The position numbers were made by a program, and so were the translations under genes. 36,312 nucleotides of DNA from Gammaproteobacteria bacterium. Its GTDB lineage: Bacteria; Pseudomonadota; Gammaproteobacteria; Steroidobacterales; Foliamicaceae. This document shows, piece after piece, positions 1-36,312 of this stretch. Location: NCBI GenBank assembly GCA_028821145.1, contig JAPPHC010000055.1, positions 1 through 36,312 of the forward strand, read 5' to 3'. Positions within the stretch are counted from its first letter, which is position 1, and the number at the start of each line of letters is the position of its first letter. The notes under the pieces were generated by a model. It saw only the letters and a program-made list of their open reading frames with translations. It did no database searches and was not told the DNA's origin.

Positions 1-73
1 TCGAGTCGTTGGCGACAACCGCGTAGGCGGCCAGCAGAAAGCCGGCCACCATGTAAATCTCAGTAAGCGACAA
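1..73 (-). CDS. 5' end of a membrane protein gene (partial)
   Basis: The minus strand reads from a stop codon into an open frame that runs off the left edge. It encodes a short amphipathic stretch and then a hydrophobic segment, MVAGFLLAAYAVVANDS. The start could be the TTG at 73 or the in-frame ATG at 52; no strong ribosome-binding site decides between them. The hydrophobic run followed by AND-S suggests the first transmembrane helix of a polytopic transporter-like protein, but too little is visible to name a family. It lies downstream of the terminator at 139-158, so it is probably a separate transcription unit. Confidence 0.4.
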   Translation of the reverse strand, partial: MSLTEIYMVAGFLLAAYAVVANDS

Positions 74-138
74 ACCGAGAAGCTGACGTAGCAGCGGCTA
101 GTGGCACCGTCCCTTCCCCCGGAAAACTTCCGGTTCAG

Positions 139-158
139 AAAAATTGCCGAACCGGCAA
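139..158 (-). terminator. Intrinsic terminator downstream of the cupin gene
   Basis: On the minus strand a 6-bp stem (TTGCCG/CGGCAA, positions 158-153 and 149-144) with a GTT loop is followed at once by five T residues (143-139). This is a classic rho-independent layout, about 80 bases beyond the cupin stop codon. It would end the long minus-strand series before the partial membrane protein gene. Confidence 0.6.
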
Positions 159-240
159 ACCTCGCCGATGCCCTGACGGGATCATGGCAAAACCTTTGGC
201 CCGATATTGCTACGGACCAAAGAGCTCAAGCAGGAAACAA

Positions 241-687
241 TCAGCCGTCGGCTGTAGCGTTCCAGGCGTCCAGGACCTGCTTGCAGCCGACCAGCGCGAT
301 AGTGTTGCCGTCGTCGTCCAGGAAGTTCAGCGGGCCCAGGAAGGTCATGTAGAACTCGCTGTCCTCGGGGAACTCGGTGTGGTCGTGCTGGGCGTTGCAG
401 GCCTCGTAGCCGTAGCCCGGCGCCACCGCCGTGTCGCCGCCTTCGTCGGTGCCGCCGCGCACGTGCATGCGGCCCTTGGTCAGGAAGTATTCGCCGGGGC
501 CCATGTGAATGTGCTTGGCGAAAGACGAACCGGCCTTGCAATCAAAGATTGCGGTCCAGGCGCCCGCTTCAGGCGATACGTGCAGCAGCTTCCACTTGAT
601 GTCGCCTGCGCACAGGCCTTGCGGGAAATCTACCCAGTCCACGGCGTCCATCTGGACATAACTGCCGGTGGGAGAATTATCAGCCAT
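241..687 (-). CDS. Cupin-domain protein, dioxygenase-like
   Basis: A 148-residue single-domain cupin. Motif 1 is visible as H59-x-H61-x4-E66 (HIHMGPGE) followed by GRMHVRGG. A later HDH at 101-103 supplies the last histidine, so a 3-His/1-Glu metal site is likely. The layout resembles small cupins of the acetylacetone-cleaving (Dke1-like) and 2,4'-dihydroxyacetophenone dioxygenase group, which cut C-C bonds with Fe(II); the substrate here is unknown. The ATG at 687 is chosen because GAGGAGG sits 6 bases upstream. A longer frame to 714 exists but has no such site. No signal peptide is seen, so the protein is cytoplasmic. It lies downstream of the enoyl-CoA hydratase-like gene and is followed by a terminator. 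Confidence 0.85.
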   Translation of the reverse strand: MADNSPTGSYVQMDAVDWVDFPQGLCAGDIKWKLLHVSPEAGAWTAIFDCKAGSSFAKHIHMGPGEYFLTKGRMHVRGGTDEGGDTAVAPGYGYEACNAQHDHTEFPEDSEFYMTFLGPLNFLDDDGNTIALVGCKQVLDAWNATADG

Positions 688-813
688 TGTTTTCCTCCTC
701 GTCTGCCGCCCCAACCGAACCGCTCGGCGCGCGCGACAGCCTCCAAAACAGGGGCGTCAATCCTAACCACGAATAGATTACGCGTCAATTTCGGAACGCG
801 CCCCGGAATTCGG

Positions 814-1614
814 TTATTCGCCCGTGAACCTGGGCGGGCGCTTTTCGAAGAACGCCGCCACCGCCTCGTCGTGGTCGCGGGTGCGTTGCAGGATCCCCTG
901 CAGGTTCGCCGACATCTCCATGACCGACTCGAACCGGTCCTGCCGGCCGGCGCGCAGCAGTTGCTTGGCCATGCGCAGCGCCACGGGCGGCTGCAGCGCA
1001 ATTTCGCCGGCAAGTTCGCGGGCCCTCGGCAGCAGTTCTTCCGGCGAGGTGACTTCGCTGACCAGCCCCCAGTCCTTCGCCGTTTCCGCGTTGACGAGCT
1101 GCCCGGTAAGCAATAGCTGCGCGGCGCGCGAATAGCCGATCAGTTGCTGCAGGATCCACGCGCCGCCGTCGCCCGGAATCAGGCCCAGCTTGAGAAAGGT
1201 CTGCCCGAACAGCGCCTTCTCCGAGGCCAGGCGGATATCGGCAAGACAGGCCACGTCGTTGCCGAGGCCGATCGCGGGCCCGTTGACCGCCGCGATCAGC
1301 GGAACGTCCAGGTTCCAGAGGGCGCGAATCATGCGGTGTATCTCGTTGCGGTAGCTCTCGCGCAATTCGGCGGACCCGCCCTCAAACGCTCCGCTGCGGT
1401 CGCGCATGGCCTTGACGTCGCCGCCCGAAGAAAACGCGCGGCCCGCCCCGGTCAGGACGGCGCATCGCACTCCGGAATCGGCCTGAATGCGCTCGGCCGC
1501 CTTCTCGAACAACGCGCCATCGCCGATACGCCCCAGCAGGTTGCGTTCGTCGGGCCGATTGATCGTCAGCAGGACCACGGCCCCGTCCTTCTCGTACAGC
1601 AACTCTTTACTCAT
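814..1614 (-). CDS. Enoyl-CoA hydratase/isomerase (crotonase) family protein
   Basis: A 266-residue crotonase-fold protein. The first oxyanion-hole segment is at about 60-66 (AFSSGGDVKAM). The second, with the structural motif, is at about 111-152 (NGPAIGLGND... GLIPGDGGAW). The usual catalytic Glu of the FGQPE segment is absent (FGQTF), and an Asp sits in the PGDGG turn. This pattern is closer to isomerase-like or PaaG-like members than to true hydratases. The substrate is presumably an acyl-CoA. The chosen ATG at 1614 gives a standard crotonase N terminus (MSKELLYEKDGAVVLLTINRP). Upstream lies the long inverted repeat that separates the gene from bioA. Confidence 0.85.
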   Translation of the reverse strand: MSKELLYEKDGAVVLLTINRPDERNLLGRIGDGALFEKAAERIQADSGVRCAVLTGAGRAFSSGGDVKAMRDRSGAFEGGSAELRESYRNEIHRMIRALWNLDVPLIAAVNGPAIGLGNDVACLADIRLASEKALFGQTFLKLGLIPGDGGAWILQQLIGYSRAAQLLLTGQLVNAETAKDWGLVSEVTSPEELLPRARELAGEIALQPPVALRMAKQLLRAGRQDRFESVMEMSANLQGILQRTRDHDEAVAAFFEKRPPRFTGE

Positions 1615-1637
1615 TGCAGTTGTTTCCCGGAGCGTTA

Positions 1638-1744
1638 GCCTTTCCTCGCTCCCATTGTGCCGGGAGTATAGAAGCCATGGATGGCGGATCAAGCCCCATG
1701 GATGGGTTTATGCGTCTCCCGGCACAATGGGAGCGAGGAAAGGC
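1638..1744. repeat. Long inverted-repeat element (MITE/REP-like), copy 1
   Basis: Two perfect 29-base arms (1638-1666 and 1716-1744) face each other across a 49-base loop. The loop holds two direct copies of CCATGGATGG (1675-1684 and 1696-1705). The element fills almost all of the space between the bioA stop and the enoyl-CoA hydratase-like start. Its arms are similar to those of the element at 35174-35273. In RNA it would form a strong hairpin just after bioA and could act as a transcript end or a 3' stabiliser. Confidence 0.85.
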
Positions 1745-1747
1745 GGG

Positions 1748-3049
1748 CTATGCGGACTCGAGAGAGACCGTTTCGCAGACCGCGGCGCAGAGGCGACGAA
1801 GGTCCCGCACGGACATCACGTAGGCCGGCATCAGGTAGATCAGCCTGCCGAACGGCCGCGCCCACACGCCGCGCTCCACCAGCCGGCGCTGGGTTTCGGC
1901 GACATCGACCGGCCGGCGCATCTCGACCACGCCGATCGCGCCGAGCACGCGCACGTCCGCTACCTGGGCCAGGTCGCGGCAAGGCGCGAGGCCACGGCGC
2001 AACTCCCGCTCGACCCGCGCCACCCGTTTCCGCCACGGCGATTCCATCAGCAGATCGACGCTTGCCACGGCGATCGCGCAGGCCAGCGGATTGGCCATGA
2101 AGGTGGGGCCGTGCATCAGCACGCCGGCGGCGCCGGTGGCTGCGGAGATCGTCTCGGCAACGTTCGGCCGCGCCAGCGTGGCCGCCAGGCTCAGGTAACC
2201 GCCGGTGAGCGCCTTGCCCACGCACATGATGTCGGGAACCACGCCGGCATGATCGCAGCCGAACAGTTCGCCGCTGCGGCCGAACCCGGTGGCGATCTCG
2301 TCGGCGATCAGCAGAAGCCCCCGGCGGTCGCAGAGCTCGCGCACGCCCTTCAGATATTCGGGATGGTAGAAACGCATCCCGCCGGCGCCCTGCACGATCG
2401 GCTCCAGGATCACCGCCGCGATCTCATCGCCGTGCCGGGCCGCCAGGTCCTTCAGCGAATTGAGGTCGGACGGGTCCCAGGACTCGCCGAAGCGCACGCG
2501 CGGCCGGTCGGCGAACAGCTGTTCGGACACGACACCGGCAAACAGGTGATGCATGCCGGTCACCGGATCGCAGACCGACATGGCCTGGAAGGTGTCGCCG
2601 TAATAGCCCCCTCGAATGGTAAGCAGCCGGGTCCGGCCCTCTACGCCGCGGGCGCGCCAGTACTGCAGGGCCATCTTGATCGCCACTTCCACCGCCACCG
2701 ACCCCGAATCGGAAAAAAAGACCCGGTCCAGGTCGCCCGGAGTCAATTCGACCAGCCGTTGCGCGAGGCGGATCGCCGGGGCATGCGTCAGGCCCCCGAA
2801 CATCACATGCGGCATGCGCGATATCTGCTCGCGCGCCGCGCGGTTCAGTGCCGGGTGGTTGTAGCCGTGGATTACCGACCACCACGACGACATCCCGTCG
2901 ATCAGTTCCCGCCCGTCGGTCAGCGTCAGGCGCACGCCGCGGGCGGAGACCACCGGATAGACCGGAGTGGGACTCCGCATGGACTCGTATGGATGCCAGA
3001 TGTGCCGCCGGTCGAAATCCAGGTCGGCAGGCGACAGGCGCTCGTTCAC
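1748..3049 (-). CDS. bioA: Adenosylmethionine-8-amino-7-oxononanoate aminotransferase
   Basis: BioA, 433 residues, transfers the amino group of S-adenosylmethionine to KAPA, giving DAPA in biotin synthesis. It is a cytoplasmic PLP enzyme. Visible features are the N-terminal IWHPYESM and DGMSSWWSVIHGYNHP segments typical of BioA, the PLP Asp in LLIADEIATGFGRSG (about D250), and the Schiff-base Lys in VGKALTGGYLSLAATL (K279). Its start overlaps the bioD stop by four bases, so the two genes are translationally coupled. Length and motifs are normal. It is the last biotin gene in the cluster and is followed by the inverted repeat at 1638-1744. Confidence 0.97.
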   Translation of the reverse strand: MNERLSPADLDFDRRHIWHPYESMRSPTPVYPVVSARGVRLTLTDGRELIDGMSSWWSVIHGYNHPALNRAAREQISRMPHVMFGGLTHAPAIRLAQRLVELTPGDLDRVFFSDSGSVAVEVAIKMALQYWRARGVEGRTRLLTIRGGYYGDTFQAMSVCDPVTGMHHLFAGVVSEQLFADRPRVRFGESWDPSDLNSLKDLAARHGDEIAAVILEPIVQGAGGMRFYHPEYLKGVRELCDRRGLLLIADEIATGFGRSGELFGCDHAGVVPDIMCVGKALTGGYLSLAATLARPNVAETISAATGAAGVLMHGPTFMANPLACAIAVASVDLLMESPWRKRVARVERELRRGLAPCRDLAQVADVRVLGAIGVVEMRRPVDVAETQRRLVERGVWARPFGRLIYLMPAYVMSVRDLRRLCAAVCETVSLESA

Positions 3050-3657
3050 AGTTCGATTCTCGCCGCGTACGCCTTAACGTGCCCGGGGCTTACCGGCTGG
3101 CGCAGGTTGGGAAGATCGAGAAGGCACTTCAATCCCGTCTCGCGAAGAATCACGCCGCGGGAATGGTCGTTCCGCTCGCCGTTGAAGACGATACCGGCCA
3201 GCGGGAGTTCACGCGACTTGAGCGCCTCGACCGTAAGCAGCGTGTGATTGATGCTGCCCAGGTAGTAGCTGGAGACAACCACCACCGGCAGGTTCCAGTA
3301 TTTCAGGAGATCGATATTGAGCAGGCCATCGGCCACCGGCACCAGCACCCCGCCGGCCGGCTCCACCACCAGCGGTCCCTCCACTTCCGGCAGGCTCAGG
3401 TCTTCCCTGCGCAGGGTCACGCCCTCCTGGGCCGCCGCGGCGTGCGGCGCCATCGCCGCCTTCAGGCTGTACGCCTCGGGCAGGAAGCGGGCGCGGCTGA
3501 GCGTGACCAGGCGGCGGACCTCCTCGGTGTCGGTATGCACGAGGCCGCCGGCCTGAATGGGTTTCCAGTAACTGGCCCCCAGGCGCTCCACCAGCAGCGC
3601 CGAAACCAGGGTCTTGCCTACGCCGGTCCCGATACCCGCAACTGCGCAGCGCTCCAT
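3046..3657 (-). CDS. bioD: ATP-dependent dethiobiotin synthetase
   Basis: BioD, 203 residues, closes the ureido ring of biotin by carboxylating DAPA with CO2 and ATP. The P-loop GIGTGVGKT is at 8-16, followed by the substrate Lys in SYWKPIQAGG. The segment LVVEPAGGVLVPV and the following VVVVSSYYLGSINHTLLT are typical of the family. The protein is a little shorter than most BioD proteins (about 220-240 residues) but lacks no core motif. It overlaps bioA by four bases. The peroxiredoxin gene lies upstream across a 78-base gap in which nothing else is seen. Confidence 0.95.
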   Translation of the reverse strand: MERCAVAGIGTGVGKTLVSALLVERLGASYWKPIQAGGLVHTDTEEVRRLVTLSRARFLPEAYSLKAAMAPHAAAAQEGVTLRREDLSLPEVEGPLVVEPAGGVLVPVADGLLNIDLLKYWNLPVVVVSSYYLGSINHTLLTVEALKSRELPLAGIVFNGERNDHSRGVILRETGLKCLLDLPNLRQPVSPGHVKAYAARIEL

Positions 3658-3735
3658 CGATTTCCGCCTGCGCCGGAACGCCTCTTTAGTTTGCGGCGGC
3701 GCGGCGCCCCCGCATCCGGATCCGTATCGGCGCGG

Positions 3736-4293
3736 TTACCGGCCGGCGGACGAGGCCGGCGACTCGCGTTTTTCCACGCCCAGGCTCGCCAGCATCGCGG
3801 CGGTTTCCTCGGCGGCGCCCCGGGCGTCAACCTCACGGTCCACCGCCAGGATCACGCCATCCGTTCCGATATAGAAGGTTTCGCGCCTCGGCACGCCATA
3901 CTGCCCGATCACCTGGTAAGCGTTCGCCACTTCCTTGCTTTCGTCGGAGAGGATCGGAAAGTCCGCATCGTATTTGCTCGCGAAATCGGTGTTGTCGCCG
4001 ATGGGATCCACGCTGGCCATGAAGTAGCTGACCTTGTATTCGCGGATCATGTCCCCGTTTTGCGCCAGGGACTGGCACTGGGCCGTGCAGCCCGGCGTAA
4101 AGGCCTTGGGAAACCAGGCCAGCACCACCGGGCCTTTCTTGAGCAGGTCCGCAAGGGCATGGGTTTCCCCGTCGGAGCCGGGCAGGGTCCAGTCGGGCGC
4201 CTGCATGCCTGCCTCCAGGCTGGCGGTCGGCGTCTCGTCGGCGAGAACCGCGGCGGAAAGGGCGAGTGTTGCAACGGCCATCAGGTTTTTCAT
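3736..4293 (-). CDS. Exported peroxiredoxin (AhpC/TSA, Bcp/PrxQ-like)
   Basis: A 185-residue thiol peroxidase with an N-terminal signal peptide of about 18 residues (MKNLMAVATLALSAAVLA), so it probably acts in the periplasm. The peroxidatic Cys is C69 in AFTPGCTAQC. A second Cys, C73, sits four residues later, one residue closer than in typical PrxQ/Bcp proteins. It reduces peroxides with thioredoxin-like partners; the substrate is not known. It lies between bioF and bioD, where other gammaproteobacteria often carry bioH or bioC. A perfect TATAAT lies 33-38 bases upstream, so it may be transcribed on its own within the biotin operon. Confidence 0.9.
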   Translation of the reverse strand: MKNLMAVATLALSAAVLADETPTASLEAGMQAPDWTLPGSDGETHALADLLKKGPVVLAWFPKAFTPGCTAQCQSLAQNGDMIREYKVSYFMASVDPIGDNTDFASKYDADFPILSDESKEVANAYQVIGQYGVPRRETFYIGTDGVILAVDREVDARGAAEETAAMLASLGVEKRESPASSAGR

Positions 4294-4325
4294 GAGGCAT
4301 TACCGGTGTTGGCTGGGGGGGCAAA

Positions 4326-4331
4326 ATTATA
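4326..4331 (-). promoter_or_regulatory. Candidate -10 box ahead of the peroxiredoxin gene
   Basis: The minus strand carries TATAAT within GGATATAATTTTG, in the 62-base gap between the bioF stop and the peroxiredoxin ATG. No good -35 hexamer is found 16-18 bases upstream, so this is either a weak promoter or an activator-dependent one. It would give the peroxiredoxin and bioDA expression independent of bioBF. Confidence 0.4.
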
Positions 4332-4355
4332 TCCACTTGCCTTCCCACCCGGGCA

Positions 4356-5492
4356 CTAACGCAGGGCTTCGTCCACGGCGTTGAACAGGAGCTCGATTTC
4401 CTCCCTCGTGTTGTGGGCGTGCAGACACACCCGGATTCGCTCCTCGCCCGCCGGAACGGTGGGCGCGCGAATCGGCAGGGCGGCGAGCCCGCGGCTGCGA
4501 AGAACGCCGCCCACACGCGTTATGCGCCGGGCGCCGGACACGCGCAGGCACTGGATCCAGGACTCGCTCGGCAGCCAGGGCTGCGCGGACTCCGTTACGC
4601 GCCCGCGAAAATGGGAGACGTTGTCCAGCAACTGTTCACGCTCCGCGTTCAGGTCCGGAAGCATTCCGTAGACGCTTTGCACGCTCGCCGCCCACAGTGG
4701 GGAGACTCCGGTGGAGAACACGAACGAGCGGGCGAAATTCACGAGGTACTCGCGCAGTTCCTGCGAGCACAGCACGGCGCCGCCCTGAAGCCCCAGCGCC
4801 TTGCCGAAAGTCACCACCCGGGCCAGCACCCGATCCTGCAGTCGGGCGGCGACCACGCCCCCGCGTCCCGCAGGCCCCAGCACCCCGTTGGCGTGCGCCT
4901 CGTCCACCACGACCGCAGCATCGTATCGGTCGGCCAGATTCGCTATTTCCTCGAGCGGCGCGAAGTCGCCATCCATCGAATAAACCGTTTCCACCACGAT
5001 CGCGGCGGTCCTCCCGGACTTCAGTTCGCCCAGCCTGGCGTCGAGGTCGCGCATGTCGTTGTGCGCAAAGATGAGCCGCTGCGCTCCGCTGAGACGGCCG
5101 CCGTCGATGGCGCTGGCGTGCAGCAGGCGGTCGCAAACCAGCGTCTTCACCACTCCTCCCAGGCTTGCCAGCAGTCCCAGGTTGGCGGCGAAGCCGCTGG
5201 AAAAAACCAGCGCCGCCTCGGACGAGTAGAACCCGGCGAGCTGCGCCTCCAGCGCCTCGATTGCAGGATGGTTCCCGGAAATCAGCCGGGAACCGGTCGC
5301 CCCCTGCGGCGCGGCGCTCTCGGCAGCGAGCGCGGCGATCCTTCCGCGCAGGCGCCGGTCGCGGGCCAGTCCCAGGTAGTCGTTGGAACAGAAGTCGATG
5401 CCGCCGGGCGCGGTCTCCAGGTTGCGGAGCAGGCCCGCCTTTTCACGCTCGGCGAGCGCCTCCCGTATGGCGCGCCGTACCGCCGCGCTCAT
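4356..5492 (-). CDS. bioF: 8-amino-7-oxononanoate synthase
   Basis: BioF, 378 residues, is a cytoplasmic PLP alpha-oxoamine synthase. It condenses L-alanine with pimeloyl-ACP (or pimeloyl-CoA) to give KAPA. Visible features are FCSNDYLGLA (34-43), ATGSRLISGNH (66-75), the PLP Asp and His in VVVDEAHANGVLG (D197, H200), and the PLP Lys K231 in VVTFGKALGLQGG. The ATG at 5492 overlaps the bioB stop as ATGA, which supports this start over a longer upstream frame. It follows bioB directly and precedes the peroxiredoxin gene. Confidence 0.96.
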   Translation of the reverse strand: MSAAVRRAIREALAEREKAGLLRNLETAPGGIDFCSNDYLGLARDRRLRGRIAALAAESAAPQGATGSRLISGNHPAIEALEAQLAGFYSSEAALVFSSGFAANLGLLASLGGVVKTLVCDRLLHASAIDGGRLSGAQRLIFAHNDMRDLDARLGELKSGRTAAIVVETVYSMDGDFAPLEEIANLADRYDAAVVVDEAHANGVLGPAGRGGVVAARLQDRVLARVVTFGKALGLQGGAVLCSQELREYLVNFARSFVFSTGVSPLWAASVQSVYGMLPDLNAEREQLLDNVSHFRGRVTESAQPWLPSESWIQCLRVSGARRITRVGGVLRSRGLAALPIRAPTVPAGEERIRVCLHAHNTREEIELLFNAVDEALR

Positions 5493-6460
5493 GCAGACAC
5501 GTGAGTATCCTGCTGCCGGTACGGTTCTCTGGCGGTAAGTCCCAACAACTCGAGCAGTCCCTCGTCGCTGTCGAACGAGGGGTTCGGCGTTGTGAGCAGC
5601 TTTTCGCCGGTGAAGATCGAATTGGCGCCGGCCAGAAAACACAGGGCCTGCTGCTCGGCGCTCATGCGCGAGCGGCCGGCGGACAGGCGCACCATCGCTT
5701 TCGGCATGAGCACGCGCGCGCTCGCAATCATCCGGACCATTTCCCAGGTCGAGACCGGCGGGCAGTCCTCCAGGGGCGTTCCGGGCACCGGCACCAGCGC
5801 GTTCACCGGAACCGATTCCGGCGGACTGGGCAGGGTGGCCAGCGTGTGCAGCAGGTCGATGCGCTGATCGACCGTCTCGCCCATGCCGATGATGCCGCCG
5901 CAACACACCGACAGGCCCGCCTTGTGCACGTTGGCCAGCGTCTCGAGGCGATCGTCGTAGGTGCGCGTGCCGATGATCTCGGGATAGAACTCGCGGCTGG
6001 AATCGAGGTTGTGGTTGTAGGCATACAGGCCCGCTTCCTTGAGGCGCTCTGCCTGCGATTCGGTGACCATGCCCAGCGTGCAGCAGACCTCGAGGCCCAG
6101 GTCGCGGACGCCGGAAACCATCTCCAGCACTTCGTCGAAGTGACGGTTGTCGCGCACCTCGCGCCAGGCGGCGCCCATGCAGAAGCGCGTGCTGCCCGCT
6201 TCCCTGGCTTCACGCGCGGCTTCCAGCACGGCGTCGAGTTTCAGCAGACCGTGGCGATCGATGCCGGTGTGGTAGCGGGCCGCCTGCGGGCAATAGGCGC
6301 AATCCTCGGGGCAGCCGCCGGTCTTGACCGAAAGCAGAGTGCAGAGTTGCACTTCGCCGGGCACATGGTGCTCGCGGTGCACAGACGCCGCCCTGTAGAT
6401 GAGGTCGAGCAGCGGGGAATGGTAGATCGCCGCGACGTCCGCCCTTGTCATTTCCGGCAT
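5489..6460 (-). CDS. bioB: Biotin synthase
   Basis: BioB, 323 residues, is a radical-SAM enzyme that inserts sulfur into dethiobiotin. The 4Fe-4S cluster ligands are C50, C54 and C57 (GGCPEDCAYC). The ligands of the second Fe-S cluster, the sulfur donor, are visible as C94 (RFCMGAAW), a Cys of the C126/C127 pair (EVCCTLGM), a Cys of the C186/C187 pair (SVCCGGIIGMGE), and the Arg in RLSAGR. It overlaps bioF by four bases. Its start is only 14 bases after the symporter stop codon, so it is probably cotranscribed with that gene. No BirA-type operator or separate promoter was found in this gap. Confidence 0.97.
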   Translation of the reverse strand: MPEMTRADVAAIYHSPLLDLIYRAASVHREHHVPGEVQLCTLLSVKTGGCPEDCAYCPQAARYHTGIDRHGLLKLDAVLEAAREAREAGSTRFCMGAAWREVRDNRHFDEVLEMVSGVRDLGLEVCCTLGMVTESQAERLKEAGLYAYNHNLDSSREFYPEIIGTRTYDDRLETLANVHKAGLSVCCGGIIGMGETVDQRIDLLHTLATLPSPPESVPVNALVPVPGTPLEDCPPVSTWEMVRMIASARVLMPKAMVRLSAGRSRMSAEQQALCFLAGANSIFTGEKLLTTPNPSFDSDEGLLELLGLTAREPYRQQDTHVSA

Positions 6461-6474
6461 GCTCGCCTCCCGGT

Positions 6475-8043
6475 CTAGTGCCGTATCACAGGTGTATCCC
6501 GCCGCCCGAGCACGGACGGCGCCAGCAATTCATCGTAGCGCCGGCGCCCCAGCATCGCCTCCGGGCTGCGGTCCGCCAGCGATACTACAACGATTACCAG
6601 CGCCGCGGCCGGTATCGAGAACAGTCCGGGGTAAATCCACGGGAATGGCGCGTTTTCCAGCCCCAGGGCGCCTTCCCAGACGGCCGGACTCAGCGCCAGC
6701 AGGACCACCGAAACGACCATTCCCACCCAGCCGCCGAGGATCAGGCCGCGCGCGCTGGCGCCGCGCCAGAACAGCGCCGCGACCAGCGCCGGCGTATTCA
6801 CGCTGGCGGCCACGGTAAAGGCGAGCGCGGTCAGATAGGCGACGTTCTGTCCCCGAAACTGAATTCCCAGTGCCACGGCGATCACGCCCAGCGCAACGAC
6901 GCTGATCCGCGAGGCCCGGACCTCGGTCCTGTCGTCGACGCGGCCACGCTTGTACACCCCGCTGTAGAGATCGTGCGCCAGTGCCGCGGCGGCCGCCAGC
7001 ACGAGTCCGCAAACCACCGCCAGGAGCGTGGCAAAAGCCACCGAAGCCATGAATCCCAGCATCACGTTGCCTCCGATGATTCGCGCCGCGTGCATGATCG
7101 CCATATTGGTGCTGCCGATCATTCCGCCCTGGTCGTCCAGGATCTCCGTGTTGCCGGCCAGCAGCACGACGATGCCGAGGCCGGTAATCCAGAGCAGCAG
7201 GGAAAAAGTCACGATATAGCCCGTGGCGAAGACCGCGGACCGGCGGGCCTGCCGGGCGTCGGGAACCGTAAAGAACCGCATCAGCAGATGCGGCAGCCCC
7301 ACCATGCCGACGATGCCGGTCAGGACGAAGGCAAAGATAGAGACCCGGTCGGGCAGGAACTGTCCCGGGCTCAGCCATTCCTCGCCCCGCCGATGCACGC
7401 GCGCCGCCGACTCCAGCAACGACAGCGGGCCCTCGCCCAGGTTCAGCATGAGCAGGGCGAGCAGCACCAGGATCGAGAACATGAGCAATACGGCCTTGGT
7501 CATCTGCACCCAGGTGGTCGCCAGCATCCCGCCCACGCTTACGTAGAGCACGGTCAGGCCGCCCACCATGGCGACGGCCCAGGGATAGGGAATGCCGAAC
7601 AGCACCTCGAACAGCGCCCCGCCGGCCACCATCTGCGATATCAGGTACAGGACCGCGGCCACCAGCGTCCCGGTGGCGGCCAGCACCCGGATCGAGTTCT
7701 CGCGAAAGCGCGCCGACAGCACGTCCACGAAGGTATAGCTGCCCAGGTTGCGCAGCCGTTCCGCGAGCAGGCACATCAACAGCGGGTAGCCGACCGCCCC
7801 GCCCGTCATGTAGATCAGGCCGTCGTATCCGTCCGTGTAGATGACGGCAGTCACTCCCAGCAGCGTTCCGGCCGAGAGGTGGTCGCCGGCGATCGCCAGC
7901 CCGTTGCTGAAGCCGCCCACCGAGTGCGAGGCCGCGTAGAACTCCGAGGACGAACGCGTCCGCCGTCCCGCCTGCCAGGTAATCAGTAGCGACGCCCCGA
8001 GGATCAGGACGAACGTGAGTATGGAAGCCAGGTTAGGCGCCAT
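6475..8043 (-). CDS. Sodium:solute symporter family protein (ActP-like)
   Basis: A 522-residue inner-membrane protein with about 13 hydrophobic segments. The N-terminal FYAASHSVGGFSNGLAIAGDHLSAGTLLG is the sodium:solute symporter signature, most like acetate/cation symporters of the ActP group. It overlaps by 11 bases with an upstream DUF485 gene, the normal partner of ActP-type symporters. The solute may be a short-chain carboxylate. Because the next gene, 14 bases downstream, is bioB, uptake of a biotin-related carboxylate is another possibility, but the sequence does not show it. Confidence 0.88.
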   Translation of the reverse strand: MAPNLASILTFVLILGASLLITWQAGRRTRSSSEFYAASHSVGGFSNGLAIAGDHLSAGTLLGVTAVIYTDGYDGLIYMTGGAVGYPLLMCLLAERLRNLGSYTFVDVLSARFRENSIRVLAATGTLVAAVLYLISQMVAGGALFEVLFGIPYPWAVAMVGGLTVLYVSVGGMLATTWVQMTKAVLLMFSILVLLALLMLNLGEGPLSLLESAARVHRRGEEWLSPGQFLPDRVSIFAFVLTGIVGMVGLPHLLMRFFTVPDARQARRSAVFATGYIVTFSLLLWITGLGIVVLLAGNTEILDDQGGMIGSTNMAIMHAARIIGGNVMLGFMASVAFATLLAVVCGLVLAAAAALAHDLYSGVYKRGRVDDRTEVRASRISVVALGVIAVALGIQFRGQNVAYLTALAFTVAASVNTPALVAALFWRGASARGLILGGWVGMVVSVVLLALSPAVWEGALGLENAPFPWIYPGLFSIPAAALVIVVVSLADRSPEAMLGRRRYDELLAPSVLGRRDTPVIRH

Positions 8044-8356
8044 CGGGACTGTTCCATCCGTGGCGTTCCCTGACTTGCGCGCGCAACGGCGTCAGCCGGC
8101 GCGTGCTGAGCGCCGCATAGGTGGCCGTGGCGGCAAACCAGCCGAGCAGGCCCAGCACGTTCCAGACCAGACCGACGGTGATCCAGCGCCCGGGCACGAG
8201 GCGTATGTCGAGCACTTCCGGCCAGTAGGCCATCGTCACGCCCAGACTGACGTAGAACGCCACTACGCTGCCGGCAATGGTGAAAGCGTAGCGCCGCTGG
8301 AGACGGCGCAGCCGGATGAAGTCCGGATCCCGGGCGAGTTTCGCTTCGGTATTCAA
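8033..8356 (-). CDS. DUF485 small membrane protein, symporter partner
   Basis: A 107-residue protein with two hydrophobic segments (about 27-47 and 60-84) and a basic, soluble N terminus (FIRLRRLQRRYAFTIAG). This is the DUF485/YjcH layout. Members of this family almost always sit beside ActP-type symporters, as here, where the 3' end overlaps the symporter start by 11 bases. The only plausible start is a TTG at 8356. The structured repeat element at 8363-8417 lies immediately upstream and replaces any recognisable ribosome-binding site, so translation may depend on RNA folding or on coupling. Confidence 0.82.
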   Translation of the reverse strand: MNTEAKLARDPDFIRLRRLQRRYAFTIAGSVVAFYVSLGVTMAYWPEVLDIRLVPGRWITVGLVWNVLGLLGWFAATATYAALSTRRLTPLRAQVRERHGWNSPDGA

Positions 8357-8362
8357 CGCTAC

Positions 8363-8417
8363 CCCGGGAGAGAGGGCATCTCGCCCTCTCGGAGGTCGGG
8401 ACGACCTCGCTCCCGGG
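8363..8417. repeat. REP-like three-stem element between genes
   Basis: Outer arms CCCGGGAG/CTCCCGGG (8363-8370, 8410-8417) enclose two hairpins. The first is GAGAGGGC/GCCCTCTC (8370-8377, 8383-8390). The second is GAGGTCG/CGACCTC (8392-8398, 8402-8408) with a GGA loop. The element fits exactly between the VOC stop codon and the DUF485 start. The second hairpin has the same loop (TCC on the other strand) and the same design as the repeats at 18315-18333 and in cysS, with different but compensating stem bases. Confidence 0.8.
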
Positions 8418-8867
8418 CTACGATTGCAGGATGCAATAGAGCACGATCAGGTGGCCGTCGTGATCGAGCATGCCGATTTCCCGGCCCACGCGGCCGTCGT
8501 GCGTGCGCAGCGTTTCTTCCGGAAAGACATGCAGGCCTTCGGCGCGCGCGGCTTCCAGGACGCCGTCGATATCGTCCACCTCCAGGACCAGCGCGTGGCT
8601 GCTGGGCAGGTTGGGCTCGGGCAGTTCCACGCCCTTGATCTCAGTCAGGGCCAGGCTGCGCACCTGGTCTTTGGAGCTGAGCGCGGCGAACCCGGTCGTG
8701 GCTTCCCGGGGGATCTGAAACACCACGAACGAATACGACTCGGGGCGGTGTCCCAGCGTGAAATCCAGCTTGAAGCCCAGGATGTCCCGGTAGACGCGAT
8801 AGGCGCGCTCCAGGTCCGCAACGACAAGATTGGTGCGTTGCACCCGCACCGGAAGTTCACTGGTCAT
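8418..8867 (-). CDS. VOC superfamily (glyoxalase/bleomycin-resistance fold) protein
   Basis: A 149-residue protein with two beta-alpha-beta-beta-beta modules. The N-terminal one is VQRTNLVVADLERAYRVYRDILGFKLDFTL and the C-terminal one is SSHALVLEVDDIDGVLEAARAEGLHVF...GREIGMLDHDGHLIVLY. Candidate metal ligands in the second module are H91 and the E or H of the GREIGMLDHDGH segment; the usual first-strand His is an Asn. The family covers isomerases, dioxygenases and resistance proteins, so no substrate can be given. It starts three bases after the aldehyde dehydrogenase stop, with its ribosome-binding site inside that gene, so the two probably work together. Confidence 0.8.
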   Translation of the reverse strand: MTSELPVRVQRTNLVVADLERAYRVYRDILGFKLDFTLGHRPESYSFVVFQIPREATTGFAALSSKDQVRSLALTEIKGVELPEPNLPSSHALVLEVDDIDGVLEAARAEGLHVFPEETLRTHDGRVGREIGMLDHDGHLIVLYCILQS

Positions 8868-8870
8868 CTT

Positions 8871-10367
8871 TCATTCTCCCATCTTGAGCATCGGAAAATC
8901 GGTGAGCGGAATGCTCACGGTCTTGGGTTCGGTAAAGAACTCCAGGCTCCCCCTGGCCCCGTCCCGGCCGATGCCGGACTGCTTGTAGCCGCCGAATGGC
9001 GCCCGCAATTCGCGATAGATCGGCGTGTTCACCCAGATCGTGCCGGCGCGCAGCTCGCGCGCCGCGCGCATCGTCACGTTGAGGTCCTGCGACCACAGGT
9101 AGGCCACCAGCCCGAACTCCGAGTCGTTGGCGATGCGCAGTGCCTCGTCGAGGTCTTCGTAGACCAGGAAAGTCGCGAACGGGCCGAAGATCTCTTCCTG
9201 GCAGATGCGTGCCGAGTTGTCCTCGGCGAGAACCGCCGTCGGCTCCACGAACCAGCCCTGCTCCATTCCCTCGGGCCGGCCGCCGCCGGTCAGCAGCTTC
9301 GCGCCCTCCTCGCGCGCCAGGCTCGCGTAACCCAGCACCCGGTTCATGTGGTTCTCGTAGCACAGCGGTCCGATTTCGGTCTCCGCCTTGAGCGGATCGC
9401 CGATGCGCAGCTTGCGGGCCCGCTCGACGAACCGCTCGATGAACTCGCCGGCGATCGACTTCTGCACCAGGATGCGCGAGCCCGCCAGGCATTGCTGGCC
9501 GTTGCTGGAGAAGATGCCGATCAGCGAGCCGTCGAGCGCGCGGTCGAGGTCGGCGCTCTCGTGCACGATGTTGGCGGACTTGCCGCCAAGCTCCAGAAGG
9601 ACCGGCTTGAGCGACTTCCCGGCCTCCGACATGATGATCTTTCCGGTCTCCGAGCCGCCGGTGAAGCCCACCATGTCCACTTCCGGGTGGTTGACCAGCG
9701 CCGTTCCGGTGACCGGGCCGCGGCCGTTGACGAGATTCACGACGCCCGGCGGCAGCCCGGCCTCGTGAAAAATCTCGACCATCCGCTCCATCGAGTGCGG
9801 CGTGTATTCGGACGGCTTCAGCACGCAGGTGTTGCCGAAGGCAATGCAGGTGGCCACGCGCATGGAAGCCAGCGGTACCGGCGCGTTCCACGGCGCCATC
9901 ATGGCGCCCACGCCGACCGGTTCGCGGGTCACGTAGGTCAGGTAGTTGGGGTTCTGCGTATAGACCTCGCCCGATTCCTGGCTCAGGACCTCGCCGAAGA
10001 ACTCGAAGTTGTAGGCGGCGCGCGCCACGTGCATGGCGCGGACCTGGCTGATGGGCACGCCGGTGTCGAGGCTGTCGAGAAATTCCAGTTCGTCGCGGTG
10101 CCTGTGGAGCGCCTCGTGCATGGAGCGGAAGATCGCCTTTCTTTCTTCCGCGCCCATGCGCGGCCAGGGACCGGTCTCGAAGGCCCGGCGCGCCGAGCGC
10201 ACGGCCGCATCCACTTCCTGGGCATCCGCCTCGCGCAAGACCCCGTTCGGTTCCTCGCTGGCCGGATTGATGATCGGAAAGTCCACCCCGCGCCTGGACG
10301 CGCCCACCGGCTCGCCGTCGATGATGCTGGTTACGCGTTCGCGTACGTCAAATGCCACGTCGTTCAT
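8871..10367 (-). CDS. NAD(P)-dependent aldehyde dehydrogenase
   Basis: A 498-residue cytoplasmic aldehyde dehydrogenase of standard length. Catalytic residues are N161 (PWNAP), K184 (LKPSE), E259 (LELGGK) and the nucleophile C293 (NGQQCLAGSR); the cofactor turn is FTGGSETG (235-242). Overall it resembles semialdehyde dehydrogenases such as HpaE and betaine-aldehyde dehydrogenase types, but the substrate is not determined. It starts 29 bases after the kinase gene of the thiamine operon and has no clear ribosome-binding site. Read-through from that operon is therefore possible but unproven. It is followed by the VOC gene. Confidence 0.93.
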   Translation of the reverse strand: MNDVAFDVRERVTSIIDGEPVGASRRGVDFPIINPASEEPNGVLREADAQEVDAAVRSARRAFETGPWPRMGAEERKAIFRSMHEALHRHRDELEFLDSLDTGVPISQVRAMHVARAAYNFEFFGEVLSQESGEVYTQNPNYLTYVTREPVGVGAMMAPWNAPVPLASMRVATCIAFGNTCVLKPSEYTPHSMERMVEIFHEAGLPPGVVNLVNGRGPVTGTALVNHPEVDMVGFTGGSETGKIIMSEAGKSLKPVLLELGGKSANIVHESADLDRALDGSLIGIFSSNGQQCLAGSRILVQKSIAGEFIERFVERARKLRIGDPLKAETEIGPLCYENHMNRVLGYASLAREEGAKLLTGGGRPEGMEQGWFVEPTAVLAEDNSARICQEEIFGPFATFLVYEDLDEALRIANDSEFGLVAYLWSQDLNVTMRAARELRAGTIWVNTPIYRELRAPFGGYKQSGIGRDGARGSLEFFTEPKTVSIPLTDFPMLKMGE

Positions 10368-10396
10368 GGCGGGCGAGCATAAAGAATCGGCGGCGG

Positions 10397-11185
10397 CTAA
10401 TCAATCTGCGCGACTGCCCTCACGGCCGCCTCCCAAAGCAGGCGCACGTTTTCGTAGCCCACCACCAGGTGCGTCAGGCCGCGCCAATCGGACGGATAAA
10501 CGCGGCCTCTGGCCGCACCCAGGAGCGCGCGGCCCTGTCCCACGTCGAGATCGTGATGACCAATCACGACGGCGAGGTCGAAGAGCGGGTCTCCCGGGGC
10601 GGAGAACTCCCAGTCGATGAGACGCAATGCCGGTCCGCGCAGAATGTTCTGCGCCACGGGGTCGTTGTGGCACAGCGCCGGTTTTCTGCGATGACCGGCG
10701 GCCGCCCTGAGGGAACGGCAAGTTTCACGCGCCGTTCTTCGCGCCCGGACATTCCCGACCAGCGATGCGTAGCGATCGAGGGAACGGGCCATGTCCAGCG
10801 GCGCGATGTCAGGGGGTGGAAGAACCGTCTCGTGCAGACGCCGGAGGTTCGCTCCCAGATTGCGCAGAAGCAGTGGATCGCGCAGACCGCCGGGCGTGCA
10901 GGCGCGTCCCGGCAGGCGTCGCGTCACGAGCACTCCGCGGCGGGGATCGGCGAAAACAAGTTCCGGGCCGAGTTCCCGGCCCTCGATCGCGCGCAGGACA
11001 TCGACTTCGGCGGCCCGGTCCAGCCCCAGCAGGCGCACGGCAGGCGTGTCGAAACGAACGACCAGCCCTTCAACGCCCCGCGCGGCCAGCCAGGTTTCGT
11101 TCCATCCTCCGCCGCCGCCGAGCCTGCGGATGAGCTTGACGTCCGCCAGCGCCGGGCACTCGTCAAGCAGCCGCTGCCGTTTCAC
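10397..11185 (-). CDS. APH/choline-kinase fold phosphotransferase, probable thiamine kinase
   Basis: A 262-residue kinase of the aminoglycoside phosphotransferase/choline kinase family. The Brenner motif is H173-N-D175-x4-N180 (HNDPVAQN), followed by the Mg-binding D191 (LIDWEFSAPGDPLFDLA). The N-terminal lobe is GGGGGWNETWLA. The GTG at 11185 overlaps the transporter TGA as GTGA, which supports this start. Being last in a TPP-riboswitch operon after a PnuC-type carrier, it most likely phosphorylates incoming thiamine, as ThiK (also an APH-fold enzyme) does. That role is inferred from context. An unrelated small-molecule kinase is the alternative. Confidence 0.82.
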   Translation of the reverse strand: MKRQRLLDECPALADVKLIRRLGGGGGWNETWLAARGVEGLVVRFDTPAVRLLGLDRAAEVDVLRAIEGRELGPELVFADPRRGVLVTRRLPGRACTPGGLRDPLLLRNLGANLRRLHETVLPPPDIAPLDMARSLDRYASLVGNVRARRTARETCRSLRAAAGHRRKPALCHNDPVAQNILRGPALRLIDWEFSAPGDPLFDLAVVIGHHDLDVGQGRALLGAARGRVYPSDWRGLTHLVVGYENVRLLWEAAVRAVAQID

Positions 11186-11742
11186 GCCGGCAGGGCCTTG
11201 CGCCAGGAACGGTAGCCCACCCATGCCAATGCGAAGTAGCTGGCGTACAGCATGGCGGTGAAATAAAGGCCCCTCTCCAGGTACAGGGCCACGTAAGTCG
11301 TGTCCAGCACCATCCACCAGATCCAGTTGCCGATGTACTTGCGCGCCTGCATGAAGGTGGCCAGCGGCGCCGCGAGCGCGGTGACCACGTCGATGAAGAA
11401 CAGGGAGGATTCGCTGTATTGCGCGCCGAAGATCGTGATCGGTATCGAGACCGCCAGCAGCGCGGCCACCGCGATCAGGTTGTTGCGCCAGCCCCAGTAG
11501 CCGAGCGTCGCCGGGTTCTTCGCTCCCCTGCGCCACTTGCGGTAGCCGTACACGGCCATCACCATGTAGAAGACCTGCAGCCAGGGCTGGAAGATCAGCC
11601 CGGCATCGAGAAATACGACCACGAACAGGCCGGAAGCGACGTACGACGCCAGCCAGCAGGAGATATGGCGGCGTATCGCCAGCACCACGTAGACGAAGCC
11701 GAGGACGACGCCCACGATCTCCAGGACCGACATCAGGTCCAT
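11182..11742 (-). CDS. PnuC-family transporter, probable thiamine carrier (PnuT)
   Basis: A 186-residue inner-membrane protein with about seven hydrophobic segments. The family signature is seen in QVFYMVMAVYGYRKWRRG and in GNWIWWMVLDTTYVALYLERGLYFTAMLY, whose W and N residues line the vitamin site in PnuC structures. PnuC proteins move vitamins by facilitated diffusion and rely on a kinase to trap the substrate. Here the riboswitch upstream and the kinase overlapping the 3' end argue for thiamine (PnuT) rather than nicotinamide riboside. The start could also be Met4 at 11733. The stop overlaps the kinase start. Confidence 0.9.
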   Translation of the reverse strand: MDLMSVLEIVGVVLGFVYVVLAIRRHISCWLASYVASGLFVVVFLDAGLIFQPWLQVFYMVMAVYGYRKWRRGAKNPATLGYWGWRNNLIAVAALLAVSIPITIFGAQYSESSLFFIDVVTALAAPLATFMQARKYIGNWIWWMVLDTTYVALYLERGLYFTAMLYASYFALAWVGYRSWRKALPA

Positions 11743-11755
11743 GCGTAACAGGGCG

Positions 11756-12025
11756 TTAAAGCTGCGGGGGCGAGTCGATGGGCAGGTCGGCGTTCAGGTA
11801 CTTGGCCACCAGCACCACCCGGTCGCCGGATTCCATGACCGCTTTCATGCACGCGTCCACGGCCCGCTGAACGTCCTCCAGCTCGCCGCGAAGCTGGGTG
11901 CTCATCTGGTTGGTGAGTACCTCGACGCCGGGCTGCTCGCGCAACTCCCGGATAAAACCGGTAATGCGCGCTATCGGCTCCTCGCTGGCCAGCGGGTAAA
12001 GGCTGAGTTCGGCGGTGATGCGCAT
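11756..12025 (-). CDS. YkoF-like thiamine/hydroxymethylpyrimidine-binding protein
   Basis: An 89-residue single-domain protein with a ferredoxin-like fold pattern. The N terminus ITAELSLYPLASEEPIARI and the central EVLTNQMSTQLRGELEDV match the thiamine-binding YkoF/MTH1187 (DUF77) family, in which such segments bind thiamine or HMP. No signal peptide is present, so it is cytoplasmic unless exported by another route. It lies 11 bases after the TonB receptor stop, with AGCAGGGGA as ribosome-binding site, and 13 bases before the PnuC-type gene. It may buffer or pass on thiamine between carrier and kinase; this is inferred. Confidence 0.85.
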   Translation of the reverse strand: MRITAELSLYPLASEEPIARITGFIRELREQPGVEVLTNQMSTQLRGELEDVQRAVDACMKAVMESGDRVVLVAKYLNADLPIDSPPQL

Positions 12026-12036
12026 GGTCCCCTGCT

Positions 12037-14160
12037 CTAGAAACGCCGCCGTATGGTAACGCCGAAGTGCCGGGGATCGCCCTGCTGGCGGAACTCCTGT
12101 TCGGGCCAGTCCGGGGGCACGTTGGAAAAGTAGAAACCGCGAACTGCGTAATACTCGTCCAGCAGGTTGCGCACCCAGGCGAACGCCTCCCAGCCGTTCC
12201 AGTCCCGCCCGGCGCGCAGGTTCAACAGTGTGTAAGCGCGCGACTTGCGATCGTGGCTGTTGGAAAAATAGAAGCCGTCCCTGCCGGTGAGTTCGCCGCC
12301 GGCGAACCAGCCCTGCGGATGGCGCCACTGCGCGCCGAGCGCATAGCCGTAGCCCGGCGCGTGCGGCTGCTCGCGGCCCTCCAGTTCCGGACGGCCCGGG
12401 TAGCGGGTGATTTCCGTGTCCAGCAATCCGAGCGTCGCGCTCAAGCGCCACGCGTCGCCGGGCCGGTAATCCAGGGTCAGTTCGACGCCGCGATTGACTC
12501 CGCGCCCGACGTTCCGGGTGTAGAAGAGGAAAGTATTCGGGTCCTGGGGATCCACCTGCCGGGACGTGTCCACCTGCACGTCGACGCGCTGCGAATGAAA
12601 CACGGCCAGTTCGCCGCGCAGCCGACCGTCCAGCCACAGACCCTTGGCGCCAATCTCGTAGTTCCAGAGGAATTCAGGCTCGTACAGGAGTTCGTCGCTG
12701 GTCAGTCCCCGGCCTCCCAGGCCCAGGTTGAATCCGCCGGCCTTGTAGCCGCGCGCAATCCGCGCATAAACGTTCGTGTCCTCGCCGAAGGGCCGCGACA
12801 CACTCAGATGGCCGCCCAGCATGTCGTCCGACGGCGAGAACCGTTCGCCGTTCGAATCGGCGTAGTCGGAGTCGCGCCGTTCCCAGCGCAGACCCGCCGT
12901 TACAAGCCATTGGTCCGCGAACGCGCGCGACAGTTCACCGAACAGCGCCAGGCTGTCGGCGCCGTAGCCGGAATCGAACCGATCCTCGCTGGGTCCGGGC
13001 GCGTAGCCGGGCTCCGCGTACAGGCCCGTATCGACACGGTCGTTGTCTTCATCCAGATTCAGGTACCACACGCCCAGCACATAGCCCGTCTCGCTTTCGG
13101 CCGGCGACAAGAGGCGCAGTTCCTGGCTGAAACCGGAGCGCTCGCGCAAGGTGCGCGAGGTGTAGTCGTAGCGCATCTCGAAGCCGGCAATCTCCGACCA
13201 GTAGCCGTCTTCCCCCCAGTCCGCGTCGTAGCTGTGCTCGATGTCCGAATTCGCCGCGCCGGTAATGCTGACCAGGCTGTGGCCGCCGGAAAGCTCCAGG
13301 TCGGCGCGCATCGAAGCGCCCGTTGACGTCTGCGAATCCCGCCCCGGCCGGTCCGACCAGGTGGTCAGTTCGTTGTCGATGGACCAGCCGTCGTAACCGT
13401 TGTCCAGGTCGATATGCAGCAGCGTCAGGCGCAACGCCAGTTCCGGCGACGGTTCATAGTTGAGCCCGGCCCTGAGGCTCAGCTCCTGACGGCCGTTGGT
13501 ATCGTCGCGGTCCAGCGTGGCGTTGCGCCGAAAACCGTCGGCCCGGTACCGATGCGCCGAAAACCGCCCGGCGGCCGCCGGGCCCAGCGGGCCGCTCAAT
13601 GCCAGCCCCGCGGCGCGCATCTCGTCATTCCCCAGGGAAATCTCGGCCTCGGCCTCCCGCTCCCGGGACGGCTCCCTCGAGCGCGCGTAAATGAGGCCCG
13701 CCAGCGCGTTGGCGCCGTAGCGCGTGCCCTGAGGCCCCCGCAATATCTCCACGCTGCCCAGGTCGAAACGCGTGGCCACGCCGCCGAGGGCCGAGAAGTC
13801 GATGTCATCGAGAATGAACCCGACCGAAGGGTTCGGCGCACCCTCATACTGGGAGCGCTCGCCGATGCCGCGCACCTGGAAATAGCGGGCCCGCGACGAT
13901 CCGCCGGCCCAGTGCAGGTTGGGCGTGAGCTGGGCCAGCTCCTCGAAATGCTGCACCGCCGAACTGCGGATGGCCTGGGCGTCCAGCACGGTGACGCTGG
14001 AGGGCAGGTCCAGGCTCCGCACCTCCTTCAGCGATGCCGTGACCACCACTTCCTCCAGAGGTTCCGGAGCCGAATCCTGCCCCGATTCCTGAGCAAGAAC
14101 CGCGGTCGCCAAAAAGGTGGTTGCTGTAAGGAAAAAACTGCGCGAATTGAAATGCCGCAT
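12037..14160 (-). CDS. TonB-dependent outer-membrane receptor, probable thiamine uptake
   Basis: A 707-residue receptor with a signal peptide of about 23 residues, a TonB box at about 36-43 (EEVVVTAS), a plug domain to about 160 (VRGIGERS... GSVEILRGPQGTRYGANALAG) and a C-terminal beta-barrel ending in the aromatic residue typical of outer-membrane proteins (VTIRRRF). It imports a substrate across the outer membrane using TonB-ExbBD energy. The TPP riboswitch directly before it and the following genes indicate thiamine or a thiamine phosphate. The ATG at 14160 is chosen. The open frame continues through the riboswitch to a TTG at 14199, but that part is regulatory RNA. Confidence 0.93.
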   Translation of the reverse strand: MRHFNSRSFFLTATTFLATAVLAQESGQDSAPEPLEEVVVTASLKEVRSLDLPSSVTVLDAQAIRSSAVQHFEELAQLTPNLHWAGGSSRARYFQVRGIGERSQYEGAPNPSVGFILDDIDFSALGGVATRFDLGSVEILRGPQGTRYGANALAGLIYARSREPSREREAEAEISLGNDEMRAAGLALSGPLGPAAAGRFSAHRYRADGFRRNATLDRDDTNGRQELSLRAGLNYEPSPELALRLTLLHIDLDNGYDGWSIDNELTTWSDRPGRDSQTSTGASMRADLELSGGHSLVSITGAANSDIEHSYDADWGEDGYWSEIAGFEMRYDYTSRTLRERSGFSQELRLLSPAESETGYVLGVWYLNLDEDNDRVDTGLYAEPGYAPGPSEDRFDSGYGADSLALFGELSRAFADQWLVTAGLRWERRDSDYADSNGERFSPSDDMLGGHLSVSRPFGEDTNVYARIARGYKAGGFNLGLGGRGLTSDELLYEPEFLWNYEIGAKGLWLDGRLRGELAVFHSQRVDVQVDTSRQVDPQDPNTFLFYTRNVGRGVNRGVELTLDYRPGDAWRLSATLGLLDTEITRYPGRPELEGREQPHAPGYGYALGAQWRHPQGWFAGGELTGRDGFYFSNSHDRKSRAYTLLNLRAGRDWNGWEAFAWVRNLLDEYYAVRGFYFSNVPPDWPEQEFRQQGDPRHFGVTIRRRF

Positions 14161-14247
14161 ACCTCGTTCCTCCGCCGGTACTAACCGGATCAGGTTCAAG
14201 GGGTTCCCCTATGCAAGGGTCTCAGGCCGGAATGCCGCCCCCCAGGT
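14161..14247 (-). promoter_or_regulatory. TPP riboswitch (THI element)
   Basis: The minus-strand leader has the conserved THI-box blocks in order: a GC-rich 5' strand, CTGAGA then ACCC (about 14224-14214), then GAACCTGATC (about 14197-14188), then GGTTAGTACCGGCG (about 14187-14174) and GGAGGAACG. Outer P1 pairs ACCT (14247-14244) with AGGT (14164-14161). The element ends at the base before the receptor ATG, and the GAGGT ribosome-binding site forms part of the 3' P1 strand. TPP binding should therefore hide it and block translation. It controls the thiamine receptor operon. Confidence 0.95.
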
Positions 14248-14255
14248 AAGCGCAG

Positions 14256-14261
14256 AGTATA
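14256..14261 (-). promoter_or_regulatory. Candidate -10 box for the thiamine operon
   Basis: The minus strand reads TATACT at 14261-14256, which would put the transcript start within a few bases of the riboswitch 5' end (14247). The -35 region is poor. The distance to the riboswitch is what makes this box credible. Confidence 0.5.
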
Positions 14262-14285
14262 AGGCGTGCATCCGGCCGGAGTTCA

Positions 14286-14314
14286 TGGTCATCAGAAAGC
14301 GCTTGGAGGATAAT
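14286..14314 (+). promoter_or_regulatory. Candidate promoter of the amidohydrolase gene
   Basis: On the plus strand TGGTCA (14286-14291) and GATAAT (14309-14314) are 17 bases apart, about 27 bases before the ATG. They lie back to back with the thiamine operon promoter, so the short region 14247-14340 would serve both directions. Confidence 0.35.
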
Positions 14315-14340
14315 TGCCGCCGGAATTACGGAGGCGGCGA

Positions 14341-15222
14341 ATGACCAAGCCCAGGCACGAGTACGAGTACGGCGCGATCGACGCGGTCGTCAATATCTGG
14401 ACGCCGGAGGCCCTGTCGCACCGGCCCGGCTGGCAGGGCGATTTCTTCGTCGGCAAGATGAAGGCCGAAAGCCCGCTCATGGCCGGCCTTTCGCTGGAGC
14501 AGATGATCGAGCGGCTGGACGCCGCCGGCATCGAACGGGCGTTCCTGATCGCCCCGCGCACGGGCCAGGTGGGGCTGCCCGGCTGCTACCACCTGCCCTA
14601 TGAGGTGGTGGCGCAAGCCTGCGAGCAGTATCCCGACCGTTTCAGCGGCCTGGCCGGGATTGATCCCACGCAGGGCATGGAAGGCGTGCGAATGTTCGAG
14701 GACGCCGTGAAGAACATGGGATTCATCGGCGCGCACCTCTATCCGCACTGGTTCGAACTGGCGCCCGACCATGCGCGCTACTACCCCTTCTACGCCAAGT
14801 GCTGCGAGCTGGACGTGCCCATACAGATGCAGGTGGGCCAGTCGATGATCTACGCCAAGGACGCGCCGCGCCGCAGCGTCGGGCGCCCGATCGCGCTGGA
14901 CGCGGTGGCCTGCGATTTCCCGGAACTGAAGCTGATCGGCATCCACGTGGGCATTCCCTGGCACGAGGAGATGATCGCGATGTCGTGGAAGCACGACAAC
15001 GTGTTCATCGGCTGCGACGCGCACCGTCCAAAGTACTGGCCGGACAGCTTCCGCCACTACATCAATTCATTCGGCCAGGACAAGGTCATCTTCGGCACCG
15101 ATTTCCCGGTGCTGGACTTCGAGCGGACGGTGAACGACATCGACGCGCTGGACCTGCGCCCGCACGCGCGCCGCAAGCTGATGCGCGACAACGTCCTGCG
15201 CATCTACGGCCTGGACGCCTGA
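14341..15222 (+). CDS. Amidohydrolase-fold protein (amidohydrolase 2 family) with atypical metal site
   Basis: A 293-residue TIM-barrel protein of the amidohydrolase-2/decarboxylase type. Recognisable segments are YPDRFSGLAGIDP, GFIGAHLYPHW, LIGIHVGIPWHEEMI (His on strand 6) and VIFGTDFPVLDF (Asp on strand 8). The N-terminal HxH metal pair expected after IDA is missing: the sequence is AIDAVVNIWTPEAL. The strand-5 region lacks the usual His (VPIQMQVGQS). It may use a different metal geometry or none; decarboxylase or hydrolase action is possible. The start is supported by GGAGG 8 bases upstream. It diverges from the thiamine operon and has no obvious functional partner. Confidence 0.82.
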   Translation: MTKPRHEYEYGAIDAVVNIWTPEALSHRPGWQGDFFVGKMKAESPLMAGLSLEQMIERLDAAGIERAFLIAPRTGQVGLPGCYHLPYEVVAQACEQYPDRFSGLAGIDPTQGMEGVRMFEDAVKNMGFIGAHLYPHWFELAPDHARYYPFYAKCCELDVPIQMQVGQSMIYAKDAPRRSVGRPIALDAVACDFPELKLIGIHVGIPWHEEMIAMSWKHDNVFIGCDAHRPKYWPDSFRHYINSFGQDKVIFGTDFPVLDFERTVNDIDALDLRPHARRKLMRDNVLRIYGLDA

Positions 15223-15330
15223 AACGGGTCCCAAAACTCGAAGCCTGATTACTGCTTGCCAGCAGGAGCAGGCACTGCCCGGGGCGAGTACGCGTTTGTT
15301 CGGATCGATCTGAGCAAGAAATGCAACATA

Positions 15331-15361
15331 ATAGCATGATTTCATTGGTGATTCATGCTAT
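15331..15361. promoter_or_regulatory. Operator-like inverted repeat over the HNH gene promoter
   Basis: Nine-base arms ATAGCATGA (15331-15339) and TCATGCTAT (15353-15361) are separated by 13 bases. The right arm overlaps an extended -10 box, TGCTATAGT (15356-15364). This AT-rich patch differs from its surroundings. A dimeric repressor bound here would block the promoter. Confidence 0.5.
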
Positions 15362-15364
15362 AGT
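15356..15364 (+). promoter_or_regulatory. Extended -10 promoter of the DUF222-HNH gene
   Basis: TGCTATAGT is an extended -10 sequence 35 bases before the HNH gene ATG. No good -35 hexamer is present, as is usual for extended -10 promoters. It overlaps the inverted repeat at 15331-15361. Confidence 0.45.
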
Positions 15365-15399
15365 TCAGGCTCATCAACGGATTGATACGGAGCCTCGAA

Positions 15400-16965
15400 A
15401 TGGACCTTCACCGCACTCCCTCCCACGCCCCTGTTCGCGATGCCGAGCCTCTCCCGGCAGGCACTGTTTACCCTTCTCCAGACGCTGACGTGCGTATGGC
15501 CGAGTGGGAACGCAAGGAAAAGGCGCTTGGCGCACTCGAGTCGCAGATCATGGAATTGTGGGGCCACATCAACGCGGCCACAGCACGATTCCTGGAGTTG
15601 ATTGCGGAGTTCGACCGCCGGGAGGGCTGGGCCCAGCACGGCATGGCGAGTTGCGCACAGTGGCTGAACTGGCAATGCGGCATCGGCGCGGTTGCGGCAC
15701 GAGAGAAGGTGCGCACGGCCCGCGCCCTGGAATCGCTGCCGAAGATCTCCGCGGCATTCGGCGAAGGCCGGCTGTCGTATTCGAAGGTACGCGCCCTCAC
15801 GCGCGTGGCGACGGCGGAGACGGAAGACACCTTGCTGCACATTGCCCTGAACGGCACGGCGGCGCATGTGGAGCGCACGGTGCGGGGTTTCCGGCGGGTC
15901 AAGCGTCATCTCGAGCGTGACGAGGCCGAGGCGATGCACGAGCGGCGCTACCTGGACTGGCGTCAGGACAGCGACGGCAGCGTAAGGATCGAGGCCCGTT
16001 TGACGCCCGAGGCGGGCGAGTTGCTGCGCAAGGCGCTGGAAGCGGCCGACGCGCAACTCGACGAACGGGGTGGAGACGCGGATACGTCTGATGTGGTTCC
16101 CGAAGGTGTTTCCGCGGAAACATCTGCGCAGCCACGGCCGCGACCCGTGCTGCCGCCATGCTGGGATGCGGCGCCTGAAAATGTTTCCGCGGAAACACCT
16201 CCTCGCAGCGCCGGTCAAAGGCGCGTGGACGCGCTGGAGCACATCGTCCAACGGTTTCTGGCCGAGGGCGGTTCACGCTCTACCGCAGGCGCTCATGAGG
16301 TCGTGGTGCACATCGCGCATGACGCCTTGTGTGACGTGCCGGAGAGCAGCGGTGCGGAATTCGACAACGGCCGCCCTTTAGCGGTGGAGACGGCGCGGCG
16401 GCTGGGTTGCGACGGCGCTCTGGTCGGCGTGGTTGAAGGCGCGAAGGGCGAGCCGCTCGCCGTGGGGCGAAGGACGCGTGCTGTGCCGCCGGCGATCCGG
16501 CGCGCGCTGCGCGTCCGCGACGGCGGCTGCCGCTTTCCCGGCTGCGATCGTTCCCGGTATGTGCACGCCCATCACATCAAGCATTGGGCAGACGGAGGAG
16601 AAACCGCTCTGGACAACCTGGTGACCCTGTGTTCGTTTCATCACCGGCTGGTGCATGAAGGGGGTTATGGCGTTCGAGTGGACGAGGGCGAGATCCGGTT
16701 CACGCGCCCGGATGGAGAGGTGATCCCGGCGGCGGGAAAAGAGCATGGCAGGTGTTTCCGCGGAAACACCTGTGCCGAGTCCGGCAACAGTTGCGAAAAG
16801 CCCGGAAGCACTTGCGCAGCTGGCGGCGCGGAGCAGCTTGAAGCGTTCAATCGGGCACGTGGTCTGGCTATCGACGCCTACACGGCCCGGTGTCGCTGGC
16901 GTGGCGAGCGGATGGACTACGACATCGCCATTGACGGGCTGTGCCGGGAGGCGGGACATACCTGA
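15400..16965 (+). CDS. DUF222 / HNH endonuclease-domain protein (13E12-type)
   Basis: A 521-residue protein. The N-terminal DUF222 helical region runs to about 220 (IMELWGHINAATARFLELIAEFDRREGW, then SYSKVRALTRVAT). The HNH nuclease domain is at about 377-420 (CRFPGCDRSRYVHAHHIKHW, then DNLVTLCSFHHRLVHEGG); its Cys pair and His residues are intact. Such proteins are common in actinobacteria as the 13E12 repeat family and are scattered elsewhere, often as mobile or multicopy genes. Their function is unknown. The linker regions (about 236-265 and 450-475) hold three DNA palindromes and a Cys heptapeptide repeat. The ATG at 15400 follows GGAG by about 8 bases. The AT-rich upstream region and the lack of partners suggest acquisition by transfer. 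Confidence 0.9.
   Translation: MDLHRTPSHAPVRDAEPLPAGTVYPSPDADVRMAEWERKEKALGALESQIMELWGHINAATARFLELIAEFDRREGWAQHGMASCAQWLNWQCGIGAVAAREKVRTARALESLPKISAAFGEGRLSYSKVRALTRVATAETEDTLLHIALNGTAAHVERTVRGFRRVKRHLERDEAEAMHERRYLDWRQDSDGSVRIEARLTPEAGELLRKALEAADAQLDERGGDADTSDVVPEGVSAETSAQPRPRPVLPPCWDAAPENVSAETPPRSAGQRRVDALEHIVQRFLAEGGSRSTAGAHEVVVHIAHDALCDVPESSGAEFDNGRPLAVETARRLGCDGALVGVVEGAKGEPLAVGRRTRAVPPAIRRALRVRDGGCRFPGCDRSRYVHAHHIKHWADGGETALDNLVTLCSFHHRLVHEGGYGVRVDEGEIRFTRPDGEVIPAAGKEHGRCFRGNTCAESGNSCEKPGSTCAAGGAEQLEAFNRARGLAIDAYTARCRWRGERMDYDIAIDGLCREAGHT
16107..16122. repeat. Palindrome copy 1 inside the HNH gene
   Basis: A perfect 16-base palindrome, TGTTTCCGCGGAAACA. It is read as part of G-V-S-A-E-T in the linker between the DUF222 and HNH domains. 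Confidence 0.9.
16182..16197. repeat. Palindrome copy 2 inside the HNH gene
   Basis: The same 16-base palindrome, TGTTTCCGCGGAAACA, 75 bases after copy 1 and in the same reading frame (N-V-S-A-E-T-P). The 75-base spacing is a whole number of codons. Confidence 0.9.
16749..16772. repeat. Palindrome copy 3 inside the HNH gene, extended to 24 bases
   Basis: The 16-base core is extended to a perfect 24-base palindrome with outer arms CAGG/CCTG. It is read in a different frame from copies 1 and 2, giving C-F-R-G-N-T-C. The DNA sequence, not the peptide, is what is conserved. Confidence 0.9.
16759..16821 (+). repeat. Three 21-base tandem repeats encoding a Cys heptapeptide
   Basis: Three adjacent degenerate 21-base units encode RGNTCAE, SGNSCEK and PGSTCAA, one Cys per unit. 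The first unit overlaps palindrome copy 3. The repeat lies after the HNH domain, near the C terminus. Confidence 0.6.
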
Positions 16966-16997
16966 ATAGCTCGCGACGCCTTCGCTGAAACTGTGCG

Positions 16998-18281
16998 TCA
17001 AGAGCGTTCAAGTAGCCATGTTCGCGCCGGCCCGGCGGTATTGAACGATCCGGTTACCACCACCCGGTAGCGGGTGCCGGCCAACTCCGCCGCCTGCTCA
17101 CAGGCCTCCGCCACCGAATCGCATCGCATCAACTTCGCGTTCGGGCGGGCGGCTACAGCCTGGGCCAGTTCATCCGGAGAAAACGCCTTCGGCCATTCCG
17201 CACGGGTAACGATGACCTGATCTTCCGCCTTGAGAGGCAGGGCACGCATGAACCCGGCGACGTCCTTGTCGCCGTGCATGCCCAGCACCCAGATTGTCGG
17301 GCGCGGCGGCAGGGCGTTCAGGCTCCTCGCCAGGCACGCGCCGGCATCGGGGTTGTGCGCCACGTCCAGCACCCATTCCGCGCCGGCGAATTCCAGGCGC
17401 TCGAACCGCCCAGGCAAGCGGCCGGCCCGAAGGATCGCCGGACAGTCGCCGGCTTCGGGCACCCAATCGGCGTTGAGGGTTTCCAGCACCGCAAACGCCA
17501 GACTGGCGTTCGGCAGTTCCGCCGCGTTGACGGGATCGGCAACCGCCAGGCCCTCGCGGCGGACGGTCCGGCCGCGCCAGTCCCAGCACTTGCCCTGCCG
17601 CTCGAAGTCGAAATCGATGCCTGCCTGGTAAAGCGGCGCCTCAAGTTCCGCCGCGCGGGCCGCAATCGGCGCCGGCGCGACCCCCGCTCCGTAAAAGGCG
17701 GGACGGCCGGCGCGCAGGATCCCCGCCTTTTCGGCCGCCACCGAGTCCAGCGTGTCGCCCAGCCAGTCCTGGTGATCCATGGCGATCCGCGTGATCACGC
17801 TCACGTCCGGGTCGATCGCGTTGACCGCGTCCAGCCTTCCGCCCAGGCCCACCTCCAGCACCCAGGCGTCGCACCGCTCCCGGCTGAAAAGGCTGAAGGC
17901 CGCCAGGGTGACGAACTCGAACTCGGTAAGCCGGACATCGCCGCGCGCCGCCTCCACCCGCTCGAACTCTCGGCTGAGGCTCTCCGCGTCAGCGTGCACG
18001 CCGCCGATCTGCACCCGCTCCCCGAAGTCCTGCAGATAGGGCGAGAGATACAAGGCTGTACGCAGCCCTCCCCTCAAGCGCAGCGCCACGTCGATCAGCG
18101 CCGCGGTACTGCCCTTGCCATTGGTGCCGGCCACCGTCACCACACGGCCGGGAGGCGGCTTCAGATCCAGCTTGCCGATCACTTCCGCGATTCGCTCAAG
18201 CCCCAGGTCGATCTCGCTGGGGTGCAGCCGCGCCGCGTGGCGCAGCCACTCGTCCAGACGCCTCGGGGCTGCGCTTGCCAT
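16998..18281 (-). CDS. folC: Bifunctional dihydrofolate/folylpolyglutamate synthase
   Basis: FolC, 427 residues, adds glutamate to dihydropteroate and then to folates, using ATP, in the cytoplasm. The P-loop is GTNGKGS at 52-58. Other Mur-ligase-family segments are YLSPYLQDFGERVQI, LEVGLGGRLDAVNAIDPDVSVITRIAMDHQDWLG and WVLDVAHNPDAG. Length is normal. It is alone here: accD and dedD, its frequent neighbours in gammaproteobacteria, are absent. It is convergent with the HNH gene (32-base gap) and divergent from the thioredoxin-fold gene. Confidence 0.96.
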   Translation of the reverse strand: MASAAPRRLDEWLRHAARLHPSEIDLGLERIAEVIGKLDLKPPPGRVVTVAGTNGKGSTAALIDVALRLRGGLRTALYLSPYLQDFGERVQIGGVHADAESLSREFERVEAARGDVRLTEFEFVTLAAFSLFSRERCDAWVLEVGLGGRLDAVNAIDPDVSVITRIAMDHQDWLGDTLDSVAAEKAGILRAGRPAFYGAGVAPAPIAARAAELEAPLYQAGIDFDFERQGKCWDWRGRTVRREGLAVADPVNAAELPNASLAFAVLETLNADWVPEAGDCPAILRAGRLPGRFERLEFAGAEWVLDVAHNPDAGACLARSLNALPPRPTIWVLGMHGDKDVAGFMRALPLKAEDQVIVTRAEWPKAFSPDELAQAVAARPNAKLMRCDSVAEACEQAAELAGTRYRVVVTGSFNTAGPARTWLLERS

Positions 18282-18314
18282 GGCCGCGAATTTTATTGGT
18301 TGCCGCGCTGGAAG

Positions 18315-18333
18315 CGAGGGCGTCCCGCCCTCG
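18315..18333. repeat. REP-like hairpin upstream of folC
   Basis: CGAGGGCG/CGCCCTCG arms (8 bp) with a TCC loop, flanked by GAAG on the left. It belongs to the same family as the repeats at 8363-8417 and 30973-31005. It lies in the 101-base divergent gap between folC and the thioredoxin-fold gene. Confidence 0.7.
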
Positions 18334-18345
18334 GCGCAGCAACCC

Positions 18346-18361
18346 GCGCATTACAATGCGC
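18346..18361. promoter_or_regulatory. Palindrome over a candidate -10 of the thioredoxin-fold gene
   Basis: GCGCATTACAATGCGC is an inverted repeat with 7-base arms and a 2-base centre. It contains the candidate -10 box TACAAT (18352-18357), about 26 bases ahead of the ATG at 18383. It may be an operator for the thioredoxin-fold gene. Confidence 0.4.
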
Positions 18362-18382
18362 CCACCCCACGGGAGTCATGAC

Positions 18383-19045
18383 ATGCGCAACCCATTCTCT
18401 CCATTCTTCGCATTCCTCTGCCTTGTTCTGGCGTTCGCCGCGCTCGATACGCACGCCGAAATCGCCGCCAGTGCCGAAGAAACCCAACCCCTGCCCGCTG
18501 GCGTCGCATCGCCTTCATTCACGGCCCGAAACGCGGACGGCAGCGACTTTGTTTTCGATCCCTCGTCGCTGGACCGCCCGGCCATGCTGATTTTCTACCG
18601 CGGCGGATGGTGCCCGTACTGCAACCGTCACCTGGCGGAACTGCGGCACGTCGTACCTGAGCTGGAACAACGCGGCATGGACGTCTATTTCCTGAGCGCG
18701 GACAGCCCCGCCAACCTGGCCTCGGCGCTGCACGGCGACGCCGAGGGCCTCGACTACACCTTGCTGTCGGACGCAAGGATGGGCGCCGCCGAAGCTTTCG
18801 GCATCGCCTTCCGCGTGTCCGACGATTACTACCAGCAGGCGAAGGAATACGGCCTCGACCTGGAAGAGGCTTCCGGCGAGACCCACCACGCCCTGCCGGT
18901 GCCCGCCGTGTACGTCATCGACTCCGACGGCATGATCCGCTTCGCGCACTCCGAGCCCGACTACACACAACGCCTCGGCAACGACGAACTCCGCGCCGCC
19001 GTGGACGGCGTGCTGGAAAACGGATCAGGCGCCGGCGATGCTTAG
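18383..19045 (+). CDS. Exported thioredoxin-fold protein (AhpC/TSA-like redoxin)
   Basis: A 220-residue protein with a signal peptide of about 25 residues (FFAFLCLVLAFAALDTHA), so periplasmic. The redox motif is C77-P-Y-C80 in IFYRGGWCPYCNRHLAEL. The rest has the peroxiredoxin-like pattern (LLSDARMGAAEAFGIAFRV, then VPAVYVIDSDGMIRF). The CPYC pair is glutaredoxin-like and differs from the single TPGC of true peroxiredoxins, so the protein may be a thiol reductase or an atypical peroxiredoxin. The ATG at 18383 has GGGAG about 8 bases upstream. Its 3' end overlaps the convergent pmbA by 21 bases. Confidence 0.87.
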   Translation: MRNPFSPFFAFLCLVLAFAALDTHAEIAASAEETQPLPAGVASPSFTARNADGSDFVFDPSSLDRPAMLIFYRGGWCPYCNRHLAELRHVVPELEQRGMDVYFLSADSPANLASALHGDAEGLDYTLLSDARMGAAEAFGIAFRVSDDYYQQAKEYGLDLEEASGETHHALPVPAVYVIDSDGMIRFAHSEPDYTQRLGNDELRAAVDGVLENGSGAGDA

Positions 19046-20344
19046 GTCTTCGATGAGAATCGAACCGGTGTAGATACCGCCGCGCCGATCCACGTCGGAC
19101 CCGATGGCGGCTATGTTGCGGAACATTTCCTTCAGGTTGCCGGCCACGGTGATCTCGTGGACGGCATGCTCGACCGCGCCGTCGCGCACCCAGTATCCGG
19201 CCGCGCCGCGCGAGTAGTCGCCGGTCACGGTGTTGGCGCCCTGCCCCATCATTTCGGTCACCACCAGGCCCTCGCCCATTTCCGCCAGCAGTTCCTCGTA
19301 GGACTGACCGGTGCTTTCAAGAAAAAGGTTATGCGCGCCGCCGGCATTCCCGGTGGTCTCCATGCCGAGCTTGCGCGCCGAGTAGCTGCCCAGGAAGTAG
19401 CCTTTCAGGATGCCGCCGCACACCAGGTCTCGATCGGCGGTCGCCACACCCTCGCCGTCGTAGGCCCGGCTGGCCAGTCCGCGCGGAATGTGCGGGCGTT
19501 CGTTCAGGTTGACGCGGTCCGCGAAAACCGGCTTGTCCAGGCTGTCGAGCAGAAAGCTGGCGCGGTTGTATAGCGCCCGGCCGCTGACCGCCGCGCAGAA
19601 GTGTCCGACCAGGCTACGCGCGACCCGCGGCGCGAACAAGACCGGCGCCCTGGTGCTCCTGATCTTGCGCGCTCCGAGGCGCCTGATCGTCCGTTCGGCG
19701 GCGCTCTCTCCCACTTCCTTCACCGGAGTCAGTTCCTCGGGCGCCCGCGCAACGCTGAAATCGTAGTCGCGCTCCATCTGCCCGTCCTGCTCGCCAAGCA
19801 CGACGCAGGACAGCGAGTGGCTGCTCGACCGGCCGCTCTGCAGAAACCCGTGCGAGTTTCCGTAAGCGAAGGCGGATTCGCCGGTATCGACGCCGGCGCC
19901 CTCCGAGTTGCTGATGCGCGGGTCCGCGTCCAGCGCTGCGGCTTCGCATTCCAGCGCCAGGTCCATGGCCTGCTCCGCCTCCAGGTCCCAGGGATAGTGC
20001 AGATCGAGGTCCGGGAACTCCGTGGCCATGCGATCCGCGTCGGCAAGGCCCGCGTATTCGTCCTCGGCCGCAAACCGGGCCAGGCTCAGGGCCTTGTCAA
20101 CGGTTTCGCGAACGGCCCCGGACGACAGGTCCGACGTGCTGGCCGAGCCGCGGCGCTGTCCCCGGTACACGGTCACGCCCAGCGAATGGTCCTGGTGGCT
20201 TTCCAGCGTTTCGACCTCGCGCATCCGCACGCGCAGGGTCAGTCCCGTGTTGTTGGAGGCCGAGGCTTCCGCCTGGCTCGCGCCTCGCTTGCGCGCGTAG
20301 CTCAGGGCATCGGCCACCCGCTCGCTGAGTTCATTGGGTGACAT
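19025..20344 (-). CDS. pmbA: TldE/PmbA metalloprotease subunit
   Basis: PmbA (TldE), 439 residues, is the non-catalytic partner of TldD in the heterodimeric protease that trims unfolded peptides, matures microcin-like peptides and degrades CcdA in E. coli. Family segments are LSYARKRGASQAEASAS at the N terminus, SLGVTVYRGQRRGSASTSD, and the C-terminal GQGANTVTGDYSRGAAGYWVRDGAVEHAVHEITVAGNL. It overlaps purE by 14 bases upstream, and its 3' end overlaps the convergent thioredoxin-fold gene. TldD lies two genes upstream. Confidence 0.95.
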   Translation of the reverse strand: MSPNELSERVADALSYARKRGASQAEASASNNTGLTLRVRMREVETLESHQDHSLGVTVYRGQRRGSASTSDLSSGAVRETVDKALSLARFAAEDEYAGLADADRMATEFPDLDLHYPWDLEAEQAMDLALECEAAALDADPRISNSEGAGVDTGESAFAYGNSHGFLQSGRSSSHSLSCVVLGEQDGQMERDYDFSVARAPEELTPVKEVGESAAERTIRRLGARKIRSTRAPVLFAPRVARSLVGHFCAAVSGRALYNRASFLLDSLDKPVFADRVNLNERPHIPRGLASRAYDGEGVATADRDLVCGGILKGYFLGSYSARKLGMETTGNAGGAHNLFLESTGQSYEELLAEMGEGLVVTEMMGQGANTVTGDYSRGAAGYWVRDGAVEHAVHEITVAGNLKEMFRNIAAIGSDVDRRGGIYTGSILIEDLSIAGA

Positions 20345-20816
20345 CGGCGCCCCGGACCGCTTCCGCCGTCTGGGCGGCCCGAAAGGCCTTGAGCGCTCCG
20401 CGCACGTCGGCGTCGCTCAGGGCCAGGATGGCGGCCGACATCAGCGCGGCGTTCACGGCGCCGTGCCGGCCGACCCCAAGCGTTCCCACCGGCACGCCGG
20501 CCGGCATCTGGGCCATGGACAGCATGGCGTCGGCGCCCCCGAAGGCGGCGGTCGCCATCGGAACGCCGAGCACCGGCAGCGAAGTGAGCGCCGCCACCGT
20601 GCCCGGAAGGGCCGCGGCCAGGCCGGCGCCGGCGATGACCACCCTGATCCCGCGCTCCTCGGCCTGCTCGCAGTACTCGGCAAGCTCGCGGGGGGCGCGG
20701 TGGGCCGAAAGCGCCCGCGCTTCCCAGCCTATGCCCAGCGAATCCAGCGTATTGGCCGCGTTCTCCATGATTTTCCAGTCCGAACGCGAGCCCATGAGAA
20801 TGGCTACTTGTGTCAT
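20331..20816 (-). CDS. purE: N5-carboxyaminoimidazole ribonucleotide mutase
   Basis: PurE class I, 161 residues, converts N5-CAIR to CAIR in purine synthesis. Visible features are the phosphate-binding MGSRSDWKIM (8-17), SAHRAP with catalytic H39, the glycine-rich IAGAGLAAALPG, and the conserved QMPAGVPVGTLGVGRHGAVNAAL. PurK, which makes its substrate, is not next to it. It sits between tldD (42-base gap) and pmbA (14-base overlap), a place where other gammaproteobacteria often have yjgA. Confidence 0.96.
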   Translation of the reverse strand: MTQVAILMGSRSDWKIMENAANTLDSLGIGWEARALSAHRAPRELAEYCEQAEERGIRVVIAGAGLAAALPGTVAALTSLPVLGVPMATAAFGGADAMLSMAQMPAGVPVGTLGVGRHGAVNAALMSAAILALSDADVRGALKAFRAAQTAEAVRGADVTQ

Positions 20817-20858
20817 TTATGGTTTCCTGGTGGTTTGAAATTCATTGGTGCGTGGGGG

Positions 20859-22334
20859 TCACGCGGTGCCGCCGACGGTGATGCCGTCCACGCGGATGGT
20901 GGGCATGCCGACGCCCACGGGCACGGTCTGCCCGTCCTTGCCGCAGACGCCCACGCCGGGATCCAGCGCCAGGTCGCTGCCGACCATGGCCACGCGCGTC
21001 AGCACCGTGGGGCCGTCGCCGATCAGCGTGGCGTCGCGCAGCGGCGCGCCCAGCCTGCCGTCCTCGATCCGGTAGGCCTCGCTCGCGGAAAAAACGAACT
21101 TTCCGGACGTGATGTCCACCTGCCCGCCACCGAAGTTCTTTGCGTAGACGCCCTTTTTCACCGAACGGACGATCTCTTCGGGATCGTGCGGACCCGGCAT
21201 CATGAAGGTGTTGGTCATGCGCGGCATCGGCAGGTGCGCGTATGACTCGCGGCGGCCGTTGCCGGTGGGCCTTACGCCCATCAGGCCGGCATTCAGGCGG
21301 TCCTGCATGTAGCCCGCCAGCACGCCGTTCTCGATCAGCACCGTGCGGCCGGTGGGCGTGCCCTCGTCGTCGATCTCCAGCGACCCGCGCCGGCCCGGCA
21401 TGCTGCCGTCGTCCACCACCGTGCACTGGTCCGTGGCAACGGCTTCGCCGATGCGCCCGGCAAAGGCAGACACCCCCTTGCGGTTGAAGTCGCCCTCCAG
21501 GCCGTGGCCGACCGCTTCATGCAGGAGCACGCCCGGCCAGCCCGGTCCCAGCACCACGATTTCCTCGCCGGCGGGGGCGGGCTGCGCGTCCAGGTTCACC
21601 ACGGCCTGGCGCACGGCCTCGCGCGCGTATTCCCCCGCGGAATCGGCCGCTACGAGATCGGCCAAAGGCAGACGCCCGCCCCAGCCGGCGACGCCGTGGC
21701 GGACTTCTCCGTTCTGCTCCAGCAATACCGTCACCCCCAGCCGCACCAGCGGGCGATCGTCGGCCGCCAGCCGGCCGTCGGACGAGCAGACCAGCACCAG
21801 GTTGCGGGCGATGGACAGGCTGGCGATCACCTGCCGCACCCGCGAGTCCGCGGCGCGGGCCTCGCGGTCCAGTGCGTGCAGCAGTTCCACCTTGGACGTA
21901 TCGGAATAACCGTCGCCAGGATCGCCGGCCGCGTAGAGACGGCGGCTTGCGCCTTCGCGGCGCAACTCGATCCGCCCCCGGCCGCCGCCGCGGGCAATGG
22001 CGCCGGCCGTTTTGGCGGCGCGCAACAGGGTGGAGGGGTCCAGGTCGTCGGAATAGGCGAAGCCGGACTTTTCGCCGCTTATGGCGCGGGCGCTCATGCC
22101 GCGCCCGCGGTCGTGGCTCGCGGTCTTGACGATGCCGTCTTCCAGCACCCAGGATTCGCCTGAATACTCCGAGAAATACAAATCGCCCCAGTCCACGCCG
22201 GGCCGCATCAGCGCGCCCAGGGCCCGGTCGAGCTGAGGGTCGCCGAGGTCCGCCGACTCCAGCAGGTTGCCGCGGGCCAGGGTCAGAGCCTGCTGCTGAA
22301 CCTCGAAGGTGGAAGGGTCCGGAGACTTGTTCAT
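20859..22334 (-). CDS. tldD: TldD zinc metalloprotease
   Basis: TldD, 491 residues, is the catalytic subunit of the TldD/E protease. The zinc motif HExxxH is intact as H272-E-A-V-G-H277 within LLHEAVGHGLEGDFNRKG. A Cys follows near the C terminus (GVCGKDGQTVPVGVGMP), as in the family. Its start overlaps the nit stop as ATGA, so the two are coupled. With pmbA two genes downstream, a complete TldD/E pair is encoded in one operon. Confidence 0.97.
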   Translation of the reverse strand: MNKSPDPSTFEVQQQALTLARGNLLESADLGDPQLDRALGALMRPGVDWGDLYFSEYSGESWVLEDGIVKTASHDRGRGMSARAISGEKSGFAYSDDLDPSTLLRAAKTAGAIARGGGRGRIELRREGASRRLYAAGDPGDGYSDTSKVELLHALDREARAADSRVRQVIASLSIARNLVLVCSSDGRLAADDRPLVRLGVTVLLEQNGEVRHGVAGWGGRLPLADLVAADSAGEYAREAVRQAVVNLDAQPAPAGEEIVVLGPGWPGVLLHEAVGHGLEGDFNRKGVSAFAGRIGEAVATDQCTVVDDGSMPGRRGSLEIDDEGTPTGRTVLIENGVLAGYMQDRLNAGLMGVRPTGNGRRESYAHLPMPRMTNTFMMPGPHDPEEIVRSVKKGVYAKNFGGGQVDITSGKFVFSASEAYRIEDGRLGAPLRDATLIGDGPTVLTRVAMVGSDLALDPGVGVCGKDGQTVPVGVGMPTIRVDGITVGGTA

Positions 22335-23158
22335 GTCACGCTCGACGGCAGCCTGCGATGATCGAGCGCAGGAAAGCCGCTGCGCAGCCGGTCGAGATTG
22401 TCCAGCGCCACGTCATGGCAGAGCACGCCATCGCCCTGCTTGCATTCCGCCACGACCTGCCCCCAGGGCTCGACCAGCATCGAGTGTCCGTAGCTCTCGC
22501 GCCCACCGGGATGGCTTCCATGCTGCGCCGATGCCAGCATGTAACAAAGGTTCTCGACGGCGCGGGCGCGAACCAGCAGATACCAATGCGCTTCTCCCGT
22601 CGGACGGGTAAAGGCGGCCGGTAGCGCAACCATCTCGGCGCCCTGCTCGCCCATGGCGCGAAACAGCTCCGGGAAGCGCAGGTCGTAGCACACCGCCAGC
22701 CCCAGCCGGCCGAACGGCGTTTCCGCCACGACCGGCTCGCTGCCCGCCGTGGTCGTCGCGGATTCGCGGAAGGACTCCTTGCGCCCGGGCAAGGACACGT
22801 CGAACAAGTGCATCTTGTCGTAGCGCGCCGCCAGGGTTCCGGAACCGTCGAACAGGCAGCAGGCCGATGCAGGACGGCGCGGGTCCTCCGCGCGCATGGG
22901 AATGGTCCCCGCGACGATCCACATTCCCAGCCTTTGGGCCTGCTCGGCCGCAAATTCCTGCCAGGGCCCGTCCCCCGGGTCCTCGGCATGCTCGGTGCGC
23001 ATGCGCTCGGCGTCCCTGGACATCAGGGCGAAGTTCTCCGGCAGCACGGCCAGCGCCGCACCCTGGTCGGCCGCCCGGCGAAGCAAAGCCGCGGCGCGCT
23101 TGAGGTTGGCGCCGGGCTCGTCGCCCGAGCACATCTGTATGACCGCAACCTTGCTCAT
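22331..23158 (-). CDS. Nit-type carbon-nitrogen hydrolase (deaminated glutathione / omega-amidase-like)
   Basis: A 275-residue nitrilase-superfamily amidase. The catalytic triad is E41 (LPENF), K115 (YDKMHLFD) and C157 (AVCYDLRFPELFR). The KMHLFDVSLPGR segment is typical of the Nit1/Nit2 branch, which repairs deaminated glutathione or hydrolyses omega-amides. It is cytoplasmic. The ATG at 23158 overlaps the yhdP stop by four bases, and its own stop overlaps tldD. The order yhdP-nit-tldD is conserved in gammaproteobacteria. Confidence 0.92.
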   Translation of the reverse strand: MSKVAVIQMCSGDEPGANLKRAAALLRRAADQGAALAVLPENFALMSRDAERMRTEHAEDPGDGPWQEFAAEQAQRLGMWIVAGTIPMRAEDPRRPASACCLFDGSGTLAARYDKMHLFDVSLPGRKESFRESATTTAGSEPVVAETPFGRLGLAVCYDLRFPELFRAMGEQGAEMVALPAAFTRPTGEAHWYLLVRARAVENLCYMLASAQHGSHPGGRESYGHSMLVEPWGQVVAECKQGDGVLCHDVALDNLDRLRSGFPALDHRRLPSSVT

Positions 23159-26100
23159 GGCGCACCCGGGCCGGAATCCGCCGCCGGCTCGCCGGGGGCG
23201 AGGTCCGGGCTGTCCGAGTCGCCCGCCTGCCGCGGCAGCGCTTCCTCCTGCGCCTGACTCAGCAGCGCATCCCAATCCACTTCAGGCATATCGGTCAAAT
23301 GCTCCTCCAGATAGCGGGCGCAATCGTCAAACGCGCCCAGGTCAATTTCTTCACGCAGCACCCGCTCCACCAGCGGCTCGTCCCAGCTGCCGCCGACCCG
23401 GTAATAGTTGGCCGAGATCGCCTGCAGGGGTTCGCGGAAGGCCTGCGACAGCAACAGCATCGTTGCGCCCAGGCCGGTCCCGCCGACTATAACGCCGCCC
23501 AGCGAAAGCAAATCCGGCAGATTGGGGGATACTACGGCAACCTGGTCGTAACTGCGATCCTCGAGTCCGATCCGCCCAAACAGCGCGAGTTCGGCCACCG
23601 CCCCGTGCAGGCCCATATTGCAGGTGTAAGCCTGACCCTCGCGAAGGCTGAAATCGCCCGCCAGCCGGTCGAAGGGCAGTCCCTCCTCCGTCACTTCGCG
23701 GAAATCCAGCGCCAGGCGCCGCGGCAGGCGCGCCAGGCTCAGCACGCCCAGCATCCGTCCGCCGCCGGGGTCCAGGGCCGCTACTTCGCCCAACTCCGCC
23801 TCCAGGCGGACCGTTCCGTTGGACCGTCCGAGAAAGCCCCTCGAAGGCGGCCCGTCCCAGCTCGCGGAAAGGGTCATCCGTCCCCGGTCGCCGGAGATGC
23901 CGGGCGCGTAGCCCAACTGTTCCAGGGCCGCGGCGACGTCGGTACTCTCAAGGACCATGTCGAGCCGCCCCAGTTGCTCCGCGCCTTCATCGTCCGTGAC
24001 CAGCCAGGCCGCGCTTCCCTCGGACGAGAAGGCCGCCGACTCGGTTCGAAACCAGTTCACGGCCAGTCCGCCCGCTGTCTTCTCGTAACGGGCCCGCACG
24101 TCCCCCAGTCGCATCGGTCCGATCACAAGATCGCTCAACATGACCTTGCCGGCCGGCAGGGCGCGCGGGTTCGCCGGTGGTTGCGGCTCCGGGTCCCGTA
24201 GCGTCAGCTTCAGCCGGTTCAGGTCCGCCAGCAACTGCCCGTTCCCGGCCCCCGCGCGCGGCCAGAACAGGCGCCCGTCGGCGAAATCGCCCTGAAGCTC
24301 CACCAGCCATCCGTCGGAGCGGGGACGGGCGCGGATGGTTTGATCGCGCAGGGTGCTGCCCATCGTATAGACCTCGCCCGCGGTCAGTTCCAGCGCCCAC
24401 GGCAGGTCAAGCGAATCGGCTTCGGATCCCAGCACCTCGGCCCACAGCGCGGGACGAAGCCAGTCGACGCGTCCGTCCACCAGCAGACCCGGGGCTTCCG
24501 GCAGGCGCGGCAATGAATCGCCGAAGTGCAGGCGCCCGCGGCTGATCCGCCATCCCCCGCCATCGTCGGCGAACTCCAGGGCCACGCCCGGCCCCAGGCC
24601 CAGCCTGCCCGTCAGGAGCGGCAGGTCCCCGGACCCCCACAGAAGTTCCAGCCGCGTGGGCCCGGGTTCGTCCGCCGGCTTGTTCATGGGGTAGGGAAAG
24701 GCGCTGTCCAGTCCGGTCAGGTCGGTCTCCAGGCTCACCCGCACGGGACGGGACAGGCCCGCTTCCATCTCGGGCACCAGAACGCTGCCGTCCCATGCAA
24801 ACTGTCCATCGAGCCGGTCCAGCGCGCAGCAGGCAAACAGCTCCTCAAGCGCTTCGGCGGTCGCCGATCCGTCCAGGTCCAGCCGATACCCGTAGCCCGC
24901 CATTCCGGCGGGCGCCCTTTCCACGTCGATCAGCAGCGGCTGATCGAGAAACCGTCCCTGCAGCTCGCGCGCGCGCACTCCGGCACGGGTAAAGCGAATG
25001 CTGCCCCTCAGGTTGGTGACCGCGGGTATCAGGGCGTTCAGCTTCAATTCTCCGCCGCCCAGTTCCGTTTCGGTGAAGATTTCCCAGGCGCTCCTGTCCG
25101 CCACAGGCAGCGAAAACTCCACGCGTGTAGTGGCCTGCCCGGAGGTCTCGGCATTGAGCAGCATGGGGTGAATCCGGTCGGCCATCGGAATTCGCGCCAG
25201 ACCGGCGATCAGCGCCGGCAGGGGATCGTCGCTTTCGCCGTTCACCTCAACGACCGCACTGGTGAGGTCGCGGACATCGGTGCGCACGTCCCGCCAGCGC
25301 ACGCCCGCCAGCTCGCCTGCCGCGTCGAGAATGACCAGGGCGGGTCCGTTCAGCACCAGCTTGCCCGACAGGTCGGCCACGTCCGGCCACGCCTCGTGCA
25401 CCGTCAGCACCCCGTCGCTCAGGGCCATCTCCACCCGCAGGACCGCACCGCCGAACGGAAACGAATCGAGCGGTCCGCTGAGCTGCATGTTCCAGCCGTC
25501 GGCGCGGCCCGCATGCAGGGCCCTGCTAAGCCAGCCGAACGGAAGTCCAGGCGTGTTCTTCCAGGGCAGAAGCCGGAGCGCGGCCGGCAGGTCCTCGATA
25601 CGATCGCCGCCGCCGCTCAGGTCCAGCACCGGCGAGCTGGCGCCCTCGGGCAGGGACAGGGCAAAACGGCCGGAGAAATCCATCCCTTCGGCGCCGATTC
25701 TCAAATTGTTGCCTTCAATCGACCAGTTCTCCGGCCCGGTCCGCCAGCTCAATTCCGCCTGCGCACCGGTCAGATTGACGGCGCCCTCCAGCCAGGACGC
25801 TGCGAAATCGCCGGCCCCGGAAATCGAGAGATCGGCATTGCCCGCGCCGGATTCGTGTCGCAGGCTTCCGTCGACTCCCTCCAGCGTCAGGCCGCGGTCC
25901 GGCCATTGAAGGGACAACCCGGAGAATCCGGCGCGGATTTCCGGCGGAAACGGACTTCCGGACTCCCAACTCAGGCTCAGATCGCTGACATCGCCGGCAA
26001 CCGGCACCAGCGCAGGCGACACTCCCGCGGCGCGCGCGATTCCGAGCAGCGGCGGAATCGCGTCTTCCAGGCGCACAAAGCCGGCCTCCAGCCGCAATGC

Positions 26101-27129
26101 GGCGAGTTCTCCGCCGGTTCCCAGCGTCCAGCTTGCGCTGACCTCGGTGCCCCGCCAGTCCTCCCCGTTTCGCGCCGCCTCAAGCCGCGCGGCGGTCAAC
26201 TCGGCGGCGTTCCCATCGCGTTGCCATTCGAACTGGCCCGCAAGGCGGTCAAAAACGTGATCGGGCGGGCCGCCCGCAACCCAAAGGTCCGCAAAGTCGA
26301 GCTCGCCGAAAAGCTGTTCGATTTCGGCGCCGTCAAGGTCCACGAAGACGTTGAAATCGCCGGAGCCGATCAATGGCAGGCCGGCCGCTTCGGTGACCAG
26401 TTCCCGCACCCTCGCCAGGTTCACGGACCGGCCCTCCAGGTGCAGCCGCCAGCGCCCGGCGGGCAGAAACGCGCGGGTCCATTGCGCAAGCTCGATGTCC
26501 GCCCCCAGCCCCAGCCAGTCGCCGTATTCCTCCGGCAGTACCAGGCGCCCGTCCAGCACGATCCGGCCGTCCGCTATGGTCACCGACAACCGCTCCAGCC
26601 AGAGGTTTTCGCGCATGCTCCGCGCCGGCTCCTCGAAATCGATCCAGACGTCGCGCAGTTGCAGCTCGGGCGGCACAAAAGCCAACAGACGCGCCGGACC
26701 GCCCGGATAGTAGGCGGGGTCGCGCCCCTGCACGGAAAAAGTTTCCGGGCCCAACCGCTTGAGGGACAACCTGGCGCCGACGATCGACATGCGGTCCAGG
26801 GGGAGGCCCGGCCCGGGCAGCAGCGTCAGGAGATTGATTCCCACCAGGATCTCGTCGGCCAGCAACAGCGGGCCGCCGCCGCGCTCGGACATGACCCTCA
26901 CCCCCCGCAGACGGAATTCGGGCCCGGTAAAGCCCCAGGACGGTTCGATCCGGGCGAACTCCACCGGATACCCCAGGGCGTCGCTGGTCCACTCGGCGAT
27001 CTCCTCCTGAAACGTCGGCACGAGCGGCATGAGCACGCGCAGCACGCCCAGCAGCAGGGCCACGAAAAGCAACGCCACGCAGACCGCGCCGACCAGCCAC
27101 CGCAGGGCCTTCTTCAACGAGGGAGGCAC
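23155..27129 (-). CDS. yhdP: YhdP-family AsmA-like inner-membrane protein
   Basis: About 1,324 residues. One N-terminal transmembrane helix (LVGAVCVALLFVALLLGVLRVL) is followed by a very long periplasmic region, rich in short beta strands, of the AsmA/TamB/YhdP type. These proteins are thought to bridge the envelope and carry phospholipids to the outer membrane. The region right after the helix (EWTSDALGYPVEFARIEPSWGFTGPEFRLRGVRV) is typical of YhdP. The start is uncertain: the GTG at 27129 lies just after the rsfS stop, and an in-frame TTG at 27159 would overlap rsfS. The C terminus is acidic and Pro/Gly-rich. It overlaps nit by four bases. Confidence 0.9.
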   Translation of the reverse strand: MPPSLKKALRWLVGAVCVALLFVALLLGVLRVLMPLVPTFQEEIAEWTSDALGYPVEFARIEPSWGFTGPEFRLRGVRVMSERGGGPLLLADEILVGINLLTLLPGPGLPLDRMSIVGARLSLKRLGPETFSVQGRDPAYYPGGPARLLAFVPPELQLRDVWIDFEEPARSMRENLWLERLSVTIADGRIVLDGRLVLPEEYGDWLGLGADIELAQWTRAFLPAGRWRLHLEGRSVNLARVRELVTEAAGLPLIGSGDFNVFVDLDGAEIEQLFGELDFADLWVAGGPPDHVFDRLAGQFEWQRDGNAAELTAARLEAARNGEDWRGTEVSASWTLGTGGELAALRLEAGFVRLEDAIPPLLGIARAAGVSPALVPVAGDVSDLSLSWESGSPFPPEIRAGFSGLSLQWPDRGLTLEGVDGSLRHESGAGNADLSISGAGDFAASWLEGAVNLTGAQAELSWRTGPENWSIEGNNLRIGAEGMDFSGRFALSLPEGASSPVLDLSGGGDRIEDLPAALRLLPWKNTPGLPFGWLSRALHAGRADGWNMQLSGPLDSFPFGGAVLRVEMALSDGVLTVHEAWPDVADLSGKLVLNGPALVILDAAGELAGVRWRDVRTDVRDLTSAVVEVNGESDDPLPALIAGLARIPMADRIHPMLLNAETSGQATTRVEFSLPVADRSAWEIFTETELGGGELKLNALIPAVTNLRGSIRFTRAGVRARELQGRFLDQPLLIDVERAPAGMAGYGYRLDLDGSATAEALEELFACCALDRLDGQFAWDGSVLVPEMEAGLSRPVRVSLETDLTGLDSAFPYPMNKPADEPGPTRLELLWGSGDLPLLTGRLGLGPGVALEFADDGGGWRISRGRLHFGDSLPRLPEAPGLLVDGRVDWLRPALWAEVLGSEADSLDLPWALELTAGEVYTMGSTLRDQTIRARPRSDGWLVELQGDFADGRLFWPRAGAGNGQLLADLNRLKLTLRDPEPQPPANPRALPAGKVMLSDLVIGPMRLGDVRARYEKTAGGLAVNWFRTESAAFSSEGSAAWLVTDDEGAEQLGRLDMVLESTDVAAALEQLGYAPGISGDRGRMTLSASWDGPPSRGFLGRSNGTVRLEAELGEVAALDPGGGRMLGVLSLARLPRRLALDFREVTEEGLPFDRLAGDFSLREGQAYTCNMGLHGAVAELALFGRIGLEDRSYDQVAVVSPNLPDLLSLGGVIVGGTGLGATMLLLSQAFREPLQAISANYYRVGGSWDEPLVERVLREEIDLGAFDDCARYLEEHLTDMPEVDWDALLSQAQEEALPRQAGDSDSPDLAPGEPAADSGPGAP

Positions 27130-27133
27130 CGCG

Positions 27134-27493
27134 TCAGGTTCCCGCGGCGGCGCTGTCAAACTCCCACAAGTCCTCCAGCTTGTAGAAGTCCCGCGTTTCC
27201 TGCCGCATGAGGTGGACCACCAGGTCGCCCAGATCGATCAGCACCCATTCGCCCCATTGCAGGCCTTCCACGCCCAGGACGCGGTGCCCGGCCTTCTTGC
27301 TTCGTTCGGTCAGGCGATCGGCCAGGGCCCGGATGTGACGCGCGTTACGGCCGGTCGCGATCAGCATGAAATCGGTCATCCCCGTTTGCGAGCGCACGTC
27401 GAGCAGGCGCACTTCGGAGGCCTGCAATTCGTCCAGGATGCCTTCGGCCAGGCGCACGAGGGCCATGTCCGGCACTGTGGAACGGGCGCTCAA
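27134..27493 (-). CDS. rsfS: Ribosomal silencing factor RsfS
   Basis: RsfS, 119 residues, binds ribosomal protein uL14 and blocks subunit joining in starved cells. The family pattern is visible in LRLLDVRSQTGMTDFMLIATGRNARHIRALAD and in GLQWGEWVLIDLGDLVVHLMRQETRDFYKLEDLW. The TTG at 27493 is chosen over the internal ATG because GGAGGT lies 5 bases upstream and TTGA overlaps the nadD stop. rlmH, the usual next gene, is missing; yhdP follows directly. Confidence 0.95.
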   Translation of the reverse strand: MSARSTVPDMALVRLAEGILDELQASEVRLLDVRSQTGMTDFMLIATGRNARHIRALADRLTERSKKAGHRVLGVEGLQWGEWVLIDLGDLVVHLMRQETRDFYKLEDLWEFDSAAAGT

Positions 27494-28149
27494 TTCTCAC
27501 CTCCGGCGTAGGCGCCGGAATCCGAGATGATTCGCGCGACACGGGCCGGTATCAGGTCCTGCGCAAGCTCCCCCGACCGTGCCGCGCTGCGCACCCGGCT
27601 GGAAGAAACCGCCGCCACCGGCTTGCGGCAAATCATGATGCGGCCGGCTTCCGAGGCCTTGAGCTCCCGATGGTCCGCAATCGAACGCGACTCGATTTCC
27701 GCCTTGAGGGCCGCGGGCAGCGGTGCCTGATGGCCGGCGCGCGCTCCGACCAGTACGTGCGCCAGGTCGAAAATCGACCTCCAGCGGCGCCAGGTCGGCA
27801 GCGTAAGGAAGGAATCGAACCCCATCATCCAGCAGAGCGTGCGCCCGGGGTTCGCGCGCTTCAGGAACTCGAGAGTGTCCACCGTATAGCCAGTGGCGGA
27901 AGGACCCAGTTCGCACTCTTCCACCGAGAAACCGGGTATGCCCTCCAGCGCCGCCTTGAGCATCCGCAGCCTGAGCGGCGCGGAGGCCACCAGGGCGGTG
28001 CGGTGCGGCGGGGTGGCGGCGATCACGAATCGCACCTCGGACAGCCTCGCCGCATCGGCCAGCCGGCGCGCAAGGGCGACATGCCCCCTGTGCACCGGGT
28101 CGAAACTGCCGCCCAGCAGTCCCAGCGCCGTGTCCCGCCGCTCGCTCAT
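27490..28149 (-). CDS. nadD: Nicotinate-nucleotide adenylyltransferase
   Basis: NadD, 219 residues, joins nicotinate mononucleotide and ATP to form deamido-NAD. Nucleotidyltransferase motifs are GGSFDPVHRGH near the N terminus (HxGH type) and SSSRVRSAARSG near the C terminus (the ISSTxIR type). IAATPPHR and FVIAAT fit the family. The ATG at 28149 overlaps the holA stop as ATGA and has CGGAG just upstream. It belongs to the conserved holA-nadD-rsfS series. Confidence 0.95.
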   Translation of the reverse strand: MSERRDTALGLLGGSFDPVHRGHVALARRLADAARLSEVRFVIAATPPHRTALVASAPLRLRMLKAALEGIPGFSVEECELGPSATGYTVDTLEFLKRANPGRTLCWMMGFDSFLTLPTWRRWRSIFDLAHVLVGARAGHQAPLPAALKAEIESRSIADHRELKASEAGRIMICRKPVAAVSSSRVRSAARSGELAQDLIPARVARIISDSGAYAGGEN

Positions 28150-29171
28150 TGCTCCGCGCCCATGCGATGAGGCTCCGCCAGGCCGAAGGCCAGAAGCTGA
28201 AGTTCCGTCCACGGCTCTCCCGGCCGGGCGCCCTTGATGACCTGGTCGGCCCGCGCGGAGCGAACGAGCAGCCGGCGGATGGAACGGGCGCCGTGGCGCT
28301 TCAGCGCCGAGCGGAACTCGGCCTTGCGGCTCGACCATACCCTGAGCGCACCCATGGCCGAGGGCAGGCTGTCGCCCCGCGCCGTTCGCCAGTACAGGTC
28401 CGCCAGTGTCGTGATGTCGCGAACGAGGACCCAGAGAATCAGGGTCAGAGGCGCACGTTCGCGCCTTAGCCCGGCGAGAATGCGCGCTGTCCGCCGCAGG
28501 TCCTGGCCCAGGGCGGCCGAGCCGAGCTGAAATACGTCGAACCGGCTGGCGTCCGCGATGGCCTCCATGACCGCGTCCACGGACAGCGGTCCGGGATCGT
28601 GGGCGAGCGCCAGCTTGTCGATTTGCTGCCGGGCGGACAGCAGGTTGCCCTCGGTGCGCTCGGCCAGCAGCGTGACGGCCGCTTCGTCGGGCTGGAAACC
28701 CTCGCCGGCCAAACGGTCGCTGATCCAGCCGCGCTGCTCGCGGGCGGACAGCAGCGGCGCATCGACCCAGGTCCCGGCCTTCTCCAGCGCCCCCACCCAG
28801 GCGCTTCTTCGGGCGTTGCGGTCGAGCGCTCCGGCAACCACCATGATCAGATTGTCCTCGGGGACCGAGCCGGACAGTTCCTTGAGCACTTTCGCGCCGG
28901 CGGCGCCCGGCTTGCCGCCCGGCATCCGGACTTCGACCAGCCGCCGGCTGGCGAACAGCGATTGGCTGCAGGCGTCGGCGTACAACTCGCCCCAGTTGTA
29001 ACGAGCGTCGGCCAGGTGAAGCGAGCGTTCGGAAAAGCCGCCGGCGCGCGCGGCGGCCCGGACCCGGTCAACCGCTTCGTCCAGCAACAGCGGCTCCGCC
29101 CCGGACAGCAGGTACAGGGGCGCCAGCCCTCGCTCTAGGGCGGCCGGCAGTTCGTTCGGGGTCAGGCGCAC
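28146..29171 (-). CDS. holA: DNA polymerase III subunit delta
   Basis: HolA, 341 residues, opens the beta clamp within the clamp-loader complex. Typical segments are LAPLYLLSGAEPLLLDEAVDRVR near the N terminus (the beta-contacting region), LKELSGSVPEDNLIMVVAGALDRNARRSAW, and the helical C-terminal collar. Start GTG at 29171, overlapping the Trm112-like gene by 10 bases. lptE, its usual upstream neighbour, lies about 2.8 kb upstream here. Confidence 0.94.
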   Translation of the reverse strand: MRLTPNELPAALERGLAPLYLLSGAEPLLLDEAVDRVRAAARAGGFSERSLHLADARYNWGELYADACSQSLFASRRLVEVRMPGGKPGAAGAKVLKELSGSVPEDNLIMVVAGALDRNARRSAWVGALEKAGTWVDAPLLSAREQRGWISDRLAGEGFQPDEAAVTLLAERTEGNLLSARQQIDKLALAHDPGPLSVDAVMEAIADASRFDVFQLGSAALGQDLRRTARILAGLRRERAPLTLILWVLVRDITTLADLYWRTARGDSLPSAMGALRVWSSRKAEFRSALKRHGARSIRRLLVRSARADQVIKGARPGEPWTELQLLAFGLAEPHRMGAEQ

Positions 29172-29419
29172 GTATCGGCGAGCGCGACAGCTTCCTCGAC
29201 CAGCAGCACCGGAATGCCTTCATGCACCGGGTAGAGCCAGCTGCCGCATTCGGAGACCAGCGCGCCTTCCATCGCCTGCGTGAGTTTCCGGCCGGCGGCG
29301 TTGCTCAACCTCCCTTCCCCGACGCCTTCGTTGTATACCGCAAGCTCCTCCGCCCCGGCCGGGCGCAGTTCGCCGCCGGTCCTCGGGCAACGCAGGAGCG
29401 ACAGAAAGGATTCGTCCAC
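29162..29419 (-). CDS. Trm112-family (UPF0434/YcaR-like) small protein
   Basis: An 85-residue protein. A Cys in LLRCPRTGGEL (C11) and SECGSWLYPVHEGIPVLLVEEA fit the Trm112/YcaR pattern, which acts as a small activator or zinc-ribbon-like partner of methyltransferases. The middle is longer than in YcaR (about 60 residues), with an inserted NEGVGEGRLSNAAGRKLTQAM-type stretch, and only two Cys remain, so zinc binding is doubtful. GTG start at 29419. It lies between yidD and holA. Confidence 0.75.
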   Translation of the reverse strand: MDESFLSLLRCPRTGGELRPAGAEELAVYNEGVGEGRLSNAAGRKLTQAMEGALVSECGSWLYPVHEGIPVLLVEEAVALADTCA

Positions 29420-29434
29420 GTCAGTGTGCCGTCC

Positions 29435-29683
29435 CTAGGGCCGGTCAATCTTGACGGGCGGCACCGGGTCCCAGCCCGATGGGCCCAGCGGGTGGCAGCG
29501 CAGCAGGCGGCGCAGGGACATCCCGAAGCCGCGCGGCAGGCCGTGAGTTTCGATGGCTTCCCTGGCGTATTGGGAACAGGTCGGCTGGAAGCGGCAGCGG
29601 GGACCCAGGAAAGGAGACACGCAAAGCTGGTAGGCGCGGATCAGCGCAATGGCCCCGGCTTTCAAAAGTGACACTAGAGACAT
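29435..29683 (-). CDS. yidD: Membrane protein insertion efficiency factor YidD
   Basis: YidD, 82 residues, is a peripheral inner-membrane protein that helps YidC insert proteins. The signature [28 protein letters not shown] is complete with its three conserved Cys, and [14 protein letters not shown] follows. The usual neighbours rpmH-rnpA-yidC are not here. It overlaps the sufE 3' end by 10 bases. Confidence 0.93.
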
Positions 29684-30108
29684 TTTACGGCCCGCTGCCG
29701 GATTTCGTTCACCATGGAATGCAGGCCGTTGCTGCGGGTCGGGCTCAGGTGCCGGTCCAGGCCGGCCCCGGCGATGAAGTCGGGCGGCGTCTCCACGATC
29801 TCCGCCGGGCGCCGCCCGCTGTAAACGCGCATCAGGATCGCCGCCAGCCCGGAAACGATCGCGGAATCGCTGATCGCAAGAAAGAAAAGGCGCCCCTCAT
29901 CCTGCCAGGACTTCAGCCACACCTGGGACTGGCAGCCGCGCAGGCGATTGTCCTCGATCCGCCACTCGTCGGGAAAGTCGGGCGCATTGCGGCCCAGTTC
30001 GATAATGTGCTGATAGCGCTCCATCCAGCTGTCGAAGAAGCCAAGCTCTTCGAGCAGTTCTTCCTGGGCGTCCCGCAGAGTTCCGGGGGACGGCGGTTCG
30101 ACGCTCAC
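29674..30108 (-). CDS. sufE: SufE-family cysteine desulfuration protein
   Basis: SufE-like, 144 residues, accepts sulfur from a cysteine desulfurase (SufS/CsdA) for Fe-S cluster assembly. The acceptor Cys is C59 in [12 protein letters not shown]. Other family segments are [10 protein letters not shown] and [20 protein letters not shown]-like text near 85-105. The GTG at 30108 overlaps the hisI stop as GTGA, which fixes the start. No sufBCDS genes are nearby, so it acts in trans or with a CsdA-like desulfurase elsewhere. Confidence 0.93.
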
Positions 30109-30575
30109 AATCGGGTGGGGTTTTCCTGCCCGGTGTAAACCTGCTCCGGATCGAACACCTTGTCGCTCTCGGTGAATTCCAGCTCGACCGGCCCGCCGCC
30201 AGAAGTCAGCGGCACCCGGCGATAGAAGCAGGACCGGTAACCCACGTGGCAGCTCGCGCCGCCGGTCAGCTCCACCCGCAGCCACACGCAGTCCTGATCG
30301 TCGTCGATCAGCAGTTCGCGCACCCGCTGCTTAAGCCCGCTGGTTTCTCCCTTCCGCCAGAGTTTGTTCCGGCTGCGGCTGAAGTAATGCGCCTCGCCCG
30401 TCGTAATGGTGAGCTCGAGCGCCTCGCGGTTCATGTAGGCGTGCATCAGCAGTTCCCCGCTGCCGTGGTCCGTGACCACGGCCGGGATCAGACCGCCGGC
30501 GTCGAATTTCGGCGCCAGCTCGGCGCTCTCCTCCACCTGGACCACGGTCCGCCGGGGTGCAAACAGCTTGCTCAT
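30105..30575 (-). CDS. hisI: Phosphoribosyl-AMP cyclohydrolase
   Basis: HisI, 156 residues, opens the purine ring of PR-AMP in histidine synthesis. Matching segments are [30 protein letters not shown] and the region [19 protein letters not shown]. The metal region reads IDDDQDC and then [14 protein letters not shown]. The Cys usually found between the aspartates (DCDxD) is replaced by Asp, with a Cys shifted downstream; this is a variant form. There is no HisE domain and no other his gene nearby. It is coupled to sufE and lies 7 bases after cysS. Confidence 0.92.
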
Positions 30576-30582
30576 GGGCCAA

Positions 30583-31986
30583 TCATAGCGCCGCCCGGCG
30601 CCAGGTAGTGCCTTGCGGGCCGTCTTCCAGGATCACGCCGCGTCCGGCGAGCTCATCGCGGATGCGATCGGCCGCGGCATAGTCGCCGACGTCACGCTGC
30701 CTGGCCCGCTCGCCGATACGCGCTGCGATTTCCTCGGCGGTGAGCTCCGGTCCGCTCTCCACGGCCGTAAACCACTGCACAGGATCGGCCTGAAGAATAC
30801 CCATGAGGAAGCCGCCGGCCTTGAGCGCGGCCGCCCCCGCGACCGGTTCCACGGCTCCGGCCCGCAGCTTGCGCGCCTCCCCGGCCAGCACGCTCAGGGC
30901 CGCCGGCGTGTTGAGGTCGTCCTCCAACGCGCGGACCAGCTCGGGTGACGGTTCCGCTGTGCGTGCAGATCCTCCCGGGGGCGAAGGCGTCCCTCCTTCG
31001 CGGGAATCCTCAGCGCAGTCGAGCAGAACGCGATACAGGCGGTCCAGGCGCTGCCGGGACGTTGCAACCAGCTCGTCGGTCCACTCAAGCGGGTCCCGGT
31101 AACGCGCGCTCAGAAGGGCCAGCCGCAGGACCTCGCCCGGGATTTTCCCGCGCAATTCGCGAATCGTCAGGATGTTTCCCCGGGACTTGGCCATCTTCGA
31201 CTTGCCCATGCGGATCATGCCGTTGTGCATCCAGTAGCGGGCCAGGGGGGCGCCATGGCCACAGCGGCTCTGCGCGATCTCGTTCTCATGGTGCGGGAAG
31301 ATCAGGTCCCGGCCCCCGCCGTGAATGTCGATCGTATCTCCCAGGTGTTCGCGGGCCATGGCCGAGCATTCGAGGTGCCAGCCGGGGCGCCCGCGCCCCC
31401 AGGGGCTTTCCCAGCCGGGCAGTTCGTCGGAAGACGGCTTCCAGAGCACGAAGTCGGCCGGGTCCTCCTTGTACGGCGCAACCTCGACCCTGGCGCCGGC
31501 AATCTGCTCGTCGCGATTGCGACCGGAAAGCTCGCCGTACGCGGCATACGCGCCCACCCGGAACAGCACGTGGCCCTCCGCCTCGTAGGCATGCCCCGAC
31601 TTCAGCAGGCTCTTGACCAGGCTGATCATCTGCGGCACGTGTTCCGTCGCGAGAGGTTGCCGGTCCGGCGCAAGCACGCCCAGCCCGGCCATGTCTTCCC
31701 GCCAGGTCCGGATCCAACGCTGCGCGACCGCTGCGATCGGCACGCCTTGTTCGGCGGCCGCCTGGTTGATCTTGTCGTCCACGTCGGTGATGTTGCTGGC
31801 ATAGACCAGCCTGTAGCGGCGGCGCAACAGGCGCGCCAGCACGTCGAACACCACCGCCGGGCGGGCGTTGCCGATGTGAGCGGGACCATAGACTGTCGGC
31901 CCGCACACGTACATGGTCACACGGTCCGCATCGCCGGGAACGAAGGGCTGGCGTTCGCCGCCCAGGGTGTTGTGGAGGCTGATCAT
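30583..31986 (-). CDS. cysS: Cysteinyl-tRNA synthetase
   Basis: CysS, 467 residues, is a class I synthetase. Motifs are C28 (zinc, VCGPTVYG), HIGN 37-40, WHLECSAMA and FPHHENE (further zinc ligands), and KMAKS at about 264-268. Between the catalytic core and the C-terminal helical domain, at about 327-338, lies [12 protein letters not shown], encoded by a REP-like hairpin (30973-31005). The ATG overlaps the lptE stop as ATGA. This gene is placed between lptE and the hisI-sufE group. Confidence 0.97.
30973..31005. repeat. REP-like hairpin inside the cysS coding region
   Basis: Outer arms TCCCG/CGGGA (30973-30977, 31001-31005) and inner arms CGAAGG/CCTTCG (30982-30987, 30995-31000) enclose a loop containing GTCC. 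It belongs to the same family as the intergenic repeats at 8363-8417 and 18315-18333. It is translated in frame as the linker [12 protein letters not shown]. Confidence 0.7.
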
Positions 31987-32501
31987 GGCCCGCCGGCTGC
32001 CGCGGGAGGCGGAAGCGCGGCCAGGTCGCGGAGTATCTGCCAGGCCAGTTCCTCGGCCAGGGCGTCGCGCAGGACCTCGGTCTCGCGCTCCATTCCCAGC
32101 ACCCGGAACTCGTCCTGCACGCGGGTGTGGTTCACTTCGCGCTCACGCGCCTCGATCAGCCGCGCCGGGCCGAGTCTGAGTGTGTAGCGCACGCGGTAGC
32201 TGATTTCCGTGACCGTGGGCAGATTGTTCGCGGAAATCGCCACGAGGCTCTCTTCGCTCTCGTCGTCCAGCAGACGCAGGATTGCAACGTCCTCCCCGGG
32301 CTCGCCATGCACCGGGACTCCGGCCAGTCGCAATTGCTCGTTGAGGGCGCGCCGAAGCGGCGTCGACCCATGGGCGCTTTGCAGCCAGATGCCGCCGGAC
32401 AGCGCCGGGAACTCAAGCGGCCCCTGAAACTGAAAGCCGCAGGCCGCGAGCAGGAGCGACAGTGCGCACGCCGCGGTAACGCGTGGCAGAAAAGCCCGCA
32501 T
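31983..32501 (-). CDS. lptE: LPS-assembly lipoprotein LptE
   Basis: LptE, 172 residues, plugs the LptD barrel during lipopolysaccharide insertion at the outer membrane. A lipoprotein signal ends in the lipobox LLLAAC, with C21 as the lipidation site, followed by GFQFQGPL, the family start (CGFxLRG type). The body has the short beta/alpha pattern of LptE (ALNEQLRLAGV, then ISYRVRYTLRLG and AEELAWQILRDLA). The ATG at 32501 lies 5 bases after the leuS stop. It overlaps cysS by four bases. The order leuS-lptE is normal. Confidence 0.92.
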   Translation of the reverse strand: MRAFLPRVTAACALSLLLAACGFQFQGPLEFPALSGGIWLQSAHGSTPLRRALNEQLRLAGVPVHGEPGEDVAILRLLDDESEESLVAISANNLPTVTEISYRVRYTLRLGPARLIEAREREVNHTRVQDEFRVLGMERETEVLRDALAEELAWQILRDLAALPPPAAAGGP

Positions 32502-32506
32502 GAGGG

Positions 32507-35113
32507 TCACACCACGAAATTCACGACGCGGCCGGGCACATACACCTCCCGCAGGATCGGAATTTCCGCCAGGTGGGCGGCCACCCGCTCGTTCCCGCGC
32601 GCGGCCGCCAGCACGTCGTCGCGTTCGGCGCCGGCCGCCACCCGGATGCTGGCGCGAAGCTTGCCGTTGATCTGAACCGCGATCTCCACGGTCTCCTCCT
32701 TCAGCCATTCCTCGCGCGCCTCCGGCCAGGGCGCATTGGCCAGCGATGCGGCGTGGCCCAGGCGTTCCCAGAGTTCTTCGCCCACGTGCGGCGCGAAGGG
32801 GCTGACCAGCAGCACCAGAGGCTCGGCGACGCCGCGCGGCAATTCGTCCCAGCGCGCGGCCGCATTGACCAGCTCCATCAATGCGGCGATGGCCGTGTTC
32901 AGTCGCAGCGTCCGGATGTCCTCGGTGACCTTCGCGATGGTGCGATGCAAAAGCCGCATCTGCTCCGCGTCCGGGTCCTTCTCGGCCACCCCGCGCTCGA
33001 GCAGCGCCCACAGCCGGTTGAGGAACCGGTGCGGACCCTCCACCCCGCGGGTACTCCAGGGCTTCGATTTCTCCAGCGGCCCCAGGAACATCTCGTAGAT
33101 GCGAAATGCATCGGCGCCGCAGTGGCTCAGAACATCGTCGGGGTTGACCACGTTGCCGCGCGACTTGGACATCTTGTGGGCGCGCGATTCGAGGACTACG
33201 GACGCATCCGCGGTCAGAACGAAATTCTCGCCGCTCTTGAGCACGTCATCCTCGCTGACGGCCACGGGTTCAAGTTCCTCGCCGCTGTCCTTCTCCACGT
33301 AGGCCGCCGGTTGCGAGCCGCTCACGCGGCGCGCGCGTTCCGCCGAGACCAGCGCGCCGCCATCGTCCCGGTAGGCGGTGTATTCGCGCTCGCCGAGAAT
33401 CACGCCCTGGTGCACGACCTTGCGGAAAGGCTCGTCGCAGGACACCAGGCCCGCGTCGTACAGCACCTTGTGCCAGAACCGCGCGTAGAGGAGATGCAGC
33501 ACGGCGTGTTCGGCGCCGCCGATGTACAGGTCCACCGGCATCCAGTAACGCTCCAGTTCCGGATCCACCAGGCGGCCCGGATTGTGGGGATCGATGAAGC
33601 GCAGGTAGTACCAGCACGAACCCGCCCATTGCGGCATGGTGTTGGTCTCGCGGCGCGCCGGCCGGCCGCTGGACGGATCGACCGTGTCCAGCCAGTCCGC
33701 AGCCTTGGCCAGCGGCCCCTCCGGAGATCCGCTGGGCCGGAAGTCCTCAAGGTCCGGGAGCGTCAGCGGCAGATCGGTTTTCGGAAGGGGACGCGCAACG
33801 CCGTCCACGAACACGACCGGAAACGGCTCGCCCCAGTAACGCTGGCGGCTGAACAGCCAGTCGCGCAGGCGGTAGGCGATCCTCGGCCGGCCCCGGCCGT
33901 GCCGCTCAAGCCAGTCCACCGCGGCCTGCTTGGCTTCCTCCATGCGCATGCCGTTCAGGAAATCGCTGTTGATCACCACGCCCTCGCCGCTGAAGGCGGC
34001 GTCCTCGTAGCCCTCCGGAGGTTGAACGGTGCGCACGACCTTCAGCGAATTCTCAAGCGCGAACTCCCAGTCGCGCTGGTCCTCGCCGGGAACGCCCATG
34101 ATCGCCCCGGTGCCGTAGCCCATCAGCACGTAGTCGGCCACCCACACCGGTACTTCCTCGCCGGTGACCGGGTGCCGGGTCCGCGCTCCCGTGTCCACGC
34201 CGCTGCGGTCGTGCGCGTCGGCTGCGCGGTCGCGCTGGCTCTTGCGCGCCGCATCAAGGCAATAGCGCCGCACCCCGTCGATACGCTGGGGCGTCGCGAG
34301 ATTCTCGACCAGCGGATGCTCCGGCGACAGCGCCAGGAAAGTGGCGCCGAAGATCGTGTCGGGGCGGGTGCTGAATACCCGGATCTTTTCCTCGCTCCCG
34401 ATCAGCTCGAAGTCGATCTCCGCGCCCACCGAACGGCCGATCCAGTTGCGCTGCATCTCCAGCGTCGATTCCGGCCAGTCCAGTCCGTCCAGCCCGTCCA
34501 GCAGGCGCTCCGCGTACTCGGTGATCCTGAGCATCCACTGCCTCAGGGGCCGGCGCTCGCAGGCAAAACCGCCAACTTCCGAACGCCCTTCCACGACTTC
34601 CTCGTTGGCCAGGGTGGTGCCGAGTTCGGGGCACCACCAGACCGGCTGCTCGTCCTGGTAGGCCAGCCCGCGCTCGTGGAGCTTGAGGAAAATCCACTGC
34701 GTCCAGCGGTAATAGTCCGGGTCGGCGGTGCTGAACTCGCGCGACCAGTCGTACGAGAACCCCAGCGACTTCAGTTGCGTGCGGAACCGGTCGATGTTGC
34801 GGCGCGTGGTCACCCGCGGATGCGTGTTGGTGCGCACGGCGTACTGCTCGGCCGGCAGGCCGAAGGCGTCCCAGCCGATCGGGTGAAGGACATTGTAGCC
34901 GCGCATCCGCTTGTAACGGGCAACGATGTCGGTCGCCGTGTAGCCCTCCGGGTGGCCCACATGCAGACCGGCGCCGCTGGGATACGGGAACATGTCGAGG
35001 ATGTAGGCCTTGGGCCGCGAATGATCGGGCCGGACCGGCGTCCTGAATGTTCCTTCACGCTCCCAGCGCGCTTGCCACTTCAGTTCGATTTCTGCAAACG
35101 GATACGACGTCAT
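32507..35113 (-). CDS. leuS: Leucyl-tRNA synthetase
   Basis: LeuS, 868 residues, is a class I synthetase with an editing domain. Motifs are HVGH at 51-54 (PSGAGLHVGHPEGYTATD), the editing-domain region around TRPDTIFGATFLALSPEHPLV and GTGAIMGVPGEDQRDWEFA, and KMSKS at about 646-650. Length is normal. There is no ribosome-binding site before the ATG. A TACAAT box ends 9 bases upstream, so a leaderless transcript is possible. It heads the compact operon that runs to pmbA. Confidence 0.97.
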   Translation of the reverse strand: MTSYPFAEIELKWQARWEREGTFRTPVRPDHSRPKAYILDMFPYPSGAGLHVGHPEGYTATDIVARYKRMRGYNVLHPIGWDAFGLPAEQYAVRTNTHPRVTTRRNIDRFRTQLKSLGFSYDWSREFSTADPDYYRWTQWIFLKLHERGLAYQDEQPVWWCPELGTTLANEEVVEGRSEVGGFACERRPLRQWMLRITEYAERLLDGLDGLDWPESTLEMQRNWIGRSVGAEIDFELIGSEEKIRVFSTRPDTIFGATFLALSPEHPLVENLATPQRIDGVRRYCLDAARKSQRDRAADAHDRSGVDTGARTRHPVTGEEVPVWVADYVLMGYGTGAIMGVPGEDQRDWEFALENSLKVVRTVQPPEGYEDAAFSGEGVVINSDFLNGMRMEEAKQAAVDWLERHGRGRPRIAYRLRDWLFSRQRYWGEPFPVVFVDGVARPLPKTDLPLTLPDLEDFRPSGSPEGPLAKAADWLDTVDPSSGRPARRETNTMPQWAGSCWYYLRFIDPHNPGRLVDPELERYWMPVDLYIGGAEHAVLHLLYARFWHKVLYDAGLVSCDEPFRKVVHQGVILGEREYTAYRDDGGALVSAERARRVSGSQPAAYVEKDSGEELEPVAVSEDDVLKSGENFVLTADASVVLESRAHKMSKSRGNVVNPDDVLSHCGADAFRIYEMFLGPLEKSKPWSTRGVEGPHRFLNRLWALLERGVAEKDPDAEQMRLLHRTIAKVTEDIRTLRLNTAIAALMELVNAAARWDELPRGVAEPLVLLVSPFAPHVGEELWERLGHAASLANAPWPEAREEWLKEETVEIAVQINGKLRASIRVAAGAERDDVLAAARGNERVAAHLAEIPILREVYVPGRVVNFVV

Positions 35114-35121
35114 GGCGCTGA

Positions 35122-35127
35122 ATTGTA
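35122..35127 (-). promoter_or_regulatory. Candidate -10 box directly before leuS
   Basis: The minus strand reads TACAAT at 35127-35122. A start site 6-8 bases further on would fall next to the leuS ATG (35113-35111), giving a leaderless message; no Shine-Dalgarno sequence is present. The -35 region is poor. Confidence 0.25.
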
Positions 35128-35173
35128 CGGGCCGCCAGCCCGCATATTTGCCTTAGTTGGTGTGCCGACTAAA

Positions 35174-35273
35174 GCCCTTCCTTCGCCCCACTCCTCGTGG
35201 GAGCGTTGGAGCAGGGACAGCGAGAATCGAGCCAGGATGGCGTCTCCCGCGAGGAGTGGGGCGAAGGAAGGGC
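35174..35273. repeat. Long inverted-repeat element (MITE/REP-like), copy 2
   Basis: Two 30-base arms (35174-35203 and 35244-35273), differing at one position that would be a G.U pair in RNA, flank a 40-base loop containing CCAGGATGG. Arm sequence and overall design resemble the element at 1638-1744. It lies between the short acyl-CoA dehydrogenase gene and leuS. Confidence 0.85.
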
Positions 35274-35292
35274 GAGGAAGCCCGCAGGCGGT

Positions 35293-36084
35293 CTAGCGTG
35301 TGAGGGCCGCCCAGGTCGCGCCCGGACCGGCGGCGATGGCGCGCCTGCCGACGGCCTCGGCCCAGTCGGAATCCCGGCCGTACTCAGCGCGCCAGCGCCA
35401 TAGCGGCAGGCTGAAGTATTGCAATCCCATCTCCTCGGTAAACCCGATCGCCCCATGCACCCCATGCGCGATCTGCGTGACCGGGTGCACGAGTTCCGAG
35501 CAGCGGCACTTGGCGATGGCGACCGCCAGCCACGCCGGGCTCTCCTCGGACTCCGGCATACCGTGCTTCTGCACGGCCGCGAAGGCCTGCTGCGACGCCG
35601 CCTGCATGCAGGCCGCGTAGCCCGCGAGTTCCGCCATTTGCTGCTGCACCGCCTGGAATTTCGCTATCGGGCGCCCGAACTGCCTGCGCTCCGAACAATA
35701 CGCGGCCGTGCGCTCCACCAGGCCCTGCGCGGCGCCCGCCATCTGCGCCGAGCGGAGCAGCGCCCCGGCCGGCATCGGCAACGGGGATGCGCCGGCGGCG
35801 GCATCTTCGGCGCTCTGGCCGAGCCCGCGACGGATCATGGTTTCGGGAAATGCACCCGGAGCGGCGTAGCGTCCGCAGGCCTCGGCGATGACGAAGGCGT
35901 CCGGCCATCCCCCGCCATAGCCCCCATGTTCCTGCGGCACCAGAACCATATCCAGGCCCATCTCGCGGGCCAGCGTCGTGAACCCGGCGCCACCGGAGCG
36001 GTGCGCCTCGGCGAGATTCTCCGGCGCCAGGTTTTCGGCGAACATGCGCTCCACCGTTTCCACCAGCAGCGGGTCGGCGCGCAT
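35293..36084 (-). CDS. Short acyl-CoA dehydrogenase-family protein lacking the middle domain
   Basis: A 263-residue protein. The N-terminal part has the acyl-CoA dehydrogenase helical domain (REMGLDMVLVPQEHGGYGGGWPDAFVIAEACGRYAAPGAFPET). It passes after about 30 residues into the C-terminal domain (AQMAGAAQGLVERTAAYCSERRQFGRPIAKFQAVQQQMAELA, then QIAHGVHGAIGFTEEMGLQYF). The beta-barrel middle domain, about 100-120 residues in full-length members (about 380), is absent. The FAD-contacting R-QFG motif is kept. It starts by a 1-base TGATG overlap with the upstream acyl-CoA dehydrogenase gene, so a two-subunit enzyme is plausible, as in some steroid-degrading dehydrogenases. Confidence 0.85.
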   Translation of the reverse strand: MRADPLLVETVERMFAENLAPENLAEAHRSGGAGFTTLAREMGLDMVLVPQEHGGYGGGWPDAFVIAEACGRYAAPGAFPETMIRRGLGQSAEDAAAGASPLPMPAGALLRSAQMAGAAQGLVERTAAYCSERRQFGRPIAKFQAVQQQMAELAGYAACMQAASQQAFAAVQKHGMPESEESPAWLAVAIAKCRCSELVHPVTQIAHGVHGAIGFTEEMGLQYFSLPLWRWRAEYGRDSDWAEAVGRRAIAAGPGATWAALTR

Positions 36085-36312
36085 CAGCGAAGACCCAGGC
36101 CGCGCGCGATGATGCCGCGCAGGATTTCACCGCTGCCCCCGCGCAGCGAGAACGACGGCGCCAGGACCGTCATCAGGTGCAGCGCCTGCTGGTACGGCAG
36201 CGCGTCCTCCGCGCCGTCCGGCGGCAGATCGACGATCTCCTGGGCCAGCCGCGGCAGGGACTGCTCGAAGCGGGTGCCCATGTCCTTGACCATGGCCGCT
36301 TCCAGGGCCGGC
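36084..36312 (-). CDS. Acyl-CoA dehydrogenase, C-terminal part (cut by the window)
   Basis: The open frame enters from the right edge and ends at 36084. The visible 75 residues include AAMVKDMGTRFEQSLPRLAQ and the ending MTVLAPSFSLRGGSGEILRGIIARGLGLR, typical of the last two helices of acyl-CoA dehydrogenases, with the flavin-contacting GGSGEILR. An internal ATG at 36293 exists, but the coding pattern continues past it. Its TGA overlaps the ATG of the next gene. Confidence 0.85.
   Translation of the reverse strand, partial: PALEAAMVKDMGTRFEQSLPRLAQEIVDLPPDGAEDALPYQQALHLMTVLAPSFSLRGGSGEILRGIIARGLGLR

Follow-up and report, generated by a model that had tools for sequence, protein, structure and literature searches.

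A compact operon on the minus strand of the window (the whole stretch of DNA that was analysed, 36,312 nucleotides in length) most probably serves as a thiamine (vitamin B1) scavenging unit of a thiamine-auxotrophic gammaproteobacterium, a reading with predicted substrates that we hold at a probability of roughly 0.87. The gene order is riboswitch, receptor, YkoF-like gene, carrier and kinase. A TPP riboswitch aptamer (RF00059; 14149..14252) precedes genes for a TonB-dependent outer-membrane receptor of 707 amino acids (12037..14160, with its ATG at 14160; PF00593, PF07715), a single-domain YkoF/Thiamine_BP protein of 89 amino acids (11756..12025; PF07615, PF01910), a PnuC-family carrier of the PnuT type, with the motif WxxWxxxD (186 amino acids; 11182..11742; PF04973), and an APH-fold, ThiK-like kinase of 262 amino acids (10397..11185, with a GTG start codon at 11185; PF01636), all on the minus strand. 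The initial annotation had placed these five elements in one tight series, and each was matched by Rfam or Pfam (the Pfam queries for the YkoF-like protein and the kinase carried 7 and 5 extra N-terminal residues, respectively, and that for the receptor lacked the first residue). The spacing read from the sequence (11 bases, 13 bases and then a 4-base GTGA overlap between the carrier and kinase genes) is exactly as had been claimed.

We infer a pathway from these parts, including what the receptor, carrier and kinase act on, what the YkoF-like protein does, and both the direction and the manner of regulation. In it, scarce thiamine would cross the outer membrane via the TonB-dependent receptor and then the inner membrane, down its gradient, via the PnuT-type carrier. 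The APH-fold kinase would convert it to thiamine monophosphate (TMP), which would be unable to leave the cell, and ThiL, encoded elsewhere, would form thiamine pyrophosphate (TPP). The YkoF-like protein would most likely be a cytoplasmic binder of free thiamine (or of the pyrimidine precursor), acting between carrier and kinase as a buffer. TPP would stabilise the aptamer, closing a regulatory loop: because in this genus the aptamer core holds the ribosome-binding site and the start codon is in stem P1 or next to it, abundant TPP would be expected to lower translation of the receptor and, through coupling, of the other proteins. The operon had been described at the outset as a complete thiamine path ending in metabolic trapping. 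The path and its end in trapping are supported by the riboswitch, the carrier and the absence of ThiC, ThiE and TPK, but the word "complete" goes too far, as the energising TonB complex and ThiL lie outside the operon.

The biosynthesis genes of the genus are consistent with a need for imported vitamin. No match to ThiC, ThiE or a TPK-family kinase (PF04263) was found in any of the 9 genomes of the genus. ThiG gave short partial matches in five of these genomes and a full match in none, and ThiL was above cut-off in all nine. The assembly analysed here is 66% complete, so its absences alone say little; the argument is carried by the 8 relatives, which are given as 91–95% complete. Members of the genus look like auxotrophs needing both imported thiamine and a thiamine-to-TMP kinase, and the presence of ThiL where ThiC, ThiE and TPK are missing provides independent support for capture and metabolic trapping. 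This lineage, apparently unable to make vitamin B1, would depend on one compact, self-limiting uptake unit.

A search of related genomes for the same five-part order, proposed with the initial annotation, recovered it in 8/9 genomes of the genus; in G007, the operon is split. Among 20 loci of the order that were chosen by hand, the kinase gene follows the carrier gene in every case, a receptor match lies upstream of the carrier in 18 (tblastn) and the riboswitch passes in 17. In the wider order sample, a PnuC-family match is present in 223 of the 255 genomes that lack ThiC and in 7 of the 41 that have it (Fisher p 1e-19), such that 223 of the 230 genomes with a carrier match are without ThiC. 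Counted by genus, the values are 51/56 and 5/12, respectively (p 4e-4). This kind of uptake unit is widespread in the order. Some relatives are possibly from reef sponges, as far as their origin can be deduced, and the operon may bear on vitamin B1 dependence there.

The covariance search for RF00059 on the minus strand, which had been named as a check, gave a full-length match (1-105) at 14252-14149, well above threshold (64.7 bits, gathering score 54.3, E 1.1e-10). The match extends 5 bases beyond 14247, the 5' end noted earlier. It is the sole RF00059 match in its assembly; each of the nine genomes of the genus has one TPP riboswitch, located at this operon. Directly upstream of the aptamer is TATACT (14256..14261, minus strand), a possible -10 promoter box that is found at the same position in 9/9 genus members and was left unflagged in a promoter scan of the region. 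The receptor start codon falls inside the riboswitch match, and the aptamer core contains GGAGGA (14168..14173, minus strand), a probable Shine-Dalgarno sequence with the ATG 7 bases on. GGAGGA is completed by a base that is G throughout the nine genus members; of the 17 order relatives in which the riboswitch matched, 15 have T there. In a scripted analysis of the leaders, the AUG fell within the best outer helix in seven genus members (the exceptions being L002 and L003). It is less ordinary for an aptamer core to contain the ribosome-binding site and for the start codon to lie within or next to stem P1. The leader fold has a z of 0.16 relative to shuffles, 109/200 of which are at least as stable; P1 is not formed in the minimum-energy structure, and in the ligand-free fold the ribosome-binding site is not clearly exposed. 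Within 80 bases downstream, 6 of 19 order leaders (counting L077, which was mis-parsed, as a miss) and 0 of 9 genus leaders carry a 7-base segment exactly complementary to the aptamer core (GATCCGG or the local form), and no separate expression platform was seen in the leaders of the genus.

We tentatively propose, at somewhat less than even odds for the whole, that TPP acts in this genus by direct occlusion without a platform, that this state arose by loss of a segment together with a base change, and that the YkoF-like protein is a cytosolic thiamine buffer through which a passive carrier becomes effective. The ancestors would have been like the order relatives with a downstream switching segment; the genus would have lost that segment, and one T to G change would have made the conserved aptamer core into the ribosome-binding site GGAGGA. 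In excerpts of a 2024 review, direct occlusion is listed for SAM and preQ1 riboswitches, with TPP as the strand-exchange example (PMC10907184). Searching the literature for TPP riboswitches that sequester the ribosome-binding site directly yielded little or nothing. A 2002 comparative study of thiamine genes reportedly suggested a THI element overlapping the ribosome-binding site for some bacteria. If the proposal is true, this compact riboswitch would provide a small model system in which TPP exerts control with no separate platform.

The YkoF-like protein scores above the cut-offs of both PF07615 (30.6 bits, cut-off 21) and PF01910 (29.6 bits, cut-off 24.9) and below that of the MTH1187 family TIGR00106 (21.4 bits, cut-off 54.7), to which it is not assigned. 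Profile A6 matches the structures of Bacillus subtilis YkoF (1s7h, E 5e-11; 1s99 and 1sbr, E 1.6e-10), indicating the same family, and the two proteins have a thiamine context in common. The B. subtilis protein contains two such stretches in tandem (the second weak) and goes with the YkoEDC transporter, whereas the protein here has one domain and accompanies a PnuT-type carrier. Among the 20 order loci, the YkoF-like gene is intact in 13 (11 by tblastn, plus L064 and L079 from a profile search), disrupted in 1 and undetected in 6; it is dispensable to the layout. It lies directly upstream of the carrier gene in 90 of 99 genomes among the matches listed with both coordinates. The position of this gene between receptor and carrier suggests a testable role for a family known mostly through structures. 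The available portion of one report (PMC10881298) names YkoF among proteins that bind B1/HMP.

The kinase matches PF01636 at 57.2 bits. With 64.2 bits for TIGR02721 (cut-off 299.45) it falls outside ThiK, and among NCBIfam models it scores higher for GntI than for ThiK, both below cut-off; it may act like ThiK even so. Its motifs are HND....N and DWEF..PGDPLFDLA, and H173, N174, D175, N180, D191-F194 and P197-A205 do not vary among the 8/9 genus members that were aligned (all but G007). The kinase profile yields one full-length match per genome. The receptor scores 140.7 bits for PF00593 and 51.9 bits for PF07715, and its closest solved relatives are siderophore receptors.

The carrier belongs to the PnuC fold family (PF04973, 136.6 bits), and profile A5 matches the PnuC structure 4qtn (E 2.7e-12); the genus-only profile A1 matched no solved structure. 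Were the carrier a true nicotinamide riboside PnuC, the kinase would make NMN and the operon would serve to salvage NAD, with a misplaced TPP riboswitch in control, which we consider extremely improbable. The carrier does exceed the cut-off of the NCBIfam nicotinamide riboside transporter PnuC model (54.0, cut-off 42.45), which speaks for this explanation, but the model is non-discriminating, because it also names a Bacteroides carrier encoded beside thiamine diphosphokinase. The WxxWxxxD motif points the other way: D147 is shared by all 23 carriers aligned in A5, of which 3 come from the genus and 20 from the order, and in alignment A7 the residue is D in 10 thiamine-like carriers (6 have a TPP riboswitch match, 3 have only a receptor and kinase as neighbours, and 1, from Acinetobacter baumannii, lacks a telling neighbour) and N, giving WxxWxxxN, in 3 PnuCs (E. 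coli, beside nadA; a Caulobacter phage, beside ribosylnicotinamide kinase; and p009_D, beside an AAA ATPase), as well as in 4qtn. This residue may set substrate specificity. In blastp, the carrier scores 82-89 bits against five outside thiamine-like carriers and 42-69 bits against the three PnuCs. The initial annotation would have been contradicted by a receptor and carrier clustering with families for other substrates; the motif and scores of the carrier instead group it with carriers of thiamine-type loci and not with nicotinamide riboside carriers. NAD salvage is also hard to reconcile with the riboswitch matches at most of the order loci, with a gene of a thiamine-binding family within the operon and with the inverse relationship between carrier and ThiC.

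Two further explanations were considered. The main catch could be a thiamine breakdown product or pyrimidine precursor (HMP or AmMP) rather than intact thiamine, in keeping with the binding of both thiamine and HMP that is attributed to the YkoF family in the portion of PMC10881298 mentioned above. This is very unlikely: with no match in 9/9 genomes to ThiE, which is needed to join the pyrimidine and thiazole moieties, and no full match to ThiG, the cell should have no use for a precursor by itself. It is also unlikely, though less so, that the operon continues into the genes for an aldehyde dehydrogenase, a VOC protein, a DUF485 protein and an ActP-like symporter, with TPP controlling a catabolic pathway. 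The kinase stop codon is only 29 bases from the dehydrogenase start on the same strand, the two genes are equally close in 5/8 relatives (L012 to L016), and terminator-like sites are no commoner than in shuffles, with none at the junction. However, in G001 (L017) the receptor-to-kinase block and its riboswitch are inverted relative to the dehydrogenase block, which places the dehydrogenase probably outside the unit; in G008, approximately 770 bases separate the blocks, and across the 20 order loci the dehydrogenase and the symporter each gave just a single weak match (in L080 and L078, respectively). We therefore set this extension aside in favour of a thiamine scavenging unit that ends with the kinase. 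A divergent amidohydrolase gene adjoins the operon in the genus, as it does in certain relatives from families f13 and f15. It was rejected as a candidate thiamine gene, since it is on a different contig from the carrier in, for example, G085, G112 and G120 and is not behind the riboswitch.

The operon is a variant of an already known kind of system, differing in its kinase and in the extra YkoF-like protein. In excerpts of PMC5613172, the same kind of operon in Bacteroides thetaiotaomicron is experimentally tied to thiamine: the OMthi-pnuT-tnr3 system of Bacteroidetes (BT2390, BT2396-2397) shares with the operon here a TPP riboswitch, a TonB receptor and a PnuT-type carrier, together with a trapping kinase. 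Bacteroides finegoldii provides a further example of this type of locus. By analogy, the operon would work like its Bacteroides counterpart on the substrates predicted above. The Bacteroides kinase is a thiamine pyrophosphokinase (Tnr3/TPK); this is lacking from the operon here, which has in its place the ThiK-like enzyme with an APH fold, for which ThiL would be required. The YkoF-like gene is an addition, and blastp gives no match at E <= 1 between the two receptors, which are not closely related.

Marine Gammaproteobacteria offer a second comparison. The omr1 gene encodes a TonB receptor and has a nearby TPP riboswitch, as here, in two SAR86 clusters according to the available portion of PMC10881298, and is expressed by Cellvibrionales according to that of PMC12442306; a YkoF-like gene and an APH kinase, unlike here, are not described for omr1 loci in those portions. 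Sphingomonad TonB-phosphotransferase-pnuC loci resemble the operon in having adjoining genes for a receptor, a phosphotransferase and a PnuC-family carrier, but differ in gene order and have no annotated YkoF-like gene; their receptors give only weak local blastp matches to the receptor here. The Novosphingobium stretch examined has no RF00059 match at the gathering score; the Sphingomonas locus, like the operon described here, has a TPP riboswitch.

The five parts that the initial annotation had placed on the minus strand from 10397 to 14247 were all found, by a covariance match for the riboswitch and by Pfam domains, each above its cut-off, for the genes. The TPP riboswitch (RF00059, 14252-14149, minus strand) is matched over its full length at 64.7 bits (gathering score 54.3, E 1.1e-10), and this match is the only one in its own assembly. 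The ATG of the TonB receptor (PF00593/PF07715, minus strand) is at 14160 and so falls within the riboswitch match. Between receptor and carrier lies the gene for a YkoF-like protein (PF07615 and PF01910), followed 3' by the PnuC-family carrier (PF04973) and the APH-fold kinase (PF01636, 10397-11185), all on the minus strand. The sequence bears out the proposed gene spacings (11, 13 and minus 4 bases) to the base. The window is one contig of a 2.22-Mb assembly with a completeness of 66%. The operon is real and well conserved, and its role is most likely thiamine uptake and trapping.

The sample of the family comprises nine genomes, every one from the same genus. Each carries one riboswitch, always 5' of the receptor frame, and the search for the five-part order in relatives found it uninterrupted or nearly so in most of them. 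The window and six of the fetched loci (L010, L012, L013, L014, L015 and L016) show the gene order without a break. It is kept in L017 (from genome G001), but approximately 370 bases separate the YkoF-like gene from the carrier; here the unit lies in the opposite orientation between the genes that normally flank it, which marks its ends. The operon is broken in G007, where one contig holds the receptor and the YkoF-like gene and another the carrier and kinase, and appears to have been split by an insertion. An AAA_14/DUF4143 ATPase and a GmrSD_C protein stand 3' of the YkoF-like gene in this genome, at the expected place of the carrier (L011:9161-11218). The kinase of the window is 100% identical to that of genome G005 (L015:10834-11619, plus strand), whereas the receptor, YkoF-like protein and carrier are only 94-97% identical between the two, a difference that may reflect recombination in a stretch covering the kinase and the dehydrogenase.

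The genus looks to be a thiamine auxotroph. ThiC, ThiE and thiamine pyrophosphokinase were each found in 0/9 genus genomes (control genomes matched: 13/14, 11/14 and 7/14, respectively), and ThiL is over the cut-off in 9/9 (14/14 controls matched, nine over the cut-off). Partial ThiG matches of approximately 80 residues in 5/9 genomes, one barely over the cut-off (23.2 versus 23), are read as other TIM barrels. With this set of enzymes, a cell of the genus would be expected to depend on imported thiamine, on an enzyme making thiamine monophosphate, and on ThiL; the first two would come from the operon if its members have the substrates proposed for them. Each genus genome has one full-length match to the kinase profile; G005 has an additional weak match of 52 residues.

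Across the order Steroidobacterales, the carrier profile, which cannot tell PnuT from PnuC (some matches may therefore be PnuC), matches 230/296 sampled genomes. ThiC is present in 41/296. Printed match lists compared by hand give a carrier match in 7/41 genomes with ThiC versus 223/255 without (Fisher p 1e-19, inflated by relatedness); counted by genus, the figures are 5/12 versus 51/56 (p 4e-4).

The name of the NCBIfam PnuC model, which matches the carrier above its cut-off, is not decisive for the substrate, since the same model matches a Bacteroides carrier encoded between a TonB receptor and a thiamine diphosphokinase, 3' of a TPP riboswitch. In a small alignment, the motif WxxWxxxD is present in the 10 carriers grouped as thiamine-like (five from the order, plus Bacteroides, Sphingomonas, Novosphingobium and two Acinetobacter). 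WxxWxxxN is found in three PnuCs, from E. coli (adjoining nadA), a Caulobacter phage (adjoining a ribosylnicotinamide kinase) and a plasmid (adjoining an ATPase), and in the PnuC structure 4qtn. The grouping is weaker for four carriers: those of Novosphingobium and Acinetobacter variabilis (receptor and phosphotransferase nearby, but the fetched sequence gives no riboswitch match), that of an A. baumannii plasmid (no telling neighbour gene), and that of the order locus L076 (likewise lacking a riboswitch match). D147 is invariant in 23/23 carriers of a second alignment of genus and order members.

The nearest solved relatives of the receptor are the pesticin and ferripyoverdine receptors, and by blastp it shows weak local similarity at best to the receptor proteins encoded in the Bacteroides, sphingomonad and Acinetobacter loci. 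An alignment of genus members shows that the kinase carries motifs which we take to be those of an active APH-fold enzyme; it scores below the cut-offs for both ThiK (64 bits, cut-off 299) and GntI (100 bits, cut-off 357), and a blastp comparison with the sphingomonad phosphotransferases gave no match at E <= 1. Given these distances, it seems that receptors and kinases were drawn into thiamine operons on more than one occasion; we infer the substrates of both proteins here from context.

The operon is a variation on an already known thiamine-uptake arrangement. It works like OMthi-pnuT-tnr3 of Bacteroidetes, for which deletions in one study link the receptor and the carrier to growth at low thiamine levels (PMC5613172), but is not a strict member of that type because an APH-fold kinase replaces Tnr3. 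Two further papers report omr1 receptors near TPP riboswitches in SAR86 (PMC10881298) and omr1 expression in Cellvibrionales (PMC12442306). No description of a YkoF-like member in omr1 or OMthi-type loci was found in the accessible portions of the open-licence literature.

Twenty loci outside the genus, mostly high-scoring, were picked non-randomly for family spread and contig room. The kinase follows the carrier in 20/20, and a receptor lies upstream in 18/20 (none in L063; the contig of L067 ends too early). The riboswitch passes in 17/20: contig ends truncate L062 and L067, and no RF00059 match at the gathering score was found in L076. By profile search, 13 loci have an intact YkoF-like gene, one (L069) has a remnant of it, and in six it was not found. 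Its profile matches 188/296 order genomes, and in 90/99 genomes with coordinates listed for both genes it immediately precedes the carrier, in the same orientation. The L069 remnant (6980-7102), between the receptor and carrier genes, has an in-frame internal deletion leaving 41 aa; the same genome has a second carrier, accompanied by an intact YkoF-like gene, on a different contig. L063 (7394-8914) has no receptor match: the riboswitch and a 9-codon open frame are followed directly by carrier and kinase. In L084 and L085 (two genomes of genus g30, with ThiC and no carrier match), the YkoF-like gene adjoins a PhzF-like gene (assigned by Pfam for L084 only), with no riboswitch match. A protein similar in sequence to theirs stands upstream of a full operon in L087, which suggests that the rest of the operon was lost. 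YkoF-like paralogues away from the carrier occur in L082, L083 (adjoining an MTTB-family methyltransferase gene) and L086; Rfam gives PYLIS_3 matches in each of the three stretches.

In 9/9 genus members the riboswitch match overlaps the receptor frame: the start codon is 10 or 11 bases short of the end of the match and is preceded by GGAGGA, a motif that the core of the aptamer itself supplies. The base completing this motif is G in 9/9 genus members; in order relatives it is T in 15/17, G in L063 and A in L071. In 11/17 order leaders the start codon, taken as the first open start found by script, comes 34 to 69 bases beyond the 3' end of the match; it is within the match in 5/17 and at +27, ahead of the carrier, in L063. 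A strand-exchange platform is expected to have a downstream complement of the aptamer core; an exact 7-base complement is present in 6/19 order leaders and 0/9 genus leaders. Taken together, the start codon inside the match, the GGAGGA in the core and the lack of a downstream complement suggest that the genus riboswitch may be a direct-occlusion switch. Against this, the predicted ligand-free fold of the leader does not clearly free the ribosome-binding site, and in L002 and L003 no outer P1 pairing that covers the AUG was seen. One review lists direct occlusion for SAM and preQ1 riboswitches, with TPP as a strand-exchange case (PMC10907184). Nor is a compact leader unique to the genus, as the annotated start in a Bacteroides leader (L092) also directly follows the match.

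A palindrome, GTTTCCGCGGAAAC, occurs in three exact copies (16108-16121, 16183-16196 and 16754-16767) within a DUF222/HNH gene. It was matched in 0/100 shuffles; among 99 fetched loci, two copies are present in L016 and in L026, which are from the same contig, and the remaining 97 have none. A divergent Amidohydro_2 gene (14344-15222, plus strand) stands beside the operon in the genus, and also in L063, L068, L069, L070, L072 and L076 (families f13 and f15). The Amidohydro_2 proteins of these six relatives are 72-81% identical, versus 41-48% for the receptor (in five of the six). Close Amidohydro_2 matches are found in 83/296 order genomes, in some of them on a different contig from the carrier.
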